The notes beneath the pieces are model-generated. The model worked only from the letters and a program-made list of their open reading frames with translations, ran no database searches and was not told the origin of the DNA. A stretch of DNA of 64,000 nucleotides from Methanospirillum stamsii (GTDB lineage Archaea > Halobacteriota > Methanomicrobia > Methanomicrobiales > Methanospirillaceae), in contig NZ_QGMZ01000008.1 of assembly GCF_003173335.1 (NCBI RefSeq), forward strand, positions 1 to 64,000, given 5' to 3'. Positions 1 through 64,000 of this stretch are shown one piece after another. Within the stretch, counting starts at the first letter, position 1; the number at the start of each line of letters is the position of its first letter. The translations under genes were made by a program, and so were the position numbers.

Positions 1-809
1 ATCACAACTGATCCATCTGAACCGGAATACGGAGTGTAGAGATAAGCTGTAGAACCATGACCTGTTGAGGTTATTTTCTGAAGGACACCTTTTCCATTAA
101 CCGTTGTGACAGTATAGCCAGCAGTATTAGACCAGAGTGAAGTATCTAATGAGCCGGATTCAAAATCATCAAACACTTCAAAGGTTGACTTACCATTGGA
201 AGCAGATGAAGCAGAGGGATTCCCATAATACATCACAACCTGCGTCCCAGCCCTCGGTATCGCCGGAACTTTCACCCACACAACCGCCGAGTTCGCACCA
301 ACCGACTCGATCCAGTAGGGCATCTGGGCACCAACAATCGTAGTAAACCGGAGGTCGCCATAATCTTCCCGGACATTGGATCCAACATACACATTCTCCC
401 CGGAATCAGTCCCATCCGTCCGCCAGACTACAAACCGCATCTGGTAATCCGTCAGATCTCCATCCGGACTCCCGCCAATCGCATGGATCTTCCGGTAACT
501 CCACCCACTCATAAACGCCGGACCACCGGAAACCACCGTCACCGTACTCGAAGCAGAATTAGTCGCCTGAGCCTGAACCTCACTGGTACTCACATCCCCG
601 GAACTCGCCAAAGTCAAATCCGAACTCACCACGCTTGTCTGGACAGGAGACGAGACCACCGGAACATTCACCGGCGACACAGCGGTCGAAGCATCGGCTC
701 CGGAGACATTCATTGATCCGATACACAGGAGAGTGACAATGAGAATAACCAGTACTTTGATTCTCATCATCGCACCAGGGCGGTGCATGAAGCGATGAAT
801 TATAGACAT
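1..809 (-). CDS. Secreted DUF2341-domain surface protein, C-terminus cut by window edge
   Basis: The reverse strand is open from an ATG at 809 to the window edge, giving about 269 residues of a longer protein. A GGAGGA ribosome binding site lies about 6 bases upstream and fixes the start. The N-terminus has an Arg-rich stretch, then a hydrophobic signal segment (about residues 16-34) and a Ser/Thr/Val-rich linker. From about residue 95 the sequence matches the DUF2341 pattern: SGWSYRK, a DYQMRF strand, a GENVYVGSN/YGDLRF segment and the ending VVMYYGNPSASS. A FDDFESGSL stretch follows, typical of the concanavalin-like module after DUF2341. Such proteins are exported by methanogens and are thought to bind sugars or form surface layers. 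It is the last visible gene of a minus-strand group led by the double protease. The function is inferred from domain type only. Confidence 0.8.
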   Translation of the reverse strand, partial: MSIIHRFMHRPGAMMRIKVLVILIVTLLCIGSMNVSGADASTAVSPVNVPVVSSPVQTSVVSSDLTLASSGDVSTSEVQAQATNSASSTVTVVSGGPAFMSGWSYRKIHAIGGSPDGDLTDYQMRFVVWRTDGTDSGENVYVGSNVREDYGDLRFTTIVGAQMPYWIESVGANSAVVWVKVPAIPRAGTQVVMYYGNPSASSASNGKSTFEVFDDFESGSLDTSLWSNTAGYTVTTVNGKGVLQKITSTGHGSTAYLYTPYSGSDGSVV

Positions 810-1060
810 GATTGTTCCTCCATTACGGGAGTTGCACACGGGATATTCGGAATATTGTGCCGGATGATATTCCGGACGAGGGGATGATTTCCCATTAATC
901 CAATTACAGCCATCCGGAAGGTGGGCGTACCAGCTATCAGGTAAAGCCATGCAGAGGACTGCCACGTTACCACTCGGTTCCGGAGAGAAGAGATCGGAAT
1001 GTCCGATCTGCTTCCGGTTTCATTGCGGTGGCAATCGATGATATTATCCAGTCTGTTCAT
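800..1060 (-). CDS. Small ORF filling the gap between protease and DUF2341 genes (uncertain)
   Basis: An 86-codon frame starts at an ATG overlapping the protease stop (ATGA at 1057-1060), with GGAGG about 8 bases upstream. It ends by overlapping the DUF2341 start by 10 bases, so it spans the whole gap in a coupled arrangement. The protein has no recognisable domain, signal peptide or membrane segment; its composition (many Arg, Asn, Ile) is ordinary. The GGAGG may be only the last codons of the protease (Met-Glu-Val). It may be a real coupled gene, or simply the remains of the leader of the DUF2341 gene. Confidence 0.35.
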   Translation of the reverse strand: MNRLDNIIDCHRNETGSRSDIPISSLRNRVVTWQSSAWLYLIAGTPTFRMAVIGLMGNHPLVRNIIRHNIPNIPCATPVMEEQSCL

Positions 1061-4000
1061 GATCCAACCTCCATTGAGGCCACGTTCATGCTGAGGCCAT
1101 TGTCGACTGCGAGTGTGACCGTATAGGTACCCGGAGTATAAAATGAATGTGTCGGGTTCTGGGTACTTGATGTATTGCCATCACCAAAGTTCCAGGTCCG
1201 GGATGATACCGTTCCCTCGGAGACATCAAAGAACTGGATGGTCAGGGGATTGACAGTAGGTGTCGGAACTCCGTAAAATTTTGCCTCTAGGGGTGATACA
1301 TATTGGAGGGATGAGTATGCATTTACCCGTCCTCCGGTCACACACCTCCCGGACAACGAACTCTTTGCATCCACTCCGCTCATAATCGCTGTTTTGAGTT
1401 CAGTAGTTGTTGCTGATGGGTCTATGGCTTTGAGCAGCCCGACAATTCCGGCGACATGGGGGGTTGCCATCGAGGTTCCGGACATATATGCATATGAACT
1501 TCCCGGATAGGTGCTGTAGATACTCTGGCCCGGAGCTGCGACATCAACCGTCGTGGCCCCGTAATTGGATCCCCAGCCCCAGTTTGCATTAGTTACAAGG
1601 CGGTCCATGTGATCAGAGGCTGCAACGGCGAGGATATTCGCATTCGGAAGAGCACTTGGAGACTGTGGGACAGAGTCTGTGTTTACCCCATCATTTCCGG
1701 CGGCACAGATGAACAGGGCATCGGAATACTGGTTTATAGCATTCTGTAGTGCCGTATCGGTTCCATCCCCTCCCCAGGAGTTGGAGAAGATCCGAACACC
1801 CTGGGTATATCCCCAGGCAAAAGCTTCTATTGCATCACTGGTAAACCCGGATCCGGACGAGTCAAGGAACTTGAGTGGCATAATCTTCACATTCCAGTTG
1901 ACTCCGGCAACTCCGATCCCGTTGTTTCCAACCGCTCCGATTGTTCCGGCACAGTGGGTTCCATGGCCATTGTCATCCATCGGGTTGGTTGTTCCGGTGA
2001 TGGCATTGTACCCGCCGATCATGTTTGCTGCAAGGTCCGGATGGTTGTAATCAACACCGGTGTCGACAACTGCAATCACAACATCACTTGATCCGGTAGT
2101 GACTGCCCAGGCTTCCGGAGCATCGATGTCGGCATCTGCTGTTCCACCGGTCTGTCCGGTGTTGTGCAGACCCCACAGGTACGCGGCTCCTGGATCATTC
2201 GAGATTGAACTGGTGGATCCGGACGGGAGCAGGGTTCCGCTAACGGTTGCAGTCTGTCCGGAGGTCACGGATGTGCTGGTTGTGTAATCATTGTAATTGG
2301 TAAGTTTGAGGGTGACCGCATGGTTTCCGGCAGCAACAGAACCTACCGTCGCCGGAGTGGTCTTTCCGGTGTCTGTGCCATCAACCCAGATTCTGGCACC
2401 GGTCGGAGTTGATGTCCCATATATTGATCCGGTCTGGGCCGCTATTCCATAGTTGACGTTGAATATTGAGAAGTAATGGCTTTGGTATCCCTGGGATGAC
2501 TTCCCACTATAGTTCATGTTCATCTTCAGCCGGAACAGACCATTCGGGCGTCCGGAGTTCTTACCCCAGCTGTTCAGGACTATCCAGTACCGCTGGTCTG
2601 GATCACTGCTGGAATCATCATATCCGACAATGATAACTGCATGACCGCCTCCGGATGAACCATAGGCGATGTTATTATACGTGTCCGGGTTCCAGAGGGC
2701 TGACTCGGTCTGGTACGCCCAGAAAGAATTAAAGGCACTCCAGGAAGAACTGTCCGGGAGGAAGAATGCCCACCAGACCGCCTTGTTATTATCAATTTGT
2801 GCCTTGATATTAGCAATTGCCTGTGCCTGGGACACACCGTTTGTTGAAAGCCAGCTGGTAGAGATGCTGGTTATCGGGTAATTGGGCGTTGTAGAGATGC
2901 TTGATGCCGGAGTCTGTGTTCCGCATCCGTATGAGCAGGCATACCGGTCATTATAATAGGCATTTGTGTTTGACCAGGGGATGACCTGCTTGAATCCGGA
3001 GGTGCTGTGGAAATTCGCAAAGGTGCTGGCCCAGCCACCATTACATGCTCCGTTGGAGGCACTTCCTCCATTATAATTCGAATCAAAGTATTGTATTGAG
3101 AGGCGGTCCTTTATTCCGTTCTGAACAGTAAGAGCGTTTTCAATAACTCCGGTAGAGGCCCAGACCCAGCAGTTCCCACAGTTGCCCTGGTTCCGCTCAG
3201 ATGGAGCATATTGGATATTGGAGAGCAGGCTTTTGCTTCCGAGGGTGGTAGACAAGGGGGCGTTTTCAACTTTTACTGCAGCATTGTAATCGCTCTGGAT
3301 CTCGGCCACATCCTCAAGAGAAAGGTGCATGTATCCAAATCCTTCCGTCTCATTCGCAGTAGTAACTACACTGGAAGTAACTCCGGAAGTAACAGAGGGA
3401 GTTTGTAAAACAGGAGTAGTTGCAACCGGAGTTGTTCCGGAAGATGGAACATTTACTCTTCCTAAAATTGCTGACTCACGAAAAGAGACTGCTTTCTGAT
3501 TTATCTGAACCGGGACTGTTGTTGCAGGAAAAGCATGATATATATAATCCGGCTGGGCATACTCGACCATCGGGTTCATCTCGTACAGAGCAATTGCTTT
3601 CTCGGTTCCGGTACTGTTCGGAACCGACACAACCTGCATTCCGGTAACTCCCAGAGTTGTGGCATCTGCAATGACCGATGCACCAAGAGCGGCATTTGCC
3701 TGAGTCTGGACCTGGTTGACGGAAGAGATAGAAACTCCTGATGTCTTATACTTTACAATGACCCGGTCAGGAGCAAAAGAACGATTATCAGAAGAAACAT
3801 TTTGAGTTGCCTCTGCAATTTGAACAGATTCTGCTGCAGTCTCAACGCCCGATGCCCCGCTCATCACCGGTGAAGAAACAATTCCGGACATTGTCCGCTG
3901 AACTGGAGAAACACTCACCGGAGATACCGGTTTTACCAGGGAAGGCACTGCCGGACCTGAAGGCACCACTACGTCAGGAGGTTTTACCACCCCGGATATT

Positions 4001-4095
4001 CCGGGAATACTGACATCCGGAACTGCCGAGACCACCTGCATGCTGATAAAGAGGATAAAAATAATAAATATGAAGATTTTTGCGTTATTTGCCAT
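1057..4095 (-). CDS. Secreted double protease: subtilase (S8) with a papain-like (C1A) domain between its propeptide and catalytic domain
   Basis: 1012 residues. Domain order: signal peptide (about 5-24); Pro/Val/Ser-rich linker; a subtilase propeptide-like region (about 108-188, opening PDRVIVKYK and closing VEYAQPDYIYHAF); a C1A papain-like domain (about 258-550) with Gln303, nucleophile Cys309 (QGNCGNCW), His485 (GGGHAV) and Asn508 (VLNSWG); a PEGA repeat (about 554-622); an S8 catalytic domain (about 632-935) with Asp678 (VVDTG), His711 (NGHGTH), oxyanion Asn801 and Ser875 (SGTSMATPH); and a C-terminal PKD domain (about 936-1010, WNFGDGNTS). All catalytic residues of both proteases are present. 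NDPGAAYLWGLHNTGQ normally follows the propeptide directly in subtilases, so the cysteine protease and PEGA look inserted at the maturation junction. It is probably cell-surface or secreted, heading a minus-strand group with the DUF2341 gene. Confidence 0.92.
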   Translation of the reverse strand: MANNAKIFIFIIFILFISMQVVSAVPDVSIPGISGVVKPPDVVVPSGPAVPSLVKPVSPVSVSPVQRTMSGIVSSPVMSGASGVETAAESVQIAEATQNVSSDNRSFAPDRVIVKYKTSGVSISSVNQVQTQANAALGASVIADATTLGVTGMQVVSVPNSTGTEKAIALYEMNPMVEYAQPDYIYHAFPATTVPVQINQKAVSFRESAILGRVNVPSSGTTPVATTPVLQTPSVTSGVTSSVVTTANETEGFGYMHLSLEDVAEIQSDYNAAVKVENAPLSTTLGSKSLLSNIQYAPSERNQGNCGNCWVWASTGVIENALTVQNGIKDRLSIQYFDSNYNGGSASNGACNGGWASTFANFHSTSGFKQVIPWSNTNAYYNDRYACSYGCGTQTPASSISTTPNYPITSISTSWLSTNGVSQAQAIANIKAQIDNNKAVWWAFFLPDSSSWSAFNSFWAYQTESALWNPDTYNNIAYGSSGGGHAVIIVGYDDSSSDPDQRYWIVLNSWGKNSGRPNGLFRLKMNMNYSGKSSQGYQSHYFSIFNVNYGIAAQTGSIYGTSTPTGARIWVDGTDTGKTTPATVGSVAAGNHAVTLKLTNYNDYTTSTSVTSGQTATVSGTLLPSGSTSSISNDPGAAYLWGLHNTGQTGGTADADIDAPEAWAVTTGSSDVVIAVVDTGVDYNHPDLAANMIGGYNAITGTTNPMDDNGHGTHCAGTIGAVGNNGIGVAGVNWNVKIMPLKFLDSSGSGFTSDAIEAFAWGYTQGVRIFSNSWGGDGTDTALQNAINQYSDALFICAAGNDGVNTDSVPQSPSALPNANILAVAASDHMDRLVTNANWGWGSNYGATTVDVAAPGQSIYSTYPGSSYAYMSGTSMATPHVAGIVGLLKAIDPSATTTELKTAIMSGVDAKSSLSGRCVTGGRVNAYSSLQYVSPLEAKFYGVPTPTVNPLTIQFFDVSEGTVSSRTWNFGDGNTSSTQNPTHSFYTPGTYTVTLAVDNGLSMNVASMEVGS

Positions 4096-4233
4096 GATTG
4101 ATCACCATCTGTTATACCCGGATAACCAGTTATTTCAAACTGACAACCCGGGCTCTGACCTAATGCAACCTATATCAGGAAAAAAGTGGAAAAAGACTTC
4201 ATATGCAATGCAGACCAGAAAAAACGGGCAGAT

Positions 4234-4246
4234 AGATATAAATAGC
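4234..4246 (-). promoter_or_regulatory. Candidate TATA box for the protease group
   Basis: Read on the minus strand, GCTATTTATATCT matches the archaeal TATA consensus. Transcription would start about 25 bases downstream, leaving a leader of about 115 bases before the ATG at 4095. The element is nearly symmetric, so it could also serve the plus strand, but no plus-strand gene follows. Confidence 0.35.
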
Positions 4247-4652
4247 GAGGATTAATCCGGGATTATTGTAGTGCATAAGATAATTTTAAGTATGGATATA
4301 AACTGGCTAATCCCGTATTAAATTGAGAATATTGAAAGTTTGTCCACAGTCTCTGAAAATCCCTGCATAGTGCTCCATGCCAGATTACAAGAAACAGGAA
4401 TTCCCTGGATACCACGTTAATACTGGTAACAAGGCTATTCAGGCTCTGTCTGAAAATCAAGTGATAATATTCCTTCGGTGTCATAGAATAATTCTTTAAT
4501 GACATTTTGGTAGATATATTCATCTCTTACAAGAATTTCGGATTCACAAAGGCTAGTTATTGTGAAATTTATATTTCAGATCACTTGGACAATCGACAGA
4601 GCAGCCAAGCTCATTATGAATAAAAGGGAATCTAGGATACATGGATAATAAC
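4247..4652. other. AT-rich gap with possible gene debris
   Basis: No convincing complete gene. A minus-strand 86-codon frame (4263-4523) lacks a good ribosome binding site and any recognisable domain. In another minus frame, a stretch around 4435-4570 reads like a protein end (SLCESEILVRDEYIYQNVIK, then ELFYDTEGILSLDFQTEPE and a stop) without a start codon. I take the region as decayed coding sequence of unknown origin. Confidence 0.4.
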
Positions 4653-5006
4653 CTAATCCAATTTTCTTCTGGATGACAGGTAATTATTTATCTCTTTCTT
4701 TAAAATTGGAATTTCTTCGGTTATCGTGAGAAATATTGCGTCATAGTCAATACCAAAATAATGATGTATCAATTTATCTCTCATCCCCGCGGGTATCCCT
4801 CCATGGAATGTCAGAGGTTTCTTGCCGTAATTCCGAAGAGAGATTTTTTGCTGCTTCACCAATGACAGTTAGCATTCTTTCGATTCCAGCCCTTTCAAGT
4901 TTTTTCTCTAGTAAATCTGACGATGAGTGAATTTCTTGTGAAAATTTTCTATGTCAGAAATACAATCAAGAATGTGGTAAAGATATATGTGATCCTTCGT
5001 TCTCAT
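4653..5006 (-). pseudogene. HepT-like (DUF86) toxin, broken by two frameshifts
   Basis: The three frames together rebuild a HepT/DUF86 protein. It begins at an ATG at 5006 (MRTKDHIYLYHILDCISDI) inside the end of the mntA-like gene. It then shifts frame near 4925 (continuing SSDLLEKKLERAGIERMLTV and then IGEAAKNLS), and again near 4795 (GMRDKLIHHYFGIDYDAI, ending KKEINNYLSSRRKLD). The Arg-X4-His toxin motif (RDKLIH) is still readable. HepT is a HEPN-family ribonuclease silenced by its MntA nucleotidyltransferase partner, which lies intact directly upstream. Two independent disruptions mean no full-length toxin can be made. Sequencing error is an alternative, but two errors in 130 bases are unlikely. 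Confidence 0.82.
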
Positions 5007-5295
5007 AAATCACGATTTCATCGGTTTTAATATCATCAGCAATATAACGGTTCACCGAATTCTCTGTGATAAGATCTATTTTTATCTTAAGACTCCTTTT
5101 CAACTCATTTTCAATTCTTATGAGCTGAAGAAGGCTTTTCGGTGGAGAAAACCGGACGAGAATATCGAGATCACTATCAGGTCCCTCTTCACCTCGTGCA
5201 TAGGAACCAAATATTGCAATTCTCTTAGCGTTATTTTTTGTAAGGATTGAAATGATAATCTCCTGTAAGTTACTTGTTAATAAACAATCAGCCAT
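4966..5295 (-). CDS. mntA: MntA-type minimal nucleotidyltransferase antitoxin
   Basis: 109 residues with the nucleotidyltransferase signature GSYARG (about 30-35) followed by SDLDILV (about 41-47), the GSX10DXD motif of the minimal nucleotidyltransferase (DUF4062/MNT) fold. In HEPN/MNT modules this protein adds AMP units to the HepT toxin and neutralises it. The 3' end overlaps the start of the broken hepT by 41 bases, the usual antitoxin-first arrangement. The antitoxin frame is intact although the toxin is dead, so it may now be a relic or may guard against related toxins elsewhere. The C-terminus runs about ten residues past the usual end, into the overlap. Confidence 0.85.
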   Translation of the reverse strand: MADCLLTSNLQEIIISILTKNNAKRIAIFGSYARGEEGPDSDLDILVRFSPPKSLLQLIRIENELKRSLKIKIDLITENSVNRYIADDIKTDEIVIYENEGSHISLPHS

Positions 5296-5428
5296 AAAAA
5301 TTTCATTCCATAGATTTTCGTGCCAATTACGAAGGCGATTTTTTCTTCTTATTTTAATAGGGGTCTCTCAAATATAAAACCGTTTTCAAGTGGGTAAAAC
5401 CTGGAGGAACACAATACCTTAATGTTTT

Positions 5429-5812
5429 TTATATGTATACCCGGTTATATCTGCATACACCGGTGAAGGCAAAGAAGTAAAACTCAATATTCAAGTCAGG
5501 AGAGATGGAGGATTTAATTTCGTTGGTTACTTCATTTCCCTCAAACCAATCAATCGCATGACGAACAACCGCCGCCGTCCCGGTGTAATCATCCGCAAGT
5601 TCTGCCGGACGGAGAAACGGAACCTCTGCCCCAAATCTTCTTGCAACATCAGCAATCTCCGGATCATCAGTTGATACAATCACCCGGTCAAAACACTTAC
5701 TCTCAAGGGCAGCTTCAATCGACCAGGCAATGATAGGTTTTCCGCAGAACTCCCGGATATTTTTACGTGCGATCCGTTTGCTCCCCCCACGGGCAGGAAT
5801 GACTGCAAGTCA
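5429..5812 (-). pseudogene. CMP-sugar synthetase fragment (NeuA/PseF-like acylneuraminate cytidylyltransferase)
   Basis: The reading frame gives the cytidylyltransferase N-terminus AVIPARGGSKRIARKNI, then FCGKPIIAWSIEAAL, RVIVSTDDPEIADVARRFGA and VPFLRPAELADDYTGT. That is the nucleotide-binding half of NeuA/PseF-type enzymes, which activate sialic, pseudaminic or legionaminic acid with CMP for surface glycans. The in-frame ATG at about 5812 is followed at once by TGA, so there is no usable start. The family sequence stops near 5500 and is replaced by unrelated residues. It is a dead remnant truncated at both ends, suggesting a lost surface-glycan locus. A shorter product from the GTG at 5683 is possible but would lack the active site. 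Confidence 0.8.
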
Positions 5813-6180
5813 CATAAATACTCATCTATTGGTGGTACAATCAGTTAGAGATGACAATGACACATGAGAAAGTCAGTAATCTCTTCTCAATTCTAAAAAT
5901 TTTCAATCAGATCGAAACCATTATTCTGCCAATAAGGAGCCCTCACCAATAAGGCATCAACCGGACATCCCGATGGGGAAAAAGCCATTAACCAACGATT
6001 TTTTAACCAAAGCATTTTTGTATGACCATCTATATGGAATCATGAATGAAGCCCAGATTGAAGATTTTCATTCATCAGTCTTGAGGCTTCGCCTCATAAG
6101 GGTTTTATATGAAAAAAATTCCCGAAAAGGGTCTTGGGAAACAGGAAGGAGAAAGGAGAAGGCGAAACGGAAGTAGGGGA
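5813..6180. other. Gap without convincing gene
   Basis: About 370 bases. A plus-strand 67-codon frame (5973-6176) has no ribosome binding site, no recognisable domain and a Lys/Arg-rich tail; I regard it as chance. No clear promoter, repeat or RNA was seen. Confidence 0.4.
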
Positions 6181-7290
6181 TTATTCAGCCTTAATCCTCT
6201 CCAATTCTTCAGGTGTCAGGCCGGTCACCTGTAAGATCACTGCATCATCTATTCCGATCATCAGCAGGTTCTTCGCAACTGTTTTTACTCCTTGCTCGAT
6301 CCCTTTTTCTATACCTTTTTCTATACCTTTCTCAATTCCTACCTTGATACCTTCAACCTTTCCTCTTTCTATACCTTTCTCAATCCCTTCTTCCAGCCCG
6401 ATGGTATGCCACTTCTGCCTGACACTCTCAATCATATAATCCACCTTCCCCTGAACACGCTCGTCCTTGATGTATTTTCGATGCAGTTGTTTATACATCT
6501 CAATCGTTGTAGAGAGAATAATATCTTTTGTCTCCTCATCCAACCTCCCTTCCTCCCCTGCCTTAGAGGAGAAGGATATGATAGTCTCAATATCTTGAAT
6601 TATCTCCCCAACAATCTGGTCAAACTCTTCCCTACCGGCATTCTTTCTGGCAATTAGCTTTTCGAACCTCTTTCGATACTTCACCAGGACCAGGGGCAGG
6701 AGGAGATAGAGATCCATCTTCCCGAGTACCTCTACAGGATATTGGTAGAGTTTCAAAACAGGTACAGAATACAGAAGGTCAGAACCGTCCGGAAGCACTA
6801 TCTTTACCTGCAGGGTATCAGTTATCCGGCTATGCTCCTCAAGATAGATGACCACCTGATGGGGGATGGTAATGACGCGGATATCATCAGAACCGTTCTC
6901 TGAACGCGATGCGCCGATGAGATACCCGTATTTTACCATTCTCACATCCATCATCGAATCATATCCGGTCTGGATCTCGACATGAAAGAGGGGGTGTTCA
7001 TCAGATAATCCACGAACTTCAAGTACAATATCCGGGTAGTGACGGGAATACACCGGACTATTACAGATATACTCAGTTGAGATCGGCACTACACGGAGAG
7101 TCTCCTTGTTAAGTGGGAGAGAGAAGATAGCGGAGAGAAACTCAATCAGGGTGTCGTTTGAAGCGGTGAACAGGAACTTCGCTGCTTCATCAATCTTCAC
7201 CCGGTATTCGTCCGGACTCACCCGAATGAGTAAGATAGTATTGGTTATTACCTTTTTGAAATAAAACACTCCGGTGCAATAACCCTTCAA
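6181..7290 (-). CDS. Rpn-type PD-(D/E)XK nuclease family protein (recombination-promoting nuclease/putative transposase)
   Basis: Up to 369 residues. The core (about 25-200) has the Rpn/PD-(D/E)XK layout: DIVLEV (about 87-92) and the acidic HVEIQTGYD motif (about 103-111), with DVRMVKYGYLI after it. A helical region follows, then a Glu/Gly/Lys-rich tail of short repeats (EGIEKGIERGK, GIEKGIEKG) and an end like other family members (VTGLTPEELERIKAE). Family members are nucleases linked to RecA-independent recombination and gene spread. The start is uncertain: the first 20-25 codons look non-homologous and a GTG near 7223 (SPDEYRVKIDEAAKF) fits better, but neither has a clear ribosome binding site. 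Related copies lie at 7483, 8220 and 11262. Confidence 0.75.
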   Translation of the reverse strand: MKGYCTGVFYFKKVITNTILLIRVSPDEYRVKIDEAAKFLFTASNDTLIEFLSAIFSLPLNKETLRVVPISTEYICNSPVYSRHYPDIVLEVRGLSDEHPLFHVEIQTGYDSMMDVRMVKYGYLIGASRSENGSDDIRVITIPHQVVIYLEEHSRITDTLQVKIVLPDGSDLLYSVPVLKLYQYPVEVLGKMDLYLLLPLVLVKYRKRFEKLIARKNAGREEFDQIVGEIIQDIETIISFSSKAGEEGRLDEETKDIILSTTIEMYKQLHRKYIKDERVQGKVDYMIESVRQKWHTIGLEEGIEKGIERGKVEGIKVGIEKGIEKGIEKGIEQGVKTVAKNLLMIGIDDAVILQVTGLTPEELERIKAE

Positions 7291-7482
7291 TTGCGATGTG
7301 AAACAGGTTATTCCGATCTACCCCGGCAAAAAAGATACGACATTTCCTGATTGATCCTTCACGGGAGAGATACGATCATGCAATTCTGCATAAATCGGCT
7401 GAAGGAAAGCATATTCCTGTCCTAGCATCTTCCCGATGAAGGATCCTTATCATCTTACCTCGTTTCCATCCCTTCAACCAGA

Positions 7483-7922
7483 TTTCTCTATAAGATAGGC
7501 CTCGACAAGCCTGCTCATCACCATGGTCAATGCGATTACTTTATTCTTGAGATTCTCATCCATAATTTGTTTCTCCAGTTTTATTGTTTCGAGAAGCAGG
7601 TCCTGAACCGGAAGTCAGCTCTCCATGAGTGGAACGAATATCAGTTCCAGTTCATTTACCGGATTTCCATTGGCAACATCATTTTTTATACGTTCTAATG
7701 CTTCATCTGCATTTTTTCCGGATAATCTGATGAGTAACAGTGTAGTGCAGACACCCTGTATCAATAAAAAATGAATCCTTTTTTGAGACCGGTGAGTGTA
7801 CAACTGTGTAGATACGAACATGATATTTTGAAAATATTCTCAGATCATAATGGGCAAACCGAATCAGATCTTCTTCAGTCAGAGAAGCCTGCTCCTCGAT
7901 GTGAAGTATCTCACCATTTTCA
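7483..7922 (-). pseudogene. Degraded copy of the neighbouring Rpn-family gene
   Basis: Closely similar DNA to the gene at 8220-9143, from the equivalent of GEILHIEEQ to the helix ending VEAYLIEK. Visible damage: AGA to TGA giving a stop after FVPLMES; a four-base loss after KDSFF; a two-base loss before the NADEALERI segment; and loss of the N- and C-terminal thirds. The rest stays nearly identical to the intact copy, so the duplication is recent or conversion has kept it similar. It cannot encode a working protein. Confidence 0.8.
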
Positions 7923-8010
7923 TACCTATTCCATCTCCATATTGCATGATTATTAACAATACATTCATATGAGTGCAGGTGGACTTGTCAGAGTACTAAG
8001 GAGATATCAC

Positions 8011-8199
8011 ATGACTATTCATGCAAAGGCTCGGTATGAAAACCATGTACTAAAACCAATGCAGGATCTTCCTCTTCATGAGGGGGAGGCCGTCATAATT
8101 GAGATCAAACGCTCAATTACCGATCAGATGTGCGGTTTGTTCGCAACAGATCCAAAAACTACAGAATTTATTATTGATATGGATCATAGTATGTCCTAA
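8011..8199 (+). CDS. AF2212-like (DUF104) antitoxin, orphan
   Basis: 62 residues from the ATG at 8011, chosen because AAGGAGAT lies about 6 bases upstream; a longer frame upstream lacks a ribosome binding site. The first 30 residues (TIHAKARYENHVLKPMQ, then LPLHEGEAVIIEIKR) match the DUF104/AF2212 family of small VapB-type antitoxins, which pair with PIN-domain ribonuclease toxins. No PIN gene follows; the next gene is convergent. The C-terminus (about 30 residues) fits the toxin-binding tail. It is probably a solitary antitoxin left after toxin loss. A second family member at 10798 still has its toxin partner. Confidence 0.75.
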   Translation: MTIHAKARYENHVLKPMQDLPLHEGEAVIIEIKRSITDQMCGLFATDPKTTEFIIDMDHSMS

Positions 8200-8219
8200 T
8201 GGAAATACAAAAAACGTGA

Positions 8220-9143
8220 TTAGGGAGTCATTTTTTTAATAAAGTTAAACAGGTCATCGATGCTTTGAAAATCCAGGATCTCAAAACTCAGGATGTCCAA
8301 TATTGTACTATCCATATTCTGAAGAGATGTAAGTGTATCTTTTGGAAGAGGACCAAATTTCTTCACGAGCAGTCTCTCGATAAGGGCTAGTTTCTCTTCA
8401 GTTCTGCCTTTTTCTAAACCCTGTTCAATACCCTGTTCAATGCCAATCACAATACCCTGTTCTTTTCCCTTATCCTCTGCATATTTCAAAATTTTTAACA
8501 TTTTTATCTCCTCCCATATTTTCTCTATAAGGTAGGCTTCTACAAGCCTGTTACTCATCACCATGGTCAATGCAATTACTTTATTCTTGAGGTTCTCATC
8601 CTTAATTTGTTTCTCAAGTTTTATTGTTTCGAAAAGCAGGTCCTGAACCGGAAGTCTGCTCTCCATGAGTGGAACGAATATCAGTTCCAGTTCATTTACC
8701 GGATTTCCATTGGCTACCTCTTTTTTTATACGTTCTAATGCTTCATCTGCATTTCTTCCCCGGATAATCTGGTGAGTAACAGTGTAGTGCAGACACCCTG
8801 TATCAATAAAAAATGAATCCTTTTTTGAACAGGCCGGTGAGAGTATAACCGTATGGATACGGACATGATATTTTGAAAATATTCTCAAATCATAATGGGC
8901 AAACCGAATCAGGTCTTCTTCCGTCAGGGATGTTTGCTCTTCGATGTGAAGTATATCACCATTTTCAAGTCTGAAGATAAGATCGACAAACTCGTCTCTT
9001 GTCTCCACCTGGGCAAACTCTGTTGCTAAAACTCCGGTTATCTTTGGGAGGTCAAGACCGAGGAATTCAAGTGTCTTGTTTTCAAAAAGAGTCAGGGATT
9101 CTTTAAAGGCAAGATCGTAATTTTGAGAGTTTATCTTATTAAT
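8220..9143 (-). CDS. Rpn-type nuclease family protein with C-terminal DUF4351
   Basis: Homology spans about 307 codons: an N-terminal part (INKINSQNYDLAFKE, TLEFLGLDLPKITGV), then ETRDEFVDLIFRLENGD and HIEEQTSLTEEDLIRF (the D...ExQ PD-(D/E)XK-type core), a middle helical region, a GIEQGIEQGLEKGR repeat hinge and a DUF4351 C-terminus (ALIERLLVKKFGPLP, then TLTSLQNMD). It is a likely nuclease of the Rpn/putative transposase group. Oddity: the conserved N-terminus continues upstream of the first GTG (9008) to about 9143 with no ATG, GTG or TTG in frame; an ATT at 9143 preceded by GGGGTG is the best placed start. If ATT is not used, translation must begin at 9008 and lose about 45 residues, or the gene is dead. 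Confidence 0.7.
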   Translation of the reverse strand: MNKINSQNYDLAFKESLTLFENKTLEFLGLDLPKITGVLATEFAQVETRDEFVDLIFRLENGDILHIEEQTSLTEEDLIRFAHYDLRIFSKYHVRIHTVILSPACSKKDSFFIDTGCLHYTVTHQIIRGRNADEALERIKKEVANGNPVNELELIFVPLMESRLPVQDLLFETIKLEKQIKDENLKNKVIALTMVMSNRLVEAYLIEKIWEEIKMLKILKYAEDKGKEQGIVIGIEQGIEQGLEKGRTEEKLALIERLLVKKFGPLPKDTLTSLQNMDSTILDILSFEILDFQSIDDLFNFIKKMTP

Positions 9144-9184
9144 AGCAGCACCCCGGATAAATGAGTAATATTATAGAGAAACCC

Positions 9185-9206
9185 CGTAATAATCATTATT
9201 ATTACG
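9185..9206. repeat. Perfect 9-bp hairpin upstream of the Rpn gene
   Basis: Arms CGTAATAAT and ATTATTACG around a four-base loop CATT. On the plus strand it is followed by a T-rich run, giving a weak terminator-like form; on the minus strand it lies just upstream of the Rpn-family coding region. The truncated paralog at 11262-11606 lacks it, so it is not part of the duplicated unit. Confidence 0.5.
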
Positions 9207-9325
9207 TATTTTTACCTCGTGGTTTTTATAATTACTATAAGATTCGACGTAACAACTCACCTTTAAGAAGATGAATTGTTTGGGATTTCATTAAATGACG
9301 AGAATCCTAATTTTTCTCCCACTAT

Positions 9326-9763
9326 TCAGATAAATCTCTCCTTTATTTTCTTTGATGTTTCGTAAATACTGAGTAGCACCCCAAACACATCTGCCCCAAC
9401 CCATGTTCTTCTCCCTCCACTAATCTTGCGATGAAGTACCCCTTGACGTATCGCTCCTTCTGCATCATTATTGTGCCATGGAACATCATCATATAACATG
9501 AATGTAAGGAGCATTTTCTCTCGTTTGCGAAGTTCTTTGGCAATGCGGATGACATCCTTATCAACCCATTCTCGATCAAGCAGTGCCGTAATATCAGCCT
9601 GAAATTCCGCGTATGCATTTTTACGACCAAACATCGAGGGTGGGGGGTCATTTTCAGTGTATTCTACTGCTCTTTTAAGAATTTCACGAATTCCATTTAC
9701 AAACTCGAGAAACTTTTCAGGTGGTCTGCCTTTTCTTAGTAAAATATCTGGTTGAGACGTCAA
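9326..9763 (-). pseudogene. IS66-family transposase, C-terminal fragment
   Basis: About 145 residues of an IS66 transposase end: an RKGRPPEKFLEF helix, LRKREKMLLTFML, and the hallmark PWHNNDAEGAIRQGV followed by HRKISGGRRTWVGADVFGV and a closing helix. The HNNDAE segment carries the last acidic residue of the DDE catalytic core. A whole IS66 TnpC is about 450-550 residues, so the N-terminal two thirds with the first two catalytic Asp residues is missing, as are tnpA, tnpB and any visible terminal repeats. It is a relic of a past insertion in the decaying island. Confidence 0.85.
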
Positions 9764-9812
9764 CTAACTGATCAATAACGATATACCCAAAATCGCTATT
9801 ACGCCAGATGAC

Positions 9813-9823
9813 AAGTATATAAA
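9813..9823 (+). promoter_or_regulatory. TATA box of the DUF3782 gene
   Basis: AAGTATATAAA is a good archaeal TATA element. It ends only about 8 bases before the ATG at 9831, so with the usual 25-base spacing transcription would begin near 9845, inside the reading frame. Either the true start codon is downstream or the element is not used. Confidence 0.4.
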
Positions 9824-9830
9824 CCCGGAT

Positions 9831-10450
9831 ATGTCACCCACATCAAAACCAAAACAATCTCCACCAGATACAACCACATCTCCAGATGGCCCTCTGACAT
9901 TTGAAAAAGTCTGGCTCATGTTTCAGGAGACGGATAAGAGATTCAAGGATACAGACCGGAAGTTTCAGGAGACTGATCTATTACTGAGAGAAAAATTCAA
10001 AGAGACAGACAAAAAACTCAACAAACTGGAGCAGTTGTTCACCTCACAGTGGGGGAAACTTGTCGAATCTCTGGTGGAAGGTGATATCCTCACTATCCTC
10101 AATCAATGGGGAATAGAGGTGACTGATACCATAAAAAGAAGATCCGGTCGCCGTGACGGGGTTGATTACGAGTTTGATATCATCGCAATCAATGGATCTG
10201 AAATTGTAATAATAGAGGTCAAAACTACACTGCGACCAGAGGATATCAGAAATTTCCTGAAAAAGCTCAAGCTGGCAAAGAACTGGATGCCGGAATATGC
10301 AGATAAAAAACTATATGGAGCGGTGCCTTCATCTCTGAAGATGCCGGGACAGCGGCAATGGCTGAGAAGAGTGGACTGTTTGTCATCAGGGCTACCGGGG
10401 ATAGTGCAAGCATCGTTAACAGAGATGGGTTTCAACCGAAAAGCTGGTGA
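9831..10450 (+). pseudogene. DUF3782 / PD-(D/E)XK nuclease-like protein, frameshifted near the end
   Basis: After a low-complexity N-terminus, a coiled coil of repeated ETDKRFKDTDRKFQETD type (about 25-70) leads into a nuclease-like domain: WGKLVESLVEGDIL, an RRDGVDYEFDIIAI strand with the acidic residue and EIVIIEVKTTL (ExK). That is the DUF3782 layout common in archaea and cyanobacteria. At about 10323 the frame breaks: the continuing family sequence FISEDAGTAAMAEKSGLFVI, then RATGDSASIVNRDGFQPKSW and TGA at 10450, is in the next frame. One lost base (GTGCC for GTGGCC) explains it. If translated without correction the protein runs to 10502 with a foreign tail. The catalytic core lies before the break, so partial activity is possible. 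Confidence 0.75.
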
Positions 10451-10832
10451 TAATCTTAAGCCCTTGCACCGTCCAGGTTCTTCCCGTCAATCTTTGCTTT
10501 AATGGCACGGATACACTCTTTCGTCTCATGATTAAACTTCCGGCTTTTTTCAGATTCAATCGTATCCGGGCATACCTTCTGGAAATTGCTACATCTATCA
10601 GAACTATATCCACATATTCGATGAAATTTACTATTGCCTGCTCATTACTCACAATCCGGGTACTATTCAACGCCCCATACAGAAGTTCACCAAGGACAGT
10701 AACAGGCAGATAGAGAATATCAGAATTGTCAATAATTTTACAGATTTTGGGAATGCCCTGGCGATAGGCAATTACCGCATTTGTATCAAGTACTACTCTA
10801 CCAATTTCCTTCAACCCTTCCAAACTCCTCAT
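10416..10832 (-). pseudogene. VapC-like PIN-domain toxin with disrupted C-terminal half
   Basis: The N-terminal 95 residues are a normal PIN domain: VVLDTNAVIAYRQG (first acidic residue), LPVTVLGELLYGAL (second, Glu) and the helix ending YARIRLNLKKAGSLI. The expected continuation with the other catalytic acids (PENDxWIAA and TRDxxF) is absent; about 20 unrelated residues (RRKSVSVPLKQRLTG) appear before a VapC-like ending VQGLKIITSF. An internal deletion or rearrangement has removed the catalytic centre, so ribonuclease activity is probably lost. The gene follows a vapB-like gene with a 35-base overlap. Its 3' end meets the convergent DUF3782 gene. It is still an open frame of 138 codons and may be annotated as intact. 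Confidence 0.65.
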
Positions 10833-11016
10833 CGATCACCGCCAACATCTCATTTGCTTCTTCAGATGATAATGTCCCAGCTAAATTCCGAAGCCTTTCC
10901 TTTTTTACCCGGGGTGAGATCAATGCAATCATCCGTTCATGTTCCTGTAAACCTTCAACCGGTTTAACCGGTTTAAATACGTTATCCTCAAAAATTACCT
11001 CAATTGTTAGAGTCAT
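10798..11016 (-). CDS. VapB-type (DUF104-like) antitoxin
   Basis: About 72 residues from the ATG at 11016, supported by GGAGAT about 6 bases upstream; a TTG six bases earlier is less likely. The start TLTIEVIFEDNVFKPVKPVE, then GLQEHERMIALISPRVKK is the short beta-rich DNA-binding domain of AF2212/DUF104 antitoxins, like the orphan at 8011. The C-terminal half (SSEEANEMLAVIDEEFGRVE) is the acidic helix that would sit in the toxin active site. It overlaps the PIN gene and is almost certainly co-transcribed. A TTTAAAG element near 11125 could be its promoter. Because the toxin seems damaged, the antitoxin may no longer be essential. Confidence 0.75.
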   Translation of the reverse strand: MTLTIEVIFEDNVFKPVKPVEGLQEHERMIALISPRVKKERLRNLAGTLSSEEANEMLAVIDEEFGRVEGNW

Positions 11017-11261
11017 AAGCAATCTCCGACGGTTAAGTAATGGACAATATCTCTTTTCCCAATACTAACACATGATCATCTCTATAATAATATCTATTCT
11101 TAACTAATTTAATCAAAACTTTAAAGCCCACCATAAGGGCATCAAGAATATAATTTCTCTAAAGATAGCCTGCGAACAGAACTCCCAAATCATCCGAACT
11201 ATCCGGTCCGACCGCTAGATCCAGCCCGGCAACTCCACAGCAGAGATGGATTAGTTAACAA

Positions 11262-11606
11262 ATACCAAAAAATGAATCCTTTTTTGAACAGGCTGGTGAG
11301 AGTACAACTGTATGGATACGTACATGATATTTTGAAAATATTCTCAGATCATAATGGGCAAATCGAATCAGATCTTCTTCCGTCAGAGAAATCTGCTCCT
11401 CGATGTGAAGTATCTCACCATTTTCAAGTCTGAAGATAAGATCAACAAACTCATCTCTTGTCTCCACCTCTGCAAACTCTGTTGCTAAAACTCCGGTTAT
11501 CTTTGGGAGGTCAAGGCCGAGGAATTCAAGTGTCTTGTTTTCAAAAAGAGTCAGGGATTCTTTGAAGGCAAGATCATAGTTGTTTGAGTTAATCCTGTTA
11601 ATTGCA
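11262..11606 (-). pseudogene. Truncated Rpn-family gene copy (5' part only)
   Basis: Near-identical DNA to the 5' third of the gene at 8220-9143, from its upstream region through INRINSNNYDLAFKESL, LDLPKITGVLATEFAEV and ETRDEFVDLIFRLENGE to VLSPACSKKDSFF. There it stops at a sharp junction near 11262, followed by unrelated AT-rich DNA and a stop after two foreign codons. The C-terminal two thirds, including DUF4351, is gone. As in the full copy, no in-frame ATG precedes the conserved N-terminus and the GGGGTG...ATT arrangement is kept. Confidence 0.8.
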
Positions 11607-11778
11607 GCACCCCGGATAAATAAATAATATAAAAGAGAGATTGAGTCTAGTCGGGGGAATTACTTGTTATTTGCTGAGCAGGATAATTGATATAAACTTT
11701 TTCACTGTTGATAAGTGAAACCGCTAATATGGAGTTTTTTAGGTTTCCGGAGGATCAATTCCCCAAATTTTTCTAAAA

Positions 11779-12603
11779 TTATCCCAGGATTTTTGCTTGT
11801 TCCAAAGCTACTTTTATGGTATGCAGGGATTCTTCAATCTTTGTTAACCGGTCATTCACAGAAGAACGGAAATCATCACGAAGTCCATGAATTTCTGTAA
11901 CCATTTCATCCTGTTTCTTCAAAGATTCCTTATGCATGCCAATAGATTCTTTATGTAAGTCAAGGGCTTCCCTTTGCATACCAACTGTTTCATGTTGAAG
12001 GCCAATAGTTTCTTTTTGAAGACCAATGGTTTCCTTTTGCATGTCGACAGTTTCATGTTGAAGATCAAGCATTTTATGTTGAAGACCAATAGTCTCTTTT
12101 TGAAGACCAATAGTTTCTTTTTGAAGACCAATAGTTTCCTTTTGCATGTCGACAGTTTCATGTTGAAGATCAAGCATTTTATGTTGAAGACCAATGGTTT
12201 CTTTTTGAAGATCAATGGTTGTTTCTTGTAGATCAACAGTTTTATGCTGTAGATCCCTCATTTCAACAAGTATGGGGACTGATTTCGCCATCTGCTCCAT
12301 CTGGAGATCCTGACTGAATGAGGCTAAAGGGGCGATCTGTCCATTGTATGGTTGTACGGTAATATTATGGACAATCGCTAATTCTGGCTTAATTGTCTGG
12401 ATATTCTGGATAAGAAGATTTATTTTCGCTTCTTCACCTTCAACGTAAATGATAACAAGTTCTTCAGTCTCATTCATATCATTAAATGCTTCAAAATTAA
12501 AAAATCGTAATTTTTTCGCATAATGGAGAAGGTTGAGCCTGAAGCCGACTTCATGAATTCGGGAACCATGGATTGTTATCTGCGATTGCATTCTTCTACT
12601 CAT
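11779..12603 (-). CDS. Acylphosphatase-like domain fused to a heptad-repeat coiled coil
   Basis: 274 residues; the ATG at 12603 has a strong GGAGGA site about 4 bases upstream. Residues about 7-90 resemble a divergent acylphosphatase fold (ITIHGSRIHEVGFRLNL, with the VGFR phosphate-loop Arg kept; VIIYVEGEEAKINLLIQNI). The usual glycine-rich loop residues and catalytic Asn are not clear, so activity is doubtful. Residues about 118-236 are 17 consecutive heptads of LQKETIG/LQHKMLD/LQHETVD type, a long parallel coiled coil. A 35-residue block is repeated exactly twice (132-166 and 167-201). The tail (FRSSVNDRLTKIEESLHTIK) is another coiled coil. No signal peptide or membrane segment, so cytoplasmic. 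Partners are unknown. Confidence 0.8.
   Translation of the reverse strand: MSRRMQSQITIHGSRIHEVGFRLNLLHYAKKLRFFNFEAFNDMNETEELVIIYVEGEEAKINLLIQNIQTIKPELAIVHNITVQPYNGQIAPLASFSQDLQMEQMAKSVPILVEMRDLQHKTVDLQETTIDLQKETIGLQHKMLDLQHETVDMQKETIGLQKETIGLQKETIGLQHKMLDLQHETVDMQKETIGLQKETIGLQHETVGMQREALDLHKESIGMHKESLKKQDEMVTEIHGLRDDFRSSVNDRLTKIEESLHTIKVALEQAKILG
11896..12252 (-). repeat. 21-bp tandem repeats with a 105-bp second-order duplication
   Basis: Seventeen heptad codons in tandem within the acylphosphatase-like gene. Five of them (105 bp) are duplicated head to tail at 12106-12210 and 12001-12105, with few silent differences. Period 21 keeps several other frames open on both strands, which produces large spurious ORFs there. 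Such an array should vary in length between strains through slippage or unequal recombination. Confidence 0.9.
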
Positions 12604-13145
12604 TTATCCTCCTCGAGAAACAATAAGGTTTCGTACCTCATAGTTTTTGTCGGGCCCGGTAAGTGTCCGTCTAAAAATCCTCAAATAAGGCCCGGATTAA
12701 GAAAAAACCGATGTTTTGAATTATGGGATGAGGGGGATAAAAAATAAGGTCATTAATGCCTTTGTTTTCCATTTCACCAATGAATATCATTTTCTCAAGG
12801 GCATTTCCTGCCTCATGAAATGAAGGCGGTATTTATTATGGGTCCATGGGCGATCCTGGAATAGCGACCCCTTTAAAAAAGCCGCCATCAATTACCGTTT
12901 TTGAGAAGAATGTCACTTTTGGGGATAACCTTATATATGGCCCGGAGAACTTATTATCATCCTGCTGACTTCAACGATATTTTATTGTCTTCGATGAATA
13001 ATAATCTGGTTCTATAAACACAGATGGTGTCTTTCATGTCCGGATATATAAAACGCAATCTCTATCAGGTAAGCATCTAACATTGTATTATGACACGGCA
13101 GGGTAATTACCCTGTCTGCACCAGCTAAAAAATTGAGGGAATGGG
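12604..13145. promoter_or_regulatory. Long intergenic region with the chemoreceptor promoter
   Basis: About 540 bases without a gene. The clearest element is GGATATATAAAA at 13042-13053, a TATA box about 93 bases before the chemoreceptor ATG. A second TATA-like stretch (CCTTATATATGG) lies near 12930 and could drive an unseen transcript. A 16-bp perfect palindrome at 13099-13114 lies between the expected transcription start and the ATG. Confidence 0.5.
13099..13114. promoter_or_regulatory. Perfect 16-bp palindrome in the chemoreceptor leader
   Basis: CAGGGTAATTACCCTG is its own reverse complement. It lies about 45 bases downstream of the TATA box and 31 bases before the ATG, in the predicted 5' untranslated region. 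A dimeric repressor site or an RNA hairpin are both possible. Confidence 0.5.
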
Positions 13146-15569
13146 ATGAAAAACAAAATAACATCCTGGCTGGACAATGCAACAATCGGGCGTAAGATTT
13201 CGGTAATCAGTCTGATCCTTGTTATTGTTCCTGCTCTGATAGTGGGGTTTGTGGCATATTCCAGTGCGGAATCTGCAATAAAAAATGATATCCAGACAAA
13301 TCTGGAGGTTCAGGTCGATGATATCAATGATGAATCTGCAACTGTTTATGACCTGACGTTGGTTAAAGTAAAAAGTGATCTCAACGTCTTCCGTGAATTT
13401 TTCTATGAAAAAGGGGACGCTGCGATTGTCAATGACAAAATGGTTCTTGGCTCATCATATGTTGTCAATGACAATTTCCAGATAGTAGACGAGGTCCAGA
13501 AACTTCTAGGTGGGGCAGCTACGGTGTTCCAGAAAGAAGGAGATCAGGCGATTCGTATCTCAACAAATGTCATTGGCGAAGACGGGAAACGCGCCATTGG
13601 GACGTCGGTCTCTGACAAAGTGTATGATGAAGTAATAAACAAAGGCCAGACCTATTATGGAACTGCAACGGTTGTCGGGAAAGAATACATTACTGCTTAT
13701 GAGCCGATAAAAGACAAGTCTGGAAATATTATTGGTATTCTCTTTGTAGGTGTTGAAGAAGATTCAACGATTGGTCTTCTCGAGGATCAGATAAAAGCGA
13801 AAAAAATCGGTCAGGACGGGTACATGTATGTCCTGAATAGTCAGGGAATTACGGTTATCCATCCGACCAATGAAGGAAGAAACGATTCTGATCTTCCATT
13901 CATAAAAGATATAATCGCGAAAAAGGACGGGTACCTGGCATACAATTACAATGGTGTGGAGAAAGTTGCTGCATTCTCATATTTCGAGCCCTTCGACTGG
14001 ATTATCGTAGCAAGCAGCGAACTGGATGATTTTACCGGACCACTAGACACGATACGAAACGCGATAATTATCGTTATCATCATTGGAGTTATTGCCGGAA
14101 TCATCGTCTCATATCTCTTTGGAAGATCCATCTCCCGGAGGATGGATGACCTGGTCCGGCTTGCACACATGGTAAAAGACGGGGATCTCTCCGGAAATAT
14201 CACTCTTTCAGAGAGCAATGATGAGATCGGGGTCTTGGGCAGGGCTTTTGCTGAACTGGTAACTACTTTCAGGCTCTTTCGCGATGAGGTCCGGACTCTC
14301 AGTTTAGCAGCATCCTCGGGAAATCTGAATGTCCGGGGGGATGTTAGCAAGTTCCAGGGAGACTATGCGGTAATCATTGACGGGGTGAATGAGACCGTTG
14401 ATGCCATGGTAACTCCCCTGCAGGCGGCAATGGAACTCTGTAATTCCTATGCAAAAGGAGATTTCAAAGCCCGTGTAAATCCGGACCTGCATCTTGAAGG
14501 CGATTTCATCAAATTCCGTGATGCTTTGAACACTATCGGTACAGACATATCCGAGGCATTAATTGCCGTCAGTGCCCAGGTCGAAGAAGTAAGTAGTAAA
14601 GTGGATGAAGTAAGCAGTAAAGTGGATGAAGTCACCAGTGAGACCTGTGAAGCATACAAGAGTATCGAGGATGTGTCAGAAGGAACCGGACAGGTAGCAA
14701 GAATTGCAGCGGCTGTCAACGATCTTGCTGACAAGAGCGGAATGAATACCCAGCAGATTTTAGCTGCGATGAATGATCTCTCAACCACGGTCTCATCGGT
14801 TGCAACAAAAATGGAACATGTTTCCGTTCTTACCAACAATGCATCCGAATTATCCGAAAATGGTATGAATGCTGCAGGTCAGGCTGAAACCGGAATGAAG
14901 GGAATTATGCAGGCTTCCTCTGCCATCGATCAGATGAACCGGGAGATCAGCGAGCAGATGCAGGAGATTGGCAGAATCGTTGATATCATCAGTTCCATTG
15001 CCGAAGAGACCAACCTTCTTGCATTAAATGCCGCCATCGAAGCTGCACGTGCAGGTGATGCAGGTCTTGGATTTGCGGTCGTTGCAGCAGAAGTAAAAGA
15101 ACTTGCAAACGAGTCGCAGAAATCTGCTGAAAATATTGCCGGAATTATCTCTGCTCTTCAAAAGAAATCCGCTGCAATGGCCGATGCAGTCAGCAACTCC
15201 CTTTCTGAAGTAGAGACCGGAAATGTTTCCGTCAGCAAAACACTTGAAATCTTTAACGAGATTGTGACTTCAATCTCGGTTATCCATGCTAATATGGGCG
15301 AAGTTGCAGCAGCCAGCGAGGAACAGGCAGCTTCAGTTGAAGAAGTCACTGCTACGGTAAATGAATTCAGTGATATGGTGAACCAGACCGCGAAGGAATC
15401 CATCGGTCTTGCAGCAGCGAGTGAACAGTCTTCAGCTGCAGTCGGTCAGATAACGACGATGGTCTCGCAGGTCAATGATTCAATGGAATATATCCACCGG
15501 ATTGCCGGAGAGGCCCATGAATCGGTACAGCGTATCCATGAAAAAATGAACCGGTTTAAATACTACTAA
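13146..15569 (+). CDS. Methyl-accepting chemotaxis protein with Cache sensor
   Basis: 807 residues. Transmembrane helix 1 (about 18-40), an extracellular Cache_3-Cache_2-type sensor (about 41-302, with the [20 protein letters not shown] motif), transmembrane helix 2 (about 303-326), HAMP (about 327-380), a second linker HAMP-like region to about 480, a [18 protein letters not shown] coiled stretch, and the cytoplasmic signalling hairpin whose tip is [20 protein letters not shown] (about 617-636). The ending is short, with no CheR-docking pentapeptide. It should sense a small extracellular ligand, perhaps a carboxylate or amino acid as is usual for Cache receptors, and control CheA and archaellum rotation. 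No other che gene is in the window. A GAGGG site precedes the ATG. Confidence 0.92.
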
Positions 15570-15620
15570 CCCTTTTTTTCCGGACATTATTATGAGTCCT
15601 GATGGTAAACGTGTACAACC

Positions 15621-16769
15621 ATGTTTGCACATAGGATAGAAAATCTTCCTCCGTACTTATTTGCCCGAATAGATGAGATGAAAGCCCAAAAACGGGCGGA
15701 AGGGGTAGATGTTATCGACCTTGGGGTGGGGGATCCGGACCTTGCAACCCCTCCTCATATTGTCGATGCCCTGGTGACCTCCGCCAGAGATCTGGATAAT
15801 CATCATTATCCTTCCTATCTTGGGATGCCTGCATACCGTCAGGCTGTCGCATCCTGGTACAATAAACGGTTTGGTGTGGAATTAAACCCTGATAAGGAAG
15901 TCATCTCTCTTATGGGGTCAAAGGACGGGGTAGCCCATATCCCAGAAGTTTTAGTAAATCCGGGCGATTATGTTCTGGTACCAAGTCCTGGATACCCGGT
16001 TTACAGCACCGGTGCTCTTTTTGCCGAGGGAAAAACACATGATATGCCCCTGACCCGTGAGAACAATTTCCTTCCGGTCCTTGACGATATCCCCAAAGAT
16101 GTTGCAAAAAAAGCAAAACTCATGTGGATTAATTATCCCAACAATCCGACATCAGCGATTGCTCCTCCTTCGTTTTACCGGGAGGTCGTGGACTTTGCCC
16201 GTGACAATGATATCGTTGTTGTCAGTGACAATGCCTACTCTGAAATAGCCTTTGACGGGTACAAGGCACCTTCATTCCTGGAGACCGACGGGGCGGCTGA
16301 GGTAGGTATTGAGATGCATTCCCTCTCCAAAACTTACAATATGACCGGATGGCGTATTGGCATGGCGGTTGGAAACCCGGAGGTTATCAGGGGTCTTGGT
16401 ACGGTAAAGACCAATGTCGATTCAGGTGTCTTCAACCCGGTCCAGTATGCGGCAATCGCAGCACTTTCAGGACCACAGGACTGTGTGGCTGAGGCCTGTA
16501 AGATCTATCAGGAACGCCGGGATGTATTGGTCAGCGGGCTCCAAAAACTCGGGTTTGAGGTCACTACTCCAAAAGCTACTTTCTATGTCTGGATGAAGGT
16601 TCCGGACAGCATCTCGTTTGCCGCAAAGATGCTCAACGAGGCAGGAATTGTCGTAACTCCGGGTGTCGGGTTTGGAAAATCCGGCGAAGGGTATGTCAGG
16701 TTTGCGGTAACCCGAACCGTAGACCGGATACGGGAGGCAGTAGAACGGATGCAGGAGGTGCAGTGGTGA
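15621..16769 (+). CDS. dapL: LL-diaminopimelate aminotransferase
   Basis: 382 residues, a class I/II PLP aminotransferase: DLGVGDPDL (about 33-41), NNPT (174-177), the SDNAY segment with Asp203, the Schiff-base Lys237 in SLSKTYNMTGWRIG, and a C-terminal GYVRFAVTR carboxylate-binding Arg. Length and motifs match DapL, which converts tetrahydrodipicolinate directly to LL-diaminopimelate using glutamate and bypasses the succinylase and acetylase routes. Its 3' end overlaps the diaminopimelate decarboxylase gene, which supports the assignment over a general aspartate aminotransferase. No strong ribosome binding site precedes the ATG. Cytoplasmic. Confidence 0.88.
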   Translation: MFAHRIENLPPYLFARIDEMKAQKRAEGVDVIDLGVGDPDLATPPHIVDALVTSARDLDNHHYPSYLGMPAYRQAVASWYNKRFGVELNPDKEVISLMGSKDGVAHIPEVLVNPGDYVLVPSPGYPVYSTGALFAEGKTHDMPLTRENNFLPVLDDIPKDVAKKAKLMWINYPNNPTSAIAPPSFYREVVDFARDNDIVVVSDNAYSEIAFDGYKAPSFLETDGAAEVGIEMHSLSKTYNMTGWRIGMAVGNPEVIRGLGTVKTNVDSGVFNPVQYAAIAALSGPQDCVAEACKIYQERRDVLVSGLQKLGFEVTTPKATFYVWMKVPDSISFAAKMLNEAGIVVTPGVGFGKSGEGYVRFAVTRTVDRIREAVERMQEVQW

Positions 16770-18058
16770 ACCTTCCTTCCCATCTTACCATTGAAAACAG
16801 CCATCTTATGATTGGTGGTTGTGATACGGTTCAACTTGCATTTACCCATGGAACGCCTCTCTATGTGACCGATGAGATCCGGATCCGGGAAAACTTCAGG
16901 GGATACCTGACCGCAATGTCCGGTTACTATCCAAAGATTCGGGTTCTCTACGCTGCAAAAGCAAATGGGAACCTTTCCATCATGAAGATCCTGGCCCAGG
17001 AAGGAGCAGGTGCAGATGTCTTCTCATCCGGAGAACTTCATCTTGCTCTTCTTTCCGGTATGAAGCCTGAGCACCTCCTCTTTAACGGGTCTTCAAAGAC
17101 CGAGGCAGATCACCGGCTTGCCATTGAAAAAGGAGTCCGGGTCTCCCTGGATTCTCTTGATGAACTGGCCCAGATTGACCGGATTGCAGGAGAAGCAGGA
17201 AAAATTGTTGAGGTTTCTTTCCGGGTAAACCCGGCACTTGATGTTCCGACCCACCCCAAGATTGCAACCGGTCTTGCAACTTCGAAATTCGGTATTCCGG
17301 CGGCGGAGATAACCGATGCCTATGCAGCAGCCCTTGCCTGCAAACATGTCATTCCGGTTGGTATCCACTGCCATATCGGGTCACAGATCCTTGAAGTGGA
17401 GCCTTTTGCAAAGGAAGCCCAGGTCATGATGGAGGTCGTCGAAGAACTCCACCGGATGGGTGTGAAGTTCAAGTTCGTAGATCTTGGTGGCGGTCTTGGG
17501 GTTGCGTATGATCACAACGGGCCTGATGCACCGACTTTTTCAGCATATGCCGGAGCGGTTATGCCGGTCTGTACCTCGGTTCTTGGACGGCTTGGCATCA
17601 GTCCGGAGATCTGGATTGAGCCCGGCCGGTCTATGGTCTGTGACTCGACCCTTCTCCTGACAAAAGTTAACTCGGTCAAGAAGGCACACAAGTCCTTTGT
17701 GAACGTTGACGCCGGATTTAATCTTCTCATCCGACCGGCAATGTATGATTCATACCATGAAGTCCTCATTGCAAACCGTGCGGATGAAAAACCAGCCGGA
17801 ACCTACACAGTAACCGGTCCAATCTGTGAGACCGGGGATATCCTTGCCCATGACCGGCAGCTCCCGGCTGTTATGGCAGGTGATCTTGTTGCCGTCCTTG
17901 ATGCAGGAGCCTATGGATACTCCATGGCTTCCCAGTATAACGGCCGGGGCCGGTGCGGTGAGGTTCTGGTTAAACAGGGGAAAGCAGAACTCATGAGACG
18001 TGCAGAAACCCTCGATGATCTGATGGCTGCACTGATTACTCCTTCCTGGCTGCAGTAA
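16763..18058 (+). CDS. lysA: Diaminopimelate decarboxylase
   Basis: 431 residues; PLP-dependent fold III enzyme that makes lysine from meso-diaminopimelate, the last pathway step. Motifs: YAAKANGN with PLP Lys66, HCHIGSQI, the GGGLGVAY phosphate loop, EPGRSMV, CETGDILA with the active-site Cys, and DAGAYGYSMASQYNGRGR. It starts at one of two adjacent GTG codons (16763 or 16766), with GGAGGTG just upstream, inside the dapL end, so the two are translationally coupled. A LL- to meso-diaminopimelate epimerase (dapF) is not next door and must lie elsewhere. The rpa gene follows after 13 bases. Confidence 0.95.
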   Translation: MVNLPSHLTIENSHLMIGGCDTVQLAFTHGTPLYVTDEIRIRENFRGYLTAMSGYYPKIRVLYAAKANGNLSIMKILAQEGAGADVFSSGELHLALLSGMKPEHLLFNGSSKTEADHRLAIEKGVRVSLDSLDELAQIDRIAGEAGKIVEVSFRVNPALDVPTHPKIATGLATSKFGIPAAEITDAYAAALACKHVIPVGIHCHIGSQILEVEPFAKEAQVMMEVVEELHRMGVKFKFVDLGGGLGVAYDHNGPDAPTFSAYAGAVMPVCTSVLGRLGISPEIWIEPGRSMVCDSTLLLTKVNSVKKAHKSFVNVDAGFNLLIRPAMYDSYHEVLIANRADEKPAGTYTVTGPICETGDILAHDRQLPAVMAGDLVAVLDAGAYGYSMASQYNGRGRCGEVLVKQGKAELMRRAETLDDLMAALITPSWLQ

Positions 18059-18071
18059 GGAGCTGAAACCG

Positions 18072-19358
18072 GTGGTCAGGTATCATTATGCACTGGTAGA
18101 TGATCTCATCAGCAGGGAAGAATTCGACGCTCTGATCGAGAAGAAAATAACCGATTGTGGGAACCTGGCCGATGAAACGGCAGCAGCCCTTCTGGTGGTG
18201 AAAGATCTCGGACGGTCTCATGTGAAGATCCGGGGCCTTCGGGGAAAATCATCTCTCTTCTGTTTTTATGCAAAAATAATCGCCTTCTCCGGGGTGACCG
18301 AGTTTGACCGCCAGAACGGGGAGAAAGGTCTTGTTGCACGCCTTACGGTGGCTGATGAGACCGGACAGGTTGATCTTGTTTTCTGGGACGAACAGGCTGC
18401 AGCTCTTGAAGAGACGTTTGAGATAGCCGATGTTGTAGAGGTCATCGGAAGACATGGAAAGTCTGCCCGTGATATCATGCCCTTAAACCTCCGGAAGACC
18501 TGTGTTGATATTGACTGTGTCATGGAGGTAAAGGAGCGGAAAGCACCAAAACGGGTGGACCTCCATGGGCTTATTATCTCCCTTGCAGATCCGAAACCAT
18601 TCACCAGAAAAGACGGGACCAGCGGTGAGATGGTAAGCGGGCTTGTGGCAGACAGCGTTGGGACAGCCCGGCTCTTATGCTGGGAACCGTCGGTACTTGC
18701 CGGTATTACTCCGGGGATAGCAGTAACAGTCTCCGGTGCCCTGGAAAAGGAGGGCGATTACGGTGGCCGGGAGGTTGTGTTTGACGAAGAGACGATGCTC
18801 TCTCCTGCAGAGGAACCGCCGGAGATCCAGACAACTGCCCTGGAGGCCCTCGTTCCAGAACAGTCCGTCACCGTCCGGGGTACTCTGACCCGCATCCTTC
18901 CGGCAAAACCATTTACCAGAAGGGATGGGTCCACGTCATGGGTCCGGAATCTTCGCCTGTCAGATGGAAGTGCAGAGGTCCCTCTTGTACTCTGGGATGA
19001 TGAGGCAAAACGGCCGCTCCTGCAGGGTGAATCGGTTATTATATACAATGCCTATGTAAAAACCGGAAGGACCGGAGATAATGAGATCTCTCTTGGGAGA
19101 GGAGGGGCGCTTGCTATAGTTCCTCACGAGGGAGAGCATATCCGGGTGCAGGGAACGGTCCTGTATGTTCCCCAAGGAACGCTTCTTACATCACCGGATG
19201 GATCATGGCTGGTCGATACAAAACTTCCCCATGGCACATATGCCATAATGACCGGTTTTGCATGTGGTCAAAGGCTCTTTTCCGAAAGTGAAGAAGTCTT
19301 AGAATATGATGTAAAAATGATAAAAGACAACCTTGAAGCCTTTATTTTGTCACTTTAA
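18072..19358 (+). CDS. RPA-type single-stranded DNA-binding protein with several OB folds
   Basis: 428 residues from a GTG start with GGAG upstream. An N-terminal helical segment leads into repeated OB-fold units, each with the RPA pattern of a regulated-strand motif and LxDxTG...W: VARLTVADETGQVDLVFWDE (about 95-114), VSGLVADSVGTARLLCWEP, and a third around VRNLRLSDGSAEVPLVLWDD. PKPFTRKDGTSG and AKPFTRRDGSTSW are repeated loop motifs between them. A fourth, shorter OB-like region ends the protein. No zinc finger is visible, unlike many euryarchaeal RPAs. It coats single-stranded DNA in replication and repair. radA follows, and lysA lies 13 bases upstream, so it probably shares that transcript. 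Confidence 0.88.
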   Translation: MVRYHYALVDDLISREEFDALIEKKITDCGNLADETAAALLVVKDLGRSHVKIRGLRGKSSLFCFYAKIIAFSGVTEFDRQNGEKGLVARLTVADETGQVDLVFWDEQAAALEETFEIADVVEVIGRHGKSARDIMPLNLRKTCVDIDCVMEVKERKAPKRVDLHGLIISLADPKPFTRKDGTSGEMVSGLVADSVGTARLLCWEPSVLAGITPGIAVTVSGALEKEGDYGGREVVFDEETMLSPAEEPPEIQTTALEALVPEQSVTVRGTLTRILPAKPFTRRDGSTSWVRNLRLSDGSAEVPLVLWDDEAKRPLLQGESVIIYNAYVKTGRTGDNEISLGRGGALAIVPHEGEHIRVQGTVLYVPQGTLLTSPDGSWLVDTKLPHGTYAIMTGFACGQRLFSESEEVLEYDVKMIKDNLEAFILSL

Positions 19359-19394
19359 AAAAAGGCATTTTCACTTTCACCCTGTTTATTTTAG

Positions 19395-19405
19395 ACTTAA
19401 ATACT
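19395..19405 (+). promoter_or_regulatory. Candidate TATA box of radA
   Basis: ACTTAAATACT is an AT-rich element about 37 bases before the radA ATG, and a GATGAGGGA ribosome site lies between. It would let radA be transcribed apart from the lysine/rpa operon. Confidence 0.4.
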
Positions 19406-19441
19406 CCTTGTTGCCACCTGTATGATGAGGGATAAACTACT

Positions 19442-20665
19442 ATGGCAACAGAAGCATACAAGCTTGAGGACATTCCAGGCGTCGGACCTACCACTGCAGA
19501 AAAACTCCGTGAAGCAGGGTATGAATCAGTGGAGAAGATAGCACAGTCAACGACAACTGAATTATATGACACCGCTGAGATAGGCGAAGCAACCGCCCGC
19601 AAGATGATAAAGTGGTGTACATCCCAGGTAAGTCCGGATGCAGCATCTTCATCAGATACAAAGTCCGCAACGCAGGAAGATACTGACAATATGACACAGC
19701 GGAGACTGGACATTGAAGATATTCCGGGAGTAGGCCCTGCAATAGCAGAAAAGCTTCGGGACGCCGGCTTTTTAACGATTGAAAGTATTGCAACCTCTCT
19801 TCCGTCAACACTTGCAGAAGCTGCAGAACTTGGAGAGGCAACCGCCAAGAAGATGATCAAGTGGTGTCGTGACCAGTCTGATATCGGCGGGTTCAAGACT
19901 GGCACTGATGTCTTTGAACAGCGGCTGAAGGTCAAGAAACTCCGGACTCTTGTCCCTGAAGTTGATGATCTCATGGGAGGGGGGTTTGAAACCCAGGCCA
20001 TCACCGAGATGTACGGTGAGTTCGGTTCTGGTAAATCCCAGATAGTTCACCAGATGTCTGTTAATGTCCAGCTTCCGGAAGAACTCGGTGGTCTTGGCGG
20101 TTCGGTCATCTACGTGGATACGGAGAATACCTTCAGACCTGAACGTATTGAACAGATGGTCAGGGGCCTTGAGATTGAAGGTGCCGATCCACAGGATTTT
20201 TTAAAGAATATTCACGTTGCACGTGCCCAGACTTCAGATCATCAGATGCTCCTCATCGAGACATCCCGTGAACTGGCCGAGGAACTCAAAGCTGCAGGAA
20301 AACCGGTCAAACTGGTGATTGTTGATTCACTCACCGGTCTCTTCCGTTCAGAGTATGCAGGACGGGGATCCCTTGCAGAGCGGCAACAGAAACTGAATCG
20401 TCACATGCATGATATCTTCAAACTCTGTGATGAGTACAATGCCATCGGCCTTGTGACAAACCAGGTCCAGTCCAATCCGGCAGTTTTCTTTGGTGACCCG
20501 ACAAAACCTATCGGAGGAAATATCGTAGGTCATACCGCAACCTTCAGAGTATACCTGCGAAAGAGCAAGGGCGGAAAACGTATCTTCAGGCTGGTTGACA
20601 GTCCGAATCTGCCTGAAGGAGAAGCAACGTTCCTTGTTGAAGAAGGTGGAATGCGGTCCTGCTAA
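19442..20665 (+). CDS. radA: RadA recombinase with duplicated N-terminal helix-hairpin-helix domain
   Basis: 407 residues against about 320-350 for ordinary RadA. The C-terminal RecA core is complete: Walker [10 protein letters not shown] with Lys198, the TEMYGEFG lead, [13 protein letters not shown], Walker [17 protein letters not shown], the DNA-binding loop with [10 protein letters not shown] and the ending [20 protein letters not shown]. The N-terminus holds two tandem HhH domains (about 8-62 and 90-144), each with DIPGVGP and a [12 protein letters not shown]-type end, joined by a Ser/Asp/Thr-rich linker. Normal RadA has one. The copies differ at many codons, so the duplication is not recent. 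RadA forms filaments on single-stranded DNA for strand exchange; the neighbouring rpa fits this. Confidence 0.95.
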
Positions 20666-20689
20666 TAGCAAAAGGAGTTTGATATTATA

Positions 20690-21388
20690 GTGTTTCGGGG
20701 AGTGATAACCGATATAGACGGAACGTTGACCGACGAAAAGCGCAGGCTCTCAACTGCTGCCATAGAGACAATACGAAGGCTCCAGGAGAGTGGAGTTGAG
20801 GTGGTGCTCTCATCAGGCAACACCTCATGCCTTCTTAAGGGACTTTGTAAGCTCATCGGGACGGGGGGCACATTTATCGGGGAAAATGGAGGAGTGTACC
20901 GGATTGGATTTACCGGTGAACTACAATTGATCGCAGATAGAAAAATAGCGATTGATGCCCTGAATCTTTGTATTGAGCACTTTCAGAAGAAAGGAATAAC
21001 TCTCGAACTCTTCTCGTATAATGAACGATTCTCTGATGTGGCTTTTGCCCGGACAGTACCGGTTGAAGAAGTTCGTTCTCTTCTTGCCGACTGGCCGGTT
21101 GATATCATGGACACGAACTTTGCGATACACATTCATAAGGCCGGCATTGATAAAGGAAAAACGTTTCAGGTTGTTACAGAAAGCCTTGGAATTAAGCCGG
21201 AAGAATTCCTGGCCATTGGCGATTCGGAAAATGACATTGGAATGATAAAGGCTGCAGGCATTGGCTGTTGTGTTGCAAATGCACAAGAAAGGGTACGGAT
21301 AATATCTGATTACTGTTCATCAGTTCCGTACGGAGAAGGTTTTGTAGAAATAATGAATAGGAACTTTTCTCACATTCTGGCCAGATAA
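20690..21388 (+). CDS. Phosphoglycolate phosphatase (archaeal HAD type)
   Basis: 232 residues, HAD superfamily with a C2-type cap. Motif I DIDGTLTDE (nucleophile and acid Asp), motif II Ser in VVLSSGNTS, motif III Lys in IDKGKTF, and motif IV IGDSENDIGMI. Size and sequence fit the archaeal phosphoglycolate phosphatase/TA0175 group, which removes phosphate from 2-phosphoglycolate, a repair product. A sucrose-phosphatase-like or other small-sugar phosphatase activity cannot be excluded. It begins with GTG; GGAG lies about 13 bases upstream. The 3' end overlaps the convergent PRC-barrel gene by 19 bases. Confidence 0.8.
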   Translation: MFRGVITDIDGTLTDEKRRLSTAAIETIRRLQESGVEVVLSSGNTSCLLKGLCKLIGTGGTFIGENGGVYRIGFTGELQLIADRKIAIDALNLCIEHFQKKGITLELFSYNERFSDVAFARTVPVEEVRSLLADWPVDIMDTNFAIHIHKAGIDKGKTFQVVTESLGIKPEEFLAIGDSENDIGMIKAAGIGCCVANAQERVRIISDYCSSVPYGEGFVEIMNRNFSHILAR

Positions 21389-21621
21389 CGGTCAACGACA
21401 ATAAAATCCTTGATATCCCGTACTGCTTCGAAGGGAATAAGCATATTTTCACCGTCCAGGGTATACCCGGTTGTATCAAATGATTCCTCCGGCTCGAGAA
21501 CCAGGTCGGTAATAAGCCCCGTGTCAAAATCAACCATCAGATTGCGAAGTGATCCTATCCCTTTCCCGTCATTTGTCACGATCTGTTTCCGTGAGAGACT
21601 GCGGGCAAGTATAGACTTCAT
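21370..21621 (-). CDS. PRC-barrel domain protein
   Basis: 83 residues, essentially one PRC-barrel: ILARSLSRKQIVTNDGKGIG, a conserved LRNLMVDFDTG turn, ITDLVLEPEE, and an IPFEAVRDIKDFIVVD ending. Archaeal stand-alone PRC-barrel proteins of this size are widespread and resemble the RNA-binding barrel of RimM, but their role is not settled; RNA metabolism or cell division have been proposed. Single gene, converging on the phosphatase gene with a short 3' overlap. Confidence 0.85.
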   Translation of the reverse strand: MKSILARSLSRKQIVTNDGKGIGSLRNLMVDFDTGLITDLVLEPEESFDTTGYTLDGENMLIPFEAVRDIKDFIVVDRYLARM

Positions 21622-21676
21622 ATATCAGGTTTCAGTCGTATCCGGTAATAAAACTCCCGATCAGATTCTGATATCC

Positions 21677-22669
21677 TTACCTTCGTCCGGGTTTGATTCC
21701 GGTCTTTTTAAGTGCTTTTTCAATCGACCAGTACCCACGGCCCAATTCTTCCTGAAGTTTGTTGTTAATCTCTTTTTCTGTCAGTCTTGTTCCTGATAAT
21801 TCCTGATACCGGTTTCGAAGAGAGTTTATTTCATCATCTGTCCAGGTTTTTCTGGTCAGTTTTCTCTCTGGTTCCAGCGGGGTTCTGATAGTATTAAGGA
21901 GGGATCCGGGAACAAGATTTGCAATCTCCTGAGTGCGTGTGTCAAACATTCCTGATGAGATCTCAAAGCCGATAACGTTTCTGGAGAGTCCGATGGCTGT
22001 CCTGGCGGTTGAGAACCCTCCGAGGAAGAGATCGCACACCAGATCTCCTTCATTGCTGCTGTATTGAATTATCCGGCTTAAGAGTGCAAAGGGAAGTTCG
22101 TTTTTATTTTTTACTCGTCCTGGTTTGTATTCCCGGTTAATTATCCAGACATCCTCCCGGTCCTGGTAATTAAGAGAGCCCCCGTGTTCATCCTTCTCCG
22201 AAAGAGCAACTCTGCATTCGGTGTTAAATGTCCTTATCCCTCCGGGTTTTGTATAATAGAGGATGTGATAATGCGAAGACACAAATTTCCTGCTTGTAAA
22301 AACACCGAAGTTATATTTCCATATGATATGATTGACTTCTTCGAGCCTGGTATGATGGAGCGCATTTAAGATGTGCAAAAGATTGGTATATCCTGATACA
22401 ATATAGATTGAGCCCCCGGGACGTAAGATTCGCTCTGCCTGTGCAATCCAGTTCAAACTGAAGTTCTCATATTCTTCAGCCGGAATCTCAACATACCCGT
22501 CGGTGACAAAAGATTCGTCCCGGTTATAGTGCCGGTGCAGTTTGTCTCCCTCTATGCCATATGGGGGATCGGTAATGATGAGATCAACGGAGTTGTCCGG
22601 GATCTGGGAGGATCCGGGTATACAGTCACCGTTATAGAAAACTCCTCCCGGAATTGTTACTTTGCGCAT
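21677..22669 (-). CDS. Orphan DNA methyltransferase (beta-class, TDPPYG) with C-terminal Myb/HTH-like tail
   Basis: 330 residues. The catalytic motif TDPPYG (about 33-38) comes first and the SAM-binding motif DLFLGGFSTARTAIGL (about 215-230) later, the permuted order of beta-class amino-methyltransferases that make N6-methyladenine or N4-methylcytosine. The C-terminal 60 residues (KTWTDDEINSLRNRYQEL and a GYWSIEKALKKTGI helix) look like a Myb/SANT-type DNA-binding module. No restriction enzyme is nearby, so it is probably an orphan with a housekeeping or regulatory role. The ATG follows the upstream regulator's stop by only 2 bases, so both are in one operon. The target sequence cannot be predicted from sequence alone. 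Confidence 0.82.
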   Translation of the reverse strand: MRKVTIPGGVFYNGDCIPGSSQIPDNSVDLIITDPPYGIEGDKLHRHYNRDESFVTDGYVEIPAEEYENFSLNWIAQAERILRPGGSIYIVSGYTNLLHILNALHHTRLEEVNHIIWKYNFGVFTSRKFVSSHYHILYYTKPGGIRTFNTECRVALSEKDEHGGSLNYQDREDVWIINREYKPGRVKNKNELPFALLSRIIQYSSNEGDLVCDLFLGGFSTARTAIGLSRNVIGFEISSGMFDTRTQEIANLVPGSLLNTIRTPLEPERKLTRKTWTDDEINSLRNRYQELSGTRLTEKEINNKLQEELGRGYWSIEKALKKTGIKPGRR

Positions 22670-22671
22670 AT

Positions 22672-23550
22672 TTAGTTGGTCGGAAGGGTCCGGAAGATGT
22701 CAGACTGGGTCAGGATACCCACCGGTTTGTTATCTTCAAAAACAATGAGTCGGCCTATTGATCGTTCCTTGAATTTCCTGATGACCTCATAGAGCTGGAC
22801 CTGTGCATCAGCATAGACGACGTCCTCGGTCATGACTTCACTGACATGGGTGTCCAGCGGGGAGTCCTTTTCAATAGCCTGCAGGATATCTGACATAGTC
22901 ACAATTCCCATAAGAAATCCCCCGTCCATAACCGGTGCACCATGAATATGATTGGTATTAAAAAGTTTCACCGCATCTTTCAGGCTGGACCGGGTGGAGA
23001 GCATCTTAGTGGGAGTAGACATGTAGTCCCGTATCGGTTTTTTGGGAAGGGAGACCATTTCAAGAATAGATATGATGAGTGCAGGTTCGTTCTCATCTTT
23101 TCCGAATACTTCACCCTTGATCAGGAGTTTGTTGACCGGAGTTGGTCCGATGGTGATAACGTCGCCATTGTTGAAGAGTTTTACACTCCCGATTATTCGT
23201 ATCTGTGCATGACAGATATCAGCATGGGAAAGGGTGGAAAATATGATCTCGCCAACCTTTACTCCTGGAACAATCTCTCCATCCCGGGAGATCTTCACCT
23301 CGTACGTTTCACCATCACGTTTCAGGTTCAGTTCCTTGTAGGCGAGCATGGTCGGGTGATATCCGCCCTTTGGTCCGGGTATGCCATCAACAAGGCCGAT
23401 AGCTTTGAGTGCCTGCATCTGGTTCCGGACGGTTCCGGCGTTCCGGAGAATGATCTCGGCTATCTCCTCTCCCTTAATGGGAATTGATTTCTTCTCATAC
23501 AGACTGATAAGGGTAATCAGGATGTCATTTTGAATAGGGGAGAGATCCAT
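22672..23550 (-). CDS. HTH regulator with two CBS domains
   Basis: 292 residues. N-terminal winged helix (about 1-65: LSPIQNDILITLISLYEK, GTVRNQMQALKAIGLVDG), a middle beta-rich domain (about 70-165) seen in archaeal CBS regulators, then two CBS motifs (MSTPTKMLSTRSSLKDAVK...GIVTMSDIL and MTEDVVYADAQVQLYEVIR...GILTQSDIF). CBS pairs bind adenylates or SAM, so this looks like a transcription factor controlled by such a ligand. It lies directly upstream of the SAM-dependent methyltransferase and would be co-transcribed, making SAM or AMP/ATP attractive effectors. This is inference. Confidence 0.85.
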   Translation of the reverse strand: MDLSPIQNDILITLISLYEKKSIPIKGEEIAEIILRNAGTVRNQMQALKAIGLVDGIPGPKGGYHPTMLAYKELNLKRDGETYEVKISRDGEIVPGVKVGEIIFSTLSHADICHAQIRIIGSVKLFNNGDVITIGPTPVNKLLIKGEVFGKDENEPALIISILEMVSLPKKPIRDYMSTPTKMLSTRSSLKDAVKLFNTNHIHGAPVMDGGFLMGIVTMSDILQAIEKDSPLDTHVSEVMTEDVVYADAQVQLYEVIRKFKERSIGRLIVFEDNKPVGILTQSDIFRTLPTN

Positions 23551-23875
23551 GATTATTTACTCGCTAACGCATGCGTCATAATTTATTTCCACTGAAAGAC
23601 TGTGCAAAGAGTTGTAGGATAAGTCTAGCAAGAACTTATCTTTACGTTCATCTCTATCTGATTTTATTGAGTTTATTAACATGATAAATCATGATGGTTC
23701 ATAAAGTGTGATGAGGAAAAATGAACATGTTTCATACCCGAAAAAAAGTCAATTTCTTACCTGGGAAAAGACCACGACACTGGTGCGGATTTACTCTGGT
23801 GTATCAGAGCGTGTTCTTAACCGGAAGGATAAAAAACAGGATGGTGGAAATCCATTTCATCAATCATATATCTTT
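23551..23875. other. Intergenic gap, no convincing gene
   Basis: About 325 AT-rich bases between divergently read genes on one side and a 3' end on the other. It contains a short direct AACTTATCTTTACG-type stretch and a plus-strand 64-codon frame (from 23721) with a GATGAGGA site but no recognisable features. Promoter elements for the minus-strand HTH-CBS gene must lie near 23570-23620. Confidence 0.4.
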
Positions 23876-24436
23876 TTATACTGAGCATGAGTTTTCATTT
23901 TCAGATTCTATCTGAATTGCGATGTCAAATGCCTGAAGGGCCTCTTCATATTTTCCCAGGAAATTCAGGGCAAATGCCTTGTTATTCCATGCATCGGTAT
24001 ATTGTGGATCGATCTGAATTGCCTTATCAAATGACCGGATTGCATCTTCATATTGTTCCAGGTAATTGAGAGCAAATCCTTTGTTATTCCAGGGGTCTGC
24101 ATAATCCGGCATTATCTCAATTGCTTTATCGCAAACCTGAATCGCTTCTTCGTATCTCCCCAGGAGATTGAAAACGATTCCTTTGTTATTCCATGCTATT
24201 GCATCTTCCGGGTTTATTGAAATTGCCTTTTCAGATGCTTCTAAAGACTCCTCGTATCTTCCGAGAAGGTAGAGGGCAACCCCCTTATTTATCCAGACAT
24301 CCGGATCATTAGGGTTTTGCTTGAGAGCTTGTTCACAGGACTCCAGTGCTTTCTCATAACTCTTAAGATTTTCCAGAATCTCCTGTTTATTGGTTAGGGA
24401 AATATCATCTCTTCCCGAAAAAGATAACGTATCCAT
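23876..24436 (-). CDS. TPR repeat protein (cytoplasmic)
   Basis: 186 residues with about five tetratricopeptide repeats of the canonical spacing (for example DVWINKGVALYLLGRYEESL, AIAWNNKGIVFNLLGRYEEA, PWNNKGFALNYLEQYEDAI, AWNNKAFALNFLGKYEEAL). No signal peptide. TPR solenoids bind peptides or assemble complexes; the partner is unknown. A second, exported TPR gene lies 95 bases upstream on the same strand, and the repeats of both are similar, suggesting duplication of an ancestral gene. Confidence 0.88.
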   Translation of the reverse strand: MDTLSFSGRDDISLTNKQEILENLKSYEKALESCEQALKQNPNDPDVWINKGVALYLLGRYEESLEASEKAISINPEDAIAWNNKGIVFNLLGRYEEAIQVCDKAIEIMPDYADPWNNKGFALNYLEQYEDAIRSFDKAIQIDPQYTDAWNNKAFALNFLGKYEEALQAFDIAIQIESENENSCSV

Positions 24437-24531
24437 AAAGGGCTTTTTGCGTTAAAGGGGTTAAGAGTTCCTTTTCTTATGCGGCTGAAAAAAAGGAGCA
24501 CGAGGTCTCGTCTGCTCAAAATACATGAGTA

Positions 24532-25185
24532 TCAGGAATTAAATTTCATATCTGCATATCTTTGTTCTGCGAATTTAAGACGGATGATAACTTCTGAATA
24601 ATCAGGCTTTATCTGTAGTGCTTTATCAAAGGCAGCAATTGCTTTTGAATAATCTCCAAGGTCAAGGAAGGCAAGCCCCTGGTTATTCCATATCCGGGCA
24701 TCATCCGGTTTTATAGCCAGTGCTTTATCAAATGCCTGCACTGCATCCTTGTAGGTCCGAAGATAGTATAGTCCCATCCCTTTTTTATACCATATCTCTG
24801 CGTCATCCGGCGTAATATTAAGGATTTTATCACATGTCTGGACAATTCCATTATAGTTCCGGTTGGCGTTGTAGATCTTCTCTTTCACATATAGTGAATC
24901 AAGAGACAATGGATTTATTCTTAGTACTTCGTCAAATGACCTGAGTGATTCATCATCCTTCCCAAGAGAATGCAGTGCCATTCCCCTGTCATACCATGTC
25001 GTCTCATTATCCGGGTCAATATTCAGAGATTTATCAAAGGCTTCAACTGCTTTATCATATTTTTGAAGTTTAACTAGTTCTATTCCTTTCTCATACCAGT
25101 CCCTGGCTGATATTTCACCATAGGAAGATCCAATAAGAAATCCAAAAATAGTAAAGAAAAAGAAAAGAAAAGTGAACAATTTCAT
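24532..25185 (-). CDS. Exported TPR repeat protein
   Basis: 217 residues: a phenylalanine-rich signal peptide or anchor (about 2-24, cleavage plausible after SSYG), then about five TPR units (ARDWYEKGIELVKLQKYDKA, TTWYDRGMALHSLGKDDESL, IWYKKGMGLYYLRTYKDAV, IWNNQGLAFLDLGDYSKAI). Probably cell-surface or membrane attached. It is followed by the cytoplasmic TPR gene and may form a two-gene unit. Function unknown. Confidence 0.87.
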   Translation of the reverse strand: MKLFTFLFFFFTIFGFLIGSSYGEISARDWYEKGIELVKLQKYDKAVEAFDKSLNIDPDNETTWYDRGMALHSLGKDDESLRSFDEVLRINPLSLDSLYVKEKIYNANRNYNGIVQTCDKILNITPDDAEIWYKKGMGLYYLRTYKDAVQAFDKALAIKPDDARIWNNQGLAFLDLGDYSKAIAAFDKALQIKPDYSEVIIRLKFAEQRYADMKFNS

Positions 25186-25391
25186 TGAGAAAAAGTTGAT
25201 GTTTTGAAAAAATAATCCTATTTATTCTGGTTTTTTAATAAATCTCATGTATCCGGGATCCATGCGGGGTAATCCTACCACATGGGTCACATGCGTTATG
25301 GGGGGCTGAGTTATCCTGTATGCTCATGAGTTATCTTCTCTGCCGGCACAGTATCAAATACCTATACGAGCATACATGAGGGTGAAATATC

Positions 25392-26363
25392 GTGAGTTTT
25401 GAAAAAATCCCAACAGTTCCAACAGCCGATGAAGTGCTGGACCGTGCTCTCCGTCGTGCTGCAAAGAAAATGCGGGAGAAACCTAATAAAAAAAGGGCAA
25501 GTGTTGAGTTTGTCGAGGCAGCATACCTCTCGGTCCATGACAAACTGGTATCAGTAATCCAGTCATTCCCAACCCTCTCTGAAGAGTCTCAGTTTTACCA
25601 GGACATTGTAGAGATCCTGTATACCACCGACCGGCTCAAAAAATCACTGGGTGCGGTTGGATGGGCAGCCCGGTGGTCCAAAGATCATCGGGGAGGTCTT
25701 GCAAAGGATGTCCGGTATTCATCCGAGGACAATGCACCTGCGGCACGAAAAAAAGCTATAGCCAGACTTTCATCTGTCGTTCACCAGATAGAAGATGATC
25801 TCCTCTTTCTTAACGAAGTGAGAAATGTCCTCCGGAAATTGCCTACTGTAGAAGACGTCTTTACCATCGTGGTTGCCGGATTTCCAAATGTAGGCAAGTC
25901 CTCTTTTATCCGGCGTGTATCTTCTGCTGAACCGGAAATAGCATCTTATCCGTTTACTACCAAAGGGATCATCGTTGGTCATTATTACAGTGGCCGGGAG
26001 AAGATCCAACTGATTGACACACCAGGACTGCTTGATCGGCCGGGAATAGAACGAAACGCGATTGAGCGCCAGGCATTATCCGCGATAGTAAATATTGCCG
26101 ATGTGCTTCTTTTTATTCTGGACCCCAGTGCACATTGCGGATATCCGATTGAAGACCAGATGAGTCTCTTAAAAGAAGTGGAACAACTAGTACAGATCCC
26201 GATTGTTGTGGTTGGTAACAAATCGGACATCTCAACACTCTCCGAATACCCCTGCATGTCAACTGGCAGCGGAGAAGGGGTTCAGGAGGTTTTGGATTCC
26301 CTTTTGGTTTATAAACCCAAGTGGGAGCCAAAAACTTCTTCAGGCCAGGAAATTCCTGAATAA
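25392..26363 (+). CDS. NOG1-type GTPase (Obg/OBG-HflX superfamily)
   Basis: 323 residues. An N-terminal four-helix NOG1N domain (about 1-155) precedes a G domain with G1 GFPNVGKSS, G2 region SYPFTTKG, G3 DTPGLLDRP, G4 VVGNKSD and a short C-terminus. NOG1 proteins work in large ribosomal subunit assembly in eukaryotes; the archaeal form is presumed to act likewise. It starts at GTG with GAGGGTGA about 7 bases upstream. The 3' end converges on the ABC permease gene with only 6 bases between. Confidence 0.9.
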   Translation: MSFEKIPTVPTADEVLDRALRRAAKKMREKPNKKRASVEFVEAAYLSVHDKLVSVIQSFPTLSEESQFYQDIVEILYTTDRLKKSLGAVGWAARWSKDHRGGLAKDVRYSSEDNAPAARKKAIARLSSVVHQIEDDLLFLNEVRNVLRKLPTVEDVFTIVVAGFPNVGKSSFIRRVSSAEPEIASYPFTTKGIIVGHYYSGREKIQLIDTPGLLDRPGIERNAIERQALSAIVNIADVLLFILDPSAHCGYPIEDQMSLLKEVEQLVQIPIVVVGNKSDISTLSEYPCMSTGSGEGVQEVLDSLLVYKPKWEPKTSSGQEIPE

Positions 26364-26369
26364 TCTTTT

Positions 26370-27542
26370 TTACTCGTGCCTGAGTGCTTCAATGGGACGC
26401 AGATCTGATGCTTTCCAGGCTGGATATAGTCCGGACAGGATACTGGTTGCAATACCAAAGAGCATTCCATATGGGATCTGGATAAGACTTGAGATCTCAA
26501 AGAGATAGGATGTTTCCTGAAGCATAAGGGCAATTGCAGCATATCCTCCAATAAAACTCATTATCCCTCCGATCAAAGAGCCGGATACTCCGAGGATCAG
26601 GGATTCGTAGATGAACATACTCCTGACTTCTGCCCGTTTAGTCCCGATTGAGCGGAGGATACCAATTTCCCGGTATCGTTCCATAACCGACATCATCATG
26701 ACGTTGAAGATGGATACTCCGGCTACGACCAGAGAAATTCCGCCGATAGCCATGGTGAATGTTGAAATCTTCCCGAATGTGTCGAGGATTGTCTCAAGGA
26801 TGGCTTTGGTATCATAGACATCAACTTCATCTTCACGCCTGTTTAACTGCGCATCGATGGAGTCCTTGACCTGCTCTATCTCATTGAGGTTTTTTACCTT
26901 GACAATGACCTGATCATATTCAGACACATTGTAAAATGTCTCATACCATTGCTGTGATGCAAAGATTGCATTATCCGGGCTGATATCAAATCCCATCCCC
27001 CGTTCTTTCAGGATGCCGACAACCCTGACACCACTCTCTTCCCTGCCGATAAGAATTCGTGACCCGACGGCCAGGTTATTATCTTTAGCAAGTTTTGATC
27101 CAACCATGACTCCGGATGCACCCCGGAGAAACTGGCCAGTTTCAAGGTCGAGCAGGGTTGAGATGTCCTGAGGTTCGATTCCATAGACTGATGCCGCCAG
27201 AATATCTTTTCCAATCCGGATCCGGTCGCCACCGGTATAAACCGGGACCACCTCGTTGTTCCCTGATGCCCGCCGTATCTGCTCAAGTTGTCGGTCTGAG
27301 ATTCCTTCATTTGTTCCCTGTGCTCCGAATCCTCCAAATGATACATGAGGAGTGACAACAACCGAATCCCCGACATCGGTGAGTGATTCAGAGACTGAAA
27401 GGACCAGACTGTTTCCAAGAATACCCATCGAAGAAATTGCAACAACTCCGATGATAATTCCGATTGCTGCAAGGATTGATCTGAGCCAGTGGATATGGAG
27501 GTTCCTGACTGCCAGGCTGAAAAAAAGCCGGTGACTGGTCAA
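26370..27542 (-). CDS. MacB/FtsX-type ABC transporter permease
   Basis: 390 residues with the MacB layout: transmembrane helix 1 (about 18-42), a periplasmic-type MacB_PCD domain (about 43-250, GDSVVVTPHVSFGG...RILIGREESGVRVVGI), then three FtsX-domain helices (about 262-290, 320-345, 355-378) with the conserved ERYREIGILRSIGTKRAEV loop and the ending GLYPAWKASDLRPIEALRHE. Such permeases use mechanotransmission to move peptides, lipoproteins or drugs outward rather than through a channel. Its ATG overlaps the ATPase stop by 4 bases. Last gene of the four-gene operon. Confidence 0.92.
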   Translation of the reverse strand: MTSHRLFFSLAVRNLHIHWLRSILAAIGIIIGVVAISSMGILGNSLVLSVSESLTDVGDSVVVTPHVSFGGFGAQGTNEGISDRQLEQIRRASGNNEVVPVYTGGDRIRIGKDILAASVYGIEPQDISTLLDLETGQFLRGASGVMVGSKLAKDNNLAVGSRILIGREESGVRVVGILKERGMGFDISPDNAIFASQQWYETFYNVSEYDQVIVKVKNLNEIEQVKDSIDAQLNRREDEVDVYDTKAILETILDTFGKISTFTMAIGGISLVVAGVSIFNVMMMSVMERYREIGILRSIGTKRAEVRSMFIYESLILGVSGSLIGGIMSFIGGYAAIALMLQETSYLFEISSLIQIPYGMLFGIATSILSGLYPAWKASDLRPIEALRHE

Positions 27543-28231
27543 CTTATTTCCTCCTTTATCTTTCCGTCTTCAATGAGGATGGTTCGGTCTGCATATTCTG
27601 CAATTCTCGGATCATGGGTAACCATGACGATAGTCTTCCCCTGTTCTCTGCATAATTGGGTAAGGAGGTCCATGATTGCCATGCCGGTTTTCGTATCCAG
27701 GTTTCCGGTAGGTTCGTCACAGAGGAGAATTTCCGGGTCATTTACAAGGGCCCGGGCGATGGCAACCCGCTGCTGCTGACCTCCGGACAACTGACCTGGC
27801 CGGTGATGCCAGAGATGAGGGGCAAGACCCACCGCTTCGAGGACTTCCATACACCGCTTCGTGCATCCGGTCTCTCCGGTTTTAAGGATGAGAGGGTACT
27901 GTACGTTTTCAAGTGCATCAAGGAGGAGTATGAGGTTAAACTGCTGAAAGATGAAGCCAAGTACATCACGCCGAAGTTCGGTGAGCTGGTCATCATTCAT
28001 CGTTTTGATATTCTGTCCGGAGATGAATACATCCCCGGATGTTGGGATGTCAAGACATCCCATCATGTTCAGCAGGGTCGATTTTCCTGACCCGGAAGGT
28101 CCCATAATGGCGATAAACTCTCCTCTGACGACCTCTACGTCTACATGATTAAGGGCTGTAACATCGCCTGAATCAAGGGGATAAATTTTGGTGACATCAT
28201 GAAATGCTATCACCTGCCTGGTCTCTTTCAT
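27539..28231 (-). CDS. LolD/MacB-type ABC transporter ATPase
   Basis: 230 residues from the ATG at 28231, which overlaps the upstream gene's stop as ATGA; the longer frame from 28264 would run well into that gene. Walker A GPSGSGKST, Q-loop FIFQQFNLILLLDALENV, signature LSGGQQQRVAIARAL, Walker B ILLCDEPTGNLD and the switch His in VTHD. This is the energising subunit for the adjacent MacB-like permease. The ATPase family is among the best conserved ABC types. Confidence 0.93.
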   Translation of the reverse strand: MKETRQVIAFHDVTKIYPLDSGDVTALNHVDVEVVRGEFIAIMGPSGSGKSTLLNMMGCLDIPTSGDVFISGQNIKTMNDDQLTELRRDVLGFIFQQFNLILLLDALENVQYPLILKTGETGCTKRCMEVLEAVGLAPHLWHHRPGQLSGGQQQRVAIARALVNDPEILLCDEPTGNLDTKTGMAIMDLLTQLCREQGKTIVMVTHDPRIAEYADRTILIEDGKIKEEIS

Positions 28232-29391
28232 GCACGATTTTTCCGGCTGTACCAGACTGCACACAGAACTCCTGCTGCGATGATTACGAGAACTCCGATA
28301 ATGACCGGAGAGATCCCTTCTTCATCCTGCTGTGTCTTCGGGTTTTTTTCTTTGCCCAGTTCGACCAGGGTTACGCTGCTGAATTCATTCCCGTCATCAT
28401 CTTTAAATGATGCCCTGAGGGGAACTTCTGTCACATTTGTATCTGCTCTGAATGTCACTTCAAAACTTGCAAAGTCGTCTGGTTTGAGTGCTCCAACGGC
28501 ATAGACCTTATAGGGAAATACCGGAATAGCAGGCTCTTCAGATGAGATGACTACTGCATTTGCATTTTCAAGACCAGCATTAGTAACATCCCCGGTTACC
28601 CGGTAATTCCCTCGTTCAGTATCAACCTGCACATTTGAAAGAACCGTATCTGCCTGTTTTCTGCTCTTTTGTCCGGTAACAACCGGAAGAGTATAAGGAA
28701 CCGTATGTTGGTTGATACCATTCTGGTAATGCACGGTGAAGGTAATTGGTTCATCCCCATAGGGAGTTACAGAGAACGGGATATCAATGGAATTATCTGA
28801 CTGGAGAACCCCGGCAAAGTAGGATGTCGGGGTAATCTCGTGTCTGCCTTTTGAAGGATCTATGATAACGCCGTTTACTGCATTGTCACGGGGATTTCCA
28901 ATATGAATAACAATATTCTCTTTCTTACCCTCAACCCAGGTCTCCGGTTTATTCATGACCGATACTTCAAGCGGGTTTTCCTGCACCGTTACCTTGAACG
29001 GGTACCTGAGATAATTTGCATCTCTGAAATCAACCGAAAAAACCGGGTAGAAGATACCGGTAACTCCTCCTGCCTGGAGAGTGTAGGTAAAACTCATGGT
29101 GTTTCCAGCCCCGATGGCTCCTACCTTTCCGTAATCATCAGACAGAATTTTCAGATCCTTGGACTGTATTTCTGCTCCTGAAATGGCAACGCTTTTTGTC
29201 CCGGTATTAGATAGGGTGATGGTAACCGTTGCGGTATCATAAGGCATAAGTATAGCCGGATCAGTAGTGAGGTTTATCACCTGTATCTGTGCGGCGGCAG
29301 CTTCATTTTCTGCCAGCATTTCAGCTTCTGCTAATGGGAGTAGAAATAGCAGGATGAAAAAACAGGTGATTACTTTTCTGCCTGTTTTCAT
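28228..29391 (-). CDS. Exported CARDB-like (COG1361-type) protein with C-terminal membrane anchor
   Basis: 387 residues: signal peptide (about 1-23), three Ig-like beta-sandwich repeats of the CARDB/NEW3 kind (patterns such as ATVTITLSNTGTKSVAISGA, VTGDVTNAGLENANAVVISS and SFEVTFRADTNVTEVPLRAS), and a C-terminal helix (about 360-380) followed by a positive tail. It should stand on the outer face of the membrane. Its stop overlaps the ABC ATPase ATG by 4 bases and its start overlaps the Yip1-like gene end, so it is a fixed part of this transporter. By position it resembles an accessory or substrate-presenting subunit. No enzyme motif seen. Confidence 0.85.
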   Translation of the reverse strand: MKTGRKVITCFFILLFLLPLAEAEMLAENEAAAAQIQVINLTTDPAILMPYDTATVTITLSNTGTKSVAISGAEIQSKDLKILSDDYGKVGAIGAGNTMSFTYTLQAGGVTGIFYPVFSVDFRDANYLRYPFKVTVQENPLEVSVMNKPETWVEGKKENIVIHIGNPRDNAVNGVIIDPSKGRHEITPTSYFAGVLQSDNSIDIPFSVTPYGDEPITFTVHYQNGINQHTVPYTLPVVTGQKSRKQADTVLSNVQVDTERGNYRVTGDVTNAGLENANAVVISSEEPAIPVFPYKVYAVGALKPDDFASFEVTFRADTNVTEVPLRASFKDDDGNEFSSVTLVELGKEKNPKTQQDEEGISPVIIGVLVIIAAGVLCAVWYSRKNRA

Positions 29392-30053
29392 GCAGCTCCC
29401 CCGGTGAAAAGGAGGAGAGATGAGAGGGTGTATGCAATATAGATGACCACCGGAAGTCCTGCAACGATGAGTGCTTTTTTTGCAGGAAGACCACAGCAGG
29501 ATTCAACACCTATCGCCCATAGGTTTGCCACCCAGATAAGGAAGATAATGGTGATAATGGTTGAAATTATGGTGAATTCATGGAGTGCCGGGTCCTGCAT
29601 CATTGACATTGCAGCAATGCTTATCTCTTCCGGATCTGATGTTGTGATTGGAGAGATATCTGCCTGGGGGATGTAATATGCTGTTAAAATCACTGTAATG
29701 ATTGTTGCAAAGAGCAGAGGAATCATTCCGTATCCACAGATCTCCATCACTCTTTTAAGTGTTCCGGTACCCTGCATCACCTTCTGGATTCCAAACAGGA
29801 TAACTGCTGCAACTACCCAGATGAATAGTGTACCAATTAATGTAGATACTGCTGCACTCATCGCGGTTATGGTCTCGATACCTTCCATAAGTCCGGCCAG
29901 CATCTTTCCGGACAGTTCTCCCATCATATATCCGCTGATGGAACTTACCACTGCCATTACCAGGATGATAAGGGCCGGTTTTTTAAGTGATGGTTCTTCT
30001 TTTGAGACTGACTGGAAGAACATTCGGGGGTTTGAAAATATATCAGTAAGCAT
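29388..30053 (-). CDS. Yip1-domain membrane protein
   Basis: 221 residues with five to six transmembrane segments and the Yip1 family opening (a FSNPRMFFQSVSKEEPSLKK soluble stretch, then ALIILVMAVVSSISGYMMG). Archaeal Yip1-domain proteins often sit in operons with MacB-type exporters and COG1361 proteins, as here. First gene of a four-gene overlapping set (29388/29391, 28228/28231 and 27539/27542 are all 4-base overlaps). Its role may be membrane organisation or assembly of the exporter; this is inference. Confidence 0.8.
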   Translation of the reverse strand: MLTDIFSNPRMFFQSVSKEEPSLKKPALIILVMAVVSSISGYMMGELSGKMLAGLMEGIETITAMSAAVSTLIGTLFIWVVAAVILFGIQKVMQGTGTLKRVMEICGYGMIPLLFATIITVILTAYYIPQADISPITTSDPEEISIAAMSMMQDPALHEFTIISTIITIIFLIWVANLWAIGVESCCGLPAKKALIVAGLPVVIYIAYTLSSLLLFTGGAA

Positions 30054-30087
30054 GTGTTTTCTCCGGGTATCATTAATATTTAATTTC

Positions 30088-30309
30088 TTAGGGGTTTACA
30101 TCTTTTTGAGGAAATTCATCATCGAAAAAGAATATCTCGTCTATTGGGGATTTTAGGATCACGGATATCTGGTACGCAAGACGAAGGGAGGGGTTGTATT
30201 TTCCTCGTTCAAGAAACACAACCGTTTCACGGCGGACACCTACCCGTTCTGCAAGTTCTGCCTGGGTAAGTCCGCAACGTGCCCTGAGTTCTTTTATCCT
30301 GGTATACAC
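30088..30309 (-). CDS. XRE-family (Cro/C1-type) repressor
   Basis: 73 residues, one helix-turn-helix of the XRE type: [38 protein letters not shown], and [12 protein letters not shown] at the end. Short XRE proteins beside DUF2178 membrane proteins are a common archaeal and Gram-positive pair. The gene follows DUF2178 after 9 bases and precedes the ABC operon by 34 bases, so it may be transcribed with both. The palindromes upstream of DUF2178 are its likely binding sites. Confidence 0.92.
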
Positions 30310-30318
30310 AATTTTCTC

Positions 30319-30873
30319 CTAATAAACGTCCCCTTTTTTGTTGAAGTAATACTGAAACAGGATTGTACTGACTGGCATCATGATAATGAAAACCAAAAGT
30401 ACCGTATTAGCAGAAATCTGCATACCTCCAAAACTGATGGCAACGGACAGAAAGATGACCATCACATAGGTCAGGTACCAGGAACAGGAGATTCCATAGG
30501 TTCCGATACGAAGTGATCTCTCGTCCTGCATTCCGGCATCACTATCCTGGTTTTTCATCCTCCAGTGCAGAAGGATGAGAACCATACTCATGGTAAGGCC
30601 CATGGCCGGGGTTGCTGGGAGAAGAGGGACATCAATGAGGATTCCTGCAAATGAAATTCCAAGGGCAATCACTGCAAGTATTGCAATGATGCGTCTTACT
30701 GTAGGGGTATTATGCTTTTTTAGTCCGTAGAATGCCCCAAAACCAAGAGCAATCAAAAGAACCCAGATTAGTGCGTCATAGTAAAATCCTGATGCACAGT
30801 ATGTTCCGATGATAAACATCAGCACAATGGATATGATGATTATCTCTAGTGTTATCAGTGCTGTACGGTTCAT
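30319..30873 (-). CDS. DUF2178-like membrane protein
   Basis: 184 residues with five to six transmembrane helices and a cytoplasmic loop holding the DUF2178 hallmark QDERSLRIG (about 115-125). The family is nearly always next to an XRE regulator and is thought to be regulated by or to sense for it. A GTGATC ribosome site lies just before the ATG at 30873. The palindromic promoter region follows directly upstream. Confidence 0.72.
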   Translation of the reverse strand: MNRTALITLEIIIISIVLMFIIGTYCASGFYYDALIWVLLIALGFGAFYGLKKHNTPTVRRIIAILAVIALGISFAGILIDVPLLPATPAMGLTMSMVLILLHWRMKNQDSDAGMQDERSLRIGTYGISCSWYLTYVMVIFLSVAISFGGMQISANTVLLVFIIMMPVSTILFQYYFNKKGDVY

Positions 30874-30882
30874 AAGATCACG

Positions 30883-30940
30883 GTGTGAAATATCTCACAC
30901 TAAGTTAGATATATGTAACATATGTTAGATAAATCTAACT
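30883..30940 (-). promoter_or_regulatory. Palindromic operator/promoter region of the XRE-DUF2178 operon
   Basis: Two dyads lie 10-67 bases upstream of the DUF2178 ATG. GTGTGAAATATCTCACAC (883-900 after 30000) has 6-bp perfect arms. GTTAGATAAATCTAAC (30924-30939) has 7-bp arms with a 2-base centre, and a half-site GTTAGAT recurs at 30904. Between them, TTACATATATC on the minus strand is a TATA-like element, so a bound dimer would block transcription. Autoregulation by the XRE protein is the simplest reading. Confidence 0.7.
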
Positions 30941-30943
30941 CCG

Positions 30944-31876
30944 CTACAGTACTTTCCACCGTACAAGAATAAACAGCCCGATGGCACTTGCCGCAACAGC
31001 CCCGAACATGATAAATAAAAATGCCATGGGATTATCCTGCAGGGGGAGGCCGACATTCATCCCATATATGCTTGCAATAAGAGTTGGAAGAGATATCAGA
31101 ATTGTTATGCTGGTCAGGAGTTTCATCACGACATTGACATTATTATTAATAATGGAGGCAAACGTTCCGGTCATTCCCATGACGATGGAAGTATAGATAT
31201 TTGCCATCTCAAGAGCCTGTTTGTTTTCAATGACCATCTCTTCGTAAAGGTCATGCTCATCGTCGGTCATCTCAAGGATATTAGAATATGAGAATTTTTC
31301 GACCATGAGAGAGTTTGACCGGAGAGATGTTGTAAAGAAGACCAGGCTTTTATGGAGGTTGAAGAGGTCTAAAAGCTGGTCATTGGTGCTTGACCGGTAG
31401 AGGTTCATCTCGATGAGGTTACTCATCCGGTTTATGTCTTTTAAGTACCGGAGAAACCGAAGGGCAGTCCGGTAACAGATCTGAAGAGCAAATCTGGTCC
31501 GGGTTTTGGTGTCAAAGTTCCGTACCCATCCGGATAAGAATTCTTCAAGGACATCAACTTCTGTCAGGGTTACCGTAATGATGACGTTTCCTGTCAGGAT
31601 GATGCCTATTGGCAGCGTAATATAGGGAATCGCGGCTTCCTCTGGTTCACGTCTTGGTGACCTGATGAGCATGAGCATATTCCCTTCATCTACCTCAAAC
31701 CTGGCCCGTTCATCAACATCAAGGGGATCAGTAAAAAATTCTATCCAGACGCCAAAGCGCTCTACAAGGAGAGCAATCTCTTTTTCTGTGGGATTTACCA
31801 CCTTGATCCAGCACCCGTCCACCCAGTTCTCAACCGGGACAAGACCCGTATGTGTGGTAATATATGCTGCGATCAT
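30944..31876 (-). CDS. corA: CorA-type Mg2+/Co2+ transport protein
   Basis: 310 residues. A cytoplasmic alpha/beta N-domain (about 1-140), a long stalk helix region, and two C-terminal transmembrane helices (about 250-272 and 282-305) joined by the selectivity loop IYGMNVGLP with the GMN signature. CorA pentamers import Mg2+ and sometimes Co2+ or Ni2+. Single gene; its 3' end lies 4 bases from the operator region of the XRE operon. Confidence 0.9.
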   Translation of the reverse strand: MIAAYITTHTGLVPVENWVDGCWIKVVNPTEKEIALLVERFGVWIEFFTDPLDVDERARFEVDEGNMLMLIRSPRREPEEAAIPYITLPIGIILTGNVIITVTLTEVDVLEEFLSGWVRNFDTKTRTRFALQICYRTALRFLRYLKDINRMSNLIEMNLYRSSTNDQLLDLFNLHKSLVFFTTSLRSNSLMVEKFSYSNILEMTDDEHDLYEEMVIENKQALEMANIYTSIVMGMTGTFASIINNNVNVVMKLLTSITILISLPTLIASIYGMNVGLPLQDNPMAFLFIMFGAVAASAIGLFILVRWKVL

Positions 31877-31920
31877 GACTCATTCCCCCCAAACAGATGT
31901 GATTAGTACTACTGACTGAT

Positions 31921-31931
31921 GGTATAAATAG
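31921..31931 (+). promoter_or_regulatory. TATA box of the DUF5611 gene
   Basis: GGTATAAATAG is an almost ideal archaeal TATA element 55 bases before the plus-strand ATG at 31986; a start about 25 bases downstream gives a leader of about 30 bases. Confidence 0.6.
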
Positions 31932-31985
31932 GGCTATGCGGAGTAGATGTAACACATATCCGAAAGAAGAGCAATAAGTGATCAT

Positions 31986-32303
31986 ATGCAGGAATACCCG
32001 GTTAAACGGACCCACATCAAGGCTCTTCCCGAGAACATATCCGGGAAAATAACAGAGCATTTCGAATTAACACCCATTGAGAAAGATGGTAAGTATTCGA
32101 TCTCCTATGGCGCTCTGGAATCTCTGGAGGTATTTTTAGGAGAGGGGAAAAAATCGATAATTATCTCTACCGTTTCAAAACAGGGTATTGAAGACGAACA
32201 GGTAATTCTTGAAACGAACAGACGATTCCGCCGGTACCTTGATGATGTTACCGGATATACTACCAAAGAACGCGTAAAAAAAGCAAAAACAGTAGAAAAA
32301 TAA
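31986..32303 (+). CDS. DUF5611 family protein
   Basis: 105 residues, small alpha/beta protein: YPVKRTHIKALPENISGKIT, then KYSISYGALESLEVFLGEGK and an ending RFRRYLDDVTGYTTKERVKK. The pattern matches the DUF5611 proteins found in Methanomicrobia, about which nothing functional is known. It has its own TATA box and converges on leuS with only 3 bases between the genes. No signal peptide or membrane segment. Confidence 0.75.
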   Translation: MQEYPVKRTHIKALPENISGKITEHFELTPIEKDGKYSISYGALESLEVFLGEGKKSIIISTVSKQGIEDEQVILETNRRFRRYLDDVTGYTTKERVKKAKTVEK

Positions 32304-32306
32304 TTT

Positions 32307-35081
32307 CTACTCTATTATTATCGCCGGTTTGAAGGGCAGTGCAGAGCCTGCCTTCATATGTCGGCATTCATCTGATCTGATGACTTCTATCTCAAGATTT
32401 GTATCTTTTGAAAGAAATACCGATGCATTGGTGAATATTGAAAATTCATCAGGCTTGCTTTGAACAATCCGTTCCACAAGGTCAGAAGGAAGTTTGTGGA
32501 ATAGGTTCGTGCACTGTTTAACTGCATCTGCAGCTTCCTTTCCACGGGCTTTAATATCCTCTTTCTGCATGACATCCCTGATTACATTCTTTTTATCCGT
32601 TGCTTCAGCGATGAGGGTCAGGATATCCCATTTCCATGATGGTGCAACAGAGATGGTAATCTTTCTTGGGGGGGTTTTCAGTATCCGGAGGATAGATTCG
32701 ATATCTTCAATGGTCCGGACCAGGAGTTCCTCTGCAATTTCTGCAGACTGGTTTATCCTGGATGAATCCTGCTCCGGCCATGATGCAAAGGATACCAGGC
32801 CATCTGAAATGTCTTTCCAGAGATCTTCACAGGTAAAGGGGATAATTGGTGCAAGCAGTCTGACCCAGACAGAGGAGAGATATTTCATAGTCTCCCTCCC
32901 TCCGGTTTCCTGTCCGAGACGACGCCGGTACCACTTTATGTCAGATTCAATTCCGAAGAATGATTCCTGGAGAGCCTGCCGTGTCTGGAAATTTTCCATG
33001 GCTTTTGTAACCATGCCGATGTGGTTTTGCATCCTGGATATGAGCCACTGGTCAATATCCGTTTCAGGACCATCTGATGCGAGGCTTTCTTTGATGGTTG
33101 CAACAAACCGTTCAATCTGTTTTCTTGTGGAAGAGACCAGATCATTTCTCCAGTCAAAGTCCTGCCAGGGTTCTCCTGAACCGATAAGAAACATCCTGAC
33201 GGTATCTGCACCAAAATCGTTTATAGCGTCTTCGAGGAGGTAGACATTCCCCTTGGATGAGGACATCTTTGCCCCGTTTAACAGACCCATACCAAATACG
33301 ACCATGCCATGCGGGAGGTATTCTTTTGGGAAGATGGTGCAGTGGTGGAAGAGCTGGAACGTCAGGTGGTTTGAGATGAGATCCTTTGCTGAAAACCTGA
33401 AGTTGTACGGGTACCAGTACTGGAATTCCTTTCTCATCCCATCAAGTCGTTCGCGTTCCGGAAGGTTCTCAGTCTCTTTACCAAGGAAGATATAATCAAA
33501 GACTTCCGGAGTCAGGAGGGCGGGGTCAATGTGTTTGATCCTGGATGCAATGGTGTAATATGCCATGTAGATGGTCGAGTCAGAGAGCGGCTCAATGAGC
33601 CACTCCGGATCCCAGGGCATCCGGGTTCCAAGACCAATTCTCCGGGAACAGGCCCAGTCCTTGAGCCAGTCAACCGTCCGGTAAAATTCTGTTCTGACTT
33701 CAGCAGGGACCAGTTCCATGTTCTCTAACTGGTCTTTCACCTGTTGTTTCCAGGCAGGGTCACTGTATTCAAGGAACCACTGATCATGGAGGACTTTTAC
33801 AAAAACGCGTGCTCCACACCGACAGACAACCGGGCGGGTATCAAACTCGTACATGATCCCTGAATGGTGTTTTTCATTCAGGACCTCTGCGACTTCTTCG
33901 CGAGCAATCTTAACCGGTTTTCCTCCGTATTGCTCATACATCTTTCCGGTTGCATGCTCTGCAGAGTAAACCGTTTGCGTCAGTTCTTCAAGGTTCGGGT
34001 CGTCCTGGTTGATGATGTCGGCTTTTTCAACCGCTTCAACTGCCGGAAACTCTCCATATCCCTCAACTTTGATAAGTCCGACCGGTTTTATGTCGGTGTA
34101 CTTCCCTTTCTGCTGCAGGTCACGAAGGGCGATGTAATCATATGGGGCATGTGCCGGGACACTCATGACCAGACCGGTTGCCATGTCCGGATCGACAAAG
34201 ACTGCCGGGAGGATGGTGACTTCTCCACAGAACGGGTGGGAGACTTTTTTATCAACGAGTTCTGTTCCGGGAATGGTTCCGATCTCTTTTACATCATGGT
34301 CCTGGAGTCCGATCTTCTCCATTGCCTCACGGGAGAGGATCCACTCTTTTCCGTCAACCTGGCACCGGACATAGGTAATTCCTGGGTTAACCCAGAGGTT
34401 GGTGACACCATAGATGGTTTCCGGCCGGAGAGTTGCACATGGAACAAAGGCATCCCCATACGAGAACATGATAAGAGTAAACTTCTGGATCTCTGCTTTG
34501 TCTCCTTCGAGAAGGTCATGATCCCCAACCGGGTTTTCACACTGTGGACAATACCTGACCGGATGTGCTCCTTTGTTTACATGGCCGGCTGCCCTGAGAT
34601 GCTGCCACTGCCACTCGATGAATTTGCTGTAAGTCGGTTCAACGGTTGTAAACCGGCGTGACCAGTCAATGGAGAGACCGGCACTTGTCATAACCCGTTC
34701 GTATTCGTTTGAAAAATGGTTGACAATGTTTAACGGGTCAGTGAAGGTATCGAGAACGTCCTGCGGGACCTTGTATAAATCCCGGTATAACTTAATTGCT
34801 GACTCATCCTTTCTGGCAATCCGCTTTGATATCCCGATAACCGGTGCTCCGGTTACATGGAATGCCATTGGGTAGAGGACTTCTCTTCCCCGCATCCGCC
34901 AGAACCGGGCAATGACATCAGGAACAATATAGGTCCGGCCATGGCCGACATGCATTGCACCACTGGGATATGGATAAGCGACATTCAGGTAAAATTTTTC
35001 TTTGTCTGAAGGAGTAGCAATGAATACTCCTTCCCATTTTTTCCTGACAGAGGCCTCAAGAGCCTGTGTTTCTTCAGTCAT
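32307..35081 (-). CDS. leuS: Leucyl-tRNA synthetase (archaeal/eukaryal type)
   Basis: 924 residues, class I synthetase. HIGH motif as HVGH (44-47, [15 protein letters not shown]), a large CP1 editing domain (about 150-400) with the threonine-rich [15 protein letters not shown] site, a KMSSSKGNV loop (about 602-610) and a C-terminal anticodon-binding helix bundle. The long CP1 and C-terminus are of archaeal/eukaryal type. Charges tRNA-Leu. The PIN-ATPase gene lies 9 bases upstream on the same strand and probably shares a transcript. Confidence 0.97.
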
Positions 35082-35090
35082 ATGATGACC

Positions 35091-37076
35091 TCACACGGTT
35101 TTGAGCCTGATTGGCTCGCCTTCATTATAACGCCGTAACATTTCCTGGGCAATAGTGCTGTTTTTAGCCAGGTGAATCTCTCCGGAATCATTGACGGTTG
35201 CGGTAAAGAGGTACTCCCTCCCCGCAAATACATCCACAATTTTACCCGTGTTGTCCGGAGAGATGATGGAGAGTTGTTTTTTGTCTATTCTGACCTGCAA
35301 ACCATCTCCAAGAGTTAATTCTTCCCGTTCATTCTGATTCGGGGATGATGCCTTTACTTTCTTTGCAAGTTCAGAGCAGGGTCTGATATCAATGCCTACT
35401 CCTACTTTGTTAACAATTGCAGCAATATTTTTCCCGCCTTTTCCTATTGCCGCAGGAACGTCCCGATCATCAATATATACGACGGCTTTTGTTGCAGAGA
35501 GCATTTCAACGCTGACTTCCCCGCCGGTATATCTGCCTATTTCACGCTGGATGTCCCGTTCAGTAATGGACCATGATGAGGTCTCTTCTTCTTCGTCTCC
35601 CTCATCTCCTTCATCTCCCTCTTCATCTTCTGAATTTTTCTCTTCAGGTTCTTCCGTCTCCGGCTCTGCAGTAAGTACAGTTTCAGATGGAGGAACATAC
35701 TGTTCGGTATTGTCAGTCTGTTCTTCTTCTTCCTCTACCGGGAGAACGATGGTTTCGGTTCCGTACCTGAAGATTTCAAAGATGGGCTCATTGGTTTTTA
35801 CATCCGAAACAGTTGTAACCGGTCGGATCTGCATCTCTGAATCAATACCTTCCGGAACCTTCATGGAGAATGAAGTAGAGCAAATCTGGCGTATCTGACC
35901 GTCCCTGACATAAATCATGCTGCCAAAGATCTGGGCAAGGACAGAAAAGTCAAGACGGTCTGCAAACCGCTGAAGAGCTTCATGAGGTGATACGGCATGG
36001 ATGATTCCTATCATTCCGATTCCGGCAAGTCTCATATCTGCAAAGACTTCAAAGTCCTCGTTTTTCCGGAGTTCGTCAAAGATAACAATGTCAGGTCTAA
36101 CAAGAAGAAGGACATCTGCAGTGTTGACCATGCTCCCGTCAAGGGCACTGTACTGGGTAATCTGGTCCGGAACAAGCATTTCTCTGGGTTGTTCCATAGT
36201 CTTGATGATGCATCCGGAATCACAGAGATAGGTGGCAATTGCCTGGGCCAGGGTCGTTTTTCCACAACCAGGTGGTCCGGTGATCAGGATCCCCGGCTTT
36301 TCACCTTTCAGCATCTGCTTGATGAGTTCTGCATCAGCATAATCCTCAAGAGCAAGATCTACAATGGGCCTGACCGCTGTGATCTCCATTCCATCGGAGA
36401 ATGGCCTGCGGGTTATTGATATCCGCATGGATCCGATCTGGACAACGGTCACTCCTCTTTTTTCAATCTCAATGAATCCGTCCGGATCACGTTTTGCCCG
36501 CTCGAGGATCTCCTGGGCTATCATCCGGAGTTCATACTCAGTGCAGAGCTGCTCACGGACGATCATTGTCTCCGTCTTCTGGATTGTTCCTTTTCTGGCT
36601 ATTGGCCTTGCACGTTCTTTCAGGTATACCGCAATGGTGTGTTCATCAAAAAACTGGTCAATAGCAAGAGGGGTAAAGTCTTCAACCTGGGGTTTTAGGT
36701 ATAATACATCAAGGCCCTTGGCTTTTGCAACCTCGGACTGGACCACATCACTCGTAATAAACCGTGCCCCATAGTCTATTGCAACTTTACGGATTAACGC
36801 ATCAATTTCCCCTCCGCTTGCCAGTTTTACCTGTTCAAGAGTGGGTCTGACGCCAACAAATTCTATGGATATAATGCCCTGTTCTGCAAGTTTACAAAGT
36901 TCCTGCAGTTCAGTCAGCCCGGAAAAACCTATCTCCCTCCCCTGGTTTGCCTGGGCCTCCAGTTCAGCAACGACTGCTTCCGGTATTATTATATGGGCTC
37001 CGTTATATTCTCCTGTATCGATTAGATTGGTGATGCGTCCATCTATTACGACGCTTGTATCAGGAACTATTTTCAA
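35091..37076 (-). CDS. PIN-ATPase-KH protein (PilT-like, COG1855)
   Basis: 661 residues. N-terminal PIN domain (about 1-130: VPDTSVVIDGRI, EIDALIRKVA, FITSDVV), a PilT/VirB11-like ATPase (about 225-430) with Walker A GPPGCGKTTLAQAIA near residue 265 and Walker B IVIFDELR, then a Glu/Asp-rich linker (about 445-500, with GDEGDEGDEEEE), and a C-terminal KH-type RNA-binding domain (AAIGKGGKNIAAIVNKVGVG, about 545-565). This COG1855 architecture is conserved across archaea; an RNA-handling nuclease/ATPase is the usual inference, with proposed links to ribosome or RNA turnover. The acidic linker is longer than I would expect. Confidence 0.85.
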   Translation of the reverse strand: MKIVPDTSVVIDGRITNLIDTGEYNGAHIIIPEAVVAELEAQANQGREIGFSGLTELQELCKLAEQGIISIEFVGVRPTLEQVKLASGGEIDALIRKVAIDYGARFITSDVVQSEVAKAKGLDVLYLKPQVEDFTPLAIDQFFDEHTIAVYLKERARPIARKGTIQKTETMIVREQLCTEYELRMIAQEILERAKRDPDGFIEIEKRGVTVVQIGSMRISITRRPFSDGMEITAVRPIVDLALEDYADAELIKQMLKGEKPGILITGPPGCGKTTLAQAIATYLCDSGCIIKTMEQPREMLVPDQITQYSALDGSMVNTADVLLLVRPDIVIFDELRKNEDFEVFADMRLAGIGMIGIIHAVSPHEALQRFADRLDFSVLAQIFGSMIYVRDGQIRQICSTSFSMKVPEGIDSEMQIRPVTTVSDVKTNEPIFEIFRYGTETIVLPVEEEEEQTDNTEQYVPPSETVLTAEPETEEPEEKNSEDEEGDEGDEGDEEEETSSWSITERDIQREIGRYTGGEVSVEMLSATKAVVYIDDRDVPAAIGKGGKNIAAIVNKVGVGIDIRPCSELAKKVKASSPNQNEREELTLGDGLQVRIDKKQLSIISPDNTGKIVDVFAGREYLFTATVNDSGEIHLAKNSTIAQEMLRRYNEGEPIRLKTV

Positions 37077-37100
37077 ATATTTTCACCGGGTTATAATTGG

Positions 37101-37493
37101 TCATTCATTCCTTTTATTATATACCTTATCTGGCTCAAATAGGCGGTCTGAAATCGTTTTTCCATCTATTGTCCGGTAAAAGCAGGACCAGTGTCCGGTG
37201 TGACAGGCTGCACAATGCTGCTCAACCTGGTAAACAAGGGTGTCTGCATCACAATCCACCAGGATGCCGGTTACTTTCTGCATGTTCCCGGACTCCTCAC
37301 CTTTTTTCCAGATCCGTCTTCGTGAACGGCTGTAATAATGGGCATACCCGGTCTCACGAGTCAGGCGCACGGCTGTTTCATTTGCATAGGCAAGCATCAG
37401 GATATCCTTTGTCCGGATGTCCTGTGCGATTACCGGGATAAGCCCCCTGTCGTCAAAAGCAAGTTCAATGGTGTTTTTATTCTGTTCGGTCAT
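37101..37493 (-). CDS. hisI: Phosphoribosyl-AMP cyclohydrolase
   Basis: 130 residues. HisI opens the purine ring of phosphoribosyl-AMP in histidine synthesis. Motifs: [28 protein letters not shown] and the metal-binding [10 protein letters not shown] with [17 protein letters not shown]. No HisE fusion, so the pyrophosphohydrolase is separate. Its ATG overlaps the stop of the prepilin peptidase gene by 4 bases. Confidence 0.95.
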
Positions 37494-38314
37494 AATCCTG
37501 TCAGCCTTAAAAGTATGATGAAAAAGTCACCAAAGATCATTGCGGTTAAAAAACCTGCAGTGATCGGGATCAGAAACGGGACCCCATAACTAATCCAGAC
37601 AACTCCTGCTTTTTTATAGATCTCGAGTTCCTTTCGGTATTTATCCGGTTTCTCCTTCAGGGCTTTTGTGTACACCCGTTTTCCACCTGAAAGCATATCC
37701 CTGATAGCGGTTCTGACCGGAATAAATTTCCTGGTTAATTCTCCGTTCTCTTCCTTGAATTCTTCCATGACGATTCCAAACTCATCTGCTATCGTCTCAC
37801 CCCTCACCGGGTACCCAAGGAAGAGGTATGCAAGCGGTGCCCGGTTTCCTTTTATAACATTCAAAAGGAAGAAAAAAACCGGTAATAGAAGGTTTAGAAT
37901 CACGGCATTGAAAAGGACACTAAACGGGAGAAAAACATAGGGGGGGATACCAAACAGCGGGTATCCGGTCAGGGGTATGAATGGGAAACAGGGAACCAGG
38001 ACGGTGATAAGGATAAGTGCCTTGGTATCTGCCATACCCATGAGGTTGTACCGGGTAAAGAGGTAGAATGCCACCACAAAAAAGAGGATCAGCGGAATAA
38101 GGGGCATCATGTATGAGATGTCTCCGGAACTGATTACAGAGAACCAGAACCAGATAAGCATGACAACACCGATTGCAGCAACCGGGTACCACATGACTAC
38201 CGGGACCGCCCGTTCCCTGATGTCCTCCCGACAACCGTAGAGCAGGGTGAGCAGGAGCACTACTCCGTTCACCAGGAGGGGGATCATGATCACGGGTATT
38301 GAAAAGGGATCCAT
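37490..38314 (-). CDS. Type IV prepilin/preflagellin peptidase (A24, FlaK/EppA-like)
   Basis: 274 residues, about six transmembrane helices. The two catalytic aspartates are visible: the [11 protein letters not shown] loop after helix 1 and [10 protein letters not shown] (GxxD) near residue 95. Archaeal members cleave the short signal of archaellins or pilins. A cytoplasmic insert (about 165-225: [40 protein letters not shown]) is larger than in FlaK and resembles EppA-like enzymes. It overlaps hisI by 4 bases. Whether it serves archaella or adhesive pili cannot be told here. Confidence 0.82.
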
Positions 38315-38382
38315 ACATCAGGTATGACTGGTTCTAAAAAAGGATATTGTGTTCCTGATGTGATTTACAAAAAGCTCTGGTT

Positions 38383-39483
38383 TTACTGTTTCAGGATATT
38401 CATGTCTGAAAGGCGTGCAGGAAGGTATTGATCAGTAACAAAATCCAGCCCACGGGCTGCAAATGCCTGTTGTTCTGATTTCAGGTTAAGGTCTAACTGA
38501 AGATTTATCTGTTCTTTCCAGTACTCGTTTGCAAACCGTGGATCGGTAAGTTCTGCCTTGAGCGCTGCAATATCCTGGTCGGTCAGGGAGTCTGAAGGGA
38601 GATCATAATCCCTGATATCAGTAGGCTGCACCCCGATAAACCGGGCAGAAGGGGTGACCAGAATCTCGGATATGTGGGCGCTTTTAATTGCACCATATGC
38701 AACACTGGCGAAAATCCGGTATGACCAGGGGTCACCATCGGTAAAGACCGTCACCGGGATATGAAATTCCGAGGCCAGCCGGTTCAGCACCCGTCTTGTA
38801 GATCGTGCCGGCTGTCCTTTCAGGTGGACGAGTATTGCATTGTACTTCTCATCAAACCCGTTCTCGATAAGCCTGGCATACATACCGCCGGTCTCGATGG
38901 CAATGACCATTTTTGCGTCATGTTCAACCAGTTCAAGTGAGTCAACATTGGTTGGGATCTGGTATCCGGACTCTCCCACATCGTCCTGACAGTGGATCTC
39001 CTTTGGCCCCCGTCTGGTATCTTCCCTGATTTTGAGTGGACCAAAGATGCTGGCGCCATCCTCTTCCGGCCGGAGATGAAAGTGCTCCCGCTGGACGTCG
39101 GTTAAAATTTCCAGGTCCTCTACCAGGAGATTTGAGTCATTCTGGGCAGCAAATTTTGCCCGTTTCCATCCTTCAGAGATGTAATAGAGTTCTCTTAAGG
39201 TAGATGATCGGCTTTCCGTTATCTGATGCTTTAAAAACCAGATGACATAGGCCATCTTCAGGATATGAAGAGCACTCTTCTCCGTCCCGGCTTCCCTGAG
39301 TCGTTCCCGGTCACCATACTTCCAGACTTCAGTTTCTTCATCATATGCGATGTTTTTCTTGGTCCGGGACGGCATGGTGATGGATGGAAGTTCGCCCTTT
39401 GTCATCTGATCGTACCAGCGTTCCGGAATAGCGAGAAGTCGTTTCAGGGTTCTATCCCTGATCTCCTGTTTAGGATCGGTCAA
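38383..39483 (-). CDS. top6A: DNA topoisomerase VI subunit A
   Basis: 366 residues. Winged-helix domain with the catalytic tyrosine in [11 protein letters not shown] (about 97-107), then a Toprim domain with the acidic metal-binding residues ([13 protein letters not shown] and [12 protein letters not shown]). It cuts DNA in type IIB topoisomerase VI and is the relative of Spo11. Its start overlaps the top6B end by 14 bases, the usual archaeal gene order B-A on one transcript. Confidence 0.96.
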
Positions 39484-41302
39484 GGTCTACCACCACTTTT
39501 TTCTTCTCATCAACACCCCTGATATCAATCATTCCGTTTCCGGTTCCCTGATATGTAACCCTCCAGTTTTCTCCCGCAGCAAGCCGTATCTGCCATACGC
39601 CGGAATGGTCCGGGTCCATTTCCTCGATGAAAACTGCCTCCGGCTCTGCTTTTTTAAGATCATCAGAGGTGATAATATACAGGGTCAGGTCAAGGGCATG
39701 GGCGGTGTAGTTCTGGAGTGATATCGTCACCGTTCCGTTCTCTGTCTTTTTCTTTGCGACAAGCCGCTTCATGATCTGGCCCTCGATGGGAGAAATATCC
39801 GGGACCGGTTTTTCAATAGTTTCAGAGATCTTTTCAGCAATTTCCGGAATGATTGCACAGATGGCACGTGCTCTCTCCTCGGTCTGCCGGCTTTTATCCC
39901 GACGTGAGAGGAATGTCTTGAGGTCCCGCCCGAGTTCCTGTAGTGCAAGGGTTACTTCCCGTTCAATATCGGGGATTGATGCGATTGCATCCTTGCTTTC
40001 ACTGGTAAAGGGAACGTTGGTGGAGGCTACATGGATAAGGAGCAGGACTGGTCCGGTGGGAAGACCTGACTGGCTGATACTGTATGTCTTCCAGTTCACC
40101 GAACTGATGCATCCGGTTATTGCGCAGGCTCCCTGCTGGTACATGAGAGGAACCCGGTTTGCAAACCGCATGATCCGGGCAGTTCCCTCTGATTCCAGTT
40201 TTCCGCCATACCCAATGGCCGCTTCGACGATGAAGGGATGACCGTGGTATACTGATGCAGGCCTCGTCCGGGCCGAGCAGAAATCAAATTCGTACTCCTT
40301 TTCCAGTCCCTGCCTGATGAGCACCTCGCCAATCGGAGACAGGCACTGGCCTCCCAGTGGAGGAGGAACTTTTGCTTGCTGCATTGCAACCTGGAGTTTT
40401 GCCAGGTCATCGGGACTTAAGGTACTGGCTTTTTTATTCGGCTTCAAGCCGGCAAGTCCGAGAATCTCGGTCGCTGTCTTCTGTCCTACCCGGGAAAAAC
40501 TGTTTACCAGAAATAATTCAAGTGGCTCAGTGGATCCGGCAGCAATCCGCTTGAGTTCACCTAGTTCTACTCCGTGCGGATGGGGGAGTATCGCCTGTGG
40601 CGGGATGATAGGCTCATCGCTCGCCCGGTCAAAGAGAATTGCTTCCCCGTCAAGTTCCACACGTATCCGGGCATGGGGGTTTACAACTGAAGTATACCTG
40701 AGATATTCCACCAGCCGTTTCCTGGCTGTCAGGGAACTTTTAAACTCTATCTCTATCCGGGTCCCATGTATCCGGTCCCAGGTCGTCTCCTCTTTTTCCA
40801 GGATCTCAGGCTCGTTTGTTTCGGTCTTAATCTGGATCCTGAATCGGTAGGCAGGGCGGTCTGACCCGCACCGGGAGATAACTAGAGTCGGCCTTCCACT
40901 CGTAAGCTGGGCATATAAGACCGCCGCCGATATTCCGATACCCTGCTGACCTCTTGACTGCCTGATTTGGTGAAATCGTGACCCATAGAGAAGTTTTCCA
41001 AACACATAGGGGATATTATCCGGTACAATCCCCGGCCCGTTGTCCTCGACAACAACCTTGAAGATATCTCCTTCCATTCTGAAGATTCCAAGGTAAATAT
41101 CCGGAAGCACTCCTGCTTCTTCACAGGCATCAAGGGCATTGTCGATGGCTTCCTTGACGGTGGTGACAATCCCCCGTGTCGGGGAGTCAAAACCTAATAG
41201 GTGCTTGTTCTTCTCAAAAAACTCTGCAACGCTGATGCTCCTTTGTTGTTTTGCAAGTTCATCAGCACTGGCAGGTTTTACGGGAGGAGCCATATCTGCC
41301 AA
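39470..41302 (-). CDS. top6B: DNA topoisomerase VI subunit B
   Basis: 610 residues. GHKL ATPase: [15 protein letters not shown] (N box), [10 protein letters not shown], and the [16 protein letters not shown] lid; then the H2TH insert, the transducer domain with the KP-type switch-lysine region, and a C-terminal Ig-like extension ([14 protein letters not shown]...[11 protein letters not shown]). ATP binding drives the strand-passage gate of topoisomerase VI. It is followed by top6A with overlap and preceded by hisS after 3 bases. Confidence 0.96.
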
Positions 41303-41305
41303 TCC

Positions 41306-42529
41306 TTATGGGTTAAGTTTTCTGACAACGTCACTTACCGTCAGTTTTTCCTGCGTTCCTGCTTTAAGATCTTTAAGCGTTACATCCCCTGATAGCGCCT
41401 CTTCCTTCCCGATGATAACCGCATAGTCAGCACTTTTTCCGGCTGCTTTCATCTGGGCTGAAAAACTTCGTTCCATGAGATCAATTTCTGTGATTATCCC
41501 ATTCGTACGGAGTTCTTCGGTAACAACCAGGGCACGGTCACGTCCTTCAGGGGTAGTAATTACCATGACCTGTGGCTGGTGAAGGCTCCGGATATCTTCT
41601 CCAAGAGCCACCATAACCCGGTCAAACCCGATGGCAAAACCTGCTGACGGGGTATCTTCTCCCCCGAACAGGTGAGCGAGCCGGTATGCTCCCCCGCCGA
41701 GGATCTGATTTTCAGCCCCAAGCCCCTCGGCAAAACACTCAAAGACTACACCGGTATAGTAATCAAGGCCGCGGGCAATCGCCGGATTGATCTCATAGGG
41801 AATCTGCTGGACATCGAGGATATGAAACATCTCCCTGATCCTCTGGCTTTCCGGGATTTCTCCGATGACTGAAAAGACCTCGTCAAGTGTACGTGCTCCA
41901 CACAGCCTGATGAGAGGATCACAGAGTTGTTCCTGATTAATGGCTTTAAGATGTGAGACGGCTGCATCTTCTTCCCGCTTATCAAGAAATGCCCGTATCT
42001 TTTTCTTTTCCTCATCTGCAAGGTCTGAAAGCAGGGTTCTCATAAAGGAAAGGTGTCCTATTTTCAGAACAAATCTGACACCCGCTGTTTTGAGAAGGTC
42101 ATATCCGAGAATTATTACCTCGGCATCAGCCATTGCGGAGTCTGCCCCGATAAGTTCTGCACCAAACTGCCAGAATTGCCGATATCGTCCCTTTTGAGGT
42201 CGTTCGTACCTGAAACAGTCTGCAAAGTAGCACCATTTCACCGGTTTGTTCAGTGATCTTCCCTCTTCAACGTACATCCTGAGGACTGGCGCGGTAAGTT
42301 CCGGACGAAGAGAGAGGGACCGTCCGCCTTTGTCTTCAAAGACATACATCTCATTAATGATTCCTTCTCCGGAGCGGATGGTAAAGAGTTCAGTCTCTTC
42401 AAATACTGGGGTTGAGATCTCTCTAAATCCTCTGATTCTGGCCCGAAGGCGCATTCGTGCTTCGATCTCCCTTCTTCGCTCCATCTCATCAGGAAGCATA
42501 TCCCGTGTTCCGCGTGGTTTTTGTATCAT
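41306..42529 (-). CDS. hisS: Histidyl-tRNA synthetase
   Basis: About 407 residues from the ATG at 42529 (MIQKPRGTRDMLPDEME); a longer frame from 42562 would run into the upstream gene and adds non-homologous residues. Class II synthetase: motif 2 FRYERPQKGRYRQFWQFG, histidine motif IARGLDYYTG, motif 3 AGFAIGFDRV, and a C-terminal anticodon-binding domain (PEGRDRALVVTEELR...). Charges tRNA-His. The gene sits just 4 bases after a small membrane protein gene and before top6B. Confidence 0.95.
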   Translation of the reverse strand: MIQKPRGTRDMLPDEMERRREIEARMRLRARIRGFREISTPVFEETELFTIRSGEGIINEMYVFEDKGGRSLSLRPELTAPVLRMYVEEGRSLNKPVKWCYFADCFRYERPQKGRYRQFWQFGAELIGADSAMADAEVIILGYDLLKTAGVRFVLKIGHLSFMRTLLSDLADEEKKKIRAFLDKREEDAAVSHLKAINQEQLCDPLIRLCGARTLDEVFSVIGEIPESQRIREMFHILDVQQIPYEINPAIARGLDYYTGVVFECFAEGLGAENQILGGGAYRLAHLFGGEDTPSAGFAIGFDRVMVALGEDIRSLHQPQVMVITTPEGRDRALVVTEELRTNGIITEIDLMERSFSAQMKAAGKSADYAVIIGKEEALSGDVTLKDLKAGTQEKLTVSDVVRKLNP

Positions 42530-42533
42530 AGTA

Positions 42534-42884
42534 TCATCTTTTGCTATTGTTCCGGGGAACACTCCCGAAGAAACGGTTTATAGCTGGTTCATTAGTCCAT
42601 ATCTTCTCTCTGACTTCTTTTCCCTGAAGATATAATCCAAGCAGTACGATCCCGGTACCAAGAATTGACACATCCGGCCAGAACCAGACAATTCCTGCAC
42701 CCGCTGTCGCAAGCGCAGTCTGTAGTACTCCCTTTTTTGCCGCGTTCCGGTACCCTGGAAGGCCGGAGCGGGCCCATATCCTGATATCCCGAAGCCAGAG
42801 GAAGATGCAGACGATTGCACCAAACAGCGAGATAGGAAAAAGAATAGTCATTGCAATGAACCTATTATGTACTGTTTCTAGCAT
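42534..42884 (-). CDS. Small membrane protein upstream of hisS
   Basis: About 116 residues if translation starts at the Met at 42884; a 124-residue frame from 42908 would overlap the divergent larB start. Two or three transmembrane segments (about 10-32, 50-68 and 72-88) and a charged tail. No recognised family. It is read divergently from larB, with a start region of under 20 bases between them, so promoters must lie inside coding sequence or the starts differ. Its stop is 4 bases before hisS. Confidence 0.6.
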   Translation of the reverse strand: MLETVHNRFIAMTILFPISLFGAIVCIFLWLRDIRIWARSGLPGYRNAAKKGVLQTALATAGAGIVWFWPDVSILGTGIVLLGLYLQGKEVREKIWTNEPAINRFFGSVPRNNSKR

Positions 42885-42900
42885 ATCGTACTTATTCCAT

Positions 42901-43680
42901 ATGCACACGGTTCATAGTCTGAAAAGACTTCTGCAGGCAGCGTATGATCATGAACTTGATCCGGATGAAGCTCTGGCACAGATAACCGCAGACTCCGTTT
43001 TACAGGTAGGTTCTTGTGCCCGTTTGGATTTATCCCGCAAATCACGGTGCGGTATACCTGAGGTGATCCTTGCAGAAGGAAAAAACCCGGCTCATCTTCG
43101 TTCAATCATCGAATCATATGTTAATTCTGCCGGAAGATGTATCATATCGCGGCTAGATCCCGGACTTGCCATGTCATATCTTGAATGGGCACGGGATGAA
43201 GGTATTTCTGCTTCATGGTCTGATGAAGGGCGCGTCATGGTTATGGCCAATGGTATAGAGGTCGAAAAAACCGGAGGAAAAGTAGGAATTATCACCGCTG
43301 GTACGTCTGACATCAGGGTTGCAGAAGAAGCACGCATTATCGTCGAAGAGATGGGGTGTGAGGTGTATACTGCCTATGATGTCGGAGTTGCCGGAATTCA
43401 CCGCTTGTTTCCGGTCATTCTAACGATGGAATCATGTCATGCCTTTGTGGTTGCTGCAGGAAGGGAAGGGACTCTGCCGTCGGTTGTTGCAGGTCTTGTT
43501 GACCGCCCGGTCATCGGTGTCCCGGTCTCAACCGGGTATGGGTACATGGGAGAAGGTCAGGCAGCTCTTGCCAGTATGCTCCAGTCATGTTCGGTCCTGA
43601 CAGTTGTGAACATTGATGCAGGATTTGTTGCCGGGGCATCTGCAGCGATGATCGCAAATCTGGTGGTTAAAAAATCATGA
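42901..43680 (+). CDS. larB: Nickel-pincer cofactor biosynthesis protein LarB (PurE-related carboxylase)
   Basis: 259 residues from the ATG at 42901 ([16 protein letters not shown]); the longer frame from 42805 overlaps the divergent gene and lacks homology. The C-terminal half is PurE-like ([46 protein letters not shown]). LarB carboxylates nicotinic acid adenine dinucleotide and cleaves its diphosphate, the first step of the nickel-pincer nucleotide of lactate racemase and related enzymes. larC and larE are not in the window. The gene overlaps nadM by 4 bases (ATGA). Confidence 0.92.
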
Positions 43681-44210
43681 TCCGGGCATTATATATTGGA
43701 AGGTTTCAGCCATATCACAACGGTCACCAGTACGTGATTGACCATATTGCCAAAGAAGCAGATGAATTGATTATTGGTATTGGAACAGCACAACTAAGTC
43801 ATGAACCCGCAGACCCGTTTACCGCCGGTGAACGGATCCTTATGATCACCCGTGCCCTTCAGAAGATCCAAAAACCGGTATATGTGATTCCTCTGGAGGA
43901 TATTAACCGGAATGCTCTATGGGTCTCTCATGTGAGAGCAATGACACCACCGTTTGACCGTGTCTATTCCGGAAATCCCCTGGTAATCAGGCTCTTTTTT
44001 GAAGCCGGTATCCGGGTATTGACCCCGGCAATGTATGAACGGGGAACCCTTTCCGGGACTACTATCCGCGAACGAATGGTCTGTGGTGATAACTGGGAGG
44101 ATCTGGTACCTGTCCCGGTTTGTCAGGTTATCCGGGAAATTGATGGTGTCTCCAGGATACTGGTATTAGCCCGCGATGACATGACCTGTCCTTTAGATGG
44201 AGGAAAATAA
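43677..44210 (+). CDS. nadM: Nicotinamide-nucleotide adenylyltransferase (archaeal NadM)
   Basis: 177 residues. Nucleotidyltransferase fold with [10 protein letters not shown] (about 8-17, HxGH-type) and SGTTIRERM (ISTT/S-type, about 125-133). It joins ATP and nicotinamide mononucleotide (or nicotinate mononucleotide) to make NAD or its acid form. The archaeal NadM type is confirmed by size. Translationally coupled to larB, whose substrate, nicotinic acid adenine dinucleotide, is a product of this kind of enzyme. Confidence 0.94.
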
Positions 44211-44214
44211 CTGC

Positions 44215-45504
44215 ATGTTTGAGAAAATAAAGAATATACTCAGTAAAAAAGCAGAACCGGCAAAAGGGGAAACAATCACCTTTGAAGAACTTCCTGCATG
44301 GCTTGAAAGGCAGGAAAAAGATTGTATCAACCGTCGTGCCGGGGCAATAAAAACTTCACGCGAACGAATCATTACCTTTAAGCAGGATCTTCGTCAGCTC
44401 CTCACTGAGTTTGGTCAGGAGACTTCGGATGAGCCCCATCATCATAAAGTCGAACAGGTGAACCGGCATGCTCTTCCCCAGTTCTGCAAAAAAATTGAAT
44501 CCGAACTTGAGGGTGGTTTTTCAGATGACGATGAAGAATTTTACCAGGAAGTAGCAGGACTGATGAATGGATGTTTTAAGGCATTTAAGGGTCCTGGAAA
44601 ATACCTGCACCATTTATATCCGGAGGAGATTAAGGAGTTTCGCCATACCCTTGATAACACGGGTCATGAGCTCAATCGCATGACCGAAATAATCCGGCTT
44701 TCACGTGAATATCTTTCAAATCTGGCCGAGATCCACGATGAACTCGAAAACCGGCATGAGATGGAAGAAGAGTTAAGGCAGGCAGGTGTTGAAAAAGCTA
44801 AATACGAATCATCACTTCTGGATCTTAATAATAATCTTGAATCATTACAGTCAGATCTTGCCCGGCTTTCTACATCAGTCGAATATCAGGAATATTCACA
44901 ACTTGAAGAAGACATTCAAAAAGCTGAAACTGAGTTTAAGCAGAGCATGGAAGTTTATGAATCACATATACGAAATGCGATTCCGGTCTGGAAACGGGCA
45001 GGAAAATTGTTCCAGGAACAGGGTAATGCAGAGCATGAGAAATTAATGGATGATGTAGTCCACATCGCTCAATCTCCCCGCAGGCAGGATGATGAGATTG
45101 TTCACAAGGTAAAGGTCTCATCAAAGGAGCTCTTCTCTCTTATCGGGAAGGGTTTACTGCAGACAAAAAATACCTTTGAAAAACACCTTTTCACGAATCC
45201 GGAAGAATATTCTGAAAAATTTTCTCAGAGTTTGCAATCGATACGAAACATATCCGATAACCTGGAATGTAAAAAACAAGAGCGCGAAAATAATTCGGTC
45301 AATGAGAAAATTAGAGAATTAAAACATTTGATTGAGCATGCAGAGCATGAAATCCGGCAGGCAGAAGATGAGGAGAGCAGACGGATAGAGCGAATGTCAA
45401 CGATGGAAGAAAACCTATCCAATTCTCTTACCACAATCCGGGAAAAATTCGACAGATGTTCCAAGGATAAAGCCCGGTTAATCATTCCGGGAGAAATGGA
45501 ATGA
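44215..45504 (+). CDS. Uncharacterised coiled-coil protein
   Basis: About 429 residues from the ATG at 44215, chosen for the GGAGG site about 10 bases upstream (44200-44204); a Met at 44197 overlapping nadM is an alternative. Long coiled-coil segments fill the middle (about 155-245) and the end (about 335-425); a shorter helical N-domain holds a Glu/Asp-rich QETSDEPHHHKVEQVN region. No signal peptide, membrane span or known enzyme motif. It is the third gene of larB-nadM and its stop overlaps the next small gene as ATGA. Its role is unknown; it may be structural or scaffold-like. Confidence 0.78.
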   Translation: MFEKIKNILSKKAEPAKGETITFEELPAWLERQEKDCINRRAGAIKTSRERIITFKQDLRQLLTEFGQETSDEPHHHKVEQVNRHALPQFCKKIESELEGGFSDDDEEFYQEVAGLMNGCFKAFKGPGKYLHHLYPEEIKEFRHTLDNTGHELNRMTEIIRLSREYLSNLAEIHDELENRHEMEEELRQAGVEKAKYESSLLDLNNNLESLQSDLARLSTSVEYQEYSQLEEDIQKAETEFKQSMEVYESHIRNAIPVWKRAGKLFQEQGNAEHEKLMDDVVHIAQSPRRQDDEIVHKVKVSSKELFSLIGKGLLQTKNTFEKHLFTNPEEYSEKFSQSLQSIRNISDNLECKKQERENNSVNEKIRELKHLIEHAEHEIRQAEDEESRRIERMSTMEENLSNSLTTIREKFDRCSKDKARLIIPGEME

Positions 45505-45767
45505 GTGGGAAGTCTCACCGAAATTTGCAGGTTTTTGGCGGGTTTGTTCAGTGTCTTCCTGATAAACGTGAAGAGGTCGTTAAATGCCGGTTTTGTGTTC
45601 ATTCAGTCCGGTTTAAAACACAGAATGCTGAAATTTCCTCGCCTGCCCGTGCTTTTTGTAGCAGGGTCAGAAGTACAGATGAAGTGGATTTGAAAGATAT
45701 CGTTGAGGTTGTCTGCGATGATGTGAAACAGGAAGGATATCGCAGCATGCTCAATGTCATCAGTTAA
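45501..45767 (+). CDS. Small cysteine-containing protein
   Basis: 88 residues, starting at an ATGA overlap with the coiled-coil gene and so translationally coupled. Four to five cysteines, with a KCRFCVHS pair (about 28-35), may bind metal. No family recognised. The 3' end overlaps the convergent cobQ gene by 8 bases. Coupling to the previous gene is the main argument that it is real. Confidence 0.6.
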
Positions 45768-47196
45768 AAAATTTGATGATTTCTTCTATTTTTACATGTT
45801 TTTCAACATGATCGGCAAGTGCATCATAAGGATCGGTAAGATGTTCCGGCATCTCCCATGAGATGCCTTTCCGCTCACAAAGAAATGATACAAATGCACC
45901 GGCAACTTCCGGTGAAGTAAAAAGGCCATGCATGTATGTGCCGATAAGAAGGCCGTCCTCACTTACCACGCCCTCATCTGAAAATGCCTCTTTCATCCCG
46001 CTGGTATCTGTTTCACCCATGTGTATCTCATATCCTGATACTGTGGATACCTTTTGAAGAAATGGTCCGTATCCTGAGGATCTCCGGGTAACCTGGACCG
46101 TTGTTTTCTGATACTCTGAAAATGTGGTGGTGCAGGGTATCAGGCCGATACCTTTGTATTCGCCCTTTTTGGATTCAACACCAGAATCTATAATTTTCTC
46201 ACAAAGCATCTGGTATCCTCCGCATATCCCGACAATTGGGATATGAGCTGCCCGTGCCTGAATTATCTCTTCTGTTGTGCCGCTGTTTTGAATTTCCTGC
46301 AGGTCCTCGATGGTATTTTTCGTTCCCGGAAGGATGATGGCATCATATCCTTTCAGTGAATCACCAGGGTTTACATACGTAACTGAAGCATATCGTTCAA
46401 GAAGTTCATAATCTGTGAAATTGGATATTCTTGGAAACTTAATTATCGCAATACGAATTGGTGAATTATTGTTCTTTTTATCAGACAAAGAGAGTGAATC
46501 TTCGCTTGGTATATCGATATCTGTCATGGGGATAAGACCCAGGGTAGGAACTCCGGTTAGTTCATCCAGGATCTTCATTCCATCGGAAAAAAGGGAGGGA
46601 TCACCTCTGAATTTATTGACTATTACTCCTTTCACCAATGGACGAATGTCATCCGGGAGCAGGGAGATAGTCCCGTAAACCTGGGCAAACACTCCTCCCC
46701 GTTCAATGTCAGCAACCAGGATGATTGGGAACTTAAGTTTTCGGGCAAGGCCGATATTTGCAATATCACGATCATACAGATTAACCTCCGCAGCCCCTCC
46801 GGCTCCTTCGACAACCAGGGCTCCAAACTGTTCGAGAAGTGTTTTTGCTGACTCAACTGCTATTTCAAGAAGATTGTCCGTGAGCTGATAGTATTTTTTT
46901 GCATGCACATCGGTGTATGGTTTTCCGAGCAGAATAATCTGTGAACTTTGATCCCCTTTAGGTTTGAGAAGAATGGGGTTCATATGGATGGAAGGTTTAA
47001 GACATGCTGCATGTGCCTGCATGGCCTGTGCGATTCCGATCTCACCCCCGTCTTCTGTTACCCATGAGTTCAGGCTCATATTCTGGGATTTAAATGGAGC
47101 AGCTACCCTGTCGTGACGGTGAAGTATGCGGCATATGGCTGCAACTATTGTGCTTTTACCAACGTGAGAAGCGGTCCCCAGGACCATAACTGACAT
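45760..47196 (-). CDS. cobQ: Cobyric acid synthase
   Basis: 478 residues. N-terminal P-loop dethiobiotin-synthetase-like domain ([43 protein letters not shown]) and a C-terminal class I glutamine amidotransferase with nucleophile Cys in [10 protein letters not shown] (about residue 321) and the catalytic His in [13 protein letters not shown]. Amidates four carboxylates of adenosylcobyrinic acid diamide on the way to the corrinoid cofactors that methanogen methyltransferases need. Single gene; promoter within the 130 bases shared with the divergent aIF1 gene. Confidence 0.95.
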
Positions 47197-47328
47197 ATTA
47201 CTCAGGTATGACTGCCCGGGATATTATAATGCAATAACCGCTTCCCCAGATTGATATTAAAAAGCCGTTAAAACACCGGGATATTTTATGATAAGCATTT
47301 AATAGTAAAACATGAGATGGAATAAGTA

Positions 47329-47637
47329 ATGAATGGTGGTATCTGCTCCATCTGTGGGCTGCCAAAAGAACTCTGTATCTGTGAAGAAGTTGCAAAAGAA
47401 CAGCAGCGTATAAACGTGAAAGTGAATAAACGCCGGTATGGAAAAGAGGTTACGGTAATTGAAGGACTTGATCCGACAGATATCGACCTTGAAGATCTTT
47501 CAAAGTTTATGAAGAGTAAATTGGCCTGTGGCGGAACCGTCAAAGGCAACTCCATAGAGTTACAGGGTAACCACCGTGAACGCGTAGTCAATCTTCTTGG
47601 CACGAAAGGGTACGCGGTGGACAATATCTCGAAATGA
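47329..47637 (+). CDS. Translation initiation factor aIF1 (SUI1)
   Basis: 102 residues. SUI1 fold: [52 protein letters not shown]. The N-terminus carries a [15 protein letters not shown] cysteine cluster, as in other archaeal members, likely a zinc site. It acts on the small ribosomal subunit in start-codon choice. The downstream zinc-ribbon gene is convergent. Confidence 0.94.
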
Positions 47638-47647
47638 GAATAACTAC

Positions 47648-48034
47648 CTATTTTTTTCTTTTCTGTCGAATCATTGAATGCAGATCAAGGCGGTAACTAT
47701 CCTCTGATCCCAGTCTGACTACCCGGTCATCGGACTCAATGAGTCGGGAAAGATTCAGGTCGTACCTTCCGGGTTCGAGGATCCGGATACTTTCAAGAGA
47801 ATCAGACTCCTGGGTATCTTTTGAGATCTCTTTTTTTACATCCGTGTTCTTATCGTCTGATATCTTCCGGGGTGTTTCAGGTTCCAGGGGTTTAGAATCC
47901 GGCTCTGCTCTGGTTTCTTTTCTCCCTTTTCCCTTTTCATAAATGAATTTGCCGCATCCACAGACCGGACAGCCATCTTTCAGATACCGGGCATCAGGAA
48001 AAAGTGTGTTACAACCGGTACAGCGGTGGGGCAT
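47648..48034 (-). CDS. OapC/ArvC-like zinc-ribbon protein
   Basis: 128 residues: an N-terminal zinc ribbon (CTGCNTLFPDARYLKDGCPV, CGCGKF), a long Lys/Glu/Ser-rich low-complexity linker (about 30-90), and a C-terminal conserved stretch (LEPGRYDLNLSRLI, SYRLDLHSMI). Last gene of a three-gene minus-strand unit with DUF2073 and an Era-like GTPase, a set conserved in archaea under OapB/ArvB and OapC/ArvC names. Its function is not established; nucleic-acid binding is likely from the ribbon. Confidence 0.8.
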   Translation of the reverse strand: MPHRCTGCNTLFPDARYLKDGCPVCGCGKFIYEKGKGRKETRAEPDSKPLEPETPRKISDDKNTDVKKEISKDTQESDSLESIRILEPGRYDLNLSRLIESDDRVVRLGSEDSYRLDLHSMIRQKRKK

Positions 48035-48037
48035 ATG

Positions 48038-48406
48038 TCACCTGCCTGAGATCCAGGCACTGATAAATCCACGGTCTTTTCGGATCATTTTTAATTGGTT
48101 TGCAGGCCCGATTACGGTAAGTCTTCGAGATTCATCTCCTTTTAGAAAGCGTGAAAAAACTCCCGGATTTTTTTGTTTGGATGGATATGATTCAATTTCA
48201 ATGCCTGAAAATCCATCCGGCAGGATCTCCTGCATGGTCATTTCAATGAGGACTGACTGTTCGTCCGGAGTAAGGCCGCTTTCCAGGATAACAATGGTTC
48301 CTTCCCTGACATTATCCAGGATAAGGCGTATTTTTTCCATCGACGGCATTTGTGAAAGCCGTTCTTCAGATATCAGATCAATCCGTACACCCTGCATTTT
48401 CCTCAC
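48038..48406 (-). CDS. DUF2073 protein (OapB/ArvB family)
   Basis: 122 residues; matches DUF2073: GVRIDLISEERLSQMPSMEK, an ILESGLTPDEQSVLIE segment and GIEIESYPSKQKNPGVFSRF, then LTVIGPANQLKMIRKDRGFI. Its ATG overlaps the upstream GTPase stop by 4 bases and the zinc-ribbon gene follows after 3 bases. The tight unit implies a shared job, possibly RNA- or ribosome-linked, with the GTPase. Confidence 0.85.
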   Translation of the reverse strand: MRKMQGVRIDLISEERLSQMPSMEKIRLILDNVREGTIVILESGLTPDEQSVLIEMTMQEILPDGFSGIEIESYPSKQKNPGVFSRFLKGDESRRLTVIGPANQLKMIRKDRGFISAWISGR

Positions 48407-49032
48407 CTGAAATGCCTGACCATCTCTTCATAAAGACTCTCTATCTGTGTTCCATCAAGACATGAAACCGGTACAACCGGGTGCTGGGGGAATGCATTTC
48501 GAATCCGTTGTGGGGTTGCATCAGGCAGATCTATCTTATTAGCTGCAATGATTACCGGAAGTTTACGGCTTTCAATGATCCCGATCATCATGATATTTAC
48601 CTGTGCAAACGGATCGAGCGTGGCATCTATCATGTAAATGACCCCGTCTATATCCTCTCTAAGCCAATGCATCGCTTCTGCCACACCTTCAGTTGCTTCG
48701 CGTGCCCGGTTGATTGCATCTTCACGTTCTATTCCATATTCCAGAAACTCCTTATAATCAACCCTGGTTGTTACACCTGGTGTATCAACGATATCAATCG
48801 TTACAGATTTCCCATTTGAACCGGTGATGGTGATATTTCCTGAACGAGCCGCCCTTCTTGTTTCATGGGGGACCTCGCTGGTTGTTCCTGAGATTGTCCC
48901 TGACCAGTCTCCTGCAATTCTATTTGCAAGGGTGGTTTTTCCCGCATTTGGTGGGCCATAAATGCCTATACGAGCTGTTTTCTTCTGAAAAAGACCTGAG
49001 AGGATTCGCGAGAGAGTATGGCTTATTCCCAT
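48403..49032 (-). CDS. Era-like small GTPase
   Basis: 209 residues. G1 GPPNAGKTTLANRI, G2-type threonine in SGTTSEV, G3 DTPG, G4 NKID, and G5-like VPVSCLDG. A basic N-terminal helix leads in. Archaeal Era-like GTPases of this size form an operon with DUF2073 and a zinc-ribbon protein; a role in ribosome or RNA assembly is inferred by analogy with Era. First gene of the unit, start about 210 bases from the divergent CBS gene. Confidence 0.9.
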   Translation of the reverse strand: MGISHTLSRILSGLFQKKTARIGIYGPPNAGKTTLANRIAGDWSGTISGTTSEVPHETRRAARSGNITITGSNGKSVTIDIVDTPGVTTRVDYKEFLEYGIEREDAINRAREATEGVAEAMHWLREDIDGVIYMIDATLDPFAQVNIMMIGIIESRKLPVIIAANKIDLPDATPQRIRNAFPQHPVVPVSCLDGTQIESLYEEMVRHFR

Positions 49033-49061
49033 TGTAGTTACGTCCCGGCGCTGTTTTCAAA

Positions 49062-49082
49062 AAATCAGGCATATCCTGATTT
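49062..49082. promoter_or_regulatory. Perfect 8-bp hairpin in the divergent GTPase/CBS region
   Basis: Arms AAATCAGG and CCTGATTT with loop CATAT. It lies 30-50 bases upstream of the GTPase ATG and 165 bases upstream of the CBS gene. The pattern fits an operator or leader hairpin; no poly-T tract follows, so a terminator is less likely. Confidence 0.45.
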
Positions 49083-49246
49083 GCCTGTCTTAAAGGGTAT
49101 GCTCAGGGAGTATTATTATTGTTGTCATCCCACCTGTTTCGGAGCAATAATAATTGTGTGAGACCTCACCGGAGCGATGGATTAATACCCAATCCCGATA
49201 ACTATCAGAGCAATGCATCTGCCGGGGAGCTTAGAGGTGATTAGTG

Positions 49247-49813
49247 ATGAGCTACAACAGTGACAAGATCCAGCTCGAGACCAAGGTCCCGGTGCGGGAA
49301 ATAATGCGAACAAATCCAAAGACTATTGATTATCATGCAACTGTAGCCCATGCAGCACGCAAGATGTGCAGTAAAGATCCTTCCGGAAGTTGTATTGTTT
49401 TAAAAGACGGTGTTGCCGTGGGGATAGTTACTGAGCAGGATATTAATTGCAAGGTTGTTGCCAGGGACATGCGTCCAAGTGAAGTACATGTCAGTGAAAT
49501 AATGACTTCACCTCTGATTACCATTGGAACTGAAAAAACGGTTGAGGATGCGGCACATTTAATGATTCGGAACCGGGTGCGGAGACTGCCGATTATCAAT
49601 GATAAAGGAGTTGTAATCGGTATTGTAAGTGTCCGGGACATCGTTGCAGTAAGCACCGAAATCAATGAACTGATGAGTGAACTGGTAGTAATTAACAAAG
49701 CAGACGATTTCTCATCAGGTATGTGCAGCAGGTGCGGTCAGATGTCTGACGATCTGAGAAGTGTGGATGGTGCACTCATCTGTCCGGATTGTCTGGAAGA
49801 TGACCGGTTATAA
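49247..49813 (+). CDS. Two-CBS-domain protein with C-terminal zinc ribbon
   Basis: 188 residues from the ATG at 49247 (GAGGTGA about 8 bases upstream; a GTG one codon earlier is possible). Two CBS motifs (VREIMRTNPKTIDYHATVAH...GIVTEQDI and VSEIMTSPLITIGTEKTVED...GIVSVRDIV) and a C-terminal zinc ribbon (CSRCGQMSDDLRSVD...CPDCLED). CBS pairs bind adenosine compounds. The ribbon may bind nucleic acid or a protein. First of four CBS genes in a row. Confidence 0.88.
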   Translation: MSYNSDKIQLETKVPVREIMRTNPKTIDYHATVAHAARKMCSKDPSGSCIVLKDGVAVGIVTEQDINCKVVARDMRPSEVHVSEIMTSPLITIGTEKTVEDAAHLMIRNRVRRLPIINDKGVVIGIVSVRDIVAVSTEINELMSELVVINKADDFSSGMCSRCGQMSDDLRSVDGALICPDCLEDDRL

Positions 49814-49831
49814 AGCGGGTATGTTCAATAA

Positions 49832-49985
49832 AACCTGATGACCCGACCGGGTTTATCAGGAAAAATGCCTGTTTATAATCCGGATTTATGGGATCCACTG
49901 AATATTTCCAAAAAAGCAATCCTCCATGATTCGGATAGAGATGTCCTGCGGAAAAATTTTTGAATTTATTTCATTTCCCGCAGGA
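49832..49985 (+). promoter_or_regulatory. Inverted repeats before the three-gene CBS operon
   Basis: An imperfect dyad with CCTGAT/ATCAGG arms lies at about 49836-49861, just after the upstream CBS gene, possibly its terminator. A long dyad follows: TCCTGCGG (49944-49951) and CCGCAGGA (49978-49985), perfect 8-bp arms around a 26-base AT-rich loop. An AATTTAAAT TATA-like element near 50019-50027 then precedes the ATG at 50054. Confidence 0.5.
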
Positions 49986-50053
49986 ATTATCCAAGGTCCT
50001 GGGTCTGGCAGGTTTGACAATTTAAATTTCTTTCATCTAAAGGCTGGTATCAT

Positions 50054-50929
50054 ATGAATTTACGAAATGATCCGGAAAATCGGATAACTGTATCAACAAT
50101 AGCGACATCCAAGGTCATATCCGCTCCACCAACCATGCGTATCTACGGAGCGATTGAAACACTGACGCAATGGGGATTTCGCAGACTTCCGATCGTCGAT
50201 CCGGGAACTCACCGCCTGAAGGGAATCATAACTGCACGTGATGTTATTGATTTTCTTGGTGGAGGCGAGTTATTCAATCTCATTAATGTCAAGCATTCAG
50301 GGAATTTTTTAGCTGCAATAAATGAGAGTGTTAGTAAAATTATGAAGACGGAGGTCAGGACCTTACGTCCTGATGCATCCCTTAACGAAGCACTTGAAAT
50401 AATTCTCAAAGATAGAATCGGTGGAATACCTGTCGTTGATGAAGATGGTGTCCTTACCGGGATTGTGACTGAAAGAGATGTATTAAAGATATTATGTCGC
50501 TCCCATGCAGCATATCACGTGGAAGATGTGATGACACGATCACTGTTAGTTCAACAGCCGGATTGTCTTCTCTCCACTGTGACAAAAGTGATGACTGAAC
50601 ATCAGTTCCGCCGTCTCCCCATCGTTAAGAATGATGTGCTCTTTGGAATAATCACTGCAACAGATATTGTCAGATATATCGGGACCGGAAGAGTATTTGA
50701 GAAGCTTGTTACCGGGAATGTTGGAGAAGTTATGAATATCCCTGTTCGCGATTTATTAAGCGGCAATCTCTTTACCACTGATCCCGATGCGACAATTACT
50801 GATGCTGCCCGGGCCATGATGGCAAAGAAAGTCGGAGCATTGCCGGTAATAGAGCAGAGCAGGCTTGTCGGACTGGTTACTGAATTCGACCTTGTAAAAG
50901 CATTTGATTCTGGTGTAAACAACAGGTGA
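50054..50929 (+). CDS. Four-CBS-domain protein, first of a three-gene operon
   Basis: 291 residues, essentially four CBS motifs: around ISAPPTMRIYGAIETLTQWG, VSKIMKTEVRTLRPDASLNE, VEDVMTRSLLVQQPDCLLST, and VRDLLSGNLFTTDPDATITD, each ending in a hydrophobic GI(V/I)T strand. No other domain. Two tandem Bateman modules would form a disc that binds adenine nucleotides or SAM. Its stop region overlaps the next gene's beginning, with AGGTGA serving as the ribosome site. Confidence 0.9.
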   Translation: MNLRNDPENRITVSTIATSKVISAPPTMRIYGAIETLTQWGFRRLPIVDPGTHRLKGIITARDVIDFLGGGELFNLINVKHSGNFLAAINESVSKIMKTEVRTLRPDASLNEALEIILKDRIGGIPVVDEDGVLTGIVTERDVLKILCRSHAAYHVEDVMTRSLLVQQPDCLLSTVTKVMTEHQFRRLPIVKNDVLFGIITATDIVRYIGTGRVFEKLVTGNVGEVMNIPVRDLLSGNLFTTDPDATITDAARAMMAKKVGALPVIEQSRLVGLVTEFDLVKAFDSGVNNR

Positions 50930-50934
50930 TAAAA

Positions 50935-51693
50935 ATGCTGGTTTCTGACCTGATGACAGCACCTGTACATGCTGCAAAACCCTATGATACGGTATCTTAT
51001 GCACGAAATCTGATGCTGAAGCATCGGATATCCCGGATTCTTATAGTGGATGATGGTCGCGCACTCGGTATTGTAACAAAGAAAGACATCGGCTATCGCC
51101 TGAGAAAAAATGATCCAGACTGGAGGTTTCGTCTGATTGATAACGAACCTTTGAACCGGGTTATGTCCGGAGATATTGTAAGTCTGTCTCCGGATAGCAG
51201 TATCAGGGATGCGCTTTTGCTGATGATAACCCACAAAATATCCGGAGCACCGGTGATTGACCTTGGAATCATCCTGGGTATTCTGACAAGAACCGATGTG
51301 CTGCGTTCCCAGATTGTTCGTGAACTGGATGTTCCGGTAAGAGAACTGATGCACAAACCAGTTGTGGTGACATCTTCTCATTCATCAGCCCATGTAGTGG
51401 ATTTGATGAAAAAAGGCGAAGGAGCAGTTATCGTTGTTGATGATGGAAGTCCTGTGGGAATTATTACCGATACCGATCTTGCGTTCTACGAAGAACGGCC
51501 TGACCATGCGGGTTCTGGTACCGCGTCAGGAATCATGCGGTCAATAATTCCTTCTCTTCCTGAAACAGCGAGAACCGGTGATGCTGTGGCATTAATGCAG
51601 AAAAATGCCTGTACATGTGTGATAGTCACCGGTGAGACTGGCATTATTGGAATAATTACCAGAGATGACATAATACGGGAAGTGGTTTTATGA
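50935..51693 (+). CDS. Four-CBS-domain protein, second of operon
   Basis: 252 residues from the ATG at 50935, preceded by AGGTGA that overlaps the previous stop; a GTG at 50926 is an alternative. CBS motifs around VSDLMTAPVHAAKPYDTVSY, LNRVMSGDIVSLSPDSSIRD, VRELMHKPVVVTSSHSSAHV and GIMRSIIPSLPETARTGDAV. No catalytic domain. Its end overlaps the third gene by 4 bases (ATGA). Presumably forms a complex with its neighbours. Confidence 0.9.
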   Translation: MLVSDLMTAPVHAAKPYDTVSYARNLMLKHRISRILIVDDGRALGIVTKKDIGYRLRKNDPDWRFRLIDNEPLNRVMSGDIVSLSPDSSIRDALLLMITHKISGAPVIDLGIILGILTRTDVLRSQIVRELDVPVRELMHKPVVVTSSHSSAHVVDLMKKGEGAVIVVDDGSPVGIITDTDLAFYEERPDHAGSGTASGIMRSIIPSLPETARTGDAVALMQKNACTCVIVTGETGIIGIITRDDIIREVVL

Positions 51694-52469
51694 CCAATAC
51701 CATATTTATACGAGACGTGATGGCTAAACCGGTCACCATAGCAAAATCTGCTCCGGTGACTGAAGCCTTGGATAAAATGCTTGATACCGGACTTGACCCA
51801 CTGGTGGTTCTTCACCATGATGAAGTGGTCGGTACCGTATCCCGTCAGAAGATAGTAGAAAAACTTGGGGCAAGACATAGTTCAGAAGTAGCGCCCACTA
51901 CAATTCACGTCTCCAATACCATTGATACGGAATTCACCATTGTTTATGAAGACCAGGAACTTGATGTCCTGATACCGCTTCTTCAAAACCAGGCAAAACT
52001 GGCAGTGGTATATAATGAAGACAACAAGATGGTCGGTCAGGTTACCTATGGAGATTTACTTGCAAAAATGATTCCAGACGGTGATCTGCCTTCAGTTACT
52101 GATCCTCATCATGTCATTGAAGCCGGAGAGAGAATGGTTCATCTCCGAAGAAAAATGGTTGATGAAAAGATTGGCAGGTACGTGGTTATGGCTGAGAATA
52201 AAATGGCAGGCCTTGTGTCTGAAACTGATGTGGCCGTAGCTCTGACAAAATTCAGGGAAGCAGTAGATGACAGACATCAGGAACACCAGATAAGAAATAT
52301 TCTGGTCAAGGACATCATGAGTTCTCCTGCTGTAAGCACTGACGTTAATTCATCAGTTAGTGATGTTGTTTCACTCATGCTTTCAAAGAACATAAGCAGC
52401 CTTCCGGTTACAGATAATGGAAAGGTTGTGGGAATAGTGACCCGGCAGTCTCTTATCCGGGCATTATAA
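51690..52469 (+). CDS. Four-CBS-domain protein, third of operon
   Basis: 259 residues. Motifs near IRDVMAKPVTIAKSAPVTEA, a diverged second unit (FTIVYEDQELDVLIPLLQNQ), a diverged third (HVIEAGERMVHLRRKMVDEK, GLVSETDV) and a good fourth (VKDIMSSPAVSTDVNSSVSD...GIVTRQSLI). Two of the four have lost typical residues, so its ligand sites may differ. Ends 49 bases before deoxyhypusine synthase. Confidence 0.88.
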   Translation: MTNTIFIRDVMAKPVTIAKSAPVTEALDKMLDTGLDPLVVLHHDEVVGTVSRQKIVEKLGARHSSEVAPTTIHVSNTIDTEFTIVYEDQELDVLIPLLQNQAKLAVVYNEDNKMVGQVTYGDLLAKMIPDGDLPSVTDPHHVIEAGERMVHLRRKMVDEKIGRYVVMAENKMAGLVSETDVAVALTKFREAVDDRHQEHQIRNILVKDIMSSPAVSTDVNSSVSDVVSLMLSKNISSLPVTDNGKVVGIVTRQSLIRAL

Positions 52470-52518
52470 CTTTTTTATTTCGATATTTCCTTATACATTC
52501 AGAGTTAAATCCGCTCTT

Positions 52519-53490
52519 ATGATCCTCCCTCCTATGCAGCCTGTCATCCCTGATCGCCGGGTTGACGAGTTATTGAATAAAATGAGCAGAACCGGATTTC
52601 AGGGAAGAAAACTGGGGGAGTCGGTTTCTGTCTGGCAGCAGATGATTCAGAGTCCGGGTGTAACAATAATCATGGGACTTTCCGGAGCCATGATTCCGGC
52701 AGGTATGCAGGAATGTCTTATTGAGCTACTTGAGCGGAATTATGTCGATGTCCTGGTTTCAACGGGAGCCAATATTTTCCATGATATCTGTGGTCATTAT
52801 GGAGTGAATCATTACATCGGATATCACCAGGCTAATGATCAGGAACTGTTCCAAAATGGGATTGACCGGATATATGATGTTTTTGCCTATGAAGAAGAAT
52901 TTCGCAATATTGATGCGCAGATTGCATCATTTGCAAATTCAATTGGGGGATTTTCTGGTTCTTCTGCTGAATTCATTCGTCTTCTCGGGCTTCATCTGCT
53001 CTCTCAATATCCAGATGGCAGATCAGTGACAGCAACAGCAGCAAAACTGGGGGTTCCGATATTCACTCCTGCTCTCTGTGATTCATCTATCGGTATTGCC
53101 CTTGTGATGGCAAGGAAGCATGGTGTCAAAATATCGGTTGATCAACTGGCTGATGCAGATGCGCTCACAACGCTGGTGGAGCGCGCCTCTTCAACCGGAG
53201 TGATTTATGTAGGTGGCGGTGTTCCAAAAAATTTTATCCAGCAAACACAGGTTATTGCTTCAATTCATGAACACGGATGTGGTGGTCATGACTACGCTAT
53301 TCAGTATACTACTGACACACCCCATTATGGCGGTCTTTCTGGTTGCACGTTTGAAGAAGCGATATCCTGGGGAAAAGAATCCTGCACATGTACAAAGGTC
53401 CAGTGCTTTTGTGATGCAACCATCGCTCTTCCACTTGTTACGTCGGCACTTATTGCATCTGGTGTATCCCGTTCGAATCAGGAAAAATGA
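52519..53490 (+). CDS. Deoxyhypusine synthase
   Basis: 323 residues. NAD-binding segments STGANIFHDI and DSSIGIALV, and the catalytic lysine Lys237 in GVIYVGGGVPKNFIQQ. It transfers the butylamine part of spermidine onto a lysine of aIF5A in the first step of hypusine formation. The aIF5A gene is not here. A TATA-like CCTTATACAT lies about 25 bases upstream, so it may be transcribed on its own after the CBS operon. Confidence 0.9.
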   Translation: MILPPMQPVIPDRRVDELLNKMSRTGFQGRKLGESVSVWQQMIQSPGVTIIMGLSGAMIPAGMQECLIELLERNYVDVLVSTGANIFHDICGHYGVNHYIGYHQANDQELFQNGIDRIYDVFAYEEEFRNIDAQIASFANSIGGFSGSSAEFIRLLGLHLLSQYPDGRSVTATAAKLGVPIFTPALCDSSIGIALVMARKHGVKISVDQLADADALTTLVERASSTGVIYVGGGVPKNFIQQTQVIASIHEHGCGGHDYAIQYTTDTPHYGGLSGCTFEEAISWGKESCTCTKVQCFCDATIALPLVTSALIASGVSRSNQEK

Positions 53491-53609
53491 TGGTTGGATT
53501 ATGGGACTGCATCATAATCCTTATATGGCATTCTCGTCCACATTAGTAAGCACAATTCCTGTAGCAGCAGATCATCTGTTGCGAGTGTCGATAAGATGCG
53601 ATTTTGCAT

Positions 53610-53693
53610 GTTGAGGTAGCCAAGCCAGGTATGGCGCAGGGTTGCTAACCCTGTGTCCCTTGGGACTCGGGGGTTCAAATCCCTCCCTCAACG
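53610..53693 (+). tRNA. tRNA-Ser (anticodon GCT)
   Basis: Acceptor stem GTTGAGG/CCTCAAC, anticodon stem CAGGG/CCCTG with loop TTGCTAA giving anticodon GCT (serine AGC/AGU), a long variable arm typical of tRNA-Ser, and a T arm GGGGG-TTCAAAT-CCCTC. Discriminator G at 53693; CCA is not encoded. No intron. It lies directly upstream of the ribosomal protein superoperon and may be transcribed with it. Confidence 0.95.
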
Positions 53694-53729
53694 CTGACAC
53701 GCAGGCAATTCCCTGAAGTGAGGCATTGC

Positions 53730-54185
53730 ATGGCTCAGGATGAACAAGAGATAAACTACTTTGTCAGGGTTAATAATACCGACCTTGACGGGACGAAGCC
53801 CGTTATTACTTCCCTGACCGGCATCAAAGGTGTCGGGCGACACACTGCGAAGTTCATTGCTGAAACTGCGAGTGTAGAGAAGAACGCGTTGATGGGTAAG
53901 CTTGAAGAAGCATCCGTTGACCGGATTCGGGAAGTTGTTAGTAATTATGCCGAACGGATTCCTGTCTGGATGTCTAACCGACCTAAAGACATTTACACCG
54001 GTGAGAAACGCCATCTGCTTGGAGCAGATGTGATGATGACCGTTGATGATGACATTAATCTTCTCAAGAAGATTCGTGCATATCGCGGGATCCGTCACGA
54101 GACTGGTCAGAAAGTCCGTGGTCAGCGTACGAAATCCTGTGGAAGAACAGGTCTGATTGTCGGTGTGAAGAGAAAGAGAGTCTAG
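53730..54185 (+). CDS. rpsM: Ribosomal protein uS13
   Basis: About 151 residues from the ATG at 53730 ([14 protein letters not shown]); an upstream GTG would add four residues. [20 protein letters not shown] with the helix-hairpin, [20 protein letters not shown], and a basic end. First protein gene of the archaeal uS13-uS4-uS11-rpoD set. Confidence 0.96.
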
Positions 54186-54197
54186 GCGGGATGAAAT

Positions 54198-54743
54198 ATG
54201 GGATATCCAGGTAAAAATCATAAACAATACCAGACACCCAAGCGTCCGTTTGAACTTTCCCGTATTGAGGAAGAGACCCGCCTTGTAATTGAGTATGGTC
54301 TCAGAAACAAGCGTGAGGTCTGGATTGCCAAGGGGGCACTTCGGAAATACCGAAAAGCAGCACGTGAGATAATCGCTCTGCAGTCTACCGGTTCTGAACA
54401 GGAAAGAGTTGAACGGAAAAAGGATGAACTCATCGGCTCCCTGCAACGGTCAGGGATGATCGGAGAGAACGCCGATATTGATGATGTGCTTGCACTCAAA
54501 GTTGAACAGCAACTTGACCGGCGGCTTCAGACACAGGTCTATCGCCGTGGGTTTGCCCGTTCACCAAAGCAGGCTCGTCAGTTCATTACTCATGGACACA
54601 TCGCAATTAGTGGACGTCGTGTCACAATTCCTGGTTATGTCGTTAATGCAAAGGAACAGGAAGAGATTTCTTACTCTGGTTCGTCACCACTGGTTAGCGA
54701 TATACATTCTGAACGCCAGCGTATTGCGAAGGTTGGGAGATAA
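54198..54743 (+). CDS. rpsD: Ribosomal protein uS4
   Basis: 181 residues. S4 motif ([20 protein letters not shown], then [15 protein letters not shown]), and the archaeal N-terminus [20 protein letters not shown]. Binds 16S rRNA early in assembly. Twelve bases after rpsM and 2 before rpsK. Confidence 0.97.
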
Positions 54744-54745
54744 TT

Positions 54746-55141
54746 ATGGCTGAAGGGAAGGAAAAATGGGGCGTTGCACACATCTACGCATCATTTAATA
54801 ATACCATCATCACAGTAACAGACCTGACCGGTGCTGAAACCATTACGAAGAGTTCCGGAGGAATGGTTGTCAAGCAGGACCGAAACGAAAGTTCTCCATA
54901 TGCTGCAATGCAGATGGCAGGGAATGTGGCCCAGGCAGCACGGGAAAAGGGGTTAGTCGGACTTCATGTGAAGGTTCGTGCACCCGGCCGTGGAAAGCAG
55001 CGGTCACCCGGCCCGGGAGCTCAGGCTGCAATTCGTGCACTTGCCCGTGCAGGGATGCGTATCGGACTCATTGAAGATGTGACTCCGGTACCCCATGACT
55101 CTATCAGGCCAAAAGGCGGGAGAAGGGGTCGTAGAGTCTGA
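54746..55141 (+). CDS. rpsK: Ribosomal protein uS11
   Basis: 131 residues: [60 protein letters not shown]. Its final base overlaps the rpoD ATG (TGATG), coupling the two. Confidence 0.97.
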
Positions 55142-55959
55142 TGAAGATCGAATTCAGCAGTCTTGAAGAGGGCAGTGCATCGTTTGCTCTGGATGACGCT
55201 TCAATTGCATTTGCGAATGCTCTTCGCCGTGCAATGATCAGTGAGGTCATGGCTTTTGCCATTGAAGATGTCAAGATCTATGACAATGCCAGTGCTCTCT
55301 TCGACGAAATCCTGACACACCGGCTCGGATTAATTCCGCTGGTGACCGATCCGGACAGTTTTGTCCCACGAAGTAAGTGTTCCTGCAATGGGGCAGGATG
55401 TACCCGTTGTACGGTAACACTCACCATGAGTGTTGAAGGTCCGTGTATGGTTACCTCAGGAGACCTGATTTCCCAGGACTCTGTCGTAAGACCTGCTCTG
55501 GACAATATTCCAATCGTGAAGCTTGAGAAGAACCAGAAGGTCGTGATTGAAGCACAGGCATACATGGAACGTGGAATGGAGCATGCAAAATGGTCCCCCA
55601 CTACGATATGCGGATATAAGAACTACCCGATTATAACCCACGATGACCGGTGTGACGGGTGTGGGCTTTGTGTTGAGGTCTGCCCGAAGGAAATTCTTCT
55701 GGTAAAAGGATCTGCAATAGGTCTAAAAGATGGTGCCCTTGAATCATGTTCTCTATGCCGTCTCTGTGAGCAGGCATGTCTGAATAGTGGGATCGGGGAT
55801 GAACCAGCAATCCATATTAAAATGGATGACCGACGGTTTCTCTTTACTGTAGAGAGTGCCGGAGCATTACCTACTGTCAGGATTATTAAACAGGGACTGC
55901 TGTTTCTCAAGAATCAGTCAGATGAATTATACGAGGCTTTGAGCGAAATAAGAGGGTAA
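55141..55959 (+). CDS. rpoD: RNA polymerase subunit D with ferredoxin-like Fe-S domain
   Basis: 272 residues, the archaeal Rpb3/alpha homologue (AIAFANALRRAMISEVMAF, EIRG end). A central insert of CSCNGAGCTRC and a ferredoxin-like domain at about 165-225 with CDGCGLCVEVCP and CSLCRLCEQAC give eight cysteines, enough for two [4Fe-4S] clusters. Such clusters help fold and assemble the D/L/N/P platform. Their presence is consistent with a strict anaerobe. Confidence 0.97.
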   Translation: MKIEFSSLEEGSASFALDDASIAFANALRRAMISEVMAFAIEDVKIYDNASALFDEILTHRLGLIPLVTDPDSFVPRSKCSCNGAGCTRCTVTLTMSVEGPCMVTSGDLISQDSVVRPALDNIPIVKLEKNQKVVIEAQAYMERGMEHAKWSPTTICGYKNYPIITHDDRCDGCGLCVEVCPKEILLVKGSAIGLKDGALESCSLCRLCEQACLNSGIGDEPAIHIKMDDRRFLFTVESAGALPTVRIIKQGLLFLKNQSDELYEALSEIRG

Positions 55960-55965
55960 CGGAGC

Positions 55966-56331
55966 ATGACCAGAAGGAATGATAAGTCCAATCCGCGCCT
56001 TGCCGAACTCATCAGACTCCTGAAGCAGACGTCGCGTGAGAACGAAGTTGAGATCTGGAGTGATATTGCTTCCAGACTCGAGAAGTCACGGAAGAATTAC
56101 GCGGAAGTTAATGTCAGCAAAATTAACCGGTATGCACAGGATGGGGAAACCCTGATTGTCCCGGGAAAAGTGCTGGGGAGCGGAGTTGTTGAGGCAGGTG
56201 TGACGGTAGCTGCACTGAGTTTTTCAGATGCTGCAATAAGTAAGATCACCGAAGCAAAAGGGCAGTGTATCAGTATTGAACAGCTGCTTTCCAAAAACCC
56301 GAAAGGGAGCAGGACCAGGATACTGAGGTAG
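55966..56331 (+). CDS. rpl18e: Ribosomal protein eL18
   Basis: 121 residues of the archaeal L18e family: [47 protein letters not shown]-like stretch. Follows rpoD by 6 bases. Confidence 0.94.
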
Positions 56332-56342
56332 GTGCAAGACTC

Positions 56343-56765
56343 ATGGTAACGGTAATTGATGGTGATGGCCTGCTTATCGGGAGACTAGCCAGTACGGTTG
56401 CAAAACGCGCCTTAGCTGGCGAAGATATCGCAGTGATCAACGCCGAAAAAGCAGTTGTGTCCGGCAACCGTGCACGCGTCCTGAATAATTACAAGCATAA
56501 ACGCGAACGCGGTTCACGTGAAGGTGGTCCGTTCTTCCCGAGAAGACCTGATCACATTCTGAAAAGAACTATTCGTGGTATGATTCCCTACAAGCGCGAG
56601 CGGGGAATCGAGGCCATGAAACGGATCAAAATTTATGTCGGTGCACCTGATGAACTTTCAGGTCTGCCGAGTGAAACGATTGAGTATGCAAGCAAGAAGC
56701 GGCTGGGGAATCCGTCACATGTGACACTTGGTGCCATCAGCACGTTCCTTGGAGCAAAATATTGA
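56343..56765 (+). CDS. rplM: Ribosomal protein uL13
   Basis: 140 residues: [40 protein letters not shown] and [20 protein letters not shown]. Large-subunit protein, in its usual place before uS9. Confidence 0.96.
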
Positions 56766-56779
56766 TCAGGTGACCTCTG

Positions 56780-57178
56780 ATGAGAATAATCAATACCAGT
56801 GGAAAAAGAAAAACTGCGGTTGCCCGGGCAACATTACGGCCAGGTAAAGGAGTTGTTCGGATAAACTCTTTCACCCTTGATGTGTTCTCCACCGAGCTTG
56901 TCAGAATGAAGATCTCTGAACCACTCCAACTCCTTCCGGGAGTCCTGGATGGTGTGGATGTTTCCATTAAGGTAGCTGGCGGAGGAATTATGGGGCAGGC
57001 AGAAGCTGTGCGCACTGCACTTGCCAGGGGAATTGTGAAATGGCATAACGATCCTCGCATGAAAGATGTTTATCATGTATACGATCGTAGTCTTCTCGTG
57101 AACGACTCACGTCAGAAAGAAGCCAAGAAGCCACATGGTCGTGGGGCACGGAAGAAATTCCAGAAGTCATACCGGTGA
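56780..57178 (+). CDS. rpsI: Ribosomal protein uS9
   Basis: 132 residues: NTSGKRKTAVARATLRPGKG, VSIKVAGGGIMGQAEAVRTA, and the basic C-terminus ending KKFQKSYR that reaches the P site. Preceded by a GGTGA site. Confidence 0.97.
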   Translation: MRIINTSGKRKTAVARATLRPGKGVVRINSFTLDVFSTELVRMKISEPLQLLPGVLDGVDVSIKVAGGGIMGQAEAVRTALARGIVKWHNDPRMKDVYHVYDRSLLVNDSRQKEAKKPHGRGARKKFQKSYR

Positions 57179-57218
57179 GCTTTATAACGATGAACTATAA
57201 CATTAGTGGAGCAACTAT

Positions 57219-57407
57219 ATGATACCGGTTCGCTGTTTCACCTGCGGAAAGGTAATCTCCACTGCATACGAGGAATATAAACGCCGTCGAGATGAGAACG
57301 AGGATCCTAAAAAGATCCTCGACGATCTCGGTATGGATCGGTATTGTTGCCGGTGTATGTTACTCACGCACAAGGAGATTATTGACGAGCTTAACCCATA
57401 CCAATGA
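57219..57407 (+). CDS. rpoN: RNA polymerase subunit N (Rpb10 homologue)
   Basis: 62 residues: [20 protein letters not shown], and [20 protein letters not shown] give the four-cysteine zinc site of Rpb10. Its TGA stop ends at 57407, immediately before the first base of tRNA-Pro. Confidence 0.96.
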
Positions 57408-57482
57408 GGGGTCGTAGGGTAGCCTGGACCATCCTAGGGCGTTCGGGACGCTCTGACCTGAGTTCGAATCTCAGCGACCCCA
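57408..57482 (+). tRNA. tRNA-Pro (anticodon CGG)
   Basis: Acceptor GGGGTCG/CGACCCC; anticodon stem GGGCG/CGCTC with loop TTCGGGA, anticodon CGG (proline CCG); T arm CTGAG-TTCGAAT-CTCAG. Discriminator A; no CCA encoded. It sits between rpoN and rpoK with no gap after the rpoN stop, so it must be released from the mRNA by RNase P and 3' processing. Confidence 0.95.
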
Positions 57483-57515
57483 TTCTTGTGCCAACGGATT
57501 TTTGAGGAGTTACGC

Positions 57516-57683
57516 ATGCAAATATATACTCGCTATGAGAAGGCGCGAATTGTAGGCGCCCGGGCACTTCAGATTTCAATGGGTGCCCCGATCCTTGTTG
57601 CAACTCCAAGTATTGATCCACTTGAGATTGCAATGGAGGAATTCGAGCGTGATGTCATTCCGATCACTGTAAAACGGAGATAG
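57516..57683 (+). CDS. rpoK: RNA polymerase subunit K (Rpb6 homologue)
   Basis: 55 residues from the ATG at 57516, with GAGGAG about 8 bases upstream: [20 protein letters not shown] and [20 protein letters not shown], the core Rpb6/omega fold. A longer frame upstream would overlap the tRNA region. Eight bases before eno. Confidence 0.95.
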
Positions 57684-57691
57684 TGGGCTGA

Positions 57692-58900
57692 ATGACCATC
57701 ACGCGCGGAATAACTCTGCGAATCATCCTCGATTCCCGGGGGAAAAAGACGGTTGAAGCTGAGGTCCGGACTGAAAATGGATTTGGCAGGGCAGCGGCTC
57801 CGGGTGGTGCCAGTACTGGAATATATGAAGCAGTAGTACGTGATCCGTCAGATGCTGTTTCTGATGCAACTATACAGGTAATTCCGCATCTTATCGGGGT
57901 TGATGTTTCAGATCAGATAGGATTTGATTCACTCCTCCACGAGATTGATGGAACCGGAAATTTCTCCCGGATTGGGGCGAATGTTGCTGTTGCATTGTCT
58001 CTCGCTGCCTCAAAAGCAGCAGCAGACTCACGCAATATCCCTTTATGGCAGCACATTGGCGGAGTATTTGTGGCTCATGCTCCAAGGCCTCTTGGGAACG
58101 TGATTGGCGGTGGAGCACATGCACCCTACGCAACAGAGATCCAGGAATTCCTGGTGGTCCCAACCGGATGTGAGCGTGTTCGTGATGGAATATTCGCAAA
58201 TGCCCGGGTTCATGCTCTTGTGCGTGAACTCCTGACAAAACGTGGAATATCTACTGGAAAAGGGGATGAAGGGGCATGGGCTCCCCCGATCTCTGATCCG
58301 GATGCATTTGAGGTTCTCTCAGAAGCAGCAGATATTGCTTCGGATGAAGCAGGATTTGAAATAAGTCCTGGTATAGATGTTGCAGCAAGTCAGTTGTATG
58401 ATCCTGAGTCCGGGATGTACCGGTACAGGGATGGCAGACTTCGCTCATCTGAAGACCAGGTGACATATATTGCAGATCTCATCGACGAATATGAACTGGT
58501 ATATGTCGAAGATCCCCTGTATGAAGAGGATTATGCAGGATTTGCTGCTCTGAACAGAGAAACCGGAAACAGGTGTCTGATCTGTGGAGATGACCTTTTT
58601 GTCACAAACAAAAAGCGGATTCAGGATGGTCTGACACAGGGAAGTACTAACTGTGTACTTATAAAGCCCAATCAGATAGGAACCCTGACCGATACCTTTG
58701 AGGCGATTGATATTGCCCAGAGGAACGGGCTGGAAACAGTCATGTCTCACCGATCTGGAGAGACAGAAGACACGACCATTGCACATCTTGCGTGTGCATT
58801 TAATTGTGTATTTATAAAAACGGGGGTTGTCGGCGGGGAGCGGACAGCCAAACTGAACGAACTCATTAGGATTGAGGAGAGTATCTATGAACGGAAATGA
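57692..58900 (+). CDS. eno: Enolase
   Basis: 402 residues. Catalytic and metal residues in [43 protein letters not shown], and the signature [16 protein letters not shown]. Interconverts 2-phosphoglycerate and phosphoenolpyruvate. The archaeal placement inside the rpoK-rpsB unit is conserved. Its end overlaps rpsB by 14 bases. Confidence 0.97.
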
Positions 58901-59495
58901 AATGGAGATTGAACTGAACGAACCACTTGTTTCAGTTGAAGAGTATCTTGCAGCAGGTGTACACATCGGTACCCAGCAGAAAAGCAGCGACATGAAGAAC
59001 TTCATTTACCGCGTCCGCGGTGATGGATTATACATTCTGGATATCAGGGAAACTGATGAGCGGATTAAACTGGGAGCGAAATTCCTTTCCCAGTATGACC
59101 CGGCAAAGATCCTGGTTATAACTTCCCGTCAATATGGGCAGTACCCTGCACGCAGATTTGCAGATTCAATTGGTGCAACCCCGATTATTGGCAGATATAT
59201 TCCTGGAACCCTTACAAACCCGCGTCTTCCACGGTATGCAGAACCTGATGTCGTTGTCGTTACTGACCCGGTCAGTGATCTGCAGGTCATAAAAGAGGCT
59301 ATTCAGGTTAGTATCCCTGTTGTGGCACTTTGTGATACCAATAACATGACCAGCCTTGTGGATGTTGTAATCCCAACCAACAACAAAGGACGTAAGGCAC
59401 TCTCCATGATCTACTTCCTCCTGACCAAGGAGTTCCTCAGACACAAAGGGTACAATACTTCCCTTACACCTGAAGATTTCGAAACCGAGATGTAA
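58887..59495 (+). CDS. rpsB: Ribosomal protein uS2
   Basis: 202 residues from the ATG at 58887, with GAGGAG about 8 bases upstream within eno. [40 protein letters not shown] and [20 protein letters not shown]. Assembles late in the small subunit. Confidence 0.97.
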
Positions 59496-59507
59496 GATCC
59501 CCGGACT

Positions 59508-59554
59508 GGATTATATAGAACCGATATCCTGAAACGTATCAGGGTTCAATCCCT
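59508..59554 (+). promoter_or_regulatory. Promoter-like region with palindrome before the MEMO/isoprenoid genes
   Basis: GATTATATAG (59509-59518) is a TATA-like element. An imperfect palindrome CCTGAAACGTATCAGG (59528-59543, 14 of 16 symmetric) overlaps the expected transcription start. The following AGGGTTCAATCCCT (59541-59554) folds like a tRNA T arm. This could let the downstream genes be transcribed apart from the ribosomal operon and be regulated. Confidence 0.45.
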
Positions 59555-59559
59555 CGTCC

Positions 59560-60354
59560 ATGATGAGCAGAGCCAGCACGGTTGCCGGGATGTTTTATCC
59601 CGGTGATCCCGGACGTCTCAGGCAACTTCTGACTGAATTATTTCGGGATTATCCATCATCCGGAGATGCAGCAGGAGTGGTTTCTCCACATGCCGGGTAT
59701 GTATACTCCGGTAAAATTGCAGCACAGGCTTTTGCTGCATTCGACGATCGGTTTGACGGAACCTTTCTGATCATAGGTCCAAGTCACAGGGGTTTTCCTA
59801 CCTGTATTTCACAGGTTCCCTGGGAAACTCCGCTTGGGATTCTGGAACCGGATACTGTTCTTGGATCATACATCGACCTTCCTGTTGATGAACGGGCGAT
59901 GAGTTATGGCTCCGAGAACTCTCTGGAAGTGCAGATGCCTTTCATACAACACCGGTTTCCAAAATCCAGGATTCTTCCGGTAATGATGGGTAATCAGACC
60001 CTCTCCGAAGTCCGTCGTGTCTCATCCATCATCACCAATGCTCTGGAAAAATATGAAAAACCGGTAAAAATCGTGGCTTCAAGTGATTTTTCTCATTATG
60101 TCTCTGCTGAAAAGGCATATCGTGACGATCATTACGCGATAGAGGCGCTTGTAAATATGGATATTCCTGAGTTTTTCTCCAGAATACAAACTCATCATAT
60201 AACGGCCTGTGGATACGGGCCAATTGGCTGCATGGTTGAAGTATTAATGACCCGGGGAAAAACCCGGTGCGACCTGCTTGGATATACCACTTCAGGGGAG
60301 TCAAGCGGTGATTATGATCAGGTCGTAGGATATGCGGCGTTGGCGGTGCAATAG
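59560..60354 (+). CDS. MEMO1 family protein (AmmeMemoRadiSam system protein B)
   Basis: 264 residues: AGMFYPGDPGRLRQLL, SPHAGYVYSGKIAAQAF with metal-type His, IGPSHRGFPTCI, SSDFSHYVSAEKAYRDDHYA, and a GYTTSGESSGDYDQVVGYAA end. Related to extradiol dioxygenases; MEMO proteins bind a metal and in archaea often accompany AMMECR1 and radical-SAM partners, which are not in the window. Its last base overlaps the mevalonate kinase start. Confidence 0.93.
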   Translation: MMSRASTVAGMFYPGDPGRLRQLLTELFRDYPSSGDAAGVVSPHAGYVYSGKIAAQAFAAFDDRFDGTFLIIGPSHRGFPTCISQVPWETPLGILEPDTVLGSYIDLPVDERAMSYGSENSLEVQMPFIQHRFPKSRILPVMMGNQTLSEVRRVSSIITNALEKYEKPVKIVASSDFSHYVSAEKAYRDDHYAIEALVNMDIPEFFSRIQTHHITACGYGPIGCMVEVLMTRGKTRCDLLGYTTSGESSGDYDQVVGYAALAVQ

Positions 60355-61223
60355 TGGCAACCTGGAGTGCACCCGGAAAGGTCTTTTTATTTGGAGAACA
60401 TGCCGTTCTCTATGAAAAACCCGGGATAGCACTTGCCATCAGACCGCGTGTATATGTAACCGTCAGAAAAACCAATCATCCGCATCATGCAAAATCACCG
60501 TATATCGATCAGTGTTTCCGTGAGTTCGGAGTAAAAGGAAGCGTATATATCAATTCACAACTCCCGAGTTCATCCGGGCTTGGTTCATCAGCAGCAGTTA
60601 CCGTTGCAACACTTGCAGCAATTAACGACGAATTTGACCTGGGGAGGAGCAGGGAACAGATCGCTGAAATGGCCTGGAAGATTGAGAAAAAAGTCCAGAA
60701 AGGCCGGGCCAGTGCAACAGATACCACAGTCTCTACCTATGGTGGTATGTTCCTGATAAAAGGGGGAACACGTAAGCGTCTTGCCCCACAAAATTACCAC
60801 CTCATAGTTGGTAATACTCAGGTTTCTCACTCAACAAGCAGGATGGTTGAGAAGGTAGCTGAGATCAAACAGAAGCATCCATCAATAATTAATCCGGTAC
60901 TCGACTCTATTGAAGCGATCGTTATGGATGCAATGAAGCACCTGGATGAACCTGCATACCTTGGGAAACTGATGGATATGAATCACTCTCTTCTTGAGAC
61001 ACTGGGTGTCGGCCACCCTCAGCTCTCAAGACTGGTGCTTGCAGCACGTTCAACCGGTGCATTTGGTGCGAAAATCACCGGTGCAGGGGGAGGTGGCTGT
61101 ATGGTAGCAATAGCTCCGAAAAATATTCGTGCACGAATAGCCGGTGCAATTGAAGTGTTTGAAGGCCGGGCAATAATCACCTGCCTTGACACCGAGGGGC
61201 TGAGAAAGGAGCGGGATGCCTGA
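60354..61223 (+). CDS. mvk: Mevalonate kinase
   Basis: 289 residues from GTG. GHMP kinase: PGKVFLFGEHAVLYEKPGIA, the ATP loop LPSSSGLGSSAAVTVATLAA, and KITGAGGGGCMVAI. Phosphorylates mevalonate on the way to isoprenoid lipids. Overlaps the isopentenyl phosphate kinase gene by 8 bases. Confidence 0.95.
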   Translation: MATWSAPGKVFLFGEHAVLYEKPGIALAIRPRVYVTVRKTNHPHHAKSPYIDQCFREFGVKGSVYINSQLPSSSGLGSSAAVTVATLAAINDEFDLGRSREQIAEMAWKIEKKVQKGRASATDTTVSTYGGMFLIKGGTRKRLAPQNYHLIVGNTQVSHSTSRMVEKVAEIKQKHPSIINPVLDSIEAIVMDAMKHLDEPAYLGKLMDMNHSLLETLGVGHPQLSRLVLAARSTGAFGAKITGAGGGGCMVAIAPKNIRARIAGAIEVFEGRAIITCLDTEGLRKERDA

Positions 61224-61986
61224 TAGAACAATTCTTAAACTTGGAGGGAGTGTCATCACTCATAAGGCCGGTGGTGATACGGGGACCGTCCGTGAAGATG
61301 TGCTCCGGGAAGTAGCCAAAGCACTTCGTGAATATTCTGATATTCCTCTCATACTCATTCATGGTGCAGGATCATGTGGACACCCGCAGGCAAAGCGGTA
61401 CCGCATACAGGAAGGGGTTTCGAAGAATAACCGGGTTGGAATTTACGAGACTCACCTTGCAGTATCATCTCTGAATGAACTGGTTGTCAGGACGCTTCGT
61501 AATGAGGGATTAGAAGCAATTAGTGTCCATCCGTTTCAGGGAATGGTGGCATCCGGTGGTGAACTCTCCGGATACTGCCTGGATCATATAAACCTCATGC
61601 TTGACCTTGGCATGGTACCGGTTCTGCATGGGGATGTTGTAATGGACACCATGAAAGGAGCATGCATCGTTTCCGGTGATCAACTGGTCAGGGTATTGGC
61701 AGAAAAGCTCTCTATTGATCGCATCGGGCTTGCAACCGATGTGGCCGGAGTGCTTGATGTCGATGGGACGGTTGTGAGGGAACTGCGCCGGAATATGGCG
61801 CATACCATCAGGATTGGAGGCTCCGGCCATGTTGATGTGACCGGAGGCATGCAAGGAAAAATTACCGAACTCCTGCGCCTGGCTGACAGAGGCATTGAGT
61901 CTGAAATATTTCATATCTCAAAGCTCAGGGAGTTTTTGAGCGGGACTAATCATGGTGGAACCAGGATTAAGCCGGAGGCAGAATGA
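61216..61986 (+). CDS. ipk: Isopentenyl phosphate kinase
   Basis: 256 residues, amino-acid-kinase fold: ILKLGGSVITHKAGG, HGAGSCGHPQAKRY with the catalytic His of this family, and VTGGMQGKITELLRLA. Turns isopentenyl phosphate into the diphosphate in the archaeal modified mevalonate route. Ends in an ATGA overlap with fni. Confidence 0.95.
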   Translation: MPDRTILKLGGSVITHKAGGDTGTVREDVLREVAKALREYSDIPLILIHGAGSCGHPQAKRYRIQEGVSKNNRVGIYETHLAVSSLNELVVRTLRNEGLEAISVHPFQGMVASGGELSGYCLDHINLMLDLGMVPVLHGDVVMDTMKGACIVSGDQLVRVLAEKLSIDRIGLATDVAGVLDVDGTVVRELRRNMAHTIRIGGSGHVDVTGGMQGKITELLRLADRGIESEIFHISKLREFLSGTNHGGTRIKPEAE

Positions 61987-63047
61987 ACAGGCGTGATTTT
62001 ACCTCCTCCCGCAAACTAGACCACCTTCGAATTTGTCTGGATGAACCAATAGAATCCGGTAATACCGGTTTTGAAGATATCAGACTTGTCCATGAAGCAC
62101 TCCCCGATATTGACATGGACAGTCTTTCTCTGAATACCCGGTTTCTCGGCCATGAATTAGGCTCTCCCCTTTTTATATCCGCAATGACCGGCGGGCATCC
62201 GGAGACAAAAGAAGTAAATGCTGTACTTGCAGAAATTGCAGGAGAATTTGGTCTTGGCATTGGTGTTGGATCACAACGGGCTGCAATCGAAAACCCGGAT
62301 CTTGCAGATACTTTTTCTATTGTCAGGGAAAAAGCCCCGGATACATTCATTGTAGGAAACCTGGGAATTGTTCAGCTTAAGGATCATGGCATTGATTGGG
62401 CTGAACGTGCAGTTGAGATGATTGATGCAGATGCCCTGGCCATTCATCTCAATTTTTTACAGGAATCAATTCAGCCTGAAGGGGATCACGACGCCAGTGG
62501 ATGTTTTACTGCTCTTCGTGAACTTTGCAGGGAACTGAAGGTTCCGGTAATTGTAAAAGAGACCGGTTGTGGTATTTCGTATGAAACCGGTCTGCGATGT
62601 TACGGGGCTGGTGCTGCCTGCATGGATATCGGTGGATATGGGGGTTCTTCCTGGGCACTTATTGAAAGCCACCGGTCGGGGAGCGTTGCCGGCAAAGAAA
62701 ACCTGCAACTCAAAGGACTTGGAGAACGGTTTGGAATATGGGGTATTCCGACCGCAGTGAGTTTATTCGAGATAGAGAAATGTAATGGACCGGTTATCGC
62801 AAGTGGGGGAATAAGGTCCGGCATTGACCTTGCAAAAGCACTGGTTCTGGGAGCGGATCTGGCCGGAATGGCACTCCCGCTTTTAAAACCAGCATGCGAA
62901 GGTCCAAAGGCCTTGCGAGAGGTTATCAGTACAATTCATCAGGAATTACGAATTTGTATGTTTCTCACTGGAAAATCCCGAATCTCCGAGTTACCTGAAG
63001 CCCGGTGGTATGTTACCGGCAATACACGGGATATGATAGAAAAATGA
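61983..63047 (+). CDS. fni: Type 2 isopentenyl-diphosphate delta-isomerase
   Basis: 354 residues. FMN-dependent TIM barrel: SAMTGGHPETKEVNA, LGIGVGSQRAAIEN, VIVKETGCGISYETG, ASGGIRSGIDLAKALVLGAD. Interconverts IPP and DMAPP. With mvk and ipk it makes one lipid-precursor block. Confidence 0.96.
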   Translation: MNRRDFTSSRKLDHLRICLDEPIESGNTGFEDIRLVHEALPDIDMDSLSLNTRFLGHELGSPLFISAMTGGHPETKEVNAVLAEIAGEFGLGIGVGSQRAAIENPDLADTFSIVREKAPDTFIVGNLGIVQLKDHGIDWAERAVEMIDADALAIHLNFLQESIQPEGDHDASGCFTALRELCRELKVPVIVKETGCGISYETGLRCYGAGAACMDIGGYGGSSWALIESHRSGSVAGKENLQLKGLGERFGIWGIPTAVSLFEIEKCNGPVIASGGIRSGIDLAKALVLGADLAGMALPLLKPACEGPKALREVISTIHQELRICMFLTGKSRISELPEARWYVTGNTRDMIEK

Positions 63048-63063
63048 CAAGGAGGAATTAACA

Positions 63064-64000
63064 TTGGATATTGAGATCCTTGCAGTGGGCGGATATAACG
63101 AATTTGGACGAAATATGACCGCCGTCCGCTGCGGAAAAGAAATAATAATATTTGATATGGGGATTCGGCTGGATTCCCTGATGATGCATCCGGAAATGGA
63201 ACTGGAAAATACTCATTCTCTGGATCTTATCCAGATGGGTGTTATCCCTGATGATACCGCGATGAATCAATTGGAAGGGACGGTGAAAGCAATTATCCTT
63301 TCACATGGTCATCTGGATCACCTGGGAGCAGTACCAAAACTTGCACATCGGTATAATGCTCCGATTCTTGGTACACCATACACAATTGAACTGGTAAAAC
63401 AGCAGATTGAAGGTGAAAAGAAGTTTGGTGTTAACAATAAATTAATCGCACTCAAATACGGGCAGAGATACAACATTTCGAACATTCTTTCGATGGAATT
63501 TGTCCGGACCCAGCACAGTATAATTGATACTGCAACGGTTGCTCTCTATACTCCAAAAGGTGCCATCATCTATGCCCTGGATTTCAAACTCGATAGGAAT
63601 CCGGTACTGGGAGAACCGCCGGATTTTGCGAAATTTAAGAAGATCGGAAATGAAGGGGTACTCTGCCTTATTACTGAATCTACGAATGTGAACCGGAAAG
63701 GCCGGTGTCCGAGCGAGCAGATTGCAAAAAGCATGGTCCGCGATGTGATGACAAGTTATGAGGATGATAAAAATGCAATCATTGTCAGTACTTTTGCCTC
63801 ACACATTGCCAGGGTAAAAACAATCGCAGAGTGTGCCAATGAAATTGGTAGAAAACCTCTCCTGCTTGGCCGTTCAATGGAACGGTATTGTGTAACTGCA
63901 GAACAGATGAAACTGGTCAGGTTCCCGGATACCACAAGTGTCTTTGGAAACCGCCGCGTGGTTGAACGAACCCTGCGTCGTCTGATTAAGACCGGAAAAG
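63064..64000 (+). CDS. RNase J-family metallo-beta-lactamase ribonuclease, C-terminus cut by window edge
   Basis: 312 visible residues from the TTG at 63064, with a strong GGAGG site about 8 bases upstream (no ATG nearby gives the conserved start). LAVGGYNEFGRNMTAV, DMGIRLD, the metal motif SHGHLDHLGAVP, TQHSIIDTATVAL, TESTNVNRKGRC, and FASHIARVKTIAECA of the beta-CASP part. Archaeal RNase J is a 5'-3' exoribonuclease. Its place after fni is common in this lineage. Confidence 0.92.
   Translation, partial: MDIEILAVGGYNEFGRNMTAVRCGKEIIIFDMGIRLDSLMMHPEMELENTHSLDLIQMGVIPDDTAMNQLEGTVKAIILSHGHLDHLGAVPKLAHRYNAPILGTPYTIELVKQQIEGEKKFGVNNKLIALKYGQRYNISNILSMEFVRTQHSIIDTATVALYTPKGAIIYALDFKLDRNPVLGEPPDFAKFKKIGNEGVLCLITESTNVNRKGRCPSEQIAKSMVRDVMTSYEDDKNAIIVSTFASHIARVKTIAECANEIGRKPLLLGRSMERYCVTAEQMKLVRFPDTTSVFGNRRVVERTLRRLIKTGK

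Follow-up and report, generated by a model that had tools for sequence, protein, structure and literature searches.

In the window, a stretch of 64,000 nucleotides of Methanospirillum stamsii DNA, one gene encodes a chain in which two unrelated, apparently complete proteases are combined in one zymogen. A papain-like C1A protease (C1) and a PEGA domain are inserted into an S8 subtilase at its processing point, between the propeptide (NPro) and the catalytic domain (S8). The families are known; the arrangement appears to be new, as no description of it was found, and it is real and maintained by selection in more than one species. The data are best explained by a secreted or surface-located bi-protease zymogen with a separate pro-segment for each enzyme; a cut in the linker would remove NPro and leave C1-PEGA-S8-PKD. 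We assign this reading a probability of roughly 0.55.

Protease cascades usually run between separate proteins. Natural controls exist in the form of two different C1 occupants, a syntenic relative with a deleted C1, insert-free sisters and fusions of reverse order, and they make the action of a propeptide across a 440-residue insert and the mutual activation of linked proteases directly testable. Furthermore, the pairing of S8 and C1 seems to be recurrent in a methanogen family, in which external proteolysis has been little studied.

Domain order and active sites

The open reading frame is intact and contains no internal stop codon (Table 1). The Pfam search resulted in matches to Fervidolysin_NPro-like (PF22148, residues 97-183, 1e-10), Peptidase_C1 (PF00112, residues 301-529, 1e-13), PEGA (residues 557-622), Peptidase_S8 (PF00082, residues 670-908, 5.9e-53) and PKD (residues 942-1009). 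The order NPro-C1-PEGA-S8-PKD agrees with the original prediction that the subtilase propeptide and the S8 domain are separated by a C1A domain and PEGA. The completeness of both catalytic sets, likewise predicted, was confirmed position by position. The active site of C1 consists of C309, H485 and N508 together with Q303, and all four are invariant in the C1 alignment (A5). The active site of S8 consists of D678, H711 and S875 together with N801, of which D678, H711 and S875 are invariant in the alignment. Q303 and N801 are the oxyanion-hole positions of C1 and S8, respectively. From the signal-like N-terminus and the domain types only, we infer a secreted or surface location.

Table 1. Features of the protease gene, given as positions in the window (residue numbers refer to the encoded protein).
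Feature	Position	Strand	Basis
Whole gene, 1012 aa	1057..4095	minus	ATG start at 4095, single open frame
Hydrophobic N-terminus, putative signal peptide, residues ~1-26, MANNAKIFIFIIFILFISMQVVSAVPD	4018..4095	minus	sequence, inferred
NPro subtilase propeptide, residues 97-189	3529..3807	minus	PF22148, BPN′ alignment, model 1
Low-complexity linker, residues 190-254	3334..3528	minus	dN/dS, low pLDDT in both models
Putative C1 pro-segment, residues 255-284	3244..3333	minus	alignment, predicted helix 260-272, cathepsin proform superposition
Type A C1A papain-like protease, residues 285-550	2446..3243	minus	Pfam, alignment, model 2
PEGA domain, residues 553-628	2212..2439	minus	Pfam; pLDDT 85-91 in models 1 and 2
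Catalytic domain of the S8 subtilase, residues 630-935	1291..2208	minus	Pfam, catalytic residues, structure match
PKD domain, residues 938-1009	1069..1284	minus	Pfam
Stretch absent from the syntenic G010 gene (C1 and half of PEGA)	2317..3441	minus	blastn blocks

Directly 3′ of the protease gene, a DUF2341 gene with a signal-like N-terminus is located at 6-965 (minus strand); no such neighbor is evident among the ORFs listed at the G001 and G003 loci (ORF lists, no domain scan). Between positions 7478 and 12000 of the window, several blocks match the contig of G010 at more than one place, which suggests that the DNA surrounding some genes, for instance the DUF4351 gene at 8220-9008, is repeated.

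Position of the insert and structure models

In 44 NPro-S8 proteins from a broad genome collection, the matches to NPro and S8 are separated by a median of 4 residues, and the lone slot fusion (a protein with C1 between NPro and S8) among the NPro-S8 proteins of this collection has a gap of 517 residues. As judged from sequence comparison, the split of NPro and S8 in the window protein is beyond chance. F189 aligns with the final residue of the subtilisin BPN′ prosegment (a weak alignment, E 0.35), and residue 630 is the first of S8 with homology to mature deseasin MCP-01. The insert thus occupies the interval from where a propeptide would usually end to where the mature enzyme would usually begin. 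The insertion had been proposed to lie exactly at the site of subtilase self-cleavage. By homology (F189 and residue 630) this placement stands, but its exactness is qualified by an N-terminal segment belonging to C1 itself, starting near residue 255, and by a linker of about 55 residues, which the closest insert-free relatives have at the insert's place.

With an insert of ~440 residues, the window protein departs from the usual NPro-S8 layout, in which the propeptide is joined directly or via a short linker. Such joining is not a defining trait of family S8, and its absence marks the variant. The linker between NPro and C1 is long and variable, and conservation along the stretch from NPro to S8 is lowest in its residues 190-254, whereas the link between PEGA and S8 comprises only about 5-10 residues. 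A proline following F189 was considered as a fusion-specific block of self-cleavage and was ruled out, since a proline is found there in 10 of 49 non-slot proteins.

Two structure models were used. Model 1 (AlphaFold, residues 95-940, 27 sequences) resolves NPro (pLDDT 90-97) and S8 (mostly 90-98); in the PEGA-S8 link, its pLDDT falls below 50 at model residues 532-536 alone. Model 2, to which C1 relatives were added, resolves C1 (pLDDT mostly 85-97) and PEGA. C1 and S8 were never both resolved in one model, and the placement is reliable for NPro on S8 only.

NPro and S8 can be superposed together, as a single body, on pro-Tk-subtilisin in its unprocessed form (3wiu, 2z2z and 2e1p; VIA-align, model positions 15-841) with Z 44-45 over about 339 residues at 2.1-2.2 Å. 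The superposition on pro-subtilisin E (3whi) comprises 342 residues, and that on subtilisin catalytic domains alone ~270. Because NPro and S8 superpose jointly on unprocessed pro-subtilisins, NPro is predicted to dock on S8 at the usual place, across the ~440-residue insert. The earlier assignment of residues 108-188 to a subtilase propeptide is thereby upheld in the structure-model check, both by the NPro fold (pLDDT 90-97) and by the predicted canonical docking.

The secreted subtilases fervidolysin, thermitase and Tk-subtilisin are alike in propeptide fold, predicted docking, Asp-His-Ser triad and apparent secretion, but the window protein differs from them by the ~440 residues (C1 and PEGA) between propeptide and catalytic domain. 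The closest solved S8 structure is deseasin MCP-01 (3vv3; Z 49.8, 54% identity over 300 residues), which is without a C1 or PEGA module. Like the window protein, it has a C-terminal PKD domain.

Distribution, probable exchange and loss of the C1 domain

A second gene of identical domain order is located in the window's own genome, on another contig (C34). In total, roughly half of the 12 Methanospirillum genomes searched were found to contain the slot fusion: it occurs in G001 and G009, the single-contig genome G003 has two tandem copies, and additional copies in G006 and G009 are cut by contig ends. The search of G004 and G008, which are nearly complete and belong to the same 12, did not reveal it. 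Both active-site motif sets are intact in each of the six complete slot copies (6/6). An assembly error could be ruled out by the occurrence in several genomes, the paralogue in the same genome and the tandem copies within the single contig of G003, and the possibility that the two halves come from a misassembled gene, named as a caveat to the original prediction, is not borne out.

The slot is occupied by two types of C1. Type A is found in the window gene, G001, G003 copy 1 and G009 copy 1 (91-93% identical to the C1 of the window), and type B in the C34 copy, G003 copy 2, G006 and G009 copy 2. Type B, about 25% identical to type A, has the classic C1A form and a longer pro-segment. In the C1 tree, both types are nested among their own free-standing relatives; by their S8 and NPro parts, however, fusions of either type belong together, and they have a linker motif around 'PV.(I/V)N' in common. 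Most simply, these sequences would be explained by a persisting slot in which the C1 occupant was exchanged. For a separation of the type A S8 parts from those of type B into a clade of their own, the tree test gave a borderline p-AU of 0.054. Monophyly of all slot fusions versus the insert-free pair L057/L058 is weakly supported (50/28), and for this reason these insert-free sisters may be secondary losses of the insert.

Free-standing archaeal secreted C1A proteins (L064, L029, L060) have the same type A C1 with an N-terminal segment and PEGA or PKD partners, but no subtilase in the chain. In the window's genome, a free type B C1A-PKD gene (L050:1197-2954, plus strand) is located about 2 kb from the type B fusion; with some 59% identity to the C1 in the slot, its C1 is likely a relative of the cassette.

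The dN/dS of C1 is the lowest of the domains, with 0.03-0.05 in types A and B at a dS of 1.2-2.0 in distant pairs. It follows that both C1 types are under selection and were not recently copied. For S8, dN/dS is about 0.08-0.10 where estimable, for NPro about 0.10-0.25 (distant pairs) and for the linker 190-254 about 0.2-0.5 where estimable; in the distant pairs, residues 190-249 are far less constrained than the domains. The low dN/dS at saturated dS indicates that both catalytic domains are maintained, C1 most strongly. Recent gene conversion as the origin of the 91-93% C1 identity was ruled out, as dS of C1 is saturated as elsewhere.

In the syntenic gene of G010 (Methanomicrobiales archaeon AS06rmzACSIP_503), seen on one metagenome contig, the deletion of C1 is in frame; linker remnants and half of PEGA are left, and the NPro and S8 motifs are intact. 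The S8 part is nearer to that of G001, which points to the involvement of recombination. Since this gene has lost C1 and yet retains NPro and S8, C1 seems dispensable for S8 if the gene is taken at face value.

In sister genera of the same archaeal family, proteins of 1100-2300 aa show the reverse order NPro-S8-C1-PKD. These proteins (L041, L043, L044, L045, L046, L090) likewise have both proteases in one chain, but C1 follows S8 and belongs to another C1 subgroup, and the propeptide adjoins S8. Lectin_like and DUF2341 were found in the two reverse-order proteins scanned with Pfam, and DUF2341 is located C-terminally in the S8-C1 proteins of this order. Another S8-C1 combination is the 1585-aa protein NPro-S8-PKD-PKD-C1-PKD-PKD-PKD at L082:1846-6600 (plus strand), in which the S8 His and Ser motifs were not found with the motif patterns used and S8 may be divergent.

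The C1 survey was confined to archaea and covered the order (232 genomes) and a sample of the phylum (393), with a selection of the long frames checked. Elsewhere in the phylum, none of the long C1 frames that were sampled contained S8. In four long proteins (L111, L113, L098, L104), C1 was matched in two pieces, far from the N-terminus. Among the 80 best NPro/S8-type loci of the genome collection, S8 and C1 were found in one frame only in M. hungatei M59. No described S8 and C1 fusion was found by a free-text search of the literature, with most subscription journals outside its coverage; within that range, the domain order is, as originally supposed, not known as a described system.

Processing and activation

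Evidence for a pro-segment of C1 comes from model 2 and from alignments. The modeled C1 has the papain fold and resembles proforms most closely (Z 20-22), such as pro-Der p 1 (Z 22.1) and pro-cathepsin H (Z 21.0). The proform alignments extend some 25-40 residues upstream of the mature C1 domain (partial superposition), and residues ~255-284 are also found on the N-terminal side of free-standing C1 relatives. In type A, the putative pro-segment is short, is predicted to be helical and superposes partly on cathepsin proforms. For type B, the best match is pro-cathepsin H, covering part of the propeptide, while no I29 propeptide match was listed by Pfam at E 0.05. The proform matches of model 2 suggest that residues ~255-284 may act as C1 pro-segment. 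As C1 thus seems to have a pro-segment of its own, there would be no need for it to rely on that of the subtilase.

In the preferred reading of a two-enzyme zymogen, NPro would play its ordinary part after export, assisting the folding of S8 and inhibiting it, and a cut in the disordered linker 190-254 would then remove NPro. The remaining C1-PEGA-S8-PKD would be a two-headed enzyme with two cleavage specificities, degrading external or envelope protein, and the C1 pro-segment would then be cleaved off autocatalytically or through S8. A cut beside residue 630 instead would free NPro-C1-PEGA as a single piece. The arrangement would have originated when the C1-PEGA cassette of a free-standing C1 protein entered the NPro-S8 linker of a Methanospirillum subtilase, the slot being kept since and its C1 occupant exchanged. 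A role in sheath processing was set aside as speculation only, the gene not being found in about half of the genomes; these proteases are unnamed in two Methanospirillum sheath papers (PMC6242892, PMC11576556).

A two-stage activation within one chain, in which S8 would remove the C1 pro-segment or C1 would cut the NPro linker and thereby free S8, fits the observations that both enzymes look complete and flank the processing region and that the type A C1 pro-segment would need cutting. In Plasmodium, the subtilisin-like SUB1 is reported to activate the papain-like SERA6, with autocatalysis also involved (PMC8167364); subtilase and papain-like protease act there in one pathway, but as separate proteins with cleavage in trans. 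Cross-activation is possible in the window protein. The original prediction had offered a two-stage activation as one possible reading of the position of the insert. That the position implies it is countered by the syntenic G010 gene, which retains NPro and S8 without C1, by the insert-free sister subtilases, which share the propeptide, and by the proteins with S8 before C1; a proline after the propeptide end is common in insert-free relatives, too. Because a C1-less relative and a reversed order exist, the position alone does not establish a cascade, and we consider two-stage activation rather unlikely. A cis two-protease circuit, in which the slot C1 would control or be controlled by the release of NPro and C1 proteases would serve as exchangeable cassettes, is put forward as a tentative idea of similarly low probability.

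The chain could also be a polyprotein, in which S8 cuts on both sides and frees C1-PEGA, so that C1 travels within the subtilase propeptide. The insert does lie, by homology, between the propeptide end at F189 and the mature start at ~630, and C1-PEGA occurs as a free-standing architecture in relatives. However, the PEGA-S8 link of ~5-10 residues is short and the long flexible stretch precedes C1, and the reverse-order fusions suggest that staying joined matters, which leaves such a release improbable. An accidental fusion or assembly error without function, with which the patchy occurrence in about half of the 12 Methanospirillum genomes (not found in G004 and G008) and the deletion of C1 in G010 would agree, is very improbable in view of the independent genomes that carry the slot fusion, some with two copies, the strong purifying selection on both catalytic domains at saturated synonymous sites, and the intact active-site motifs of all six complete copies.
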